Below are positions 1-54,662 of a stretch of DNA of 54,662 nt, in pieces. The notes below the pieces were generated by a model that was given only the letters and a program-made list of their open reading frames with translations, had not been told where the DNA came from and did not search any database. Both the position numbers and the translations under genes were made by a program. The stretch is from contig JAKOVI010000004.1 in assembly GCA_029782135.1 (NCBI GenBank), forward strand, positions 1 through 54,662, written 5' to 3'. Position 1 is the first letter of the stretch, and every line of letters begins with the position of its first letter. The DNA is from Bacillota bacterium. Its GTDB lineage: Bacteria; Bacillota; UBA4882; UBA10575.

Positions 1-143
1 ATTTTCGCGTCTGTATCGTTACCGCCGAGATCAATCCCGACCATCGAAACGAACTTGATCTCCGGATGAGACGGCAGGATTTGACGGAGAGCGGTTGGAT
101 TACACTGTTCCGGGGTGAGATAATAAAGTAACTCTTTCGGCAT
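1..143 (-). CDS. glnA: Glutamine synthetase, N-terminal fragment (gene runs off the window)
   Basis: Only the first 47 codons lie in the window. The peptide begins MPKELLYYLTP and contains HPEIKFVSMVGIDLGGNDTD, which I recognise as the N-terminal signature of the clostridial-type glutamine synthetases (ATP-dependent amidation of glutamate to glutamine in the cytoplasm). The ATG at 143 is preceded by AGAGGTGA seven bases or so upstream, a good ribosome binding site. The catalytic domain is outside the window, so the identification rests on this short stretch. A hairpin resembling a transcription attenuator sits about 110 bases upstream and a weak promoter about 180 bases upstream, suggesting leader-level nitrogen control. 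Confidence 0.75.
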   Translation of the reverse strand, partial: MPKELLYYLTPEQCNPTALRQILPSHPEIKFVSMVGIDLGGNDTDAK

Positions 144-221
144 TTCGTCACCTCTTTCTGAACGCCATCAGTTAAATCTTTATGCAACCGGGCACAGGTA
201 GTGAATTCATCAAAAACCTCT

Positions 222-241
222 AACTAATTGGAAGATTAGTT
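222..241. repeat. Small inverted repeat in the glnA leader
   Basis: Seven-base arms AACTAAT and ATTAGTT flank a six-base spacer. On the minus strand it lies just after the U-run of the attenuator-like hairpin and before glnA. It could be an operator or an mRNA hairpin; nothing decides between them. Confidence 0.45.
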
Positions 242-248
242 TAACCAA

Positions 249-301
249 TAAAAAAGACCTTTCTGCTTTGGGGTACGCCCCGCGTTCTTCCCCAAGGTCT
301 T
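249..301 (-). terminator. Attenuator-like terminator hairpin in the glnA leader
   Basis: On the minus strand an 8 bp stem (AAGACCTT at 294–301 in transcript sense, AAGGTCTT at 254–261) is followed by six U residues. Inside it, the GGGG complementary to 290–293 can pair either with bases across the loop or within a tight GGGG-CGTA-CCCC hairpin, so two folds are mutually exclusive. The position between a promoter and the glnA start fits conditional termination. Confidence 0.6.
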
Positions 302-326
302 CCTCTTCCGGTAATTCTAATCTATA

Positions 327-355
327 ATTATAGCATGTTCTCTCCTCCAGATAAA
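327..355 (-). promoter_or_regulatory. Candidate sigma-A promoter of glnA
   Basis: The minus strand reads TATAAT at 327–332, with TTTATC at 350–355 and a 17-base spacer. The -35 matches the consensus poorly (3 of 6). The -10 is itself part of a TATAATTATA palindrome. Transcription would begin near 320, just ahead of the attenuator-like hairpin. Confidence 0.35.
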
Positions 356-462
356 CTTAGAAAAGGTTAAATTCCCCTTCGCTCAGGTCTTTTCCAACTG
401 TTGACGAAGACCTTTCTTCAACAGCAGGGTATAAAACAGCAGACCGGCGTCCAAAATATAAA

Positions 463-490
463 TGCCCTCATCTCCAGGTTCCCGAGGGCA
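463..490. repeat. Small inverted repeat downstream of the lyase operon
   Basis: Arms TGCCCTC (463–469) and GAGGGCA (484–490) flank a 14-base spacer. It immediately follows the 496–528 hairpin on the minus strand and could strengthen the transcript 3' end. No other role is visible. Confidence 0.3.
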
Positions 491-495
491 CCAAA

Positions 496-528
496 GCAGG
501 AACCCGGTTCGCGTGACCGGGTTCCTGC
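496..528 (-). terminator. Strong hairpin after the lyase operon
   Basis: A perfect 13 bp stem (GCAGGAACCCGGT / ACCGGGTTCCTGC) with a seven-base loop lies 33 bases past the stop codon of the last lyase. The minus-strand tail is only TTTGG and the plus-strand tail CTTGTTTT, so termination efficiency on the minus strand is uncertain. It may act mainly as a 3'-end stabiliser or bidirectionally. Confidence 0.6.
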
Positions 529-561
529 TTGTTTTAAACTTTCTTTTTATTTGCATAACCG

Positions 562-1740
562 CTACACGACTGGTGGGTACAAAAAACTCAGTAGTTGCTC
601 TTCATTATTCTTACGCGCCAGTTCTAGATTGTACCGCGCGTAACGTTGATTATGAAAAGCATGGGCCGCCATCCAGAGCAAGTAGTAGGCGCTTTTGGGT
701 TCAAAAGGGGAGATTTGTTGGTAAGGCCATTTTTCCGGCTCCAACAGATAGGGGACTAGCCACTCCAGCGCTACCTCTATACTCCGCCCATCCTCTGTAC
801 GGTACTGGCAAAGATTAACCCCCACCGCTTGACCTAACTGTGCAAGGTTAAGTAAGCCGGTCAGATTCATCACTGAATAATCTAGCGCTTTAGTTCGCAC
901 TAACTCGAGCGGTTGACGACCATCCGGTTCAATCTGTACAGCAATTCTTCTTTCCCGGCTGGCAACGATGGTTTGCCGGGCGAGAGCAGTTTCCCCGGTA
1001 AAAAGCGCGTACGCCGCCACTTGAAAGTCATACATCGTGCCATGGTTATTCGCTGCCGCTGCTTCGTCCCGACCGTGTTTGCTATTTAATAACCAGTCCA
1101 AATAAGCTTTAAACCAATTTTGTAAGGCACGGTGCTCCGCCAAAGACCACTCGTCCGTGCCTAAAAGAAGCTGGGCAGCATCAATGGCCAGGACAAAACC
1201 TCTTGTATCGATGAGTCCGGTGCCTCTTCCCGTAACTCGTCCCGGGATGAGCTGCGCATAGTTTAAATTCGGGTTCATCCGCGTTTCCGGGTCTAAAAAC
1301 CAGGTTCGCAGTAAGGTGGAAGCCTTACGGGCGTAAGCTTCTCTTTCAAAGAAAAAATAAGCTAAAGCCAGGGTCGCCACCGCTTGGACCATTAATCCTA
1401 AAGTTTTACGATCGTATTTCTCTTGTTGTTCAGTTTCGGGATTAACCTCCCCGTCCCGGCGAATATAGGGTAAACCATCCGGAGTCGCCGGGTTCGGCCA
1501 CCAGTATCTTCCCAGACTGATATAATCATGTTTGTCCCCGCTCGGGGGGATATTCTTTTTATAGACGACCGATAAAGGCTTTAAAGTCAAGGCCTTATCC
1601 GCTTCTCCCTGCAAGCGGAGCATTGCCGGCAAAACTATTTCCTCTTTCGCCGCCAACTGTTCCTTAACAGCCCGCAATACGTCATCCTTCATCAGTAACA
1701 ATTGAGAATGAGGCTGATCGTTTCCCTTCATCTTCTTCAT
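562..1740 (-). CDS. Alginate lyase family protein (PL5/PL38-like), cytoplasmic, copy A
   Basis: A 392-residue protein of the alginate-lyase fold (alpha/alpha toroid; Pfam Alginate_lyase, as in PL5 and the glucuronan-lyase family PL38). Such enzymes cleave uronic acid polymers or oligomers by beta-elimination. Visible conserved blocks are YWWPNP (79–84), NPNLNYAQLIPG (156–167), NNHG (231–234, the Asn-His pair typical of the catalytic site) and an ELVRTKALDY block with R282 and Y288, matching the Arg/Tyr pair of PL5. There is no signal peptide, so it should act inside the cell on imported oligosaccharides. It overlaps the upstream paralogue by ATGA; a start three codons in (1731) is equally possible because AGAGG lies directly before the first ATG. 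The exact substrate (alginate, glucuronan or another polyuronate) cannot be read from the sequence. Confidence 0.82.
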   Translation of the reverse strand: MKKMKGNDQPHSQLLLMKDDVLRAVKEQLAAKEEIVLPAMLRLQGEADKALTLKPLSVVYKKNIPPSGDKHDYISLGRYWWPNPATPDGLPYIRRDGEVNPETEQQEKYDRKTLGLMVQAVATLALAYFFFEREAYARKASTLLRTWFLDPETRMNPNLNYAQLIPGRVTGRGTGLIDTRGFVLAIDAAQLLLGTDEWSLAEHRALQNWFKAYLDWLLNSKHGRDEAAAANNHGTMYDFQVAAYALFTGETALARQTIVASRERRIAVQIEPDGRQPLELVRTKALDYSVMNLTGLLNLAQLGQAVGVNLCQYRTEDGRSIEVALEWLVPYLLEPEKWPYQQISPFEPKSAYYLLWMAAHAFHNQRYARYNLELARKNNEEQLLSFLYPPVV

Positions 1741-2885
1741 CCTCTTGTTAATTGTTCTTTATAGTACCGCCCGGAGTTCCGATCCGCTAACCATAAAATC
1801 GGCTGCCGGATCGCAATGTTTCTTCTTACTTCCGGATCGACAGGATCCGGGTTTAACCTTTTCCATAAACGAAGGTATTTCTCTTCGCCTAAGGCCCGAC
1901 CGGCAAAGAGCAAACAGGAGATTTGCACCGGCCATTCTTCAAAAGATTGAACATCCGGAGGATATGGCCATCTGGCTTTATCCGCAAGAAAGGGATATAA
2001 AAATTCGATTCCTTTTTGAATCCCCCGGCCATCGGGGAGTTGAAAAGACCATAGATTATCCTCATCTGTCGATAAAACCTGGCATAAAGTCACTAAATTA
2101 TCTAAAGTGAAAATCGAATAACTATAGGGTTTGGTGCGGTTCAGCTCGCGCGGGAGGCTTCCGTCCGGTGCCATTTGCTCAGGTAAGATAAGCGTTTTAT
2201 AGCGCTCCCGGCAAAAATCCAACACCCTCTGGTTCTGCGTGAACAGGGCAAAGACGGCAGCCTGGACACACCAGCATACTCCGTGGTTATTCTTGGCATT
2301 CATCTCACTGACCCCATAGGGATGGGTGCAGATCCATTCCAAATAAGCGGCAAACCAGGCTTTCAAACCGTTCAGGATCCGACTGGTGAGAAATTCAGAG
2401 CCGTCCAACGCAGCTACGGCAAACGGTAGATCAATTAAATGGAGCGTATCAATAATCCCAATTCCCCGTCCCGAGCAGCGACCGGGGATCGCTTGCGCAT
2501 AGCGGAGGTGGGGATTCATCCTGGTTTGCGGCCCCAGAAAAAATTCCCGTAAGAAAGTTACAGCTTTCTCCGCATACTTTTCATCCCTGGTGATCAGGTA
2601 ACCCGCCGCTAAGTTGGCAACATTCGTTCTCATCGTCCGCAGTAACCGGCGGTGATGATCGAAATTATCCGGGTTCGTCAGTCCATCGCGCCTGATGTAT
2701 GGTAACCCGTCGGCCGTCTGAGGATTGGGCCACCAATAATCACCATTTGAATAATAGTCATTAGGCCCGCCCTCGCTTAGGGGGGCAATAACATCGGTGA
2801 GATGAACCGGTTTTTGGCGCCAGGAGAATTCGGCCTTCCTGAGGATCCAGTCTTGATCAAAATATTGTTCAAGACACGCCGGCAT
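1737..2885 (-). CDS. Alginate lyase family protein (PL5/PL38-like), cytoplasmic, divergent copy B
   Basis: A 382-residue paralogue of the two neighbouring lyases, with the same blocks: DYWWPNP (49–55), NPHLRYAQAIPG (124–135), NNHG (199–202) and an RELNRTKPYSYS segment supplying the Arg and Tyr. It lacks the first 30 or so residues of copies A and C and is clearly more divergent (NNHGVCW instead of NNHGT-YD), suggesting a different bond or oligomer specificity. There is no signal peptide. The ATG at 2885 follows GGAGGAATCAG, a good ribosome binding site, and the stop overlaps the next start, so the two are translationally coupled. Confidence 0.8.
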   Translation of the reverse strand: MPACLEQYFDQDWILRKAEFSWRQKPVHLTDVIAPLSEGGPNDYYSNGDYWWPNPQTADGLPYIRRDGLTNPDNFDHHRRLLRTMRTNVANLAAGYLITRDEKYAEKAVTFLREFFLGPQTRMNPHLRYAQAIPGRCSGRGIGIIDTLHLIDLPFAVAALDGSEFLTSRILNGLKAWFAAYLEWICTHPYGVSEMNAKNNHGVCWCVQAAVFALFTQNQRVLDFCRERYKTLILPEQMAPDGSLPRELNRTKPYSYSIFTLDNLVTLCQVLSTDEDNLWSFQLPDGRGIQKGIEFLYPFLADKARWPYPPDVQSFEEWPVQISCLLFAGRALGEEKYLRLWKRLNPDPVDPEVRRNIAIRQPILWLADRNSGRYYKEQLTRG

Positions 2886-3002
2886 TCTGATTCCTCCAGT
2901 TGCTCATTTTTTAAGATCATAAAATTAGATCGCTACTCGATACTGGCCGCTCCTCACTCGCTCATTTAAGGTTACCGGCGGCTGGGCTGCGTCAAGGATT
3001 GT

Positions 3003-4379
3003 TCACGGGCGATACGTTCGCGGACCCACGTCGCTTTCTTTTAAGACGACCGGTGGATGCGCTCCTTTTGTCGGATCAAGCGCATAATACAGACCATCAC
3101 TACCCAAGGTAATTTGCGGGTCGGACAACACAATCCCTTCCGGAGGGGTAAGGGTGAGCAGTCCTAAAAATGAACCATAAAAAATATCCCCGGAAAAACT
3201 GACCTCCTGAACTTTTTTGACCTCGCGAATCAAGGCGTACTCGCGTTCCCCTGTGAGATTGTTCCGGATGACATTATTGGCAAAACTCACCGAGACAGGT
3301 GGGGCTTGAGTATTACCTCCGCCAAAGACCAGACTCTGCTGGCAATCAATGAGCGAGTTATTCTCCACCCTGATCTTTTCCGTCGGCCAGTATCCATTCA
3401 AGGCGGGTTTCAGATCACTACCATAGATTACGATTCCGCCTCTGGCATCACTCGTAGTCCTTACCCCCTCAATGTAGTTATTGATGATCAGATGCTCTTT
3501 GTCCATCACACGGATCCCACCGGCATCTTTGAGATTTCCGGTTTTGATCACATTCCCCTCAACTACGCAGTTGTTACCATGGCGCAAGCAGATATGGCCT
3601 TTGCAATTGATTAGGGTATTATAACGGATCGTATTATGGCAAGCTTTATTGGAGATGATCTCGATCTCGCCGTTGCAATTCTCAAAGTAATTATATTCCA
3701 CCGTAGTATAAGAAGAGGATTGTGAAAAGTCACTGGTGCCGATACGGATCGTTTCCCACTCATTTACGCCGCCGCCGTCGGCAAAATCGCGAAAGACGTT
3801 ATGGTCGATCAGGTGATGATTAGGGGAACTGTTGGAGCGCCAGACCACCAGTAACGCCCCGCCGTTGTTTTTCCCGGCAAAGTAGCAGTGATCAACCCGG
3901 TGGTTGCGATTATAGAGACTGACCCATTTGGTGTACGCTTTCTCATTATTATAATTCACAATCGAGCAGTTCGTAGCCCGGTTGTTAAAACCCTTAAGTT
4001 GAATTGCCCCATTTTGATCAGCGGGTTGTCCATCTTTAAAATACAAGCCGTCAAGGACAATGTAATTGCCCATCGTCACAACCTTCGAGGCGCCGGTAAT
4101 AAAGACGGACCCCGGATCGGTAACGGTCAAGGTAATTGGCTGCTCGGCAGTTCCGTTCTTTGTAATTGAAATTTCCAGGTTACTCCAATCACCCGGCGCA
4201 AGTTTAATGACTGTTCCCGGCCGGGCACGATTTAATGCGGAAGTCAATTCTTTCTTCGTCGTGACAATCACTTCCTCCGCCCCGGCCGGAACAGTCGCCG
4301 CCACCATCAACCCGTTAGTCAAGGCCAAAATCAATAGAGCACAAACTAATAACCAACTGTAAATTTTCCTCTTGACCAT
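3003..4379 (-). CDS. Secreted PL6-family polysaccharide lyase (alginate lyase / chondroitinase B-like)
   Basis: About 458 residues. An N-terminal signal peptide (MVKRKIYSWLLVC… ending near AGAEE) is followed by a right-handed parallel beta-helix. The N-terminal half carries the PL6 pattern (a TTKKELTSALNRARPG-type block, then APGDW). The catalytic pair of PL6 enzymes is visible as the Lys of SNK (245) and the Arg of LRHG (266), 21 residues apart exactly as in chondroitinase B, and acidic GEIEI precedes the Lys as expected for the calcium site. The reading frame can be extended 23 codons upstream, but the ATG at 4379 has GGGGG ahead of it, begins the signal peptide and avoids overlapping the upstream lyase. 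It is the only lyase here that is exported, so it probably makes the first cuts outside the cell. Substrate is uncertain. Confidence 0.85.
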   Translation of the reverse strand: MVKRKIYSWLLVCALLILALTNGLMVAATVPAGAEEVIVTTKKELTSALNRARPGTVIKLAPGDWSNLEISITKNGTAEQPITLTVTDPGSVFITGASKVVTMGNYIVLDGLYFKDGQPADQNGAIQLKGFNNRATNCSIVNYNNEKAYTKWVSLYNRNHRVDHCYFAGKNNGGALLVVWRSNSSPNHHLIDHNVFRDFADGGGVNEWETIRIGTSDFSQSSSYTTVEYNYFENCNGEIEIISNKACHNTIRYNTLINCKGHICLRHGNNCVVEGNVIKTGNLKDAGGIRVMDKEHLIINNYIEGVRTTSDARGGIVIYGSDLKPALNGYWPTEKIRVENNSLIDCQQSLVFGGGNTQAPPVSVSFANNVIRNNLTGEREYALIREVKKVQEVSFSGDIFYGSFLGLLTLTPPEGIVLSDPQITLGSDGLYYALDPTKGAHPPVVLKESDVGPRTYRP

Positions 4380-4396
4380 CAGGCAGAAACCCCCTT

Positions 4397-5578
4397 TTAT
4401 CTTTCGAATGGCGAAAGGTAAAGTAGATTCACACGGTCCGCCGGCCAACCGGGTATTGCACCCCGAAGCGCCTCTTCAAAATAGGGTTCGTTGTAATTTT
4501 TGGCGGATAACCGGAGGAGAAACGCAATCCTCTCTGTCTTAAGCGGAGTAATCTGTTGGTATGGCCACTTTTGTGGTTCATAAAAGTATGGCAATAGCCA
4601 ATCGATCGCTTGACGGATACTCCGGCCATCGCTCGTCTGGTACGTCCAGAGATTAAGTCCGCAATGCTCACCCAATAAGGCTGATTTAAACCAAGCCATT
4701 AGGTTAAAGACAGAATAATGAAGCGCTGCTGTCCTTATTAACTCCAAAGGTTGCCGCCCGTCGGGTTCAATCTGCTCGGGAATTCGCTCTTTCATCATTT
4801 TTGTTAACACGTTCTGGGCAAGCCGGGGATGGTCCAGATAAAGGGCAAGATAAGCAACTAACAGATCATAATGCGTCCCATGGTTATTTTTACTCTTGGC
4901 TTCCTCCCGTCCATTGTCGCTTTCCTGAAGCCAAGTCAGGAAATTTTCCAACCATCCAACCAACGCCTGCTGGTCAGCAGCCGACCAAGCCCCTGAGTCG
5001 GCAAGCAAACCGAAAACATCCAGGAAAAATGGGAGGGGATAAGCTTCAATAATCCCTGTTCCCCGGGTGGCCCTTCTCCCCGGAATCCCCTGCGCATAAT
5101 TGAGGTTCGGATTCATCGCGGTATCAGAGTTGATAAACCAATGACGCACGAGTTCCGCCGCCCGTAAGGCGTAGTTTTGCGAGCGGGAAAAATAATAAGC
5201 TAAGGAAAGGGTGGTCACTGCATCAAACATAGTAAAAAACGAAGTGTTATCATATTGGTCGCTATCATATTCCGGATTGCGCTGACCATCCAGCCTGATA
5301 TACGGTAACCCATCCGGGGTATCGGGGTTTGGCCACCAGTATGGTCCAATACTCAGATAATCATGCGGATCTCCACTCGGCGCCAGCCGGGATTTATCAA
5401 CCACCGAGAATGGCCCGAGCGGTAATGCGCGGTCAGCCTCTGCCAACAGCTTTTCATAAGCGGGAAGCAATGTACTATCCCGCTGGTCGATCCTCTCCCG
5501 GATTTTATGTAATTCGGCAGGATTCAAAAAAAATACGATCGGACTTTCTTTGTTTATTCGAGAATTTTTCGTGTTCAT
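4397..5578 (-). CDS. Alginate lyase family protein (PL5/PL38-like), cytoplasmic, copy C
   Basis: A 393-residue paralogue very close in layout to copy A: YWWPNP, NPNLNYAQGIPG, NNHG at 231–234 (the same position as in copy A) and an ELIRTAALHYS block with the Arg and Tyr. An open frame reaches further upstream, but the ATG at 5578 follows AAGGAG with a six-base spacer and gives a protein of the same length as copy A. There is no signal peptide. It lies 17 bases before the PL6 lyase. Copies A and C look like a recent duplication, with PL6 and copy B lying between them. Confidence 0.82.
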   Translation of the reverse strand: MNTKNSRINKESPIVFFLNPAELHKIRERIDQRDSTLLPAYEKLLAEADRALPLGPFSVVDKSRLAPSGDPHDYLSIGPYWWPNPDTPDGLPYIRLDGQRNPEYDSDQYDNTSFFTMFDAVTTLSLAYYFSRSQNYALRAAELVRHWFINSDTAMNPNLNYAQGIPGRRATRGTGIIEAYPLPFFLDVFGLLADSGAWSAADQQALVGWLENFLTWLQESDNGREEAKSKNNHGTHYDLLVAYLALYLDHPRLAQNVLTKMMKERIPEQIEPDGRQPLELIRTAALHYSVFNLMAWFKSALLGEHCGLNLWTYQTSDGRSIRQAIDWLLPYFYEPQKWPYQQITPLKTERIAFLLRLSAKNYNEPYFEEALRGAIPGWPADRVNLLYLSPFER

Positions 5579-5725
5579 CTTAAACTCCTTAACTCTGATT
5601 TGTGATCTGAACGCCTTTGGCAACCTGCCATTCACCCCCTGGTGGGATTTCTCCAATGATCGCACCGGCCACCCGACCCAGATCTTCTCCGGAGCAGTGG
5701 CAAAGTTATGCGACGCCGCGTTTTT

Positions 5726-6352
5726 TTACACTGCCCGCATTAATTTTAACCATTCCCGCGCAATGAGGGCATGTCCGGCTACGGTCGGATGCACCCCGTC
5801 TTTTGTCCAAAAAGCTGAATCCCGCCGTGTGGAATACTGATTAAATATTCCGTCCATCGGTAATAACAGGGCACCAAACTCCCTGGCCAAATCGCGAACG
5901 GCGTTTATTTTTGGATCTAAGTCCTCCCGCCATCTTCTTTGCTCTTCTTTCATTGGTAAGACAAAAGGCTCGATCAGAACAAGTCGCGCATTAAGTTGCT
6001 CCTTTGTTGCTTGGATTATCGCCCGGTAATCGGCGGTAAACTGTTCAAGGGAGGTCGGATCATTGCGGTCGTACCGTCGCCAACAATCATTAATCCCAAT
6101 CATAATCGAAACCAAGGTCGGTTTCAGTTCAAGACAATCTTTCTCCCAACGGGCTTTTAAATCTTTAACCCGGTTCCCCCCAATTCCCCTGTTGATAAAT
6201 TTGACTTGTAACTCCGGATAGGTGGCCGCGATCCAACCAGCTATGATCATCGGGTAGCCCTTGCCTAAATCATTTGGATCCTCTTTATTCCGGCCGGCAT
6301 CGGTAACACTGTCGCCTTGAAATAAGATGAGATCGTGATCTTTAATCAGCAC
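5726..6352 (-). CDS. SGNH/GDSL hydrolase (probable carbohydrate acetylesterase)
   Basis: About 208 residues with the four SGNH blocks in order: FQGDS (nucleophile Ser), NRGIGGNR (oxyanion Gly), GIND (Asn) and DGVHP (catalytic Asp and His). This fold removes acyl groups, often acetyl, from sugars, lipids or polysaccharides. No signal peptide is present, so it would deacetylate oligosaccharides after import. I chose the GTG at 6352 because AAGGAAGG lies eight bases ahead; the GTG at 6361 overlaps that site. It is the first gene of the lyase group, downstream of a terminator. Confidence 0.8.
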   Translation of the reverse strand: MLIKDHDLILFQGDSVTDAGRNKEDPNDLGKGYPMIIAGWIAATYPELQVKFINRGIGGNRVKDLKARWEKDCLELKPTLVSIMIGINDCWRRYDRNDPTSLEQFTADYRAIIQATKEQLNARLVLIEPFVLPMKEEQRRWREDLDPKINAVRDLAREFGALLLPMDGIFNQYSTRRDSAFWTKDGVHPTVAGHALIAREWLKLMRAV

Positions 6353-6440
6353 TGAAGACACCTTCCTTTTTTTGCAGATATGGTTAAACGAAAAACTTAT
6401 TGCTCATCCCGACCGGAGGTTAATTACTTAAGTATTTTAA

Positions 6441-6469
6441 AAAACCTCTCCCCGCAGGGAGAGGTTTTT
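6441..6469 (-). terminator. Rho-independent terminator after the solute-binding protein gene
   Basis: The stem CCTCTCCC / GGGAGAGG with a four-base loop is flanked by A and T runs on both sides, so it can work in either direction. On the minus strand it lies 17 bases past the stop of the solute-binding protein and separates transport genes from the lyase group. Confidence 0.85.
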
Positions 6470-6485
6470 CACTCGGTGAGTCGGG

Positions 6486-7790
6486 TTATTTAATCAACGC
6501 ATTATACCGATCGATAATGGCCTGGAGTTGAGGCATGTATTTTTCGACTGTCGTCTGGTAGGAATTTTGCCCAGAGTACATCTCATTCCAGATCCGGTAA
6601 AACCGGAAACCATCCTGATCATCACACATGAAATAAAATGGAATGATCGGAGTTTTTCCTTCTTGGGCAATCCCTTCCAGAATTTTCCTGGTTTCCCAAG
6701 TATACTCTTTAAGCTCTTCAATCAAGCGGGTATTGCGTTGCTGTCTCAGCTCCTCGTCCACCTCAATATAGCGGAAAGTGTTAAGTAAAGCAGCGGCGCC
6801 TTCTGGATTTTTTGCCCCGACCGGAATAAACGCGTAGTTGGGGTAAGCCAGAGTGTAATATTTATCGGATTGCGGATCTTTGGGCATCGGTACCCAGCCG
6901 ATCTCATCATACATCACTTTATAGTCTTTCAGCCGGTAATACCTTGCCATCATCATCGCATCTTTACCGTTCAAAAACTCTTGGAGATTTTTCGCATCCC
7001 CCTTCGGACGCATGCAGTTGTATCCCGCGGCCGTCAACGAACGGAAGAAATCCGCCGCCCGGATAACATCAGGATCCCGAAGATTGGATACCATTCTTCC
7101 ATTTTGATCGATTTTGATCAGATTTTTCCCGGTCGAAAGGGCAAATTGGGCCAGTCCGAGGTCCTTATCACAGAGAAAGCCCCATTGATCGATATTACCA
7201 TCGCCATCTGTATCTTGGGTAAGCTGGATGGCAAGCTCCCGCAGGGTATTCCAGTCCCATTCCCCACGGTTATAGTAATCCAGCGGGGTATCTAGTCCGT
7301 TGTTCTCAAAAATAGTCTTATTGTAGAAAAGCATATTATAGGAGTTAATCATTCCATAGACGACTGCGTAATATTTACCATCATGTTTAAACTGCTCCCA
7401 CGCCGGTTTCATCTCCGACCATAACGGACTGTTGATATCGATGTAGTTATTAGCCGGTTGGACCAGATTGTTGGCCCGGAGCCACAAAAACCTACCTCTT
7501 TGAATTTCATCCCGACAGACATCCGGCGCATCACCACTCATCACCATTGCCGTTAATTTCGTACCGATCTCTTGGGTAGCGACGACCGTAAATTCAGCCT
7601 GGCCACCATAAAACTTCTTAAAATAATCAAGTAACTCGGTAAAATATTCCGGCCCCGTCCACGATAAGACTTTAACCACCTTATTTTTCAGGTTAATTTT
7701 CGGTACGGCCGGCGCTGCTGATAAATTTACAGCCAAAACGGTAATAACGATCAGCATACAAACCGCTAACATAAACTGATGCTTTTTCAC
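6486..7790 (-). CDS. Sugar ABC transporter substrate-binding protein
   Basis: A 434-residue family-1 extracellular solute-binding protein. It has an N-terminal signal segment (hydrophobic core at residues 8–25) but no cysteine lipobox, so how it is kept at the cell surface is unclear. The mature part shows the usual pattern VVATQEIGTKLTAMVMSGDAPDV, then a conserved DTPLDYYNRGEWDWNT stretch and C-terminal helices. It binds oligosaccharides for the adjacent permeases. The start is a GTG at 7790 preceded by AGGAGGAGG. It lies 172 bases after the permease gene, with its own leader carrying an inverted repeat, so it may be expressed at a different level from the permeases. Confidence 0.85.
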   Translation of the reverse strand: MKKHQFMLAVCMLIVITVLAVNLSAAPAVPKINLKNKVVKVLSWTGPEYFTELLDYFKKFYGGQAEFTVVATQEIGTKLTAMVMSGDAPDVCRDEIQRGRFLWLRANNLVQPANNYIDINSPLWSEMKPAWEQFKHDGKYYAVVYGMINSYNMLFYNKTIFENNGLDTPLDYYNRGEWDWNTLRELAIQLTQDTDGDGNIDQWGFLCDKDLGLAQFALSTGKNLIKIDQNGRMVSNLRDPDVIRAADFFRSLTAAGYNCMRPKGDAKNLQEFLNGKDAMMMARYYRLKDYKVMYDEIGWVPMPKDPQSDKYYTLAYPNYAFIPVGAKNPEGAAALLNTFRYIEVDEELRQQRNTRLIEELKEYTWETRKILEGIAQEGKTPIIPFYFMCDDQDGFRFYRIWNEMYSGQNSYQTTVEKYMPQLQAIIDRYNALIK

Positions 7791-7819
7791 TACACATCCT
7801 CCTCCTCTGTTTTTTTCTA

Positions 7820-7838
7820 TTAACCTTCTTCAGGTTAA
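7820..7838. repeat. Inverted repeat in the leader of the solute-binding protein gene
   Basis: Seven-base arms TTAACCT and AGGTTAA flank a five-base spacer, about 30 bases before the GTG start. No U-run follows on the minus strand, so it is not a terminator. An operator for a regulator or an mRNA-stabilising hairpin is possible. Confidence 0.4.
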
Positions 7839-7962
7839 GATCAATAATATAATATTAAAACAATAGCTTAATCTTCCTTTGGACGATGTTTATGTTTTTT
7901 TGTCTAAAATTTTGTTTTTACCTGACCGTCGTTTGGTGTACGGGACGATATATAATTGCCGG

Positions 7963-8949
7963 TTACCCGACGATTCCCGTCCTTTCGATACTTTCGGTGA
8001 AATACTTTTGCAAAAAGATATAGAGGGTTAAAACCGGCATGATCGCAAGCAAACAACCGGCTTGTTGATGTGCGATGCTAAACTCGCGTTGCGAGGTACC
8101 GACATCAATCACTTGCCGTGAAGTTAAAACCGTTGAGACGGTAAACTGGTTGGAAAACATAGAGGTAAAGAAATAGTCATTCCAGTACCAGACCAGCGAA
8201 AAAAGGAAAACCGTCAAAAATACCGGAGCCGCATTTGGGACCATCACCTTGATAAAAGTTCGCACCGGGCCACAACCGTCAACATAAGCCGCATCTTCCA
8301 GCTCGACCGGCATCCCCCGGAAAAACTGCCGGAACATATAGATAAATAAACCGGAGCGGATTCCAACGCCGAAGATTGCCGGAAGGTAAAACGCCCATAC
8401 CGTATTGAGTAGATTAGCCGTCAAATCTTCTCCCCGCAACAAACCGATGAGCCTCCCCAACCCAAAAAAGTCAAAAAACCGATACTCCATGTATAGAGGG
8501 ATAATAACGGTTTGTGGCGGAACGATGATCGTGAAGATCACCATGGCAAAGAGGAGACTTTTCCCTTTAAATTTAAACCTGGCAAATCCATAACCAACTA
8601 CCGCACAGGAGATTACCTGTAAGATTGAACTGACAATTCCTAAGATCGCCGTATGTTTTAAAGCCGCAGGATATTCCATTAGTTTATAAGCGGTAATTAT
8701 ATTATCCCAAGTCAAACTCTTTGGCACCCAAATTACTGTCGGGTCGAAGATCTGTTCCTGCGGTCGAAAAGCGACACTAATCATATAGATGAGGGGATAC
8801 AGCAGGACAAAACTCATACAAAACAGAAGAATCCCCCGGCAGATACTCCAACCGATTTTTCTTGTCTCTTTTTCAATCTTATATGCGTTTATGTTGGGAG
8901 CAACACCGTTCAAAAGCTTGGTTATACCAGTTTTAATCAGTTCTGCCAC
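7963..8949 (-). CDS. Carbohydrate ABC transporter permease (MalG type)
   Basis: A 328-residue inner-membrane permease of the binding-protein-dependent family. It has six membrane segments after a long cytoplasmic N-terminus, and the EAA loop near residues 215–240 (EDAAYVDG followed by an invariant-type Pro) that docks with the ATPase. It forms a heterodimer with the MalF-type permease encoded 13 bases upstream. The start is a GTG at 8949 after AAGGGGG. No ATPase gene is in the window, as is usual for the CUT1 transporters of Firmicutes, which share a MsmX-like ATPase. Confidence 0.88.
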   Translation of the reverse strand: MAELIKTGITKLLNGVAPNINAYKIEKETRKIGWSICRGILLFCMSFVLLYPLIYMISVAFRPQEQIFDPTVIWVPKSLTWDNIITAYKLMEYPAALKHTAILGIVSSILQVISCAVVGYGFARFKFKGKSLLFAMVIFTIIVPPQTVIIPLYMEYRFFDFFGLGRLIGLLRGEDLTANLLNTVWAFYLPAIFGVGIRSGLFIYMFRQFFRGMPVELEDAAYVDGCGPVRTFIKVMVPNAAPVFLTVFLFSLVWYWNDYFFTSMFSNQFTVSTVLTSRQVIDVGTSQREFSIAHQQAGCLLAIMPVLTLYIFLQKYFTESIERTGIVG

Positions 8950-8962
8950 GTTATAATCCCCC

Positions 8963-9856
8963 TTACTCTACGTTATAGAAGACGTGTCGATTCACGATCG
9001 CGTAAACTATACCAACGATTACAAAGACAACGATAAAATAGATCCAGGCTAGAGTAGCGCTATAAGCCATATTCAGATTCTGGCTGTGCTGGTTGATTAG
9101 CCGGAGGACCTGGTTTGTATAATCACTAAAATTGTCAATAATCGAATAGACCAAGTTTAAAATGATCATTGGTGAGATCATCGGAAAAGTAACTTTCCAG
9201 AAAGTCTCCCAGGGCGTAGCCCCTTCCATCGCCGAAGCTTCATAGAGTGAACCGGGGATGGTTTGTAAACCTGCCAGAAAGACCAAGATCTGAATCCCGG
9301 ACTTCCATGATAATTCAAAGATCTGATTGGTGAGGCTCGTAAAGAAGAGGACCAGGTCTTCTCTCAGTCCGGCCTGGATCAGCATCTGCTCAAAGGCGGT
9401 GACTTCAAAGAGGAAAGATACACGTTCGCCGGAGAGAATTTCCGCTGACAACGTATCTCCGCGTAGAATATTGATGATCACCCCGCTGGCGATGATCACC
9501 GGAAGAAAGAACACCCCCCGGGCAAGAAACCTCCCCCGAAACTTCTGATTTAAAATAACCGCCACAAAAAGACTGAAAACAAGAATCAAAGGAACTTGGT
9601 AAAGGATATTCCCGATGGATTCAACAAGCAAGCGAATGAAGACAGGGTCTTCGGTAAAGGCATACCGGTAGTTTTCAAAACCGGCAAACTCCAGAATTAA
9701 GCCATTTGGTTGGATCTGTAGCTTGTGAAAAGTATAAACCAATGATTTAATCAGCGGCCTGGCAAATAAGAAGATAAAACCAATGACCCAAGGAGATATA
9801 AAGGCAAACCCAATCCAAGACTTCTGCTTTTCATAGGACAGTCGTTTCTTTAACAT
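8963..9856 (-). CDS. Sugar ABC transporter permease (MalF type)
   Basis: A 297-residue permease with an N-terminal membrane segment at about residues 14–36, five further segments and an EAA loop (YEASAMEGATPWETFWKV, followed by a Pro). It pairs with the MalG-type protein encoded next. Its ATG overlaps the stop codon of the DUF5696 gene by one base (TAATG), so translation is coupled. Confidence 0.88.
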   Translation of the reverse strand: MLKKRLSYEKQKSWIGFAFISPWVIGFIFLFARPLIKSLVYTFHKLQIQPNGLILEFAGFENYRYAFTEDPVFIRLLVESIGNILYQVPLILVFSLFVAVILNQKFRGRFLARGVFFLPVIIASGVIINILRGDTLSAEILSGERVSFLFEVTAFEQMLIQAGLREDLVLFFTSLTNQIFELSWKSGIQILVFLAGLQTIPGSLYEASAMEGATPWETFWKVTFPMISPMIILNLVYSIIDNFSDYTNQVLRLINQHSQNLNMAYSATLAWIYFIVVFVIVGIVYAIVNRHVFYNVE

Positions 9857-12090
9857 TAGTTATCACCCTTTTTAAAGAATAAGAAATTTTTGGCCGCCAG
9901 GACCCGGTCATCGACTGTTACCGGTTGATTATTATAATTCACGACCACCGTATAACCATTGGCATACTCGGTAGCGTAAACCCCTTCCGCGACCTCTAGA
10001 TGGTTGGTGATCTCTTCGTTTTTGATCAGTCCGTATAATTCTTTCGTTCGTTTATACTGTAAAACCGCCTCATCCAACCAAACATCATAATTACTGCTGT
10101 ATATATGGTTTAAGGGCGTCTCTTTTAGTAAGGAGGAATCCCGGGTTATCCAAGCATAGTTAAGAAAGCTTCCGGTCTCCACCGCTTTCAAAAAGTAATC
10201 TTGCGGATTGGAAGCCAGATTAAGCGGGGAAGTCGCGTAAGGAACGAGACCGTGCAGGACAACCTGGATAAACGGAACCGTTCGATCAAGAATCTCAAAA
10301 CCACTGCTTTCCGTCGGCAGCGCCACCACATGATCCAGATAGGGAAGAGCATAGGCGTTTGGATTATTCGCGAGCAAGCCGCCGGTCGTCATCCTGAGCC
10401 GGTTAAGATTTTCTTCCCATATTTTTAACGTATTCTCTCTCCCGCTGGGGTAATCGGAGAAATCAGAATATACTTTATTGGGCATCCCGCTTAACATTAA
10501 GCCGGAGACATTTTTTTCCTGGTAGTTTTCAATGAACTTTTCCACCGCCGAGCCTGCTTTCTCCGGTATCAAGAGGCGCCATTCCTCTTTGCCCATATTT
10601 AAATCTTTTAAATATGTACTACGTTTATAATCAAACTGGATGACTGGGAGTTGCGTAAGTTGGATCGCCGCATCCTTCAGCAGGGTAAAACCATTGGCCG
10701 ACTGGTTGAATTCGATAAAATTAAACTCCGGATAAAACTCTACCCCATTCCTCTGCAGGTGGGCCGTTAATTCATTAAAGCTCTTCCTGCCCCCCAACTT
10801 TCCTAAAGGAGTAACTTTAACCGGGATCTTTTTCTCTAATTTCTCTGGTGTCCAATTCCTTAAACTTAGGACGATGTCATCGATCCCCATCTCTTTCATC
10901 GTCCCGATTAAGCTCTTGATCCCATCAAAGGTAGACAACGTCTCATTGGTCCGCTTCGGGATGCCAAAAACCGACTTCCGTACGCGAACCGCCCCATAAA
11001 GATCAAGGTAGAATGGGACCCCGTCGATCGGCTTGACAACCATTTGGTGTTCAGCCTTCAAATAATCTCTGTATTTCCCCGCCATGCCCAGATAGTCGGC
11101 CTTCACTTCCGACCAGAGGTAATACCGGACCGTAATCTTCTCAGCCTTTATTTTCCCTTCTTCATAGAGCCGAAAGACTTGATTCAGTTCCCGGAAGGTG
11201 GTCGAAGAACGGAGTTTGAATTCAAAATAAGCATTATTGTAACTATTGTTCTGTCCGGAAACAGAGGCATTGATCGTTCCCAAGGCCGCTCCATCTTTAA
11301 TTACCGCAAAAAGCGCCAAGTTCTGATTCTTGATCCCGAAAACCGGAATTTTCACCTCTTCCCGGGTCACTGGCGATCTTTCTGGTAGAAATGTAGGATC
11401 TGTACCATAGATGCTCCCTCGAAAGGGATCAGCTTTCTCTTTACCGTTATTAAAGTTGATTAACGCCCCCGAACCGTCCGGAACAAAGATATAACCCTCA
11501 TCCTCTAAGCTTCCGGCTCCAAAAAACGGTAGTAAATCAAGGGAAGTTAGCGCTAAAGTTTCCGGTTCTTCGATCTCATCGACCAGGAGCGTTACTTGGA
11601 GAAAATCCTCCTGTAAAGTCACCTCGAGCGGTATGACAAATCCTTCCCGCGGGAAACTGTACTCGACCCGGAAGCCGTCTTTCACTTTTTTAACCTGAAC
11701 CCCACCGCGGTTAACGCTCGCCACATAAGAATTAATTCTAAACTCGGAGTTCCGTTCGGTATTATAATACCTGAGGATCAATTGCGCATTGAGCTCCATT
11801 TTGTTGACACCAACCGCTCTTTTATCCGTATCGCGCCCTGGAGGATTACTCCACCAAACACTCCCGGAAATTTGATCGTAAACGGCAAACTCTCCGCTCG
11901 TGGGATTAATATATAAAGCAAGCTTTTGGTTGGCTACCACCATTTCCATTTCGGGAGGAATCTGGGCCCGTGAAGAAACCGCCCCGGCCAAGATGAAAAA
12001 GCACGCTAATAACCAGAAAATCAGCTTTTTTAAGGATCTGGATTTGATCCCCCCCAGGATTCCGGTAGCTACCAGATTGTTTTGCATCAT
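9856..12090 (-). CDS. DUF5696 family exported/membrane-anchored protein
   Basis: About 744 residues with an N-terminal signal or anchor segment (hydrophobic LIFWLLACFFILAGAV) and then a long beta-rich region followed by a probable TIM-barrel-like part containing motifs such as GIDDIVLSLRNW and EFYPEFNFIEFNQS. I recognise it as the DUF5696 type, which is regularly found beside sugar ABC permeases and Yip1 proteins in Paenibacillus-like genomes. The architecture resembles a glycoside-hydrolase-like catalytic domain preceded by a beta-sandwich, but I see no proven catalytic pair. The ATG at 12090 has GGGGG eight bases ahead; a frame-extending ATG at 12108 is less well placed. The function is unknown; context suggests glycan handling at the cell surface. 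Confidence 0.72.
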   Translation of the reverse strand: MMQNNLVATGILGGIKSRSLKKLIFWLLACFFILAGAVSSRAQIPPEMEMVVANQKLALYINPTSGEFAVYDQISGSVWWSNPPGRDTDKRAVGVNKMELNAQLILRYYNTERNSEFRINSYVASVNRGGVQVKKVKDGFRVEYSFPREGFVIPLEVTLQEDFLQVTLLVDEIEEPETLALTSLDLLPFFGAGSLEDEGYIFVPDGSGALINFNNGKEKADPFRGSIYGTDPTFLPERSPVTREEVKIPVFGIKNQNLALFAVIKDGAALGTINASVSGQNNSYNNAYFEFKLRSSTTFRELNQVFRLYEEGKIKAEKITVRYYLWSEVKADYLGMAGKYRDYLKAEHQMVVKPIDGVPFYLDLYGAVRVRKSVFGIPKRTNETLSTFDGIKSLIGTMKEMGIDDIVLSLRNWTPEKLEKKIPVKVTPLGKLGGRKSFNELTAHLQRNGVEFYPEFNFIEFNQSANGFTLLKDAAIQLTQLPVIQFDYKRSTYLKDLNMGKEEWRLLIPEKAGSAVEKFIENYQEKNVSGLMLSGMPNKVYSDFSDYPSGRENTLKIWEENLNRLRMTTGGLLANNPNAYALPYLDHVVALPTESSGFEILDRTVPFIQVVLHGLVPYATSPLNLASNPQDYFLKAVETGSFLNYAWITRDSSLLKETPLNHIYSSNYDVWLDEAVLQYKRTKELYGLIKNEEITNHLEVAEGVYATEYANGYTVVVNYNNQPVTVDDRVLAAKNFLFFKKGDN

Positions 12091-12150
12091 ACTACCCCCA
12101 AAATGCATATTAAGTCTTCAATCTTTGTCTTCTGGAATTCCTTTGCATCT

Positions 12151-12774
12151 TTAAAAACCGCGAAACATGACCTCAAAGTAGATCGTTCTAAAGAACGTAA
12201 TCACCTGTTGTACTAACGTAAAAGAAAGTGTCATTAGGAAGACGATCACTAAAACTCCCGCAATGGTCAGGAAAATGGAGAAGACTGTCTTCCCCACCGT
12301 ATATTCATGAAATACCCGCAAGCCTTGAAACAGGATCAGTAGGCTCCACAAGAAGCCGAGCATTTTTAACCACGCCAGAAAGATTCCTTCTTCTAAAGTG
12401 AGATAATTACTTAAAAACAGCACAATAAAACTGATGATTAGATAGGGGGTTAAAGAATAAGCTGATAGAATCCAAATCTCTTTATATCTCCCTTTCCCAT
12501 CCATTAATGTACATAACGACCAGTTAGAGATGGTCCACAGGATAAAAGGGGCAATCGATTGGGCGAAAAGAATCAGGATATTCATGGTCTGCGGGCGGTT
12601 CGGATTAAAAATAAAGCCGGTTAATTGGTGATTAAAAACCAGAGACAATAACCACAACCCCAATAAGGCAAACGAAAGCGGAATCGACTCGTCCTTATTC
12701 CAACGCATTTCTTCGAAACCTTCAACCGGATGAACCATAATGTAAAACAAATATCTAACCTTTTTCATTGTCAT
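12151..12774 (-). CDS. Yip1 family integral membrane protein
   Basis: A 207-residue protein with five hydrophobic segments (about 28–50, 62–85, 100–122, 132–152, 160–190). The N-terminal VHPVEGFEEMRW motif and a TPYLI segment are characteristic of the bacterial Yip1 domain. Members are of unknown biochemical role; in this type of locus they recur beside DUF5696 and sugar ABC permeases. It sits between the NHL/TPR gene (9 bases upstream) and the DUF5696 gene, inside the same operon. GGGGTGG precedes the ATG. Confidence 0.78.
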   Translation of the reverse strand: MTMKKVRYLFYIMVHPVEGFEEMRWNKDESIPLSFALLGLWLLSLVFNHQLTGFIFNPNRPQTMNILILFAQSIAPFILWTISNWSLCTLMDGKGRYKEIWILSAYSLTPYLIISFIVLFLSNYLTLEEGIFLAWLKMLGFLWSLLILFQGLRVFHEYTVGKTVFSIFLTIAGVLVIVFLMTLSFTLVQQVITFFRTIYFEVMFRGF

Positions 12775-12783
12775 TATCCACCC

Positions 12784-14265
12784 CTAGTCCCCATATCTTT
12801 TCCGCTGGCGTCCGATCTTTCTCAGTATTTCGTCTTTCTTCAAAAACAACTGGATCAATACAATAATGAGGAGCATAAAGAACATCACGAGTGAGAAATT
12901 TTCGCGCAGCACTTCAGTCCGGTACTCTCGATACGCTTTCGAGTAACCTTCCCGGTCATAGCCAAGCTTATAGTATTTCATTGCTTCTTCATAATTCCCA
13001 ATTCTCATCATTGCTTGCGCAATCCCGATGTAGGCAAGTTCATAATTACTGTTCCTTTTCAGTACTTCTAACCAGGGCTCAATAGACTCTTCGTAAAGCC
13101 CATCGTCGTAAAGTTTAACTGCAGTATGTACGGCTTGACCAAATTCGGTCGGGGCAAAGAGGGTGATATTATTCTTTCCGGCATCGAGCACCATAATTTT
13201 GCCGTTAATACTCTCAATCGCTACCGGCGTCTTAAAAAGACCAAGCTGAGAACCTAATCCGCCGAAGATGGTTAGCAGCTCACTATCCTGGTTATATTGA
13301 AAAACCCGTCCAAAAGTATAATCCAGGGCATTGATGAAACCATTTTCATCAACAACCAGATCTACAAACTGAGTCCGGTAGGTTTTACTATGTTCAGCAT
13401 AATACTCAGTTTCCAAATCGCCGTAATCGGCTAGTGTTCCGTTTCGCCCTCTTAAGATGTTTACCCCCATCGGATTATACTTCTTGAGCGAACTGTTCGT
13501 GGTCGTTCCCTGGGTACATGTATAGACAAAATCCTTTTCATCAATGGTGAAATTGGCAAAGGCAACCGGTACATATCTCGCCATCTTATCCCGTTGCGTT
13601 TTGGTCAGAATCTTCTTCCAAATGAAATCTTGTAATAACTGCAGAGTAGTCACAACCCGGTTGGTACCGTAGTAACCAAGGAATTCCCCTGCTTGATTAT
13701 ACATAACAGCACCATAATACAGATCTTTGATAATCGTATAGATCGTTCCGGAGCTGTCCACCAGTACTTTAATCGGGACATACTCAATATGCGCCGGGAT
13801 CAACTCCGATTCCGGCCGTCTATACTCTTGCAGGATCCTTCCTTCCTGGTTAACCTTAACCACCCGGCCTTTTTTCCCGTCAGCCAAGTAAATCAGACCT
13901 TCTGGTGTAACGAAAATCCCGGTGGGGAGGACAATCGTCTCCGGTCCGTTTTCTCCATAAAACTGATCAATAATCGCTTTTTTCTTGAAATGTTCATCAA
14001 GAACCACGATCCGGTTGTTGCCGCTATCCAAAATATAAATATTTTTTTGCCGGTCGACAAAGAAGTCCTGGGGCTCCTTAAATGAACCCACCCCCAAATC
14101 TTCTCCGGTTATACTCCGTTCCGGCAGGTAACCATTTGGGGAAGGGACCGCTTCTCTCCATACGTTGTAAACATATCCCTGATAAGGAGCTTCGACAGCC
14201 TGACAAACAGTGATAGGCACCGTCAACAGTAAAAAGATGTTTATAATTACTCCAAGTTTATTCAT
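12784..14265 (-). CDS. NHL-repeat beta-propeller protein with TPR and C-terminal membrane anchor
   Basis: About 493 residues. A signal segment (MNKLGVIINIFLLLTVPI…) is followed by NHL-type blades (for example VDRQKNIYILDSGNNRIVVLD and GLIYLADGKKGRVVKV) over roughly residues 50–370, then about two TPR helical pairs (near 380–450), then a C-terminal membrane segment (VMFFMLLIIVLIQLF) with a basic tail. The propeller is therefore displayed outside the membrane. It likely scaffolds or binds glycan or protein partners of the transporter. The frame extends to a GTG at 14310, but the ATG at 14265 gives a standard signal peptide and has GGCGGTG ahead of it. Confidence 0.72.
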   Translation of the reverse strand: MNKLGVIINIFLLLTVPITVCQAVEAPYQGYVYNVWREAVPSPNGYLPERSITGEDLGVGSFKEPQDFFVDRQKNIYILDSGNNRIVVLDEHFKKKAIIDQFYGENGPETIVLPTGIFVTPEGLIYLADGKKGRVVKVNQEGRILQEYRRPESELIPAHIEYVPIKVLVDSSGTIYTIIKDLYYGAVMYNQAGEFLGYYGTNRVVTTLQLLQDFIWKKILTKTQRDKMARYVPVAFANFTIDEKDFVYTCTQGTTTNSSLKKYNPMGVNILRGRNGTLADYGDLETEYYAEHSKTYRTQFVDLVVDENGFINALDYTFGRVFQYNQDSELLTIFGGLGSQLGLFKTPVAIESINGKIMVLDAGKNNITLFAPTEFGQAVHTAVKLYDDGLYEESIEPWLEVLKRNSNYELAYIGIAQAMMRIGNYEEAMKYYKLGYDREGYSKAYREYRTEVLRENFSLVMFFMLLIIVLIQLFLKKDEILRKIGRQRKRYGD

Positions 14266-14311
14266 ATAAACGCACCGCCTGTTCTTTTCCGGGAAACATT
14301 CTTCTTCCACC

Positions 14312-15166
14312 TTAATCTTTCATTCCGGAGTAAGACATGGTTTCAATGACATTGCTTTGGGTGATGACAAAAATAATGATCGGAGGAATCATCAGTAAAA
14401 CTGTAGACGCAGCAGCCACCCCAGCCCGGGCGATGTTACTACTCTGCGTAAGCTGGCGCAAAATCGTCGGTAATACCTTATACTGCTCAACGTATATGTA
14501 GGCCATACCTGTCCGGTTCCATATACTTTGAAAAGCAAAGATGATCAGTGTTAACCATGCCGGTTTAACCGCCGGCATCACAATCCGCCACAAGGTTTGG
14601 TGGATCGAAGCCCCATCGATCTTCGCAGCTTCCAGCACCGAATCAGGGATCTGACTCATAAACTGGCGCATTAAATATAGTCCCAACGGCATGGCAAGCG
14701 GCGGCAGCAATAAAGCCCAGTAAGAATTGATCATCCCGGTCTTAGCTAGCACCATGTACCTGGGGATCTCTGTTACTTCAGGAGTAAAGAGCAAAGACAT
14801 CACTACAATGTTAAAGATGAAATTTTTTCCGGGGAAATTATATTTCGCTAGAGGATAAGCAGCCATCGACGCAAAGATCACATGTCCGATTGTACTGACC
14901 ACGCTGACAAATAAGCTATTGAACACATAGCGGGAAAAAGGGACCCACAGGTTTCCTGTTAACTGAAACAATGTACCGAAATTTTCCAAGGTAGGTCGAC
15001 GTACAAAAAAACGTGGCGGGAAGATAAAGATCTCTTCCAATGGTTTGAGGGCTTGGACAATGGCATAGACTAAAGGCAATGCCATGAAAGATCCAAAGAG
15101 CGCCAATACGATAAAAATGCAGACATCCCCGGCGGTCGATCGGTTTAATTTATTTTTTTTCCCCAT
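14312..15166 (-). CDS. Carbohydrate ABC transporter permease (MalG type), second set
   Basis: A 284-residue permease with six membrane segments and the EAA loop LEAAKIDGASIHQTLWRI followed by a Pro. It forms the second permease pair with the gene 19 bases upstream. It is clearly not a recent duplicate of the first MalG-type protein, since the sequences differ widely outside the family motifs, so the two pairs probably serve different ligands or form distinct complexes. Confidence 0.87.
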   Translation of the reverse strand: MGKKNKLNRSTAGDVCIFIVLALFGSFMALPLVYAIVQALKPLEEIFIFPPRFFVRRPTLENFGTLFQLTGNLWVPFSRYVFNSLFVSVVSTIGHVIFASMAAYPLAKYNFPGKNFIFNIVVMSLLFTPEVTEIPRYMVLAKTGMINSYWALLLPPLAMPLGLYLMRQFMSQIPDSVLEAAKIDGASIHQTLWRIVMPAVKPAWLTLIIFAFQSIWNRTGMAYIYVEQYKVLPTILRQLTQSSNIARAGVAAASTVLLMIPPIIIFVITQSNVIETMSYSGMKD

Positions 15167-15185
15167 TTTACAGCCCTTCCCCGTC

Positions 15186-16112
15186 TTAATCAGTTTTTAG
15201 TAATTTGCCAATAATGTTTCGAGTTATAATCATCGCAACAAAAAGCACAGTGGCAATCGCGGAAGCGTAGCCCATTTCATAACGGACCGTACCGAAATCA
15301 TAGATATGAGTCACAACGGTTCTCGCCGAATAATTGGTACTCGGAAACCCGGCCAGCTCCATACAGATCGAACTTACCCCAAAGGAGGCGGCAATCTGCA
15401 TAACCGCACCAAACATTAACTGCGGCTTCATTGACGGCAGGGTAATAAACCAAAGTTCTTGCCACCGGTTTCTGATCCCATCGATCGCTCCGGCTTCATA
15501 CATTGATTTATCGATTGATTGCAAACCGGCGATAAACGCTAAAAAGCTAGCCCCTAAACTCAACCATAATTGCACCACAATAATAAATTTCATGTTATAA
15601 AGGGGATTAGTCAACCATTGAACCGGTTCGGTGAGAATTCCCCATTTCATTAAGGTACTGTTCAGAAGCCCGTACATATCACCGCTTAATATATATTTCC
15701 AGATGACAAAGGCCGAGCCTGAGATCGAAGGGGCGTAAAAGACCAGTGTCATAAAAGCGCGCAGTTTCGGTGGGAGTTCATTGATCAGCCAGGCAAAGAT
15801 TAAGCAGGCAAAATAACTGATTGGCCCGGTAACAAAGGCAAATACCAAGGTGTTTTTAACCGCAATTAAAAAGACATCGTCATCAAGGAATAATCTGATA
15901 TAGTTTAGCCAGCCTCGCCACTGTGGGGGCTCCAACAGATTGAAATACGTAAAACTCAACCCAATGGATGCTAAAACGGGAATTACAGTAAACAAGGTAA
16001 AAACCGACATATAAGGCAGGAGTAAAAGATAACAATCTTTGTTCCTCTTAACTTCTTTCCACCAATTATTTTTTTTCTTTGGAATGGTCGCGTAGTTGAC
16101 GTTTTCCTTCAA
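15186..16112 (-). CDS. Sugar ABC transporter permease (MalF type), second set
   Basis: A 308-residue permease with an N-terminal membrane segment (YLLLLPYMSVFTLFTVI), five more segments and an EAA loop (YEAGAIDG… then Pro). The start is a TTG at 16112; AGGAGAG lies nine bases upstream. It follows the large solute-binding fusion by 23 bases and precedes the MalG-type partner by 19, so the three form one transcription unit. Confidence 0.86.
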   Translation of the reverse strand: MKENVNYATIPKKKNNWWKEVKRNKDCYLLLLPYMSVFTLFTVIPVLASIGLSFTYFNLLEPPQWRGWLNYIRLFLDDDVFLIAVKNTLVFAFVTGPISYFACLIFAWLINELPPKLRAFMTLVFYAPSISGSAFVIWKYILSGDMYGLLNSTLMKWGILTEPVQWLTNPLYNMKFIIVVQLWLSLGASFLAFIAGLQSIDKSMYEAGAIDGIRNRWQELWFITLPSMKPQLMFGAVMQIAASFGVSSICMELAGFPSTNYSARTVVTHIYDFGTVRYEMGYASAIATVLFVAMIITRNIIGKLLKTD

Positions 16113-16135
16113 GCCTAATCTCTCCTAACTTTCCT

Positions 16136-19024
16136 CTATTCCAGTCCAAACTCAATCCTTTTACGCATAATTTCTTCATTAATGGTACGGTTATGGTCAA
16201 AAAGCGCTGCACGGGGGCTACGGTAATCATATACTGCTTCCCGGAAAGCATTGGTAATCCCACGTGCGGCATAATATCCGCCGGGCACCTCCGGAATCTC
16301 CCGTACATTCCGCCATTGATTCATCAGGTTTTCATACTCTTGAACGGACCATGGCAGTTCACTAAAAGCTGCAACATTAGCCGTTGGGTAGCGCGCCGCC
16401 GGGCCCATCAAGGTCTCCAATCCTAAACCAAAACGTTTTTGCACCTCAGCACTCGTCCACCACTTTAAAAATTCCCAAGCCGCATCAGGTTCTTTTACTT
16501 GTTTTAAAATGACGCAAGCATTCCCGGTGGCGGCTTCGACCCGGTTAATTGTGCCATCCGCTTGGCGAAGACCGGGAACCGGCAACATCCCCCAAAGGTT
16601 GGCAATCTCCGGCGCCGCTACCGATAGCCTGTTATACTCGGTATAAGGTTGGATCGCGAGCGGCATTTCGCCGGTGCGAAAACGGTTGTAGAAGTCATAG
16701 CGAAGTGGGAAATTGTATTGCGTATAGAACTCTGTCCAATCCCGAAAGGCTTTAATCGCCTCCGGATTATTCAGTAATGTACTTTTACGATCCGCCGCAT
16801 AAAATTCGCCCCCGTTCTGGAAGAGCAGGGTCACAAACATCTGCGGGATCGGAAGATCCCTTTCGTTCCCGGACTGTTCTTGAGGCAATCCCACCTGCAT
16901 ATTGTTTCTCTGGATTACGGGAACGATGGTTAAAAACTCATCCCAGGTTTCAGGCGGTAAAATTCCAAGTTCGGCAAAGATATCTTTACGGTAAAACATC
17001 ATATTAAACAGCTGCGTTTCGGGGAGGGCGTAATATCCATTTTCATACTGGTAAGGAAGGAGCGCTCCGGGCATAAACCTTTGCATTACGGTTTCAAAAT
17101 CATCAAATTGGGAAAGATCCAACAAAGCGTTTCGAATCGCCAAATTGACCGGGTCTTTTCTCCCGATCGATAAGGCGATATCCGGACCTTGTCCGGCCAA
17201 CGTGGCTTCGATCAGCGCCCCCTGCACTAGTTCCAGATTAACTTTAATCCCGGTTTGTGGTGTAAATAATTCATCAATCAGACTCTTCAGAACCTGGGCT
17301 TGGTCGCGTCCTGTCCCAATCCAAACCTTAATCGACTGATCCTTTTCGTAAACATCACCGACCGCACTATAGTCCATATAAAACGAGGCAATAAAAGATT
17401 TTATCGCATAGATAAGTTTACCGAAGAAACCTGCTTCGGCTCGCGGCGCTTGCTGATCAGGAGAGGACACAAAGATATAATCCAATTCAAGGGGTTGAGC
17501 CTTCATCTGTAAAACCCAGGCCGACAAACTGCTGACATTAGAGCGATAATTATCAAGTCGCTCCTTAATCGTCTCCGGCCGCTCGCTCAAACTTTTAAGC
17601 TGAAAAGCCACTTCTTTAAGGAATGAAACTTCCCCGCCGGCTCGGCCTGATAATCCCTCAAGCTTTTCCGCTTCCCGTGTTAGAGTCTGGCTCAGTCTTA
17701 CAAATGTAGGAACAAGCGCCGGGATCTCCTTCTCCAAGTTATAATCACGATAGATATCCGGATTAATACCGGTAATCATTATTATCTTCCGGTACATTAA
17801 GTTCATCTCATAGACAACATCCTGCATAACGCGGAGGGTATCAGCCAGCTTGCCCAATCCCACTTCCATCTTTATTTCATGAACCCCTTTGGTGAGGTAG
17901 ACCAAATGAGGAGTCTGGTCACCGATCACCTTCATCTGCCAATACGGACTATAATCGAAAGTGAGATCGGCTAGTTCCTGGAAAGGAATCCGCCCGTCAA
18001 TATATAATTTGCGGGTTACGAAAAAGCCGCGTAAATAGTTTTGCCGGAAGCGCATTCCCAACTGGTAAAGCCCATCCTCGGGAATATCTACCTTCCAGGT
18101 AATCCACTGGCCCGCGGAGTTCCAGTTTGATCCGCCAATTGTATTTAAACGAAGGTTGACATGATGCGATGGTTCAGTCGCAGGGCTGCTCCGGTCATAG
18201 AGCCCATGGAGAAGCGGTTCGGATTTGAGTTCAGCTTTCTCCGCTTGAATCTTCAAAAACACCGAGTCTGCCGGTTGGTAACCTTGAGCTTTATACTCTT
18301 CAACAACTTCGGCGTAGGTCGGAATTTGCTGATTATAGAAGAGCAGGTGGTCAATGGCGAAATTTCCCTTAATTGCCGTAATGGTCAGGCGGTGTTTCCC
18401 TGCAGATAGATAAAACTGATAAGGTTCAACATAAATTCCTTGTTTATCTTGAAATACTTCAAATAGCCAGCAGGGTGCCATTTCTTGTTGTGGTCTAATA
18501 TCATTTCCCCGGTTATCCTGTTGAACTTGGCCGGCATCTCGCCAGGCTCGGGGTAACAAGATTTGTTGGACATCATTAAAGGGTACTTCCCCATCAATCG
18601 CCAACTTTAACTCAATATTTCCCCGCAAATCAACCAGCGGATAATACATGATTCCTAGCTGATAGAGCCCGCTCTCCGGGACCTCGATCTCCCACTCGAC
18701 CATCCCTTGGCGGTCAGTCCAGACTAAGACCTCTTCCTTGCCCTGGAAATTATGTAAGACCTTAATATCACCCTGCTTATAGGTCAACCCCGCACCCGGG
18801 ATCTCAATCGTCACTTCGGGTTTGGAATAAACCTTGTTTTTTTCGTAATAATTCCAATAAGTGTTTTGCCGATCATAGTCGAAATTCGACTGGATCTGGT
18901 GGAAAGCAAACACCTGAACTGACCAGAAAACCAGTAATAATAGCTGAATGATCAGTGCTCCCCCAAAAAACTTCCAGGTCCTCCGGTGTTTAAATGTTAA
19001 GACTCTACTTTGTTCCCCTTTCAC
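16136..19024 (-). CDS. Membrane-tethered solute-binding protein fused to two duplicated beta-sandwich modules
   Basis: A 962-residue protein. An N-terminal membrane segment lies at residues 22–40 without a lipobox. Two related modules follow: one around residues 85–235, one around 270–420. Each contains a W-(x)n-P-(E)-GLYQLG motif followed by an IDG-(x)2-PF motif, so they arose by internal duplication and look like carbohydrate-binding beta-sandwiches. A helical stretch (about 425–560) leads to a family-1 extracellular solute-binding domain (about 575–955; note SIGRKDPVNLAIRNALLDL and the ETWDEF segment). It presumably captures polymer or oligomer near the membrane and hands it to the two permeases encoded next. 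The GTG start at 19024 follows GAGGGGCGGA. Confidence 0.8.
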   Translation of the reverse strand: MKGEQSRVLTFKHRRTWKFFGGALIIQLLLLVFWSVQVFAFHQIQSNFDYDRQNTYWNYYEKNKVYSKPEVTIEIPGAGLTYKQGDIKVLHNFQGKEEVLVWTDRQGMVEWEIEVPESGLYQLGIMYYPLVDLRGNIELKLAIDGEVPFNDVQQILLPRAWRDAGQVQQDNRGNDIRPQQEMAPCWLFEVFQDKQGIYVEPYQFYLSAGKHRLTITAIKGNFAIDHLLFYNQQIPTYAEVVEEYKAQGYQPADSVFLKIQAEKAELKSEPLLHGLYDRSSPATEPSHHVNLRLNTIGGSNWNSAGQWITWKVDIPEDGLYQLGMRFRQNYLRGFFVTRKLYIDGRIPFQELADLTFDYSPYWQMKVIGDQTPHLVYLTKGVHEIKMEVGLGKLADTLRVMQDVVYEMNLMYRKIIMITGINPDIYRDYNLEKEIPALVPTFVRLSQTLTREAEKLEGLSGRAGGEVSFLKEVAFQLKSLSERPETIKERLDNYRSNVSSLSAWVLQMKAQPLELDYIFVSSPDQQAPRAEAGFFGKLIYAIKSFIASFYMDYSAVGDVYEKDQSIKVWIGTGRDQAQVLKSLIDELFTPQTGIKVNLELVQGALIEATLAGQGPDIALSIGRKDPVNLAIRNALLDLSQFDDFETVMQRFMPGALLPYQYENGYYALPETQLFNMMFYRKDIFAELGILPPETWDEFLTIVPVIQRNNMQVGLPQEQSGNERDLPIPQMFVTLLFQNGGEFYAADRKSTLLNNPEAIKAFRDWTEFYTQYNFPLRYDFYNRFRTGEMPLAIQPYTEYNRLSVAAPEIANLWGMLPVPGLRQADGTINRVEAATGNACVILKQVKEPDAAWEFLKWWTSAEVQKRFGLGLETLMGPAARYPTANVAAFSELPWSVQEYENLMNQWRNVREIPEVPGGYYAARGITNAFREAVYDYRSPRAALFDHNRTINEEIMRKRIEFGLE

Positions 19025-19063
19025 AATTGCTTCCGCCCCTCATCATCCATTTACTCTTATTAA

Positions 19064-19072
19064 ATTATATCA
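19064..19072 (-). promoter_or_regulatory. Extended -10 promoter of the transport operon
   Basis: The minus strand reads TGATATAAT, an extended -10 element (TGnTATAAT). No good -35 is visible, as expected for extended -10 promoters, which leaves room for activation by the AraC regulator encoded next door. The start would be near 19057, giving a leader of about 33 bases before the fusion gene. Confidence 0.55.
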
Positions 19073-19209
19073 AAGATCGCACCGCCCATATTTACATGCT
19101 TTTTACTTTGTTTTATCTAATTTTTAGATTATCGTTCTTTTTTTGTTTTTGCCGGATTCGATTAATAAAAACGGATACAAGGAATACGAAAGTAATCCCG
19201 TAAATAATG

Positions 19210-19246
19210 AAGCGGCGGTTTTAGCTTTACTCTAAAACCGCCGCTT
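19210..19246 (-). terminator. Terminator hairpin after the AraC regulator gene
   Basis: A perfect 15 bp stem (arms beginning AAGCGGCGG and CTAAAACCGC) with a seven-base loop lies 13 bases past the AraC-family stop codon. The tail on the minus strand is CATTATT, on the plus strand GTTTACA; the U content within the stem base may suffice. Confidence 0.65.
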
Positions 19247-19259
19247 GTTTACAGTCTAA

Positions 19260-20147
19260 TTATAGTGTTTTGTTTTTGAACCGTTCATTAAGAAAGACAT
19301 CCTTTCTAATCCCCTGTTTCTCCTTCTCTCGCCATTCCTCCCGCCATTTGGCTGGGCTAGTACCCTCAACCTCATTAAACAATCGCGTAAAATGATGAAC
19401 TGTTTTGAATCCAACCATCGTGGCAATCTGTTTTAAACTATAATCCGAATACCTGATCAGATCCTTACTTTTATGGATTCGGTAAATATTTAAAAAACGC
19501 ATTATTGATAAGTTCATCATTTTCTTCGTCACCTGGCAAATATAACTTGGATTATAACCTAAAGACTCGCTGATTTTTTTTAAGGTTAAATCCTCCTGGT
19601 AATGTTTTTGGATAAAGTCAATAATGAGATTACAAGGTTTATTCGAATCAGCAATCGAAACGAGTTCGTGCAGTTCGAGATATGGTATTTCTTTATCGGC
19701 TTCCAATAGACGCAGAACATTAAGGATAATTTGGATTAAATAGACTGATGCTAATTCTTTGTAATAAGTCTTCTTCTCCAACCATTCTTCTCTAAGGGTT
19801 TTAAATAAATCCAAAATTTTCGTGTCAGGGAGGAAAGTAACCATTGGAAGCTGATCCAAAGCTGCACTGATCCTGGGATCATTAACCCTGAATTTAAGAT
19901 CATAGGTTATTAGATCACTTTCCGTCACTTTAGTAATCTGATGGCTAAGAAACGGCTTAATGAAATATAACCTAGCCGGTCGCATTACATAGGTGGCATC
20001 ACCGATCAAATGTTCGCCTTCACCCTCAGTCACGTAGATCATTTGATAATAGTTATGATTATGAGGATACTTCATTTTCCAGCCCGGCGGATAGTCATAG
20101 CGCGCCACCCACAAAACTTGGAAATCTTCAGTTTTCAGCCCATACAC
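19260..20147 (-). CDS. AraC-family transcriptional regulator
   Basis: A 295-residue regulator. Residues about 20–100 form a cupin-type ligand-binding domain (HNHNYYQMIYVTEGEG), and residues about 190–285 hold the two helix-turn-helix motifs of AraC proteins (LTLKKISESLGYNPSYICQ and SLKQIATMVGF, followed by the FTRLF segment). It most likely senses a sugar or uronate and controls the transport operon that starts 1.1 kb downstream on the same strand, and perhaps the lyases. The first in-frame start is a GTG at 20147, very close behind AGGGGG; the exact start is uncertain by a few codons. Confidence 0.85.
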   Translation of the reverse strand: MYGLKTEDFQVLWVARYDYPPGWKMKYPHNHNYYQMIYVTEGEGEHLIGDATYVMRPARLYFIKPFLSHQITKVTESDLITYDLKFRVNDPRISAALDQLPMVTFLPDTKILDLFKTLREEWLEKKTYYKELASVYLIQIILNVLRLLEADKEIPYLELHELVSIADSNKPCNLIIDFIQKHYQEDLTLKKISESLGYNPSYICQVTKKMMNLSIMRFLNIYRIHKSKDLIRYSDYSLKQIATMVGFKTVHHFTRLFNEVEGTSPAKWREEWREKEKQGIRKDVFLNERFKNKTL

Positions 20148-20646
20148 CCCCTAATATCCCCATGAAAGATCAACAGAAATGTGAGGAGGAGTTGGCATCT
20201 TATAAAAAATGGCTGGTAATAATCGAAGCGGCTTTCGTGGTTTTTAGTGGTTAGGCTTTCCCTTATTAATAATGTTAGACATTCTCGCCAATGTTCCTTT
20301 ATGATTTTTTAAACTAGCCAAAAAACAATAATTGGTTTTTCTCCAATATGTACTTCTAGCTTTAAACGATCTTGAGAAAGAAGCTCTTTATCATTATCTA
20401 TTCAATGTTAACATTAATAAAAAAGGATTCCTCTCCCTTTTCGCCAAGACATGATGAGGCGAATATCATCTGCTGGAAGGGTTTACCCAATGACCAAACT
20501 TTTTTTAAGTACATTATCGAAAAGCCTTTGGCCTTTCTCTTTCATCCGGCTTTCGATTATTTACTTCAAACAAGGCTGGCGGCGTTACCATAGCAAGCAT
20601 AAATTATTAGGAAAGCCCTTGATCCTTGTTGATTTACAAAGAATAA
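20148..20646. other. Gene-free, A+T-rich stretch of about 500 bases
   Basis: No convincing gene. A 30-codon frame at 20162–20254 on the plus strand has no ribosome binding site. Two overlapping short plus-strand frames near 20370–20670 look random. The stretch separates the divergently oriented AraC and CDF genes, so it should hold both promoters, but I find no clear -35/-10 pair. It might also contain a decayed gene that I cannot recognise. Confidence 0.5.
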
Positions 20647-21663
20647 ATGAACGAGGCGATTCTTTATAAGGAGAGAGTTCTTGAGGATTTGGGTTTAAAT
20701 TCTTTCAAACCACTGCAGGTGCTGGAGGAATGTCTGTTGGAATCACGTTTAAAACTGATTAAAATTGCCTCCTGGGTTGGAATGATCGGCAATACTATCC
20801 TGGCTCTGGCGAAAATAACGATTGGCTTAATCTCAGGTAGTTTAGCGGTCATCGGCGATGGTCTTGATAGCATAACCGATCTCTTCAGTTTTTTAATCAT
20901 TTTCTTTGCCATCCGCATTATAGCAAAAGCACCCGACCAAAATCATCCATACGGCCACCACCGGGCTGAATCCCTAGCCACGCTGTTGATCTCCTTTATT
21001 ATTTTCTTTGCCGGTCTACAGTTACTAATCTTTTCCCTAACCAAAATCTTGAGACCTGGTCCAACTGAGGTTCCGACGTTGCCGGCCATTATCGTCACTC
21101 TCATTTCGGTTGGCGGGAAACTATTGCTTGCCCTTTACCAGTTCAAAATTGGAAAAAGTACGGAAAGTTCAATGCTCATCGCCAATGGCCGCAATATGCT
21201 TGGTGATGTCTTGCTCTCGTCCGGGGTCCTCCTTGGTACTTCGCTCTCCATTATCCTGGGAATCCCCTTGCTCGATCCGATCCTGGCCATGCTGATCAGT
21301 TTTTGGATCATCCGCACCGCTCTTCATCTCTATTTATCAACAAACATGGAACTTATGGATGGGATCGAGGATACCTCGATTTATGAAGCAATTTTTGCGG
21401 CAGTGGACGAAGTCGATCAGGTATACAACCCGCACCGGACCAGAGTACGGAAACTGGCCAATCTTTATTTGATCGATCTTGATATTGAAGTCGACGGTAA
21501 TCTAACAGTCGCGCAAGGCCACCAACTTGCGGTCGAAGTTGAGCAGGCACTACGCCGGTCGATCAAAAACCTCTACGATATTGCCGTCCATGTGGAACCG
21601 CTCGGCAATATCGAAAGCGGCGAAAAATATGGACTTTCTTCCCAGGAATTCCTCAACGGCTAA
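20647..21663 (+). CDS. Cation diffusion facilitator (CDF) family metal transporter
   Basis: A 338-residue inner-membrane metal/proton antiporter with about six membrane segments (starting near residue 38) and a C-terminal cytoplasmic ferredoxin-like domain (about 250–325). Metal-site features are DGLDSITD in the second segment (D74 and D78) and HPYGHHRAE after the third. In the fifth segment the usual HxxxD is replaced by N184-x-x-x-D188, which may alter metal preference. The first ATG has no clear ribosome binding site. AAGGAG lies at 20668, so a TTG at 20689 is a possible true start. It is convergent with the HypB-like GTPase gene. Confidence 0.87.
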   Translation: MNEAILYKERVLEDLGLNSFKPLQVLEECLLESRLKLIKIASWVGMIGNTILALAKITIGLISGSLAVIGDGLDSITDLFSFLIIFFAIRIIAKAPDQNHPYGHHRAESLATLLISFIIFFAGLQLLIFSLTKILRPGPTEVPTLPAIIVTLISVGGKLLLALYQFKIGKSTESSMLIANGRNMLGDVLLSSGVLLGTSLSIILGIPLLDPILAMLISFWIIRTALHLYLSTNMELMDGIEDTSIYEAIFAAVDEVDQVYNPHRTRVRKLANLYLIDLDIEVDGNLTVAQGHQLAVEVEQALRRSIKNLYDIAVHVEPLGNIESGEKYGLSSQEFLNG

Positions 21664-21694
21664 CCGGTCATCACTCCGGTGGCTTCCCGCACTT

Positions 21695-22309
21695 TTAAAG
21701 CCGGGAGATCCCCAATTGGGGAAGATTTCCGCTCTCCTCCACGACATCCAGCCCATAAAGCTCTAACAACCATTTTCGCCAGTTGTCGAGACCGACCCCG
21801 TTCCGGCAGGAGAGTTTGATGATGGGAACAAGCGGATTAACCTGCCGCAACCCCTTTTCGAACTGGGCAAGGGAAAAATCGGTAAACGGGAGGAGGTCAA
21901 TCTTATTGACGACCACCAACTCAATCTCTTTGAACAAGCGCGGATATTTAAGCGGTTTCTCATCACCATCGGTCACACTAAAGAGATAGACCCGGTAAAC
22001 ATCCTCCTGGTTTCTCGGGAGCGAGTAACCGGTTCTTCCGGAAAACTCATAAAAGAGAAGTTGATCGCCGGCTTCTTCGGCAACATCTTCCGTCACCGCC
22101 GGGGAAGGAAAAGCTTCGTTCCGGATCACAGCCGGAATGCCGGCTGCGTTTAATCTTGAGGCGTCAAAGACCGCATTGGGTTGGTAATAAATTGCTTTGA
22201 CCTGGATCCTCCCTCTTAAGGTCTCATGAGTTCTCCTGATTAACTGAGTCTTCCCGGAACCCGTATTTCCCAGGAGATAAATGCTTTTTGTTACACCCTG
22301 CCTATCCAT
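21695..22309 (-). CDS. HypB-like P-loop GTPase lacking the metal-binding cysteine
   Basis: A 204-residue SIMIBI-class GTPase. It shows Walker A GNTGSGKT (14–21), an LFSVTDGDEKPLKYP segment and NKIDLLP (135–141), both strongly reminiscent of HypB, the nickel-insertion GTPase of hydrogenases. The HypB Cys-His metal site is absent: the region between the switch segments reads YEFSGRTGYSLP instead of the expected ENVGNLVCP-type sequence, and no His-rich N-terminus exists. No hydrogenase maturation genes are nearby. It may have another client, or regulate the metal exporter next door. GGAGG precedes the ATG. Confidence 0.7.
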   Translation of the reverse strand: MDRQGVTKSIYLLGNTGSGKTQLIRRTHETLRGRIQVKAIYYQPNAVFDASRLNAAGIPAVIRNEAFPSPAVTEDVAEEAGDQLLFYEFSGRTGYSLPRNQEDVYRVYLFSVTDGDEKPLKYPRLFKEIELVVVNKIDLLPFTDFSLAQFEKGLRQVNPLVPIIKLSCRNGVGLDNWRKWLLELYGLDVVEESGNLPQLGISRL

Positions 22310-22362
22310 GGCACCACCTCCCTGCAGTCCATCATTCTATTATTACGCAAAAAAGGTGGTTT

Positions 22363-22392
22363 TAAACAAAAAAATGGCCAATGGCCATTTTT
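22363..22392 (-). terminator. Rho-independent terminator after prmC
   Basis: Ten-base arms AAAAATGGCC and GGCCATTTTT with a three-base loop, followed on the minus strand by a U-rich run (TTTTTTTGTTT). It ends the rpmE–prmC transcript about 70 bases past the prmC stop. Confidence 0.85.
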
Positions 22393-22459
22393 ACTTCCTA
22401 GTTCTGTCGTCACTGACGTTAATTGTCCAAAAACGACCCGCTTTTTTGTTCGGGCGGAA

Positions 22460-23317
22460 TCATTTCAGTTGGCAGATGGTGACGCGGGGAAATCCGGAAT
22501 AATCGTCATAAGACTGTATTGACGTAAAACCGGCAATGCGGGCCAGCCTTTCGACCATTGGTTTTTGGTCATGCCCGTGTTCCAAAGCCAAAAAACCCCC
22601 AGGGGCTAAAAATTCCGGAGCCCGGCTGATGATTCTCCGGATAATTTCCAGCCCGTCCGGACCGCCATCCAAGGCCTGGCGCGGTTCCATCCTAACTTCC
22701 CGGGCTAAAGTGGGGAGGACCCCAGAGGGTATGTACGGCGGATTCGAGACAATCGCAGTATAAGCATTTTCGCGTCCCGCCGGAAGCGCTTCGTAGAGAT
22801 CCCCTTCGTAAAAAGCAATCCGTTCGCTCAACTGATGGCAGGCGGCATTCCCGGCCGCAACGCCCAGGGCAGCAGGGGAGATGTCAACCGCCTCAAACTG
22901 ATAAGCCGGTAAATAATGAGCGAGGGCGATAGTGATGATTCCGCTCCCGGTACCCAACTCTAAAATCCGGCCGCCGGCCGCTGTCTCCAGCATAGCCAGC
23001 GTCTTTTCCACTAAAATCTCCGTTTCCGGGCGCGGTACCAAAACGTCCGGCGTTACGTTAAATTCCCACTTTAAAAAGGCTTTCTTTCCGGTAATATAAG
23101 CCAACGGTTCCCCGGAGAGACGCCGGCGGATCAGCTCTTTATACCGGTCAAGCTCCGTCCCGGCGAGCGGTCGTTCCGGATCGGTGTATAAGCGCAGGCG
23201 CTCCACCCCCAAGAGATGAGCCATCAGCAGCTCCGCCTCCAAACGGGCCGCCTCCAAGCCGCGTTTGGCAAAAAAACGGGCGGTCTCCTGCAACACAACC
23301 CGTACAGTCATCATCAT
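22460..23317 (-). CDS. prmC: Peptide chain release factor N5-glutamine methyltransferase
   Basis: A 285-residue class I methyltransferase that methylates the Gln of the GGQ motif of release factors, using SAM. It has an N-terminal helical domain (1–80), the SAM site LELGTGSG (119–126), and the diagnostic NPPY at 192–195, then the C-terminal Rossmann fold. The start codon lies in an ATGATGATGA run that overlaps the prfA stop codon, so it is translationally coupled to its own substrate's gene. Confidence 0.95.
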
Positions 23318-24393
23318 GACACTTCTCCGGCGGAAACTTTTAGTTTCTCCGCTTGCTCCGACATAATCAGACTGGAGATTAACTCTTCTAAATCACCGCC
23401 CATGATCTCCTCAAGCCGGTAAAGGGTCAGGTCGATCCGGTGATCGGTCACCCGGTTCTGCGGAAAATTATATGTTCTAATCCGTTCGCTCCGGTCCCCG
23501 GACTTCACCATACTCCGGCGGGCGGAGATCAACTCTTCTTCTTTTTCCCGTTGGATCTGATCGAGTAAGCGGGCACGCAAGATTTTCAGCGCCTTCTCCT
23601 TATTCTTGAGCTGCGATTTTTCATCCTGGCAGGTCACCACCAAACCGGTGGGGAGATGGGTGATCCGGACAGCCGAGTCGGTCGTATTCACGCTTTGTCC
23701 CCCATGACCGGAAGAACGGTAAACATCGATCCGCAAATCATTCGGATCGATCTCGACTTCGATCTCTTCCGCTTCCGGAAGGACGGCGACCGTCGCCGCT
23801 GAAGTATGAATCCGGCCTCCGGTCTCCGTGTCCGGGATCCTTTGCACCCGGTGGACACCGCTTTCAAACTTTAAGCGGCTATACGCACCCTTTCCGTTAA
23901 CCATAAAAATGACCTCTTTAAAGCCGCCCAACTCAGTCGGGTTGGAGCTCATCAGCTCTACTTTCCACCCCAGCGTCTCGGCATACCGCGTATACATCCG
24001 GAAGAGGTCGGCCGCGAACAGGGCTGCTTCCTCGCCGCCGGTCCCCGCCCTGATCTCCACGATCACATTCTTTTCATCATTTGGATCTTTCGGAAGGAGC
24101 ATCACTTTCAGCTCCGCTTCCAGTTGGGCCAGTTCCGTCCCTAACCTCGCCACTTCCTCTTTCAAAAGGGTTGCTTCTTCCGCGGATGGTTTCTCCTGCA
24201 GTAATTCTTTGGCTACTTGCAGATCGGCTTCCAAATCAAGATAACGTTGGTAAGCTGAGACAACCGGCGCCAGATCCGCATGTTCCTTGGCGACCTTCCG
24301 CATCTCCTGCGGATCGGCGATCACCTCTGGTTCAGCCATTTTTTGCTCAAGCGCCTGATATTTTTCTTTTAAAGCAGCCAGTTTTTCAAACAT
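23314..24393 (-). CDS. prfA: Peptide chain release factor 1
   Basis: A 359-residue release factor that recognises UAA and UAG in the ribosomal A site. The GGQ catalytic motif is at 231–233 ([17 protein letters not shown]), and the PxT stop-codon recognition motif of RF1 is at 187–189 (PDT). Length is normal for the family. Good ribosome binding site GAGGTAATCCG before the ATG. It lies 9 bases after the DUF1385 gene. Confidence 0.96.
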
Positions 24394-24402
24394 CGGATTA
24401 CC

Positions 24403-25332
24403 TCACTCGCATACCGGTGTACTTGGTTGGTTGATCGGGTGTACATTATTATAGAGTTGCGCATTTTCCTCCAAGGTTAAAACCTGGCGCAGGGCGGCAA
24501 TCGCCACTTCCAGTTGGCTGTCATCCGGTTCACGGGTTGTTAGTCGCTGCAGCATCAACCCCGGCCAACTGAGAATTTTCCAGATAAGAAACGACTGGTT
24601 TTTCCCGGAGAGCTTAATAATCTCATAGGAGATGCCGGCGACCACCGGCAGGAGCAGAATCCGGGAGAGAAAGCGCATGGGGATCGTTTGCTCGCCTAAA
24701 AAGGAGAATAAGATCGTACTTACAACCACGACATACAAGAGAAAACTCGTTCCACACCTCGGATGAAGCGTGGTTTTGGTCCGGGCGTTGTCAACGGTTA
24801 ACTCCTCTCCTGCTTCGTAAGTGTGGATCACTTTATGCTCGGCGCCATGATAGGCAAAGACCCGTTGAATATCGGACAACAACGAAATGAGCGTAATATA
24901 GGCAACCAGGATAATTGCCCGGAAAAGGCCTTCGAACAAATTACGCCAGAGTGTTCCGGTCACGACACCGGCGATCAGACCGCGGAACAACAACGGAACA
25001 ACGACAAAGAGAACGATCGCCAGGCCGATTGCGAAGGCGATCATGAGCGCCATCTCCCAAAATGACAGTTCTTCTTCTCCTTCGTCCTCCATTAACTGAT
25101 TCGCCGAATACTGTAAAGCTTTTAACCCCAGGACAAACGATTCCCCTAAAGCGACAACTCCGCGGATAAAAGGCAGACGCAAGAAGGGATGTTTCTTGGT
25201 ATAGCCCAATTCTTCACTGAAAATACTCACTTGATTGTCCTCTTTCCGCACTGCGACCGCATAGTGATGCCGGCCGCGCATCATCACCCCTTCAATCACT
25301 GCTTGCCCGCCGTACTGGTAATTATCCGCCAC
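24403..25332 (-). CDS. DUF1385 family membrane protein (YqhQ-like)
   Basis: About 309 residues. The N-terminal GGQAVIEGVMMRG motif is diagnostic for DUF1385, followed by membrane segments near 90–115, 120–140, 190–215 and a conserved AEHKVIHTYE block with HPRCGTSF. The biochemical function is unknown. In Clostridia it regularly lies between rpmE and prfA/prmC, as here. The GTG at 25332 has AAGGAG eight bases ahead; an earlier GTG overlaps the ribosome binding site. Confidence 0.9.
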   Translation of the reverse strand: MADNYQYGGQAVIEGVMMRGRHHYAVAVRKEDNQVSIFSEELGYTKKHPFLRLPFIRGVVALGESFVLGLKALQYSANQLMEDEGEEELSFWEMALMIAFAIGLAIVLFVVVPLLFRGLIAGVVTGTLWRNLFEGLFRAIILVAYITLISLLSDIQRVFAYHGAEHKVIHTYEAGEELTVDNARTKTTLHPRCGTSFLLYVVVVSTILFSFLGEQTIPMRFLSRILLLPVVAGISYEIIKLSGKNQSFLIWKILSWPGLMLQRLTTREPDDSQLEVAIAALRQVLTLEENAQLYNNVHPINQPSTPVCE

Positions 25333-25464
25333 AATTACCACTCCTTAAACTCAAATCAGGATCCCCTAGTTCATCCTTCATGCTCGACCATTATATGACC
25401 TTGATTCGGTAAATAATACTAAAATCCCTCTGCTTCAAGGTCGCGCGGAAAGAACAGATAATAG

Positions 25465-25495
25465 TTTAAAACAGAGCAAATCGCTCTGTTTTAAA
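25465..25495 (-). terminator. Hairpin overlapping the rpmE stop codon
   Basis: Thirteen-base arms TTTAAAACAGAGC and GCTCTGTTTTAAA with a five-base loop. The outer A/T pairs give a U-rich 3' side, so it resembles an intrinsic terminator. It partly covers the rpmE stop codon and could be leaky, letting the downstream DUF1385–prfA–prmC genes be read. Confidence 0.6.
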
Positions 25496-25703
25496 TTGAC
25501 TGATCGGCTTTTTTCAAGCGCTTCTGGAATTTTTCCACCTGTCCACCGGAATCCACGATCCTTTGTTTTCCGGTAAAGAAGGGGTGACATTTCGAGCAAA
25601 TCTCCACACGGATCTCCTCTTTTGTGGATCCGGTTTCAAAGCTCTCACCACAGGCGCAGGTCACGGTGGCCTTCATATATTTGGGATGAATACCTTGTTT
25701 CAT
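25491..25703 (-). CDS. rpmE: 50S ribosomal protein L31, zinc-binding type
   Basis: A 70-residue ribosomal protein of the large subunit. The four zinc ligands of the C+ form are present: C16 and C18 (CAC) and C36 and C39 (CSKC), with the typical NHP-like HP start and [14 protein letters not shown] block. AAGGTG lies before the ATG. Confidence 0.96.
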
Positions 25704-25776
25704 TCAAAATCACCTTCTTAATCCGTATTTAACCTTGATATTATAACATAGCCTTAGGGTTTCTGCAAGAAGCCGA

Positions 25777-26964
25777 TCAAACTCCGGCCTTCTCTTTCAA
25801 AAGCGCGACCTGGTCAAGGCGTTCCCATGGCAAGTCAAGGTCTAACCGGCCAAAATGACCGTAACTGGCGACTTGCCGGTAGATTGGCCGCCTGAGATCC
25901 ATTTTTTTGATGATGGCGCCCGGTCGGAGATCAAAGACCTCCTTTACCAGTTTTTCCAGCCGGTCGGAGGGCAATCTCCCGGTTCCAAAGGTGTCAACCA
26001 TAATCGAAACCGGATTCGCCACCCCGATGGCGTAAGCGATCTGGATTTCACACTTTTTCGCCAAACCGGCGGCTACGATGTTTTTCGCCACATACCTGGC
26101 AGCATACGCCCCGGAACGGTCCACTTTGGTCGGATCTTTTCCGGAAAAGGCGCCGCCACCATGACGGGCCATCCCACCGTATGTATCGACGATAATTTTT
26201 CGCCCGGTCAGGCCGGAATCGCCCTGCGGCCCCCCGACCACAAAGCGGCCGGTCGGATTGATTAAACAGGTCGTCTTCGCATCGAAAAACCCTTCAGGAA
26301 TAACCGGTTTGATCACTTCTTCGGTAATTCCTTCTTCCAAGGTCCGCCGGTCTACCCGCTCGTTATGCTGGGAAGAAACGACAATCTTATCGACGCGGAC
26401 TGGCTGCCCCTCTACATATTCCACCGTCACTTGGGTCTTCCCGTCCGGGCGGAGGAAGGGCAGGATTCTTTGTTTCCGGACCAAAGCCAGCCGCCGGGCC
26501 AAACGGTGCGCCAGGGCAATCGGCATCGGCATAAATTCCGGTGTTTCATCGGTGGCATACCCGAAGACCATCCCCTGGTCACCGGCCCCGATACTGTCAT
26601 CTTCATCTTTATATTCCCCCGCCTTTACCTCCAAGGCTTGATTGACTCCCAAGGCAATATCCGGCGATTGTTCATCAATCGCGGTCAGGACGGAGCAAGT
26701 GTCCCCGTCAAAACCATATTTCGCCCTTGTATACCCAATTTCTTTCACAACTTCACGGGCAATCTTCGGGATCTCCACATAGCACTGTGTGGTAATTTCG
26801 CCCATGATCAGGATTAATCCGGTCGTTACTGCCGTCTCACAAGCGACACGTGCTTGTGGATCTTCCGCCAATATCGCATCAAGAACGGCATCGGAGATCT
26901 GATCGCAGATCTTATCCGGATGGCCTTCCGTGACCGATTCAGAGGTAAAACAGTACTTATTCAT
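25777..26964 (-). CDS. metK: S-adenosylmethionine synthetase
   Basis: A 395-residue enzyme making SAM from methionine and ATP in the cytoplasm. It opens with [20 protein letters not shown] (ATP/metal-binding) and contains [12 protein letters not shown] and the [16 protein letters not shown] signature. The frame runs 19 codons further upstream, but the ATG at 26964 follows AAGGAGGCG and matches the family start. Expression is controlled by the SAM-I riboswitch directly upstream, closing a feedback loop on its product. Confidence 0.97.
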
Positions 26965-26987
26965 TATTGGTGCGCCTCCTTTCCAAG

Positions 26988-27012
26988 AAAAAACCCTTCT
27001 TGAGGAAGGGTT
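26988..27012 (-). terminator. metK: Riboswitch-controlled terminator of metK
   Basis: Eight-base arms AACCCTTC and GAAGGGTT with a five-base loop, followed on the minus strand by six U residues. It is the expression platform of the SAM-I riboswitch and lies 24 bases before the metK start codon. Confidence 0.9.
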
Positions 27013-27019
27013 GAGCAAC

Positions 27020-27134
27020 AATACTCATCTTCCAGCATTCTGGAGGGAATTAGCACCGTTTGGAATCCAATCCAATGGTTGCCGGGTTTCATCGGGCCCT
27101 TTACCCTCCACCTCTCTTGATGAGTGAGTATTAA
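27020..27134 (-). ncRNA. SAM-I (S-box) riboswitch aptamer
   Basis: The minus strand carries the S-box core: AGAGAGGTGGAGGG, then GGCCCGATGAAACCCGGCAA (kink-turn and pseudoknot region), then GGTGCTAATTCC and a closing CCAGAATGCTGG hairpin. The P1 helix forms from AATACTC at the 5' end and GAGTATT at the 3' end (27020–27026). High SAM stabilises P1 and permits the downstream terminator, turning metK off. Confidence 0.96.
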
Positions 27135-27145
27135 CTTTTAAACAA

Positions 27146-27174
27146 ATTATAAGCTTATTATTCCAGAGCGTCAA
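27146..27174 (-). promoter_or_regulatory. Sigma-A promoter of metK
   Basis: TTGACG (27169–27174) and TATAAT (27146–27151) on the minus strand, separated by exactly 17 bases. Transcription would start near 27139, just ahead of the riboswitch. Confidence 0.88.
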
Positions 27175-27211
27175 GTGGACAATAGTCCTTTCATCTGCTT
27201 TGTTCTAGCTA

Positions 27212-28210
27212 TTAGACCGAAGACAGATTCTCCACCAACTGGTATAGCTCCGGATCAATCTGGTTTTTCCGGGCAATCGCTTCATCCATCGTCGACACTT
27301 TAATCTCATTTTTGACCCAACCGACCATCTTATTGGTCTCGCCCGCCAGCAATAAGTCAACGGCGACTGCGCCGAACCTGGTCCCCAAAGTCCGGTCTAA
27401 GGCCGAGGGCGAACCCCCGCGCTGGAGATGGCCCAAAATGGTAATCCGTGTATCTTTCCGTGTTCGCAGATTAATATAGGTCGCGACCTTAAATGCGGTC
27501 CCTTCTGCCAGCACTTGCCCGCCGGACGGTCCGCCGAACAACCCTTCGGCGACAATTACGATACTGTGCCCTCTCCCCCGCTGATCATTCTCTTCAATCC
27601 TTTTGACCAATTGATCCAAATCCGGGGGAATTTCCGGAATAAGAACCGCATCCGCCCCGCCCCCAAGGCCGGCATAAAGGGCAATGAAACCGGAATTCTT
27701 CCCCATAACCTCGACCACATAAACACGGTCATGCGATACTGCCGTATCACGGATTTTACTGATGGCATCAAGGACAGTATTTAAAGCTGTATCGAAACCA
27801 ATTGAGAAATCGGTACAACCGATATCATTGTCGATCGTGGCCGGTACTCCGACCGTCGCCACCCCCAACTGATTTAGGATCTGTGCCCCCCGGAAGGAAC
27901 CGTCCCCCCCAATGACAACGATCCCGTCGATCCCGAGCTTCTCAATCTGCTCCAGGGCTTTCTTCTGTCCTTCTCCGGTTTTAAAATCCTTACTCCGCGC
28001 CGAATGAAGGATTGTCCCCCCGCGGTGCAAAATATCCGACACCGTTTCCACCGTCAGTTCCTCAATCTCACCGGTGATCAAACCCTGGTAACCTCGCTTG
28101 ATCCCATAAATCTTACAACCAGCCTTAATTCCCTTTAAGGTCGCCGCCCGGATCACGGCATTCATGCCCGGGGCATCTCCACCAGAGGTAAGAATCGCGA
28201 TTTTACGCAC
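27212..28210 (-). CDS. pfkA: ATP-dependent 6-phosphofructokinase
   Basis: A 332-residue glycolytic enzyme phosphorylating fructose 6-phosphate. It shows ILTSGGDAPGMNA (phosphate-binding loop), GGDGSFRGA (ATP site), PATIDNDI with the catalytic Asp of the TIDND loop, and EVMGKNSG. GGDGS supports ATP rather than pyrophosphate as donor. The GTG at 28210 follows AGGAGGAG with a six-base gap and gives the canonical VRKIAILTSGG start; a longer frame to 28261 is not used. Confidence 0.96.
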   Translation of the reverse strand: MRKIAILTSGGDAPGMNAVIRAATLKGIKAGCKIYGIKRGYQGLITGEIEELTVETVSDILHRGGTILHSARSKDFKTGEGQKKALEQIEKLGIDGIVVIGGDGSFRGAQILNQLGVATVGVPATIDNDIGCTDFSIGFDTALNTVLDAISKIRDTAVSHDRVYVVEVMGKNSGFIALYAGLGGGADAVLIPEIPPDLDQLVKRIEENDQRGRGHSIVIVAEGLFGGPSGGQVLAEGTAFKVATYINLRTRKDTRITILGHLQRGGSPSALDRTLGTRFGAVAVDLLLAGETNKMVGWVKNEIKVSTMDEAIARKNQIDPELYQLVENLSSV

Positions 28211-28391
28211 AATAACTCCTCCTGCTACGCCAAAGATCGATCGCATTACACCCTTGAACAAAACTAGACATAATAAAAATTATTAAACATATAAGACCGT
28301 AATGACGTTTAATACCGTTTGACAAAACCGGATAAAGCATGCTTTCCGCAATATAAAACTACTTTTTACGCACTATACAAAATAAAGATGC

Positions 28392-29360
28392 CTATTCTTC
28401 AATGTAGCGCCCGATGGCACGGAACTTTTGGTAACGCCGCGCCAGCAACTCTTTCAAATCGAGCGCCATAAGCTCACGCAGATTTCTCCGGAGGGCCTCT
28501 TTGATCGCAGTGGCGGTTTGTTCCGGATTGGTATGGGCCCCGCCAAGCGGCTCGGGAATAATCTCGTCAATCACCTTGAACCCGAGGAGATCCTTCGCCG
28601 TCAGGTGTAACACCTCCGCTGCCCGCGGCGCTTCGGCCGCGTCTTTCCAAAGAATCGAGGCGCACCCCTCAGGAGAGATCACCGAGTAGTAAGCATGTTC
28701 CAGCATCAACACCCGGTCACCGGTGCCGATCGCTAAAGCACCGCCACTGCCCCCTTCACCGGTTACCACAACGACTGTTGGTACGGTTAACGCCGCCATC
28801 TCCATAATCGCTTTCGCAACCGCTTCCCCTTGTCCCCGTTCTTCCGCCTCTTTCCCGGGGAAGGCTCCGGCGACATCGACAAAAGTGATCACCGGCCGTC
28901 CGAACTTCTCCGCCTGTTTCATCAGGCGCACGGCCTTGCGGTAACCCTCCGGATGGGGCATCCCGAAATTGCGGTAGATATTCTCCTTGGTATCTCTCCC
29001 TTTTTGCTGGCCGATAATTGTGACGGGAATCTCGTCAAAATAAGCCAGGCCGCCGACGAGTGCCGGATCATCCCTGAATAAGCGATCCCCATGCAACTCC
29101 ACAAACGCGGTAAAGATTAAATCAATATACTCTAAGAAAGTTGGCCGTTTCGGGTGCCTGGCAATCTGGACTTTCTGCCAGGGCGTCAGGTTCCGGTAGA
29201 TCTCCTCCCTCAGGTTTTTGGCTTTCTCCTCAATCCGCCGGATCTCCTCCGACATATCAATCTGCTTTTCTTCGGCAAAAATCCTGATTTCTTCAATTCT
29301 TTTTTCCAGTTCTTTTAAGGGTTTTTCAAAATCTAAACTATAATTGCTTCCATTTGCCAT
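28392..29360 (-). CDS. accA: Acetyl-CoA carboxylase carboxyltransferase subunit alpha
   Basis: A 322-residue subunit. It has the N-terminal LDFEKPLKELEKRIEE helix, the LHGDRLFRDDPALVGG block and GEGGSGGALAIG oxyanion-forming region typical of AccA. With AccD it transfers carboxyl from biotin to acetyl-CoA, the first step of fatty-acid synthesis. Its ATG shares one base with the accD stop codon (TAATG), so the pair is coupled. Confidence 0.96.
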   Translation of the reverse strand: MANGSNYSLDFEKPLKELEKRIEEIRIFAEEKQIDMSEEIRRIEEKAKNLREEIYRNLTPWQKVQIARHPKRPTFLEYIDLIFTAFVELHGDRLFRDDPALVGGLAYFDEIPVTIIGQQKGRDTKENIYRNFGMPHPEGYRKAVRLMKQAEKFGRPVITFVDVAGAFPGKEAEERGQGEAVAKAIMEMAALTVPTVVVVTGEGGSGGALAIGTGDRVLMLEHAYYSVISPEGCASILWKDAAEAPRAAEVLHLTAKDLLGFKVIDEIIPEPLGGAHTNPEQTATAIKEALRRNLRELMALDLKELLARRYQKFRAIGRYIEE

Positions 29361-30265
29361 TAGCTTATCTCCCTTTTCCTTCTTTGGTGAAAGCGTAGAA
29401 GGCGAGCGAGAGTACTCCGGAGTTCTTTACGATTAACAATTAAATCAATAATGCCGTGTTCCAAAAGAAATTCCGACCGTTGAAAGCCCGGCGGCAGTGT
29501 CTGATGTGTTGTTTGTTGGATCACCCGGGCCCCGGCAAAACCAATTAATGCTCCGGGTTCCGCGATGTTAATATCCCCCTGCGAGGCAAAGCTGGCAAAG
29601 ACCCCACCCGTTGTTGGGTCGGTTAAGACCGAAATAAAGAGGATCGCTTTCTCCGCCAAACGGTTAATCGCCTGGCAGGTGGTGGCCATTTGCATCAAAG
29701 ACAAGATCCCTTCTTGCATCCGTGCGCCACCGGAGGCGGCAAATGTTACCACCGGTAAATCCTCCTGATAGGCGTATTCAAAAAGCCGCACCAGTCTCTC
29801 CCCGATCGCCGAGCCCATCGAGCCGCCGACAAACCCAAAATCCATCACTCCGAGTGCCAACGGAATCCCTTCGATCTGGGCGGTTCCGGTGACAACTCCC
29901 TCGTTTAAGCCGGTCGCTTTCTTGAATTTGTTGAGTTTAACCTGATAATCAGGGAACTCTAAAGGATCACATGAACAAATATTAGCAAATAATTCCTTGA
30001 AAGTACCCGGATCGACCAGATACCCGATTCTTTCCCAAGCACCAATCCTGAAATGGTACTGGCATTTCGGGCAGACTTTTAAGCTTTTTTCTAAGTCTTT
30101 ATGATAAATCATCTGGTTACATTGGTTGCATTTTATCCACAAACCATCGGGGAGTTCTTTCTTCTCCAGTTGCTCCGCCGGTGTTCCGGGTGTAACCCCG
30201 CTGTCTTCTTCCCGTTGCCTGATTGTTACATATTTTTGTTTTGGCCGAAATAGGTCTTTCAGCAA
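29360..30265 (-). CDS. accD: Acetyl-CoA carboxylase carboxyltransferase subunit beta
   Basis: A 301-residue subunit with the N-terminal zinc ribbon C46-x2-C49 and C65-x2-C68 (KCNQC…CPKC) and the crotonase-fold GGSMGSAIGERL and GGARMQEG blocks. It partners AccA. A TTG start at 30265 is used; GGAGGCGG lies ahead of it. accB and accC are not in the window. Confidence 0.96.
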   Translation of the reverse strand: MLKDLFRPKQKYVTIRQREEDSGVTPGTPAEQLEKKELPDGLWIKCNQCNQMIYHKDLEKSLKVCPKCQYHFRIGAWERIGYLVDPGTFKELFANICSCDPLEFPDYQVKLNKFKKATGLNEGVVTGTAQIEGIPLALGVMDFGFVGGSMGSAIGERLVRLFEYAYQEDLPVVTFAASGGARMQEGILSLMQMATTCQAINRLAEKAILFISVLTDPTTGGVFASFASQGDINIAEPGALIGFAGARVIQQTTHQTLPPGFQRSEFLLEHGIIDLIVNRKELRSTLARLLRFHQRRKREIS

Positions 30266-30346
30266 CCACGCACCGCCTCCTTCATAATAATCTTCAAGAG
30301 TCTCTTCATGATAGTTTAACTCTTTATTGTTACTGTTTATACTGGA

Positions 30347-30574
30347 TCACTTCTCTCTAATTTCTCGGTATTGACGAACCTGTAAGGCTTGGTTCAATAC
30401 TTCCTGCGCTTCCTCGATCTCCGCTTCCGTGACCAAAATCTCATAATTAGTGTTGTATCCATCGACTTGAAAACCGAGCGGATTAAGCCGCACCAGAATC
30501 CCTTCCGCTTCCATAAAGTTCTTAATCCGCTGCGCTGTCGTCTGGTTAGGAGCAATGTACAGTACTGTCCACAA
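30347..30574 (-). CDS. DUF2007 family small protein
   Basis: A 75-residue protein (WTVLYIAPNQTTAQRIKNFM…) of the DUF2007 type, a small alpha/beta fold of unknown role often found near accD in Clostridia. The TTG at 30574 follows GGGGG with an eight- or nine-base spacer and gives the family-typical MWTVLYIAPN start. The frame could extend five codons further, also to a TTG. Confidence 0.72.
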   Translation of the reverse strand: MWTVLYIAPNQTTAQRIKNFMEAEGILVRLNPLGFQVDGYNTNYEILVTEAEIEEAQEVLNQALQVRQYREIREK

Positions 30575-30985
30575 TTTGCAAACCCCCAAAGAAATCTCGG
30601 TCCTTGCGTGAATTATCTTTTCCTATTTCTCCGTTTGGATAAATTCTCCTGCTCTAATCAAAGTTTTAACATCCGTCCCGAAAAATGAAATGTGAGCTAA
30701 ACAAGCGGACTGCTTCCAGATCCAGTCCGCCAGACATACAATATAACCGGCATTCACATTGGGAGAGCCGTAACCGACCATTTTTGACTACTTCCGCCAA
30801 TAAAGATCGGTTTTCCCAGCAGGAAAAGACCGCACATAGAAGAATTTTTACAATATATTGAGCAGAAACTTAGTTATGTAAATTTAACCACTGCCGGATT
30901 AACCGCACACCAGTTCCATTCTTCTTTTCTTACCTGGGTTATTGCCTGTTTACCGGGTGATCTTTTTTTGGAAGGAGGCTGAGGG
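30575..30985. other. Gene-free stretch between the DUF2007 and YbhN-type genes
   Basis: About 410 bases holding the divergent starts of the two flanking genes. Apart from a hairpin at 30705–30730 I see no RNA gene or clear promoter. A TTTACA near 30848 might be the -35 of the plus-strand gene, but no good -10 accompanies it. Confidence 0.5.
30705..30730. repeat. Hairpin in the divergent intergenic region
   Basis: Arms GCGGACTG (30705–30712) and CAGTCCGC (30723–30730) flank a ten-base loop. No T-run follows on either strand, so a terminator role is unlikely. Confidence 0.4.
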
Positions 30986-32047
30986 ATGCACACGTCAAAG
31001 AAAGTTCTTTCGCCGGCATTCATCCGCAAAGGACTTTTTATTGCCGTCGCGATCAGTATGTTGACGTTGGGAAGACTACTCAGATCCTCCACAACGGCCG
31101 ATACCTGGCAAAGTTTACTAAGGATTCATCCCCGGAACCTTCTCATCATGTTTAGTGCCGTTCTTCTCTCTTGGCTGACGGAGGGACTACGGGTCAAAAC
31201 CATTGCTAACCTGCTAGGCGAAGAAATCAGCTTTTTCAACACCCTCCGTATTAATCTGGCTTCGATCTTTACCGGTAATATTACTCCGTTAAATTCAGGA
31301 ACGATTCCGACACAAGTTTACCTTCTTCACCAAAACGGAATATCGGTCGGAAAGGCTACGGCGATCGTTACAATCCGTCTCACCTTTACCAGTCTTCTGC
31401 TGGCCATTGGCGGGCCGGTTTTACTCCTGCTCTTTCGTGGAAGAATCCTCCGGGAAGTCGGGCTTTCCTGGCTCAGCGGAATCGTTGATTATCTTTTAAT
31501 CCTCGCGTTCCTCTACGCCGTGTTTATGCTTTTCCTCTTACTGAAACCGGCTGCCGGAGAACGGGTTGTGCAGAGGATCTTCCGTTTGAAACTTAGCCAA
31601 CAAGTCCTGGGGGCAAAGGCGGAAACCTTCTGTCAAAAAACCCTCGCGGAAATCAGCGAATTCCGGGGGGCATTAGGCAGCTTATTACGGGGTAATCTGC
31701 CGGCAGTCCTCTTCGTACTGCTTTTAACGGCATGCTCCTGGTTGAGTACCCTTTTAATCGTCCCTGCCATTTTATACGGTTTCGGGGTCAATATCAAAGA
31801 TAAAATCTTCCGCCTCATCCTTCTGCAGTTTGTGGTCCAGTTTTTCCTCTCGTTTATACCAATCCCGGGCGGCAGCGGTTTAGCGGAGATCGGTTTCTTC
31901 TCGATTTTCGGGAAATACCTTCCCAAACATCTGCAAGCCCTCTCCGTTGCCCTATGGAGACTGCTCAGTTATTATCTGAATATTTTGGTCGGCGGGGTTT
32001 GTTTTCTCCGCCTTTTTAGCAGGAACAAGGAGAAAAACCACCTGTAA
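30986..32047 (+). CDS. YbhN/UPF0104-type flippase-like membrane protein
   Basis: A 353-residue polytopic protein of the lysylphosphatidylglycerol-synthase transmembrane-domain family (PF03706), with about eight membrane segments. Typical features are the NITPLNSGTIPTQVYLLHQNG block and the C-terminal PIPGGSGLAEIGF segment. Relatives flip lipids or lipid-linked precursors or act as MprF-like membrane domains; the substrate here is unknown. GGAAGGAGG lies before the ATG. It is one of the few plus-strand genes and is convergent with rbgA. Confidence 0.82.
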   Translation: MHTSKKVLSPAFIRKGLFIAVAISMLTLGRLLRSSTTADTWQSLLRIHPRNLLIMFSAVLLSWLTEGLRVKTIANLLGEEISFFNTLRINLASIFTGNITPLNSGTIPTQVYLLHQNGISVGKATAIVTIRLTFTSLLLAIGGPVLLLLFRGRILREVGLSWLSGIVDYLLILAFLYAVFMLFLLLKPAAGERVVQRIFRLKLSQQVLGAKAETFCQKTLAEISEFRGALGSLLRGNLPAVLFVLLLTACSWLSTLLIVPAILYGFGVNIKDKIFRLILLQFVVQFFLSFIPIPGGSGLAEIGFFSIFGKYLPKHLQALSVALWRLLSYYLNILVGGVCFLRLFSRNKEKNHL

Positions 32048-32117
32048 TAAGATTAACCGGCACCTCGGCTTTAACGGCTCCCGGTATCAAGCCCGGAGAC
32101 CGTCGGCCGGAGCAATT

Positions 32118-32933
32118 TTACGGCCGCTCAAGAGAAAGGCGTCCCAAGCGGCCGGCGCGGAAATCGTTCCAAACCAAATTCGCCGTCCGCAAGAGATCAA
32201 CCTCTCCACCTTTCCGCAGACAGCCACGGTTCTGGCCGATTGCCATTAACAGCGCCAACGGGTCATCACCTGGCGTCAAAGCATATGCCTCCCGCAATAC
32301 CGCTGAGTAATCCTCCTGCAGCCACTGGAGCAAAAAAAGGACCAACTCTTCCATATTCAAAAGATCCGGTTTAATCAGGCCAATTAAGGCCATTTTTAAC
32401 CCCTGTTCCTGGTTCTCGATCTTTGGCCACAAAAGCCCCGGGGTATCAAGAATCTCCCAGCGGCCACGCTTCACCCATTGCCGGCCCCGCGTCACACCGG
32501 GTTTCTCCCCGACCCGGGCTGCGCTTCGCCGGACTAACCGGTTCAGAACCGATGACTTCCCGCAGTTCGGCACACCCGCTACACCCAGACGCAAGGTCGG
32601 CTTCTGCTTAAGGATTCTCTCACCTTCTCTTTTGATGAACTCCTCAAGTAGCGAGAGGTTCTCCCCGCGCTGGGCATTAAACTCCAACACCTTTTCCCCC
32701 AAGTTTTGGTAATATTTTATCCAGGTGGCTGTTACGTCCGGATCGGCAAGATCCGCTTTGTTTAAAAGGAGGATACGGGGTTTCTTCCCCAACAAAGCGG
32801 GGAGTTCCGGATTCCGGCCGGAATAAGGCAGCCTGGCATCGGTTACTTCGATAATCAAGTCCAGGAGCGGCAATATTTCTCTCAATTCCCGTTTTGCCTT
32901 GGCCATATGACCAGGATACCATTGAATCTCCAC
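32118..32933 (-). CDS. rbgA: Ribosome biogenesis GTPase A (YlqF)
   Basis: A 271-residue circularly permuted GTPase required for late assembly of the 50S subunit. Motif order is G4 NKAD, then G1 GVPNCGKSS, then G3 DTPG, with the QWYPGHMAKAKREL start typical of YlqF. The GTG at 32933 follows GAGGGGTGA and begins the canonical VEIQWYPGHM. The open frame continues 57 codons upstream without family similarity. Confidence 0.94.
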   Translation of the reverse strand: MEIQWYPGHMAKAKRELREILPLLDLIIEVTDARLPYSGRNPELPALLGKKPRILLLNKADLADPDVTATWIKYYQNLGEKVLEFNAQRGENLSLLEEFIKREGERILKQKPTLRLGVAGVPNCGKSSVLNRLVRRSAARVGEKPGVTRGRQWVKRGRWEILDTPGLLWPKIENQEQGLKMALIGLIKPDLLNMEELVLFLLQWLQEDYSAVLREAYALTPGDDPLALLMAIGQNRGCLRKGGEVDLLRTANLVWNDFRAGRLGRLSLERP

Positions 32934-33059
32934 AATTTCACCCCTCTTCAACGTTGACCGCCAACAAAGCCAGGTTATGATTGGGCGGATAATTGCCTTA
33001 CTGCTCCGGTTAAAGTTTAACCATAAAGTCTTTTCTTGCTCCGCACAGGTAAATCCTTT

Positions 33060-33089
33060 AAAAAAACACGCTTGAAAAAGCGTGTTTTT
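33060..33089 (-). terminator. Rho-independent terminator after xerD
   Basis: Twelve-base arms AAAAACACGCTT and AAGCGTGTTTTT with a four-base loop, followed on the minus strand by seven U residues. It lies 28 bases past the xerD stop and separates it from rbgA. Confidence 0.9.
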
Positions 33090-33117
33090 AAAGGAACCAA
33101 TCACTTTTCTTTTTTTC

Positions 33118-34005
33118 TTAGGCGCGCGGATGGGTCTTGTCGTAGACTTTCTTTAACCTGTTTTTGGTCAAGTGGGTATAGATTTGGGTTGTGGAGATAT
33201 CCGCATGTCCCAGCATTTCCTGAACAGCTCTTAAATCAGCGCCGTTCTCCAACAAGTGGGTGGCAAAAGAATGGCGTAGGGTATGCGGGGTGATCATCTC
33301 ACAACCGCCAATCTTCTCCGCATACTTTTTGATGATCTTCCAAAAGCCCTGGCGAGTCAACCCCCGGCCATGATGATTAAGAAAGAGCGTCTCCTCGGCC
33401 GGGTCAGAAGCCAGGAATTTTCGGGCATGATCGAGATAAAACCGGATATATTTCGCCGCAACCGAACCTAACGGCACAATCCTTTCCTTCGAGCCTTTCC
33501 CCATACAGCGGATAAAGCCTTCGGTTAAATTCACATCTGAAATTTTTAAACTTACCAACTCCGAAACCCGGAGGCCGGTTGCATATAAAACTTCCAACAT
33601 CGTACGGTCCCTAATGCCGGACGGTGTTTTTAAATCCGGCTTTTCCAATAGGTTCTGCACACTCTCTACCGAGAGAACATGGGGTAATTTTTTCTCTTGT
33701 TTCGGCGCATCAAGGTTAATCGTCGGATCACGGGTAATAATCTGTTCCCTTACTAAAAAGTGATAAAAGGCTTTAATTGCTGCCAGCGAACGGGAGATGG
33801 TCGAAGCGGCTCTTCCCTTGGCTTGCAGGTGAAGGAGGTATCCGCCAATCGTTGCATTGGTCGCTTCCGTAATCCCGATCCCCTTCTTTTTTTGGATATA
33901 ATCGATATATTGCCGCAAATCCCTGCCATAAGATTCAAGGGTGTTGGGAGCCAGCCCCCGCTCCACCGTAATGTAGTTCGTAAACTCAGCTAAGTAATCT
34001 TGCAA
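33118..34005 (-). CDS. xerD: Site-specific tyrosine recombinase XerD
   Basis: About 295 residues. An N-terminal SAM-like DNA-binding domain (LAEFTNYITVERGLAPNTLESY) is followed by the catalytic domain with the Arg of ATGLRVSEL, the HTLRHSFATHLL box (HxxR), the His of LGHADIST and the nucleophile Tyr of QIYTHL. It resolves chromosome dimers with XerC at dif. I chose the TTG at 34005 because AAGGGG sits eight bases ahead; the TTG at 34014 is too close to it. Neighbours spoIIM and the Nudix gene are standard for Clostridia. Confidence 0.92.
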   Translation of the reverse strand: MQDYLAEFTNYITVERGLAPNTLESYGRDLRQYIDYIQKKKGIGITEATNATIGGYLLHLQAKGRAASTISRSLAAIKAFYHFLVREQIITRDPTINLDAPKQEKKLPHVLSVESVQNLLEKPDLKTPSGIRDRTMLEVLYATGLRVSELVSLKISDVNLTEGFIRCMGKGSKERIVPLGSVAAKYIRFYLDHARKFLASDPAEETLFLNHHGRGLTRQGFWKIIKKYAEKIGGCEMITPHTLRHSFATHLLENGADLRAVQEMLGHADISTTQIYTHLTKNRLKKVYDKTHPRA

Positions 34006-34141
34006 AATGGTCAACCCCTTACCCGATAAAGCTTTGTGCGAGATTTTTCCTTGTTTGTATTCATTTTTCGACAGAACAATGGCAATTCCTCTTTTCGTTT
34101 GACGAGAATAATTGGCAATTACCTATCCTCCATTTGATTCT

Positions 34142-34783
34142 TTAAAAGATCTTCGCGATCCAATAAATGAATAAGGGGGAGACAAAGCCCTCGATCACAC
34201 CGGAGAGCATGAAAACAAGGATCGCAAGCCCGTTAATCCCTAAACACTGCCATAACTCTGCCGCGATCTGGTAATTTCCCTTCCCAAACCTGCTTTTGAG
34301 TAACACCCCGGCAAAATCGATATTGGCTACCCCCGCCGTCAGCAAGGCAGGAATAATAAAAGCGTAATGGGGAAAGACCGAGGTAACGGCAAATAAAAAT
34401 CCTTTCCCTGACATCTGCTGGAGGATAAAACCGATTGTAAACCCTAGAATATAACCCTTTGCAAAAGTCAGGAACAGAATGAGCGGTACGCCAATCACAC
34501 TGATCCCTAGCAAGACAAAGAAGAAAACAGTTTTCAGGTGGTTAAAGATCGCATCTTTGACCAAGGCCGGATCGGTCACCGGTTGAACTTCCTGTTTCAT
34601 CCCCTGGAAGAAAAGCTGTAAATAATGGAGAAGTTCTGTTTTTTGGCCTTCCCCAAGACTTTTGGCGGACAGGGTGCCAAACACAATTCCCATCGTGAAA
34701 AGCAAACCAACCAGGATAAAAAGGAATAACCGTTCTTCAATATATGTACGGACAATTTCCCGCCACTGCGCCAGAAACAACAA
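34142..34783 (-). CDS. spoIIM: Stage II sporulation protein M
   Basis: About 213 residues with five or six membrane segments (about 23–42, 90–125, 135–155, 185–210) and the FPHYAFIIPALL signature of SpoIIM. In sporulators it is part of the DMP complex that drives septal peptidoglycan remodelling and engulfment. A TTG start after GGAGG is most likely at 34783, though neighbouring TTG and GTG codons are possible. Its presence suggests sporulation ability, but SpoIIM homologues occur in non-sporulators too. Confidence 0.88.
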   Translation of the reverse strand: MLFLAQWREIVRTYIEERLFLFILVGLLFTMGIVFGTLSAKSLGEGQKTELLHYLQLFFQGMKQEVQPVTDPALVKDAIFNHLKTVFFFVLLGISVIGVPLILFLTFAKGYILGFTIGFILQQMSGKGFLFAVTSVFPHYAFIIPALLTAGVANIDFAGVLLKSRFGKGNYQIAAELWQCLGINGLAILVFMLSGVIEGFVSPLFIYWIAKIF

Positions 34784-34918
34784 AACCACCTCCTTGTCCT
34801 TGTAAATAATTATTATGATTCAGACGGAGATGGTAGACCTGCCTTTTTTCCGGTTGATTCCGGTCCAACCGGCAAAAGAAAGTGCTCCGGCCCAGTCGTT
34901 AATACGGGCAAAGACTGT

Positions 34919-35455
34919 TTAGAGAAGCCCCTTTGCACGCGCCAGGAAAAACGCGATCATCGTCTTGGCATCTTGAATCCGCCCGTCCTTAATCTGCGCA
35001 AAGACTTCGTCACATGGTAACAAAACCAGGTTTAACAGTTCATCCTGGTCAGGAACGGCTGTTCCCCAGGAAGAATGCCTGCTTAAAAAGAGATGAATCT
35101 CTTCATTGGTAAAACCGGGCGTCGTGGCAAAACACCCGAGCGGTTCGAACTCCCCGCCAAACAAACCCGTTTCCTCACGCAGTTCCCGGGCGGCGCAGGC
35201 CAATGGCGATTCCCCCGGGTCGATTTTTCCGGCCGGAATCTCCAGAGTCTCACGGCCCAGCGCATAACGGTACTGCCGGACTAAAAGTATTTCACCGGTT
35301 TCGAGCAAAGGAATAACCGCCGCTGCCCCCGGGTGATGAACCCATTCCCTGGTTGCCTGTTTCCCGTTTCCCAGTTCTACCTGATCACGAAAGACCTTCA
35401 GGAAACTCCCGTCATAGACCAACTCCCGCGAAAGCGTTTTTTCTGCTAAATCCAT
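34919..35455 (-). CDS. Nudix hydrolase, ADP-ribose pyrophosphatase type
   Basis: A 178-residue enzyme with a complete Nudix box (G-x5-E-x7-REETGL, around residues 77–100), preceded by VRQYRYALGRETLEIPAGK, the pattern of NudF-type ADP-ribose pyrophosphatases. It hydrolyses ADP-ribose or similar nucleotide sugars with magnesium. AAAGGAG precedes the ATG. It commonly sits next to spoIIM/xerD in Clostridia. Confidence 0.92.
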   Translation of the reverse strand: MDLAEKTLSRELVYDGSFLKVFRDQVELGNGKQATREWVHHPGAAAVIPLLETGEILLVRQYRYALGRETLEIPAGKIDPGESPLACAARELREETGLFGGEFEPLGCFATTPGFTNEEIHLFLSRHSSWGTAVPDQDELLNLVLLPCDEVFAQIKDGRIQDAKTMIAFFLARAKGLL

Positions 35456-35546
35456 GCTTTTTCTCCTTTCTTTCCTTACCCTTTCGCCCAGACCTTAACA
35501 TCCGCCCCGGCCGCCGGCTTCTTTAATCCCCGGTTTAATCCGCCCT

Positions 35547-36650
35547 TTATCCATTCCACCTTGGCAGGTTATCCAGTTCACCGCCAAGCAAACAGTTCGC
35601 AAGCACGCCGGCGGCCGCCGGCGTTTCGAAAAAAGCGGGATCCTCATGGTAAGAACGGCCCATTGTTTTGAGTGGCAGGTCATAAGCATCCATCAGGACC
35701 GGAAGGGCGGGAACCTTTAATTGATAAAGATGGTGCCTGGTCAATCCGCTTTCTTTGATTTGCCGAGTGAGGATTTCCATCCGCTCATCCTCCCAATCCG
35801 GAAGGGCAATCAAGGCGGTGGCAAAGGTAAGTTCCCCTAACACCGTTCGACTGTGATGGCTTAAACCGCGATGCCTGGCCCGGGGATCAGCAAAGCTAAT
35901 CCGGGGGATCGCGACCGGGCGGCCGCCCAGTCTTTGGACCGCTTCCAATATGTACGCCTGCTCAATCCCAGAAAAGCCATACTTGGTACCGGTCCCGACA
36001 ATCCCCGGTCCCATCGCGACGATGATCACCTCGGCCTGGGTTACTGCCTTAGCGGCCGCCAAGGCCGAATAGATATTCACCGCTTCCAAATCGCCGCCAA
36101 AGGCATGTCCACATGTAATCACGGCGGAGAGCAGCCCCTTGGCTTTTAGCCTGCGTACCGTATCACTGAAGCTGAGCGGTAAAGCGGCGCCATCCGTCAT
36201 AATGTAAACGACCCTCCGCCGGGGAGTCTCCCCATGGAAAGCCAATAAGGCCGGCGCAACCATACTGTGCAAAGTTCCGACCAAAACCGGGCTGCCTTCT
36301 AAAGAAGTAAAACTCTTGACGGTGGAATGATGAGGCGAGTTCTCCTCCTCGACGGACAACACGGGAAACTGCCAAGGTGTATAACGGAGCTTCATAATAT
36401 GCCCCGCCAGTTCTTTTTTTTCCGGGTTCTGGTCACACCGGGCGATGACAAAATGATAACCCCCGGTTCCCAGCCCGAGTTGGACGGCGGTCGTATTTAA
36501 CCAGACCCGCTCCCCTGGTTGTACCCGGCCGGTCAAGCGGGGGTAAGCAAAAGCTTTGGCTTCTTCCCCGGCAATCAGCACTACCACTTCTTGATAATCA
36601 TCACCTTCGCGCGTAATCCGCTGCACGCATCCCTCTTCACACTGGAACAT
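35547..36650 (-). CDS. DUF3866 family protein
   Basis: A 367-residue protein of the DUF3866 family, conserved in Gram-positive genomes but of unknown function. Recognisable blocks are LNTTAVQLGLGTGGYHFV, VYIMTDGAALPLSFS, ITCGHAFGGDLEAVN, and GPGIVGTGTKYGFSG. There is no signal peptide or membrane segment. AAAGGGGCGAGCGA lies before the ATG. It lies upstream of the Nudix gene in a standard Clostridia arrangement. Confidence 0.9.
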   Translation of the reverse strand: MFQCEEGCVQRITREGDDYQEVVVLIAGEEAKAFAYPRLTGRVQPGERVWLNTTAVQLGLGTGGYHFVIARCDQNPEKKELAGHIMKLRYTPWQFPVLSVEEENSPHHSTVKSFTSLEGSPVLVGTLHSMVAPALLAFHGETPRRRVVYIMTDGAALPLSFSDTVRRLKAKGLLSAVITCGHAFGGDLEAVNIYSALAAAKAVTQAEVIIVAMGPGIVGTGTKYGFSGIEQAYILEAVQRLGGRPVAIPRISFADPRARHRGLSHHSRTVLGELTFATALIALPDWEDERMEILTRQIKESGLTRHHLYQLKVPALPVLMDAYDLPLKTMGRSYHEDPAFFETPAAAGVLANCLLGGELDNLPRWNG

Positions 36651-36948
36651 TCGCTCGCCCCTTTTTTATTTTTTGCCGCCGTACGGTGAACTCCTGCTTA
36701 ACAAGTTTAGTTTATATCCTTTTTCCTGCTTTAAACCGGCCGTACCCCTTCTCACCAATTCCCCGCTCTTCTCGATCAACAAGCCCTTGTCCGCTCCCGC
36801 GACAGGCTGTACTTTGGTAACCCTCCTTGACTATCAACTCGAAACAATCCATACCAAGGCCCAATTTCCAGCCATATTACGTCCGCCACCCAAACTTATC
36901 GTTTCTCGTTACTGTTCTTCATACCGTCACTGCTCTCTTCGTAAAAAC

Positions 36949-36977
36949 AAAAAAGCCAGGCCGTTTAACGACCTAGC
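36949..36977 (-). terminator. Rho-independent terminator downstream of the palindromic element
   Basis: On the minus strand a nine-base stem (GCTAGGTCG / CGGCCTGGC, using G-U pairs) with a five-base loop is followed by six U residues. It would end a transcript of ppdK plus the palindromic element, or of an independent RNA made from the element. Confidence 0.75.
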
Positions 36978-37004
36978 CTCTCTGCTCGTACAGTATCTGA
37001 TATT

Positions 37005-37228
37005 TTCGGCATTAACCGAGCCGAATGATGTTTCCTTGTTCCCATGAATTTCTTGGAGTATTCTAGATCTCAGCTCCGTTGAAAGCGGGCAACCGCTTTA
37101 TGGTTCCTCCTGAACCAAAAGCGGCGCGCGACTTCCATATCGCGCGACCCGCTTTCAACCTCCGCTTCGTTAAGAATACTTACCAAGAAATTCAAGTCAC
37201 CGGAGAACATCATTCTGCCTCGGCAGAA
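37005..37228. repeat. 224 bp imperfect inverted repeat with a T-shaped core
   Basis: Two arms (37005–37089 and 37148–37228) are imperfect inverted copies. Shared blocks, arm to arm, are GAATGATGTT (37023–37032 / 37206–37215), TGAATTTCTTGG (37045–37056 / 37183–37194), AGTATTCT (37057–37064 / 37173–37180) and GTTGAAAGCGGG (37078–37089 / 37148–37159). Each arm also has its own terminal hairpin: TTCGGC/GCCGAA on the left and TTCTGC/GCAGAA on the right, with paired base changes. Between the arms are two further hairpins (37093–37124 and 37125–37146), so the centre folds as a three-way junction. No open reading frame runs through it. Confidence 0.75.
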
Positions 37229-37278
37229 AACCGAATAGGTTGTTTATCCACCTTGCAAGGATAGAAAGGAGCAGACAA

Positions 37279-39993
37279 CTACTTGCGTCGCGGATTATTA
37301 ATCTCGGCCTGGGCAGCCGCCAACCGCGCGATCGGCACCCGGTAGGGCGAACAAGAAACATAGTCCATCCCGACATTATGGCAGAATACGATTGAACTGG
37401 GATCGCCGCCGTGTTCGCCACAGATTCCGACTTTTAGGTCCGGCCGCGTGGTTCTTCCGCGCTTAATGCCGATCTCGATTAACTGCCCGACTCCTTCCTG
37501 GTCCAGGCTCTGGAAGACGTCTTCCGGCAAAATCTTCTTATCGATATAGTACGGCAAGAAGCGCCCTGCATCATCACGGCTGTAACCAAAGGTCATTTGG
37601 GTAAGATCGTTGGTTCCAAAGGAGAAAAACTCGGCATCCTCGGCAATCTTGTCGGCCAGCAAAGCAGCGCGCGGAATCTCGATCATCGTACCAATATGGT
37701 ACTTAAGTTGCACGCCTTTCTCCGCCATTACCTGCTCCGCAACTTTGACACAATACTCTTTAATCATCTTCATCTCACCGGTGGTCCCGATCAGCGGGAT
37801 CATGACCTCCGGCGTAATGGCCATGCCCTGCTGGGTTAGTTCACAAGCCGCTTCAAAGATTGCCCGAGTTTGGGTTTCAAAGATCTCCGGGTAAACGACG
37901 CCCAGACGGCAGCCACGGAAACCGAGCATCGGGTTGAATTCCGCCAACGCCTTTACTTTCTCTGCGACCTTGGCCGCCGGGATCCCTAGTTCTTTCGCCA
38001 CCTCTTCCTGACCTTTCCGGTCATGCGGCAAGAATTCATGGAGTGGCGGATCCAGCAACCGGATCGTCACCGGGAGACCCTTCATCACCTTGAAGATCTC
38101 ACTAAAGTCTTGCTTTTGGTAGGGCAGGATCTTGGCCAAAGCTTTCTTCCGCGCTCCCACGTCCTCGGCCAGGATCATTTCACGGACGGCCAGAATCCGT
38201 TCGTGTTCGGGCCCGAAGAACATATGCTCGGTCCGGCAAAGTCCGATCCCTTCCGCCCCAAAATCGAGAGCAACTTTGGCATCCCGCGGCGTATCCGCGT
38301 TCGTTCTCACCTTAAGTGTCCGGACCTGGTCCGCCCAGGACATTAAAGTCTCAAAACTGCCGGAAATCTTCGGATCCACCAACGGCGCCTGCCCAAGAAT
38401 AACATCACCCGTAGAACCGTTGAGGGTCAACCAATCGCCCTCTTTGAGAAGATGGCCGTTAATCTCAACCACTTTGCGGGCTTCGTCGATCACGGCATCC
38501 CCGCAACCGGAAACGCAGCACTTACCCATCCCCCGGGCCACGACGGCCGCATGGGAAGTCATTCCGCCGCGGGAGGTTAGAATTCCTTCGGCAACATGCA
38601 TCCCGCCGATATCTTCAGGGGAGGTCTCGGTCCGCACCAAGATCAGTTTGCAACCCGGATCTTTTTCCTTCCATTCCTCGGCCGTCTCAGCGGAAAAGAC
38701 GACCTGGCCGACGGCCGCGCCGGGGCTGGCCGGCAATCCTTTGGCAATCTTTTGCACCTTGGCCTTCGGATCAATCATTTTGTGCAAAAGTTGATCCAAT
38801 TGGAGCGGCTCAACCCGGGTCAACGCCGTCCGTTGATCAATCAGACCTTCCTCAACCATATCAACGGCAATCTTGATCGCCGCCGCCCCGGTCCGTTTCC
38901 CGCTTCTGGTCTGCAGCATGAACAGGTTGCGATCCTGAATGGTGAACTCAATATCTTGCATGTCTTTATAATGGTTTTCCAAGATCTTGCGTAATTCGAG
39001 CAATTGCTGATAACACTCGGGCATATATTCTTCGAGGGAGGGATACTTGGTCTTCCGTTCCTCTTCGGGGATCCCGTTGTCCGCCGCCCATTGGCGCGAA
39101 CCTTCCAAACTGATCTGTTGCGGTGTCCGGATCCCCGCCACCACATCTTCACCCTGGGCGTTGATCAGAAACTCGCCGTAGAATTTGTTCTCCCCGGTCG
39201 ACGGGTTGCGGGTAAAGGCTACCCCGGTCGCCGAAGTGGAACCCATGTTCCCAAAGACCATCGTTTGTACATTGACGGCGGTGCCCCAGTCGTCGGGGAT
39301 CTTATTCAGTTTCCGGTATGTAATCGCCCGCGGATTCATCCACGAAGAGAATACGGCATTGATTGCCCCCCTGAGCTGCTCCCAGGGCTCGGACGGGAAC
39401 TCAGATCCCAATTTCTCCTTCACCAACACTTTGTACTCGGCAACCAGTTCCTTAAGGGCATCCGCGTCTAGTTCATGATCAAGCGTGACCCCTTTTTCCG
39501 CCTTCTTTTTGGCGAGCAGTTCTTCAAAATGGCTATGTTCAAGCCCCAAGACCACATTACTGTACATTTGGATAAACCGCCGGTAGCTATCATAGGCGAA
39601 GCGTTCGTTCCCTGATGATTTTGCCAGACCTTGGACGGTCGAATCGTTTAAACCTAAGTTCAGGATCGTATCCATCATCCCCGGCATCGAGGCGCGGGCG
39701 CCGGAGCGAACGGAGAACAATAAGGGGTTGTCAGGGTCGCCAAACCGTTTCCCCATCACTTCCTCCACTTTTTGGAGGTTAACTTTGATCTCGTCTTCTA
39801 ACCCCGCCGGCCACTGTTTATTATTTTCGTAAAAGGCGGTACAAACCTCGGTTGTAATGGTAAAACCGGGCGGGACCGGGATTCCCAGGTTGGTCATTTC
39901 CGCCAGGTTTGCCCCTTTACCACCGAGCAAGTTTCTCATTTCTGCAGTTCCATCAGCGTGTCCATTTCCGAAAAAGAAAACCATTTTTGCCAT
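37279..39993 (-). CDS. ppdK: Pyruvate, phosphate dikinase
   Basis: A 904-residue enzyme interconverting pyruvate, ATP and phosphate with PEP, AMP and pyrophosphate; in anaerobes it links glycolysis and PEP supply. Domains in order: N-terminal ATP-grasp ([26 protein letters not shown]), phosphohistidine domain ([20 protein letters not shown], with the catalytic His), and C-terminal PEP/pyruvate barrel ([26 protein letters not shown]). The ATG at 39993 follows GGAGGAATATTC and gives the family start [10 protein letters not shown] 16-codon upstream extension is unlikely. Confidence 0.97.
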
Positions 39994-40252
39994 GAATATT
40001 CCTCCATCCATATGTATTTTCCACGGCTTAGTTATTAACAAAGCCGTAATTACAACATAGAATTTGTTTTTTCATTTTCACCCCAATCAACTTCTTTACC
40101 ATTTCCTATGTAATATTTCCCGACTGGGGTCAAAATAATTATTATTTCGCGAACGAAAACAAAAACAAAAATGCGTTGGTGTAATTCCTTCTCTTCAAAT
40201 ATTAAATTTGAGTAACCATTTTAATATACATGATTTTTAGTTCTTCGTCAAT

Positions 40253-41101
40253 CTATTTATTTAGCATAACCGCGGCCTTCAAGGTGTTCTTCATCAACAT
40301 GGCAATCGTCATCGGCCCCACGCCTCCCGGTACCGGGGTAAGCGCACCGGCCACCGGCAGGACGGAACCAAAATCAACATCACCAACCAGGCCTGTTTCC
40401 AGGCGGTTCATTCCCACATCGATCACGACCGCCCCCGGTTTTACCATTTCACCGTTGACCAAGCCGGCTTGACCGGTCGCAACGACCAAAATATCCGCCC
40501 GGCGGGTTACCTCTGCCAAATTCCTGGTCCGGGAATGGCAGACCGTAACTGTACCGTGCGCTTGCAAAAGAAGATGAAATAAAGGTTTACCGACAATATT
40601 GCTCCGGCCGACAATCACACATTCTTTGCCGGCCACTTCGACGCCACTCTCTTTGATCAACTCCATTATCCCGGCAGGGGTGCAGGGAATCATCCCGGCC
40701 TCCCCTCGTAACAAATTCCCTAAGTTCACCGGGTGAAACCCATCGACGTCCTTCTCCGGTTTAATGAAACTGATAATCTTCTCCGTCGATAAATGAGCAG
40801 GCAAGGGCAGTTGGACAAGAATGCCATGGATTGCGGGATCAGCGTTCAGCTGCTGAATCAACGTCAAAAGTTCATCTTGGCTAATCGTTGCCGGTAAACG
40901 AAAAGTCTGCGAATTAAAACCGAGTTCTTGACAGTTCCGTTCCTTATTCCGCACATAAATATGGGAAGCCGGGTCATCGCCCACCAGGACCACCGCCAGT
41001 CCGGGCGTGACCCCCTTTGCTTTTAACCCCTCCACCTCACGGCGGATCTCGGTTTTGATTTTCGCGGCAACCGCTTTCCCATCAAGAATGCGTGCACTCA
41101 T
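40253..41101 (-). CDS. folD: Methylenetetrahydrofolate dehydrogenase / methenyltetrahydrofolate cyclohydrolase
   Basis: A 282-residue bifunctional enzyme of one-carbon metabolism, using NADP+ or NAD+. Visible are the catalytic Lys in YVRNKERNC, the GILVQLPLP and DVDGFHPVN signatures, GRSNIVGKP (dinucleotide site) and [10 protein letters not shown]. It follows fhs by 15 bases, so two consecutive steps of folate-bound C1 transfer (and, in acetogens, of the Wood–Ljungdahl methyl branch) are co-transcribed. GGAGG precedes the ATG. Confidence 0.96.
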
Positions 41102-41116
41102 CGTGAACCCTCCTTC

Positions 41117-42790
41117 TTAAAACAAACCGGTAATCGTCCCGTCCGGCGCCAAATCAATCTGGTTGGCCGCCGGCTTCTTCGGCAACCCGGGCATGGTCAG
41201 AATATTCCCGGCCAGCGCCACGACAAATCCGGCGCCCGCCGCCAGTTTCAGATCCCTGACCGTTAGACTCCAGCCCTGCGGCGCCCCTTTCAGCGCCGGT
41301 TGGTCCGAAAGGGACATCTGCGTCTTGGCGACACAGACCGGCAGATGATCGAAGCCCAAGGCCTTAATCTCTTCTAAAGCCTTTAATGCCTCATTCGTAT
41401 AAGTGACCCCCGCGGCGCCGTAAATCTTGGTCGCAAGTAAAGCAAGCTGTTCGGTGATGGAATACTCCGGCCGGTAAAGGGGGCGAAAACGGTTTTCGCC
41501 GGCGGCGATTACCTCCAACACCCGCCGGGCAAGCTCTGTTCCGCCTTCGCCGCCTCTGGCGACCACCTCGGAAATGGCGACCGGGATCTGCTCCCGTCGG
41601 CAATACTCCAGGACCACTTCGATTTCCCGGTCGTGATCCGCCGGAAACTTGTTAATCGCCGCCACCAACGGGAGTTGATAGACTTCGCGCAAGTTGGCAA
41701 CATGTTTCGCGAGGTTGCTCAACCCGGCGCGGACAGCTTCCGGGTTAAACTCCGCCAGTTGGGCAGCGCTCACCCCGCCGTGGCTTTTGAGGGCACGGAT
41801 CGACAAGACGACTACTGCAACATCAGGCTTTAAATTAAACTGGGGCGCAACAATATCAAAAAACTTCTCCGCGCCCAGATCGGAACCGAATCCCCCTTCA
41901 GTCACCACATAATCGGCGAGTTTCAGGGCCAAACGGGTGGCCAGGATGCTGTTATTGCCATGGGCGATGTTGGCAAACGGTCCCCCGTGAATCAAGGCCG
42001 GCTGTCCTTCCAACGTCTGCACCAAATTTGGTTTGATCGCCTCTTTGAGTAAGACCGTCATCGCACCAACCGCCTCTAAATCGCGGGCATAGACCGGCGT
42101 CCCTTGCTGGGTAAAAGCAACCAGCACCGAACCCAGTCTGCGCTTTAAGTCCTCAATCCCTTCCGCCAAACAAAGGATCGCCATGATCTCCGAGGCGGCC
42201 GTGATATCAAAACCGCTCTCGCGTAAAACTCCATTTACTTTTTCGCCCAACCCGACAATGATTTTGCGGAGGGAGCGGTCGGAGATATCCATGACTCTTC
42301 GCCACAATACCCTTTTTGGATCAATTCCCAACGCATTACCATGATAGATGTGGTTCTCAATCAGGGCAGCCAAGAGATTATGCGCGGCGGTAATGGCATG
42401 GAAATCACCATTAAAATGGAGATTGATCTCCTCCATCGGCAGGACCTGGGCATAGCCGCCGCCGGCCGCGCCGCCTTTCACCCCAAAAGTCGGCCCCAGC
42501 GAAGGCTCCCTCAACGCGACCGCCGTTTTCTTACCCAGTCGCCCTAAAGCCTGGGTTAAACCAACGGCTGTACAGGTTTTGCCCTCACCGGCCGGAGTGG
42601 GCGTAATCGCCGTGACGTAGATCAGTTTTCCATCCGGTCTGTCTTGCCGCCTGGCCAGCGCCTCAAGGGAAATTTTCGCTTTATACCGCCCATAGGGTTC
42701 AAACTCATCTTCCTGTAATCCAATCTCCGCTGCCAACTTACTGATCGGAACTAACTTTGCATGCTGGGCAATTTCAATATCGCTTAACAT
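41117..42790 (-). CDS. fhs: Formate–tetrahydrofolate ligase
   Basis: A 557-residue enzyme that makes 10-formyl-THF from formate, ATP and THF. It has the P-loop TPTPAGEGKTCTAVGLTQAL, GPTFGVKGGAAGGGYAQV and the HFNGDFHAITAAHNLLAALI block. The frame continues 54 codons upstream into murI, but the ATG at 42790 has AAGGG ahead of it and gives the usual family length and MLSDIEIAQ start. Confidence 0.96.
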   Translation of the reverse strand: MLSDIEIAQHAKLVPISKLAAEIGLQEDEFEPYGRYKAKISLEALARRQDRPDGKLIYVTAITPTPAGEGKTCTAVGLTQALGRLGKKTAVALREPSLGPTFGVKGGAAGGGYAQVLPMEEINLHFNGDFHAITAAHNLLAALIENHIYHGNALGIDPKRVLWRRVMDISDRSLRKIIVGLGEKVNGVLRESGFDITAASEIMAILCLAEGIEDLKRRLGSVLVAFTQQGTPVYARDLEAVGAMTVLLKEAIKPNLVQTLEGQPALIHGGPFANIAHGNNSILATRLALKLADYVVTEGGFGSDLGAEKFFDIVAPQFNLKPDVAVVVLSIRALKSHGGVSAAQLAEFNPEAVRAGLSNLAKHVANLREVYQLPLVAAINKFPADHDREIEVVLEYCRREQIPVAISEVVARGGEGGTELARRVLEVIAAGENRFRPLYRPEYSITEQLALLATKIYGAAGVTYTNEALKALEEIKALGFDHLPVCVAKTQMSLSDQPALKGAPQGWSLTVRDLKLAAGAGFVVALAGNILTMPGLPKKPAANQIDLAPDGTITGLF

Positions 42791-42854
42791 CCGTCTCAAT
42801 CCCTTCTCTTGGAAAGTAATGTCATCAAATCCACCTGCGGTCTCTAACCCCTGA

Positions 42855-43670
42855 TCATTCACCACGGCTAAAAGGAGCAGGGAGCCGCGCCAATCCTTCC
42901 CCTGTCCCTCCCCAGAGCTTTTCGAGCACCGGGCGAACACTCGCCGGATCACCGGAGGTGTAAAACCATTCTCTCCCCTTACGGCCGGCGGGGGCGAGGA
43001 GATTATTCTCCGTCAACACCCGGCAAACTTGCCGGGCAACCGGTTCACCAGTATCTATTACCTGTACTCCGGAGGCAACCAATTGGCGAACGAGCGGTTT
43101 CAGGAAAGGATAGTGGGTACAACCTAAGACCACCACATCCACCCCCGCTGCCTGCATCGGCTGGAGATACTGCACGAGCAACGCTTTCGTCGCCGGGCTG
43201 TCAATTTCGCCCGCTTCCACCTTTTCCACCAGTCCCGGGCAAGGTTGATTTATTACTGTTAAATCGCCGCCAAATCTTTCCACCAGGGAGGCATAGCGTT
43301 CCCCGGCCAGGGTAACCCCGGTCGCCAGGATCCCTACCTTTTTATTCTTACTGTGCAGTGCTGCCTGTTTCACTGCCGGTTCCACTCCGACAATCGGTAA
43401 AGGAAACTCCGCCCGCAGGTATTCAAGTGCCGCCACGGAAGCGGTATTACAGGCAACGACCACCACTTTCGCCCCCTGTTCCTGTAAAAACAGGGTGATC
43501 ACGGCGGAACGTTCTCTAATCTCCGCCGGTCTCTTCTCGCCATAGGGGCAGTACTGGGAATCGGCGACGTAGATCAGATCCTCCCCAGGAAGGAGGCGGC
43601 GCACCTCTTTCATAATCGAAAGCCCACCCACTCCGGAATCAAACAACCCGATTGGAGCGTCGGCCGTCAT
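42855..43670 (-). CDS. murI: Glutamate racemase
   Basis: A 271-residue cofactor-independent racemase supplying D-glutamate for peptidoglycan. It shows GLFDSGVGGLS, the PYG of SQYCPYG, and the two catalytic cysteines in VACNTAS and VLGCTHYP. AAGGTGA precedes the ATG. It is followed by fhs, which starts 64 bases on. Confidence 0.95.
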   Translation of the reverse strand: MTADAPIGLFDSGVGGLSIMKEVRRLLPGEDLIYVADSQYCPYGEKRPAEIRERSAVITLFLQEQGAKVVVVACNTASVAALEYLRAEFPLPIVGVEPAVKQAALHSKNKKVGILATGVTLAGERYASLVERFGGDLTVINQPCPGLVEKVEAGEIDSPATKALLVQYLQPMQAAGVDVVVLGCTHYPFLKPLVRQLVASGVQVIDTGEPVARQVCRVLTENNLLAPAGRKGREWFYTSGDPASVRPVLEKLWGGTGEGLARLPAPFSRGE

Positions 43671-43690
43671 GAGCGATCACCTTCTCTTAA

Positions 43691-45256
43691 CTAAGCAACA
43701 ATCTGGTTAAACTTCCTGATCATCAAATCTTTACAGGAACCGAAGATCAAAAAATGAAGAAGAAGAAAGACCAGTCCGGATAAACAAAGCACTTTTTCCT
43801 CCCCCAAGGCCGTCCAGCAGAAAGAGAAGAAATAAGGCACGGCCAGAAAGAGCGGGCGGAGAGCCAAAGAGAAAAGGACATTTAAGTTGTTTTTAATCGC
43901 CGCTGCCGGGTTTGTCCAGTCCAAATAGGGCCGGTAAAGATTAATGAGGAGATCGATTGTGGCCAAAACACGGGTCAATGTAAAGATGAAAAATGCGCCG
44001 GAGAGGATAACCGGCCATTCAATCCCAAACAGGAGCACGACCGGAAGACCAATGAGCAGAGAGGCAATCACGTTTACGATCAGTGTTGTCCACATCCGGG
44101 AACGCAAATTATCCCAAACCTCAACCGGCAAGACCTTTGTTTCCCAAAACGTCCGCCCTTCCCGGGTGATGGCCGTTGCGGAAAGGTTGAGGAGCAAAGC
44201 CGGCGCGGCAGTAACCGTAACAAACAAAACAACAAGACGGTTCCGGTTCTCCGGTAAAACCATTAAGTCGATGGGCAACTCGCCAGTGAAAACCGCGATC
44301 AATAACATTAAACACGGTACCGCCAAAATGAGCAGCGTATTCATCATAAAGACCGGCTGGCGAAGGAGAATGAACAGATTCCTCCGCAGAAGTTGGACTG
44401 CTTTCCTCCGTTGCCGGTAGGTAATCCTCCCCTTGGCAACGGCTGTTTGGTTCACACTGTGCAAGGCGGACCGGTACAACCGGGGAATGAGCCTCCACAG
44501 GCCGGCGGCCAGCAACAGATTCAGCAGGAGAAAAAAGAGGAATTCCCGGGCAGACCCTGCGCTCAACCGGGCCACCCACTGCACCGGTCGAAAATACCCC
44601 CCAATGCTGAGCGTCCAGGCTTCAGCCACGGAACTATTCTCCCCACCCATCAGCAGTTGAATCCCGATTATCAAGAAGAGCAAACCAAAACCAAAAAAGA
44701 TAGAAAGGAGGTTTTTCTTCCCCTGTGGTGCAAACAACTTTACCGTGCCTAACGCGACAACGGACGAAACAAGCAGGGGGAGCAGCGGAACCAGTAACCA
44801 CACGATGAACAACAGCAACCAGAAGAGCGCGGTTAATTGGTAGTTAATCCCCGTCAGGATCATCGCCGGAGCAAGGACCAGGGAATTGATGATTAACAAA
44901 TAACAATAGAGTGTGCTGAGCTTGGCGAGGACAATATATTCCACGGGGAGGGGAAGGGCCGCCAAAAATTGGAGGTCTCCGCCGTAAAAAAAGTGTGAGA
45001 GTAAAAAGGGAATTGCCGTAAAAGACATGAACAGGACCACTGTCAAGTACATCAAAGCAACGGCGCTTTCCGGCCGTCCTAGTATGGAAAAAGTCTGATA
45101 GACCCCGACCGACATCTGAATAAAAGGGAAAGCCAAGCAAAACAGAGTCAGGTAGAGAAACAATCTGGCCCGTCGCGCTCTGAGCCCCATCCCACTCTTA
45201 TACTTGCTGAAAAAATCCACCAGTTGGATCTTTGCCAACACCGCCAACCTACGCAT
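43691..45256 (-). CDS. ABC-2 type transporter permease subunit
   Basis: A 521-residue integral membrane protein with about eleven to twelve hydrophobic segments (first pair near 30–75, last near 465–515). The LQFLAALPLP motif after the second segment is typical of the large ABC-exporter permeases (YthQ-like) paired with short ATPases. The substrate is unknown. Its ATG lies inside the end of the ATPase gene, an 8-base overlap, so the two subunits are made together. Confidence 0.8.
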   Translation of the reverse strand: MRRLAVLAKIQLVDFFSKYKSGMGLRARRARLFLYLTLFCLAFPFIQMSVGVYQTFSILGRPESAVALMYLTVVLFMSFTAIPFLLSHFFYGGDLQFLAALPLPVEYIVLAKLSTLYCYLLIINSLVLAPAMILTGINYQLTALFWLLLFIVWLLVPLLPLLVSSVVALGTVKLFAPQGKKNLLSIFFGFGLLFLIIGIQLLMGGENSSVAEAWTLSIGGYFRPVQWVARLSAGSAREFLFFLLLNLLLAAGLWRLIPRLYRSALHSVNQTAVAKGRITYRQRRKAVQLLRRNLFILLRQPVFMMNTLLILAVPCLMLLIAVFTGELPIDLMVLPENRNRLVVLFVTVTAAPALLLNLSATAITREGRTFWETKVLPVEVWDNLRSRMWTTLIVNVIASLLIGLPVVLLFGIEWPVILSGAFFIFTLTRVLATIDLLINLYRPYLDWTNPAAAIKNNLNVLFSLALRPLFLAVPYFFSFCWTALGEEKVLCLSGLVFLLLHFLIFGSCKDLMIRKFNQIVA

Positions 45257-45968
45257 CTTTAGTCAGCTCCAAAAAGATCTCCTCAAGGTTGTGGCCGGAC
45301 TCCTCTTTGATCTTCTCCAACCGGTCACAAGCCACCAAACGGCCTTTATTGATCACCGCCACCCGGTCACAGATATTCTCGACCACTTCCAGCAGATGTG
45401 ATGAGAAAAAGACCGTTCCCCCCCGCCGGCAATGTTCGCGCATAATATCCTTTAAGTTCTTCGCCGCCAGCGGGTCCAGGCCAACCAGCGGTTCATCAAG
45501 AATAAACAAGCGTGGATTAGGCAGGAGTGCTCCGCAGATTAACAGCTTCTGCTTCATCCCATGGGAGTAAACGCTGATTAACCGGTCAAGTTTGTCATAA
45601 AGCCCAAATGTTTTCGCGTATTTCTCGACCCGGGCCTGGCGCTGCGCCACCGGAATCTCATACATATCCGCAATAAAGTTTAGATAGTCAATCCCCCGGA
45701 TCGAACTGAAAATCTCCGGATGATCCGGGACATAAGTAAAATTCAGTTTAGCCTCCACCGGTGAAGCCGCCAGATCAATCCCGTTAATCATAATCCGGCC
45801 GCTGGTCGGAGCAGTTATTCCTGTAATCATCTTAATGGTCGTCGTTTTTCCCGCCCCGTTGGGGCCAATAAATCCAAAGATTTCTCCCGCTTTCACCGTC
45901 AAACTCAGCCGTTCAACAGCGTTTTCCTTTCCATCATACGATTTCGTGACTTCTTCAAGGACTAACAT
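45249..45968 (-). CDS. ABC transporter ATP-binding protein
   Basis: A 239-residue ATPase with Walker A GPNGAGKTT, signature YSHGMKQKLLICGAL, Walker B LFILDEPLVGLDP and a switch His in FFSSH. The short C-terminus fits the ABC-2 exporter class and the partner permease encoded next. The ATG at 45968 has AAGGAAG eight bases ahead; an earlier ATG at 45995 has no ribosome binding site. Confidence 0.93.
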   Translation of the reverse strand: MLVLEEVTKSYDGKENAVERLSLTVKAGEIFGFIGPNGAGKTTTIKMITGITAPTSGRIMINGIDLAASPVEAKLNFTYVPDHPEIFSSIRGIDYLNFIADMYEIPVAQRQARVEKYAKTFGLYDKLDRLISVYSHGMKQKLLICGALLPNPRLFILDEPLVGLDPLAAKNLKDIMREHCRRGGTVFFSSHLLEVVENICDRVAVINKGRLVACDRLEKIKEESGHNLEEIFLELTKDA

Positions 45969-46405
45969 CTTCTGCACTTCCTTACCGCTGTCCATGTATT
46001 ACCGCTCGTTCTCTATTAAATCTTTACATTCCGCCCGTTAATTAATCCACCGGAAAAACCGGGATGAAGCGTTCTTCTCCCTGGTGAACCCTTAACCTAA
46101 AAATGTTTCTTTTTCCCCCGGCGGAATCCTTTTTTTTACCAAGTTAAATTTCTCCTTCAATGGCAATCTATTTTCCTGGATAAAGGATTATTCCCCGCCA
46201 CCACCCAACTAAATTGGAAAAAGGAAAAACCGCCACCGGAGCAAATAAGAGAAACAATGTATCTTTTTACCGCTTTAAGCTGGCGTTTTCCAGATCTTTT
46301 CAACAGAAAAAACAGGGCTGTTACATTGACAGTCCTCCGGTTATCCAATATAATTAAACATCACCTTGTAATATTTAGTATTTACGTAAGAGAAAGGGAA
46401 AAACA
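45969..46405. other. Divergent intergenic region with the spoIID-like gene promoter
   Basis: About 440 bases between the leftward ABC ATPase gene and the rightward TPR-SpoIID gene. It holds the consensus promoter at 46326–46354 for the latter. No clear promoter for the ATPase gene is visible, and small open frames here lack family resemblance. Confidence 0.6.
46326..46354 (+). promoter_or_regulatory. Perfect consensus sigma-A promoter
   Basis: TTGACA (46326–46331) and TATAAT (46349–46354) with exactly 17 bases between: both hexamers match consensus fully. Transcription would start near 46361, 45 bases before the ATG of the TPR-SpoIID gene. Confidence 0.93.
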
Positions 46406-48454
46406 ATGCAACTCAGAATTCACTTTAGATTAAGCCATCTATACCGTTTCTGCTTTGTTTTAGTAATAATCGCGCTCCTTACCTTGATCGTTACAGCTCA
46501 GGAAGGCAAGCACCACATGACTGAACTCCGCTTCCGGGCGGCAGTGAACCGCTACTACCAAGGTGACTTTGACAACAGTATCCGGCAACTGGAAACCCTT
46601 ATTGAAACATATCCCCAACAAGAGGAGATCCGGTTTAACCTTGTCCACTTGCTTCGCGAGGCCGGAAGATTTCCCGAAGCCTTGGAACACCTGGCCTACC
46701 TCAAAGAAATCAACCCGGAGGAAGAAAAGTATCACCAGGCTTTCCTCTCCACCCTCTATTTAGCCGGACGAGCCGAAGAGGTGCTCAAGTATGGGCAGGA
46801 CAATGAAGAGGATCTCTTCTGGAAAGGACTGGCCGCTTACGATCTTCACGATTATGAGCAGGCCGCCGCTTACCTCACCGCCAGCCTGGAACGGAAAGAT
46901 TTTAACCCCCTGGCCAATTATTTTCTGGGCTTAATCAGCCTGGAAAAGAAGGATTTTCCTACCGCCCGAGCATACCTGGTCAAAGCCCTTACCCAGGACC
47001 CAAACCTGATGGTGGCCAACTACGACTTAGCCCGGGCCGAACTTGGCCGTCAGGATTATCAAGCGGCTTATAAACGCCTGAAAATGGCCGAAGCGGCCGC
47101 ACCCCGCAACCAAAAGATCAAAACCGAACTGAAAAACCTCCTGTCCGCCCATCCCTATCTCCTTGAGCAAGAACAGAAAGAAGAAGAGCAGGGGAGAATA
47201 ATCGCCGCCGCCCCCACAGTGACCCCGGCCACCCCGGGCGGAACCACCATCCGGATTGGGCTCGCGGAAAAGGTCGGCCAGATCTTTACGAAAACGAGTT
47301 CCCCTTTCCGGCTTAAAACTATTGCCGGGACGGAATTGTTGTCCGGAGCCGCCCAGACTATTCTGAAGTTTACTTTTTCCCCGGCGAAGAAGATCAATAT
47401 TTATGACGGACAAGATCAACTCGTGGCCTCGTCCGACAGTGCCCTGATCCTTTCTTATCAAGATCCGGGTGCGACCACCCTCCTCTTTAACATGGAGTAT
47501 GGGCGTGGCTACTATTGGGCCGGCCGCGAGAACCGGGCATACCGCGGTGAGATTCATTTTCTTCCCTCCGCCGACGGCTTCACCGTCGTGAACCAACTGT
47601 CAATCGAAGAGTATCTTTACGCGGTTGTCCCGTCGGAAATGCCTTCCTCCTGGCCGGCAGCGGCGCTCGAAGCCCAGGCCATTGCCGCCCGGACCTATGC
47701 CATCTCCCATCTGGGTACGTATAAACAACGCGGGTTTGACCTATTAAGCTCCGTCGCTTCCCAGGCTTATAACGGGGTAAAAAACGAAACCGCTTCCGTG
47801 CGGGAAGCGGTTAACGCCACCAGGGGGCAGATCCTAACCTATGAAGGGAAGCCGATCTCTGCTTATTACTCCGCAAATTCCGGAGGATACACTGATCTCC
47901 CGCCGGTAACGTGGAAGTTTTATCCCCCATATTTGCAGGCGGTTCCGGATCCAAAACTGAACGCCCATGACGGTTTTCCCGCCCCCGCTACTTTGGCGGC
48001 TTGGGTCAAAGAACGGTTGCCTTCCTTCTCTGCCAATCCCAAGTATAGTGCACGCAGCGCTTACCGGTGGCAGGTGATCGTCCCCCGGACCGAAATCGAA
48101 GACCGTCTCCGCGCATCCGCAGATATTGGAGAGATCACCGGCCTTATTACATTAGGCCGGCAAAAAAGCGGACGGGTCGAACAAGTGCTGATCCGCGGAA
48201 CAAAAGGCAATTATCTGGTGAAAGGCGATAACATCCGTTCGACGCTGGGCGGTTTGCGGAGCAATCTCTTTGTTGTCACCCCGAAAATGGGGAAAGACGG
48301 GCTACCCGACTATTTCTTCTTCACCGGAGCCGGCTTTGGCCACGGGGTCGGCCTCGACCAGAGCGGGGCGGCCGGGATGGCGGCCGAGGGCTGGACCGCC
48401 CGGCAAATTCTCGAACATTACTACCCCGGCACGACCATCACCCGGCTTTATTAA
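46406..48454 (+). CDS. TPR protein with C-terminal SpoIID/LytB domain
   Basis: A 682-residue exported protein. A signal segment (hydrophobic core about 14–29) is followed by five or so TPR units (about 40–240), a linker, and a SpoIID/LytB domain (about 370–680). SpoIID domains are lytic transglycosylases that trim denuded glycan strands or modify division and sporulation septa. The catalytic Glu of VPSEMP, the YYSANSGGYT segment and the C-terminal GFGHGVGLDQSGA motif are all present. The TPR array suggests recruitment of partners. AAAGGG precedes the ATG. A consensus vegetative promoter argues for vegetative rather than sporulation-only use. Confidence 0.9.
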   Translation: MQLRIHFRLSHLYRFCFVLVIIALLTLIVTAQEGKHHMTELRFRAAVNRYYQGDFDNSIRQLETLIETYPQQEEIRFNLVHLLREAGRFPEALEHLAYLKEINPEEEKYHQAFLSTLYLAGRAEEVLKYGQDNEEDLFWKGLAAYDLHDYEQAAAYLTASLERKDFNPLANYFLGLISLEKKDFPTARAYLVKALTQDPNLMVANYDLARAELGRQDYQAAYKRLKMAEAAAPRNQKIKTELKNLLSAHPYLLEQEQKEEEQGRIIAAAPTVTPATPGGTTIRIGLAEKVGQIFTKTSSPFRLKTIAGTELLSGAAQTILKFTFSPAKKINIYDGQDQLVASSDSALILSYQDPGATTLLFNMEYGRGYYWAGRENRAYRGEIHFLPSADGFTVVNQLSIEEYLYAVVPSEMPSSWPAAALEAQAIAARTYAISHLGTYKQRGFDLLSSVASQAYNGVKNETASVREAVNATRGQILTYEGKPISAYYSANSGGYTDLPPVTWKFYPPYLQAVPDPKLNAHDGFPAPATLAAWVKERLPSFSANPKYSARSAYRWQVIVPRTEIEDRLRASADIGEITGLITLGRQKSGRVEQVLIRGTKGNYLVKGDNIRSTLGGLRSNLFVVTPKMGKDGLPDYFFFTGAGFGHGVGLDQSGAAGMAAEGWTARQILEHYYPGTTITRLY

Positions 48455-48459
48455 TTACT

Positions 48460-51120
48460 TCAGAACGACGGGATGCTGAGTGCAGCCGTCAGGGATAACC
48501 GTTCTCTTGCCCCAAAATTGAACTGAAGCTCCGAACCGAGCGTCAGGCAAAGCCCGCTCGCACGGTGCAAGTACAACCGGGCACCGCCACCCAAAGTCAG
48601 ATACCAACCCAGTTCTACACGGCCTTGATCATCCCAAGTATAAAAAGTTCCGTAGCCGCCTCCACCCAGCAGCCCGTACCATCCGAGCATGCTTTGCGGG
48701 GAGGCTTCTCCCTCCCATACCAGTTCTCCCCCTATTTCCGCCTGGAAGATCTCCGGGGTAAAACCGAAACGGAATTTGGTCCCTTGGTAATACTTGAAAG
48801 GAATACCCTGCCCGGAGCCGAGTTCGATCCGCCAGGACGGTTCGTAACCGTACTGGATTGCCGCCAAGTCAAGACTGGCCCCCAGGGTAACAGTGGACCT
48901 TTTCATCAATTGCCGCCATAGCGAATCGCACTGTTGGTACCAGCGCACTGAGGACGGGTAACGCTTGACTTCGCGGCAGCGGTTAAGCGCCTTTTCAAGA
49001 TATTGAAGTGCTTGTTTGTTCTCACCTTGCTCATGATAAGCCCAGCCTAAGGCATAATAAGTCCAACCGTCCCCGGCCGGGTACTCTGCAAGAGCCAGCG
49101 CGGACTGCAGCGCGGCAATCGCCCCTTGCGTATCCGGAGGAGCACCCTGCATCAGGAGATGGCCTTTCACCGCATAGGCATAAGCAAAATCGGGAAAGTA
49201 ACCGGTACACTCTTCGACCAATACCCGGTATTCTGCTGCCTTCCCGCCATAAAGCTTGTAGTCATCAAAAAGGTGCTCGTAACACTGCCGGAGAAGTGTA
49301 AAAGCCGCGTTTACCCACTCTTTCTGCTCGCGCCGGATCCCGCTTTTCTCTGCTTGCTGGAGCGCTTTCGTGAGCGACTCTTTGGCTAAAATTGTTTCCC
49401 CTTTTTCTTTCAGCGCCCAACCCAAAACATAATTCGCCCAACCGTCACCGGCCGGATACTCTTCCAAGTTAAAAGCCTTCTGTAAGACCACCAGCGCCCG
49501 CTGGACCGGTTCTCCAGTCTGGAGGTAGCAGTAACCCAATACTACATAACCGAAGGTAAACTCCTCATCAAGCCGGGTGGCTTCTTCCAAAAAGCGGATC
49601 GCTTGCTTATATTCCTTCTTTTCAAGGAAATACGTTGTCCTTTCGTTATAAATCTGGCGTAAATACCGGAGGCAATCCGCCATCCACTCCGGTTTCTGGA
49701 AAAGATATTGCTGCCGGGAGCGCTGAATTGCTTGCACAAATGCACCCTCGGCGGCTGCTTTTTCTCCGGTTTCCCAATATGCCCAACCGAGGAGGTAGTG
49801 GGTCCAGCCATCCCCCGCCGGGTAGTCCGCCAATTCCAATGCCTGCCGGAAGAGGCTGATCGCCTCCGGCGCGTTCTCCCGGCCCAGCTGCAATAAGGAG
49901 TATCCCTGGGCCACATAAGCATAAGCCGAGTTAAAACTAGTAATCGCCTGACGACTCAACGCGAGGGCCGTTCCGTAATCCGCCCGCTGCCAACAGGCTT
50001 CAATCTCGTCTTGATAAAGTTTGGAACCGATCCGGACCGCTTCTTCATACCAGGACTCCCGTTGGCCCCCCGCTGTCACCTGCCGGTACCTGAGCACACT
50101 TTTTTCCAAGGCAACCCTGGCCTTAGCGGTCCTTCCTTCTCCTAGATACAGGCGGCCCAACAGGTAATAGGTATAACCATTCTCCAGCGGATACTCTTCC
50201 AGCGTAATCGATTTTTCAAGGACAACGATGGCTTGTCCGCGATCAGGCGGTTGCAGGTTTAGATAAGTGTAACCCAGGACGGCATATGCATAAGCAAACT
50301 CAGGAAGCTTGGCAATTGCTTCCCGGCAGAGGGAGAAAGCCTGACGATAGTCACGCGCCTGCACTGCTGCTTCGATTGCATTGCGATAAGACGCTTTCTC
50401 ATTAAAAAGAGACGGACTTTTCTCCATGCCACCGGGGAAGGGAAAAACCTCCGGTCTTTGGGGGCCTGTTTCAGTCCCTGTCTCCGTTGTCACCGGAGGC
50501 TGAGCGGGAACAGACCCGCCGGCACTACCGGCCGGCAAGGGGTCGAGAGCGGGGATAAAACCTTCCGGTGCCGTTACGACCTTTTTCAACAGTTGATCGA
50601 TGGCTTCATCCCGTGGAATCTGGGCGGAAGCCGCCGCAAAGATCGTGCCGGTATTGGTTGCAATCAGCCTGGCGTTGATCCTGACCGTCTCAGTAAGCGC
50701 GGATAGCGTTCCGGAGACAATCGCCGAGGCGCCAAGAATATTCCCTAACGCCTGGGCCGATCCGGAGTCGACAAATCCGGCGGCGCCAAGTTTCAATTCA
50801 TCCAAGACTTTATTTAACAGTTGCCGTTCGATGACTTCAAAACGTTTCGTCCGGAAGAGCCTGGTGGTTAATTCCTCTGCGACAAACCTTCCAAGGCTGG
50901 TCACATTCCCTTCCAGATCAAGAAAATCCAAGACGACAATTCTAATCTTCTCCCCGGAAGCACTGGGCAGCAGGTTATCATCCATCGCCGCCACAATCTG
51001 CGCCGCCAGCTGATCTAAGTTCGCTTCCACTTCCGCCTGGGCGAAACATGGACCGGAAAACACAAGGCTTAAGACGACAAACAATAAAGCGGTAATCATC
51101 AATTGAATATGCTTCCTCAT
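48460..51120 (-). CDS. Secreted FlgO/CsgG-like protein with four long TPR-type repeats and a C-terminal beta-barrel-like domain
   Basis: An 886-residue protein. Signal peptide at 1–27 (no lipobox). Residues about 55–190 form a FlgO/CsgG-type domain (RIVVLDFLDLEGNVTSL, FEVIERQLLNKVLDELKL, and an ASAIVSGTL strand). After a Pro/Thr-rich linker come four tandem units of about 120–140 residues that share an AYAV-GY and a …EYPAGDGWTYYLLGWAY consensus, which I read as TPR-like. The last 140 residues alternate hydrophobic and polar, are rich in Gly and aromatics, and end in SIPSF, resembling a small outer-membrane beta-barrel with a terminal Phe. Function is unknown; it ends the four-gene operon and is convergent with the SpoIID gene, with only five bases between stop codons. 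Confidence 0.75.
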   Translation of the reverse strand: MRKHIQLMITALLFVVLSLVFSGPCFAQAEVEANLDQLAAQIVAAMDDNLLPSASGEKIRIVVLDFLDLEGNVTSLGRFVAEELTTRLFRTKRFEVIERQLLNKVLDELKLGAAGFVDSGSAQALGNILGASAIVSGTLSALTETVRINARLIATNTGTIFAAASAQIPRDEAIDQLLKKVVTAPEGFIPALDPLPAGSAGGSVPAQPPVTTETGTETGPQRPEVFPFPGGMEKSPSLFNEKASYRNAIEAAVQARDYRQAFSLCREAIAKLPEFAYAYAVLGYTYLNLQPPDRGQAIVVLEKSITLEEYPLENGYTYYLLGRLYLGEGRTAKARVALEKSVLRYRQVTAGGQRESWYEEAVRIGSKLYQDEIEACWQRADYGTALALSRQAITSFNSAYAYVAQGYSLLQLGRENAPEAISLFRQALELADYPAGDGWTHYLLGWAYWETGEKAAAEGAFVQAIQRSRQQYLFQKPEWMADCLRYLRQIYNERTTYFLEKKEYKQAIRFLEEATRLDEEFTFGYVVLGYCYLQTGEPVQRALVVLQKAFNLEEYPAGDGWANYVLGWALKEKGETILAKESLTKALQQAEKSGIRREQKEWVNAAFTLLRQCYEHLFDDYKLYGGKAAEYRVLVEECTGYFPDFAYAYAVKGHLLMQGAPPDTQGAIAALQSALALAEYPAGDGWTYYALGWAYHEQGENKQALQYLEKALNRCREVKRYPSSVRWYQQCDSLWRQLMKRSTVTLGASLDLAAIQYGYEPSWRIELGSGQGIPFKYYQGTKFRFGFTPEIFQAEIGGELVWEGEASPQSMLGWYGLLGGGGYGTFYTWDDQGRVELGWYLTLGGGARLYLHRASGLCLTLGSELQFNFGARERLSLTAALSIPSF

Positions 51121-51145
51121 CCTCTATACCCTCTGCTTATGTCGG

Positions 51146-52207
51146 TTATTGATTTAGCCGTTTGGCCAGTTCGGCGGCGAGTCCGGGAAACGCGGGAAAC
51201 CAGTTGTCCGGATTTATTCCGGCGGGGAAAGTATATGTAAACGCTTTTACTTCTTTAACAAGCCGGCCGGACGGCACCAGGAGAATCTTGGCCGTGATTT
51301 GGACTTGCGTTCGCTTCTTTACTTCCACCGCGTCGATCGACCCGATAATCACTTCATCTACACCCAGAATCCGGCCGAGATCAACCGCTAACGCTTCATC
51401 AAAGGTACTGCTTAAAGCTGCCGCTTGTTCTTTCAGAATACTGTCGACTTTCCCCTGGTCAAGAACGGCATAGGCGCCCCGCGCTTGGGCGCGCAGTTGT
51501 AATTGTAATTCGTGGGTTAACAGATTTTCCACACCGGGAGTGCCCGTCCGGTTAACAAAGAAGAGGATCGCCTTTAAAGGCAGACCGCTACGCGCCCGCG
51601 CACGGGCAATCTGGTAGCGGTTGGCGACCTCCGCATTGTCGGGCGCCAACAGGTAAGCCTTCTCATATTCCCGTAAAGCTTCCGGCCAGCGATTAACGGT
51701 CTCATAGCTTAAACCGCGCCGGAGATAGACCCCGACAAGCTCCATGCTTAACTCGGTCAGCCTCTGCCGCGCTTCAGTCGAAGCCGGGTTATGTTGTAAA
51801 GCCTGCTGGTAAAATTCCTCGGCAGCTTCGAATTGCTCCGCACCACGGGCTTCATCGCCCTTCCGTAAAAACATCCGGGCAGCCTCAAGCTTAGCATTTT
51901 CCAACTTGCCTGCTAAATCCTTACTCCGCGGTTTTAACCCCGTCGCTTCCAGATACGACTGGACGGCTAAATCCCACCGGCCTTCGGTGGCGAACGCATC
52001 CCCCGCACGTTCCAGTCCGGCCGCTTTATTATTAACGACCAGCGTGCGAATGAGAACCACTGCCCCGACAACCACCGCTCCGCCGATACCGATTTTCAGA
52101 TAAGTTTGACGGGAATCGCTTGCCGCACCGGCCGCCGCGGCCGGCAGGATATTCGTCACCAGCATTAAGATTAAAACAAGACAAGTGATCTTCAGTAATT
52201 TTTTCAT
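51146..52207 (-). CDS. TPR protein with C-terminal CsgG-like domain
   Basis: About 353 residues. A signal or anchor segment (MKKLLKITCLVLILMLV), then a second hydrophobic segment (IGIGGAVVVGAVVLI), then TPR helices (about 65–205), then a CsgG-like alpha/beta domain (ILFFVNRTGTPGVENLLTHEL, VLDQGKVDSILKEQ, VDEVIIGSIDAVE). CsgG domains build secretion pores or accessory periplasmic structures; here no lipobox exists. A TTG at 52237 lies hard against AGGAGG, so the start could be there with a 10-residue extension. The gene follows the LPP20 gene by about 55 bases. Confidence 0.72.
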   Translation of the reverse strand: MKKLLKITCLVLILMLVTNILPAAAAGAASDSRQTYLKIGIGGAVVVGAVVLIRTLVVNNKAAGLERAGDAFATEGRWDLAVQSYLEATGLKPRSKDLAGKLENAKLEAARMFLRKGDEARGAEQFEAAEEFYQQALQHNPASTEARQRLTELSMELVGVYLRRGLSYETVNRWPEALREYEKAYLLAPDNAEVANRYQIARARARSGLPLKAILFFVNRTGTPGVENLLTHELQLQLRAQARGAYAVLDQGKVDSILKEQAAALSSTFDEALAVDLGRILGVDEVIIGSIDAVEVKKRTQVQITAKILLVPSGRLVKEVKAFTYTFPAGINPDNWFPAFPGLAAELAKRLNQ

Positions 52208-52263
52208 GGCATCCGGTTGGCCGTCGTTACCAACCAACCCTCCTTCCCGCTCCCTTCGTCAAC

Positions 52264-53130
52264 TTAGTCAATCACAATCACCACAGCGGCCCGCTTAATC
52301 ACCTCCGGATCCAACTTCCGGAAGGATTCAGCCGCTTCCGTCGTCAAGATCAGATCTGTTTTCTCCCCTTGACGAACCTCCACTGCCCTGTCCGCTTTAA
52401 GCAGTAACGGGTTCTTCCCGACCCGGGGGATCTCCCGCGCCGCCTCCAGGGAACGGGCGTAAGCAACAAGGGTCGTAAACCCTGTTCTTCCCATCTCGAC
52501 CAGGGTCGAACCATAAAGCAGATAACCATGCGGATCAAAAACTTGAGGATAAAGCGCCGGTTTTACTTCCAACTGGCGGGCGTCGATAATAACCCCCGTA
52601 TGGGTGGTTTTCCCGGACGGGGACGGGGTAACGCCCGGGGTGACATCCCTCGGTGGCGCCTGCTCATCCTGGATTGGAAGGTCAGGCTGTCGCAGAAGGG
52701 TAGTCAGGCCGGCTTGCCCACCAAGCGGCAACTCCATCGTAACGACCACAGTCCCGTCCACCTGTTGGTTAACCCCAACAATGCGCGCGTTTTGCACAAA
52801 ACCTTCGACCTTGGTTCGGATCTCATCATTTTGCATCACATAGTTCCGGACATAAGTTTGACTGTCAACCCTTACTCCTTTAAGAACTTCAACGGCATTG
52901 CGGTAGGCATCCGCCTTGGCCGCGCCCCGGGCCATCAATTTGGCCTGGGCACCATAGACGCCCTGGGGCGGGAGGCCGTAACCGAGGACGTGTACATAAC
53001 CATTTTCCCAGTCCACCCCGCCATTGCCAATCTGCTCTACCATTCCATGCTCGGCGCTTGCCGTCACGATTAAAATCATCAGGAAAACCAGTAAGCTAAG
53101 TCCCTTCGCATAACTCTTCAAGCCCTTCAT
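52264..53130 (-). CDS. Secreted LPP20/FlgP-like protein
   Basis: About 288 residues with a signal peptide (MKGLKSYAKGLSLLVFLM… cut near ASAEHG). Residues about 45–145 match the LPP20 pattern: an AQAKLMARGAAKADAYRNAVEV helix followed by VDSQTYVRNYVMQNDEIRTKVEG and VDGTVVVTMELPL. LPP20 domains occur in FlgP, an outer-membrane-associated flagellar motor protein, but here the usual lipoprotein Cys is missing. The C-terminal half (from about 175) is a second alpha/beta domain, IDARQLEVKPALYPQVFDPHGYLLYG, often following LPP20. GGGGG precedes the ATG at 53130. Confidence 0.75.
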   Translation of the reverse strand: MKGLKSYAKGLSLLVFLMILIVTASAEHGMVEQIGNGGVDWENGYVHVLGYGLPPQGVYGAQAKLMARGAAKADAYRNAVEVLKGVRVDSQTYVRNYVMQNDEIRTKVEGFVQNARIVGVNQQVDGTVVVTMELPLGGQAGLTTLLRQPDLPIQDEQAPPRDVTPGVTPSPSGKTTHTGVIIDARQLEVKPALYPQVFDPHGYLLYGSTLVEMGRTGFTTLVAYARSLEAAREIPRVGKNPLLLKADRAVEVRQGEKTDLILTTEAAESFRKLDPEVIKRAAVVIVID

Positions 53131-53196
53131 TAAAGCTACCCCCTTCCCGAAATAGCCCACTTGCAGCTTATTACCTTCGCTTTTCCGCCTTCTTGA

Positions 53197-54309
53197 TCAG
53201 CGGCCCGTCAGTTCGATTAGATTATTGGAAACCCTGGTGATTTCGGCGGGACAGCCCTGCCAGCCGGAGATATACTCTGCCAACTGCGACGCCAGCAGTG
53301 TTGTCACCACCGTCAGGGTAGCACTTCGTTCAACGAATTCTCTTAATTCGACCCGCGTAACGAGATGGGTATTTTGGAGCTCTTTTTGGAGCAAGAGCAG
53401 ATCATTGAATGAGATGTTTTTGGCATAAACCGTAATCCGGTTCTCCGTAGCCAGCTTCAGCGCCAAGTCCTTCCGGAGACGGGTACCAATTTCCCGCCCG
53501 GCTTTACTCAACGCTTTCTCCGCCGCCGCCACTTCAGTCAGATCGACTCCGGTCTCCTGTAGATCGCCAACAGTGAGGACCTCCCCGGTTTCCGCCTTCA
53601 CCACGACCGCTTGGAGGGAAGCCCGGGCCGAAACCAGCCCATGGTACTGACCAAGAATCACCGTTGAAGCTTCGCCCAAGACCAGAAGATCCGTTTGGTA
53701 TTCGGCACCCAGTTGCCGGATCAGCATCGTTTCTGCCCTTCTCACCCCGGCATACGCCCGGCCAAACAATTCCCGGTTGGCCGGTTGCGCACTAACCACC
53801 CGGTAACCGGCCTCCGTCAAAGCACTCATGATCTCCGCCTCAACCAACTGAACAGGAAGGTGTTTGGCCGGTTCTTTTTCCGTTATAACCACCATCACCC
53901 GCGGATCCCCGGCCCGCTGGATGATCAGCTGCATCTCATCCAGATCTTTGATGATCATTCCCTTGCGGACCGTCACCGAAAGCAACACTTTGCATAAGTC
54001 AAATTCCGTCCAGGTATCAATAATCTCATACCCGGTCACATAACCGGCTGAACGCAGGCGGATGGAGTCTTTAAGCAAGACATAGTTTTCGACCTGCGTT
54101 TCGCTATAAACCAACGCACCGACGATCTGTTCCACTGCTTTATTCAGGCCATCGGCCACCGCCAATTCCCGCGCCGCCGGTAAATTGTCATCTTTAATCA
54201 AGGCTTCACCGACCACTTGCAGTTGGACAAGCTCGTCTGTTTCCTCTGCTTGCACCCCAACCGGGATGAGAGCCAAAACAAGCACGCTAAAACAGACAAC
54301 CAACCGCAT
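53197..54309 (-). CDS. Secreted FlgT-like protein
   Basis: About 370 residues with a signal peptide (MRLVVCFSVLVLALIPVGVQA). The N-terminal part (about 15–120) contains VVGEALIKDDNLPAARELAVADGLNKAVEQIVGALV and VENYVLLKDSIRLRSAGYVTGYEI, the FlgT N-terminal pattern (an AALADAL-type helix then a strand). The middle (about 120–230) looks like a CsgG/FlgT M-domain. FlgT makes the H-ring of sodium-driven polar flagella, but no flagellar genes are here. I favour the ATG at 54309, behind AAAGGAC; a TTG at 54360 with GGAG ahead of it would add 17 residues. It starts the four-gene operon. Confidence 0.72.
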   Translation of the reverse strand: MRLVVCFSVLVLALIPVGVQAEETDELVQLQVVGEALIKDDNLPAARELAVADGLNKAVEQIVGALVYSETQVENYVLLKDSIRLRSAGYVTGYEIIDTWTEFDLCKVLLSVTVRKGMIIKDLDEMQLIIQRAGDPRVMVVITEKEPAKHLPVQLVEAEIMSALTEAGYRVVSAQPANRELFGRAYAGVRRAETMLIRQLGAEYQTDLLVLGEASTVILGQYHGLVSARASLQAVVVKAETGEVLTVGDLQETGVDLTEVAAAEKALSKAGREIGTRLRKDLALKLATENRITVYAKNISFNDLLLLQKELQNTHLVTRVELREFVERSATLTVVTTLLASQLAEYISGWQGCPAEITRVSNNLIELTGR

Positions 54310-54470
54310 TAATTGTCCTTTGTTCAAAACTGAAACGAAGTGTTTAATATGCTTTTCCAAGGCACCATTCTCCTTTGGTTCGTCATCATGGGAGGAATAA
54401 ATGATTAATGTAATAATTCCCTTTTAAAATGAGTTTTCCTTTAATTTCTATCTCTAATCTGAAGTTAGTG

Positions 54471-54571
54471 TATAATTAAGTTCGCAATTTCATAAAAGGA
54501 AAAAGCCATCGGGACTCCGAAATGGTAAGTTGCTCAAAACAAACCCAAAAAGGAGTGTTGTCCGATGGCTT
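54471..54571. repeat. IS256-element leading region with start-codon-sequestering inverted repeat
   Basis: A TATAAT lies at 54471–54476 in plus sense, but a -35 is not convincing. Arms AAGCCATCGG (54503–54512) and CCGATGGCTT (54562–54571) are a perfect 10 bp inverted repeat around the transposase ribosome binding site (AAGGAG), and the ATG (54565–54567) lies in the right arm. The exact left end of the element cannot be fixed without its right end. Confidence 0.6.
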
Positions 54572-54662
54572 ACCATAAGGATACCGCGAATTTAGAAAAA
54601 ATGCTACTGAAATTTTTAAGTGAACCGGATCCCATGCTTTCCATGCTTCAATGGCTATGCCA
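54565..54662 (+). CDS. IS256-family transposase, N-terminal fragment (runs off the window)
   Basis: The first 32 codons only. The peptide begins MAYHKDTANLEKMLLKF and continues LSEPDPMLSMLQWLC, which I recognise as the start of IS256/mutator-type transposases (DDE enzymes of about 400 residues) common in Clostridia. AAGGAG lies nine bases before the ATG. The catalytic residues are outside the window, so it cannot be known if the gene is intact. Confidence 0.72.
   Translation, partial: MAYHKDTANLEKMLLKFLSEPDPMLSMLQWLC

Follow-up and report, generated by a model that had tools for sequence, protein, structure and literature searches.

A folded intergenic palindrome downstream of ppdK, probably one copy of a MITE-like small interspersed repeat of digester Bacillota

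Architecture of the palindrome at ppdK

The stretch of Bacillota DNA analysed here (54,662 nucleotides, "the window") carries ppdK and a DUF3866-type gene side by side, and an imperfect palindrome lies between the two (Table 1). The first-pass annotation had described nested inverted arms that fold into a T-shaped core with a three-way junction, and had placed two perfect stems in its centre; both descriptions are borne out by the inverted repeats and by the fold. The predicted minimum-energy structure of the palindrome strand has -101.4 kcal/mol, against a mean of -52.5 (sd 3.8) for 200 shuffles (z = -13), and runs from a single long arm into a three-way junction with two perfect hairpins (junction hairpins A and B). 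Only short mechanical ORFs cross the palindrome and a transposase gene of its own is absent. The G+C content of the core is 50% in a window ranging from 45 to 53%, so the A+T richness listed for MITEs is lacking. An Rfam covariance-model search of positions 36600-37500 gave no match up to E = 5, and a search of the ppdK element together with five related loci returned nothing credible. The sole Rfam match above threshold in the window is a SAM riboswitch (RF00162, 70.9 bits) at 27022-27126 on the minus strand.

The two end hairpins had been singled out as bearing paired base changes. Both are present in the window copy, and stems of at least 6 bases at both ends are found in this copy only among 28 full-length copies. 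The outer halves of both hairpins fall beyond the core shared by the family. The difference between TTCGGC and TTCTGC is a mismatch between the arms in which each side has its local partner, and it contains no compensated pair; with both stems in a single copy of the 28, these changes also lie outside the covariation signal seen across copies (see below). The end hairpins are a private feature of the window copy, which perhaps arose by chance or by local template switching.

Table 1. Positions of the palindrome, its parts and neighbouring features in the window
Feature	Position	Strand	Basis or remark
Left end hairpin TTCGGC/GCCGAA	37005..37025	+	private to window copy; outer half outside family core
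Right end hairpin TTCTGC/GCAGAA	37213..37228	+	private to window copy
Palindromic core common to the repeat family	37016..37223 (about)		consensus CCGGGGCAGAATGGTGTT ... AACACCATTCTGCCCCGG; alignment of copies from genome and family
Inverted repeat I2	37020-37032/37206-37218		found in sequence
Inverted repeat I3	37045-37056/37183-37194		found in sequence
Left arm	37020..37056	+	pairs with 37183-37218; inverted repeats I2 and I3, fold
Right arm	37183..37218	+	inverted repeats, fold
Inner stem, left side (base of three-way junction)	37078..37089	+	partner 37148-37159; inverted repeat I4
Inner stem, right side	37148..37159	+	inverted repeat I4
Junction hairpin A (CCGCTTT...AAAGCGG)	37093..37124	+	fold; helix 6 of covariation set, 95% of cells paired
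Junction hairpin B (CGCGCGA...TCGCGCG)	37125..37146	+	fold; helix 7 of covariation set
GTAG, presumed start of outer repeat	37279..37282	-	overlaps ppdK stop codon TAG (37279-37281)
Presumed outer closing stem TCTGCTC, 5' side in ppdK sense	37269..37275	-	folds; position and structure, weak sequence similarity
Presumed outer closing stem GAGCAGA, 3' side in ppdK sense	36981..36987	-	folds
ppdK terminator AGGCTAGGTCG-TTAAA-CGGCCTGGCTTTTTT	36944..36979	-	fold; kept in relatives without the repeat, no part of the repeat

Copies, flanks and candidate movers

Further copies, which the first-pass annotation had proposed to seek, were found both in the genome and in its relatives. A search of the 2.38 Mb assembly that contains the window (G000) with positions 36985-37245 gave 50 matching pieces at about 36 places, and matches to the palindrome occur in 12 of 16 genomes of the same family and in 0 of 25 genomes outside it. 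Nine copies in G000 are near full length, including the window copy, and the other eight are at 79-90% identity. With up to 2 mismatches allowed, 61 occurrences of a 14-base piece from the terminal repeat were counted, compared with 7 for the reversed control. Copy length varies from 33 to about 205 bp; most copies are decayed, many are half copies, and shortened palindromes of 33, 48, 58, 63, 114, and 183 bp have kept their ends and lost their centres. The ends are of the GCCGGGGCAGAATGGTGTT type, and CCGGGGCAGAATGGTGTT with its inverse forms the terminal inverted repeats in copies of every length. At one place in the genome (L019/L030, G000:C57:13832-14158) two partial copies about 210 bp apart lie inside a tandem duplication at 91% identity. 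An exact pattern scan of all public genomes, which named digester Bacillota/Hydrogenispora MAGs, was too loose and returned mostly chance matches.

The copies occupy intergenic DNA downstream of genes. None of the 28 is inside a gene, and a few ORF calls overlap one end. Among the 25 copies with genes on both sides, 16 have both neighbours oriented like the canonical strand, 5 (the window copy among them) have both oriented opposite to it, 4 separate convergent genes, and 0 separate divergent genes; 20 of the 25 are on the same strand as the preceding gene.

Occupancy differs between relatives. While ppdK and the DUF3866-type gene are adjacent in all 16 family genomes, the palindrome is found between them in only two, G000 and its sole congener G001, in which the copy is shortened and in opposite orientation. 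The other 14 lack it there, and in most of them the ppdK stop codon is directly followed by the terminator (a simple terminator scan did not list this terminator in the window). A second site, reached via the copy in G007, is occupied in that genome and, by a remnant, in G015 only. At some further loci two or three genomes share a copy in the identical position, and the spread must therefore in part be old. No target-site duplication was seen at the palindrome ends; a clean empty site was not obtained because the intergenic DNA of the relatives is too diverged, and the orthologous empty sites do not define a junction.

Many copies share outer flanks as well, GTAG-TCGCCCACCCCAGC..GCTGGGGCAAGCGAAAGGATGAAAAT before the palindrome and GGCTGGGTAAAGGCTTACAAGGGCTATCATTTATACGAGCGACGAG after it. 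This outer repeat occurs in tandem clusters and starts with GTAG followed by an imperfect hairpin, TCGCCCACCCCAGCAAGCTGGGGCAAGCGA, and thus has the GTAG-type foot of REP/RAYT systems, a feature of the outer repeat only. Several outer repeats start at the stop codon of the preceding gene; at L061, L065, L068, L089, L114, and others the GTAG supplies or overlaps that codon. A short form without the palindrome is plentiful in G005 (48 matches) and is predicted to fold as a cloverleaf-like unit. There was no clean before/after pair of empty and filled outer repeats. A clean insertion would not account for all the differences between the short form and the long one, so we do not claim that the palindrome jumped into the outer repeat.

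The flanks of the window copy resemble the outer repeat weakly (z at most 2.9, best with the palindrome flipped, z 0.8 and 2.9), so that at the window we infer the outer part. From the modelled closing stem and the GTAG, the window element is probably wider than first reported, with its limits, in ppdK sense, at the ppdK stop codon (GTAG, 37282-37279) and near 36980, and the palindrome would make up the long arm within a larger composite repeat of about 300-350 bp. Of the 224 bp originally delimited, the inverted arms are confirmed; as an extent it is larger than the family core and probably smaller than the whole element. The flanks of L005 and L140, as those of the window copy, fit the outer repeat better with the palindrome flipped, a hint of inversion in place. 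Other inverted repeats were also observed: a second long one, TAATCTCATTTTTCGCCT ... AGGCGAAATGTGAGACTA, was seen within the outer repeat close to GACGAG in L122, L131, and L068 of G005 (parts masked as N), and another dispersed one with ends GGAATTGCATAATT / AATTATGCAATTCCC is present in several family genomes (L135 2900-3154, the L091 intergenic region, and L108 around the outer repeat).

The GTAG foot with its imperfect hairpin, the tandem clusters, and the 48 matches in G005 would suit an outer repeat that is a REP, mobilised by a Y1 transposase of the REP-associated type and carrying the palindrome along as a passenger. We consider this unlikely, since the Y1 transposase profile finds no match in 14 of the 16 family genomes, including those with most copies (G000, G001, G002, G005, and G012). 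The two Y1_Tnp matches are a broken gene without related flanks in G006 and a short, weak match in G003. On the same grounds a link to IS605/IS200/RAYT via Y1_Tnp was rejected, and with it the earlier suggestion of an IS605-like end pair. Reverse transcriptase (RVT_1) was absent from five genomes searched, DDE_Tnp_1 from four, and DDE_3 from 16, the copy-richest genomes among them, and no pair of inverted ends 0.6-4 kb apart, as expected around a transposase, was found in G000. Short-read draft genomes often lose insertion sequences and transposase genes, so the absence of a transposase is weak evidence.

Matching of the arms between copies

The first-pass annotation read the paired changes as selection for structure and called for a covariation test. 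Because unconstrained RNAalifold yielded a poor consensus from the alignment of 28 rows, pairs were taken from single folds. In 18 aligned copies 91.7% of the cells of 72 pairs are paired. Twenty-seven pairs changed on both sides in these copies, compared with 9.1 (sd 2.3) in shuffles and 5-9 in slid controls, and 47 cells changed on both sides against 12.8 in shuffles. Across 28 copies, double-sided changes affect 106 cells, where independent variation of the arms would lead to 32; Watson-Crick pairs make up 73 of the 106, and 24 occur in a single copy only. These covariation counts overstate the number of events since the copies are related and hence not independent. The arms covary across copies, and to this extent the earlier reading stands.

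The appeal to selection is its weaker part. An RNA under selection is expected to tolerate G-U and to avoid A-C. One-sided changes to G-T and A-C number 80 and 74 in the 28 copies, and over all cells, with pairs from single folds, the counts are 86 and 77. This near equality argues for strand-neutral decay of a copied DNA palindrome and not for RNA selection. Paired arm changes can arise at the DNA level through template switching (PMC8794818). The matching of the arms may come from such template switching or from selection on active source copies, two causes that are not distinguishable here.

These counts bear on whether the repeat works as RNA. The first-pass annotation had offered a structured RNA made after ppdK, and a conserved cis RNA of ppdK is not supported, given its presence at the site in 2 of 16 genomes and the lack of a G-U excess. 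A broader version would have the repeat act as structured RNA in many different transcripts, for regulation or at the 3' end (as a stabiliser or processing site, for example), and be kept by RNA selection. In its favour are the strong fold, the covariation, and the location of the copies downstream of genes, where the canonical strand usually has the direction of the upstream gene. We regard it as quite unlikely: it is already weakened by the mismatch symmetry, the position is not conserved in relatives, many copies are decayed or halved, there is no Rfam match, and the orientation bias is also explained by outer repeats that start with GTAG at stop codons. A palindromic repeat can therefore mimic a conserved structured RNA, with true covariation but with relatives that lack the element and with strand-neutral mismatches. 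Comparing the numbers of G-T and A-C mismatches is an inexpensive check before such hairpins are called RNAs.

A replication or recombination site (single-strand origin or recombinase target) working at each copy, for which a very stable hairpin able to form on either strand and the better fit of a flipped palindrome at the window, L005, and L140 (compatible with inversion) might speak, is highly improbable given mostly decayed copies of very uneven length, neither number nor place conserved, and the weak flip signal at the window.

Interpretation and comparison with known repeats

The palindrome is probably one copy of a small non-coding, mobile-looking (MITE-like) repeat and constitutes the long arm within a larger composite unit. 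The mobile, MITE-like element among the original proposals fits the many copies, the presence and absence between relatives, and the restriction to one family of genomes. We concluded that these small interspersed repeats, MITE-like or BOX-like in character, make up a new and apparently undescribed family in digester Bacillota. In the proposed course of events copies would spread as folded DNA, moved by an enzyme acting in trans that was not found in these draft genomes, and would be retained in gene tails, where harm is least. While a copy is active its arms may be kept alike through template switching or the need to fold, and after landing it would decay freely and lose its centre and its pairing. 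As part of the ppdK message, the copy would form a stable hairpin between stop codon and terminator. A bolder picture, rather unlikely in our estimate, is a modular folded element of one uncultured bacterial family, in which a cloverleaf-like outer repeat stands with its GTAG foot on stop codons, one of its arms can be replaced by long palindromes of different kinds or lengthen into them, and the moving enzyme belongs to a type with no link so far to repeats like these.

Several known systems can be compared. REP/BIME sequences with RAYT (Y1) transposases combine a GTAG foot and an imperfect hairpin in intergenic clusters. The outer repeat shares all three features; the present repeat is far larger, and the genomes with most copies have no Y1 transposase. 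Template-switch hairpins (PMC8794818) show that compensated arm changes are possible at the DNA level, although that study concerns RNA genes such as rRNA and here template switching is only a proposed cause of arm matching.

The Correia repeat enclosed elements of Neisseria are 204 bp long and intergenic, with terminal inverted repeats, a strong fold when transcribed, and reported inversion (PMC10969869). The palindrome resembles them in size, terminal inverted repeats, intergenic location, and strong fold. Correia elements are mostly upstream of genes and carry promoters (PMC10969869), whereas the present repeats are downstream of genes and the window copy itself lacks a promoter signal.

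MITEs are characterised by terminal inverted repeats, paired secondary structure, dispersed copies, lack of their own transposase, target-site duplication, A+T richness, and ends shared with IS elements (PMC3049150). The palindrome has the terminal inverted repeats, the strong pairing, the dispersal, and no transposase gene of its own. Its core is not A+T-rich, and with neither a target duplication nor an autonomous partner demonstrated we call it MITE-like and not a proven MITE.

BOX, RUP, and SPRITE of Streptococcus pneumoniae are small composite intergenic structured repeats that are presumed to be passively mobilised (PMC3049150), and their nesting has been noted (PMC10969869). BOX is linked to IS ends in the same genome, and no such IS was found here. 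The present repeats, from a different host group and likened by description, share with BOX, RUP, and SPRITE the variable internal modules, the clusters, the insertion into one another, and the occurrence of several families per genome.
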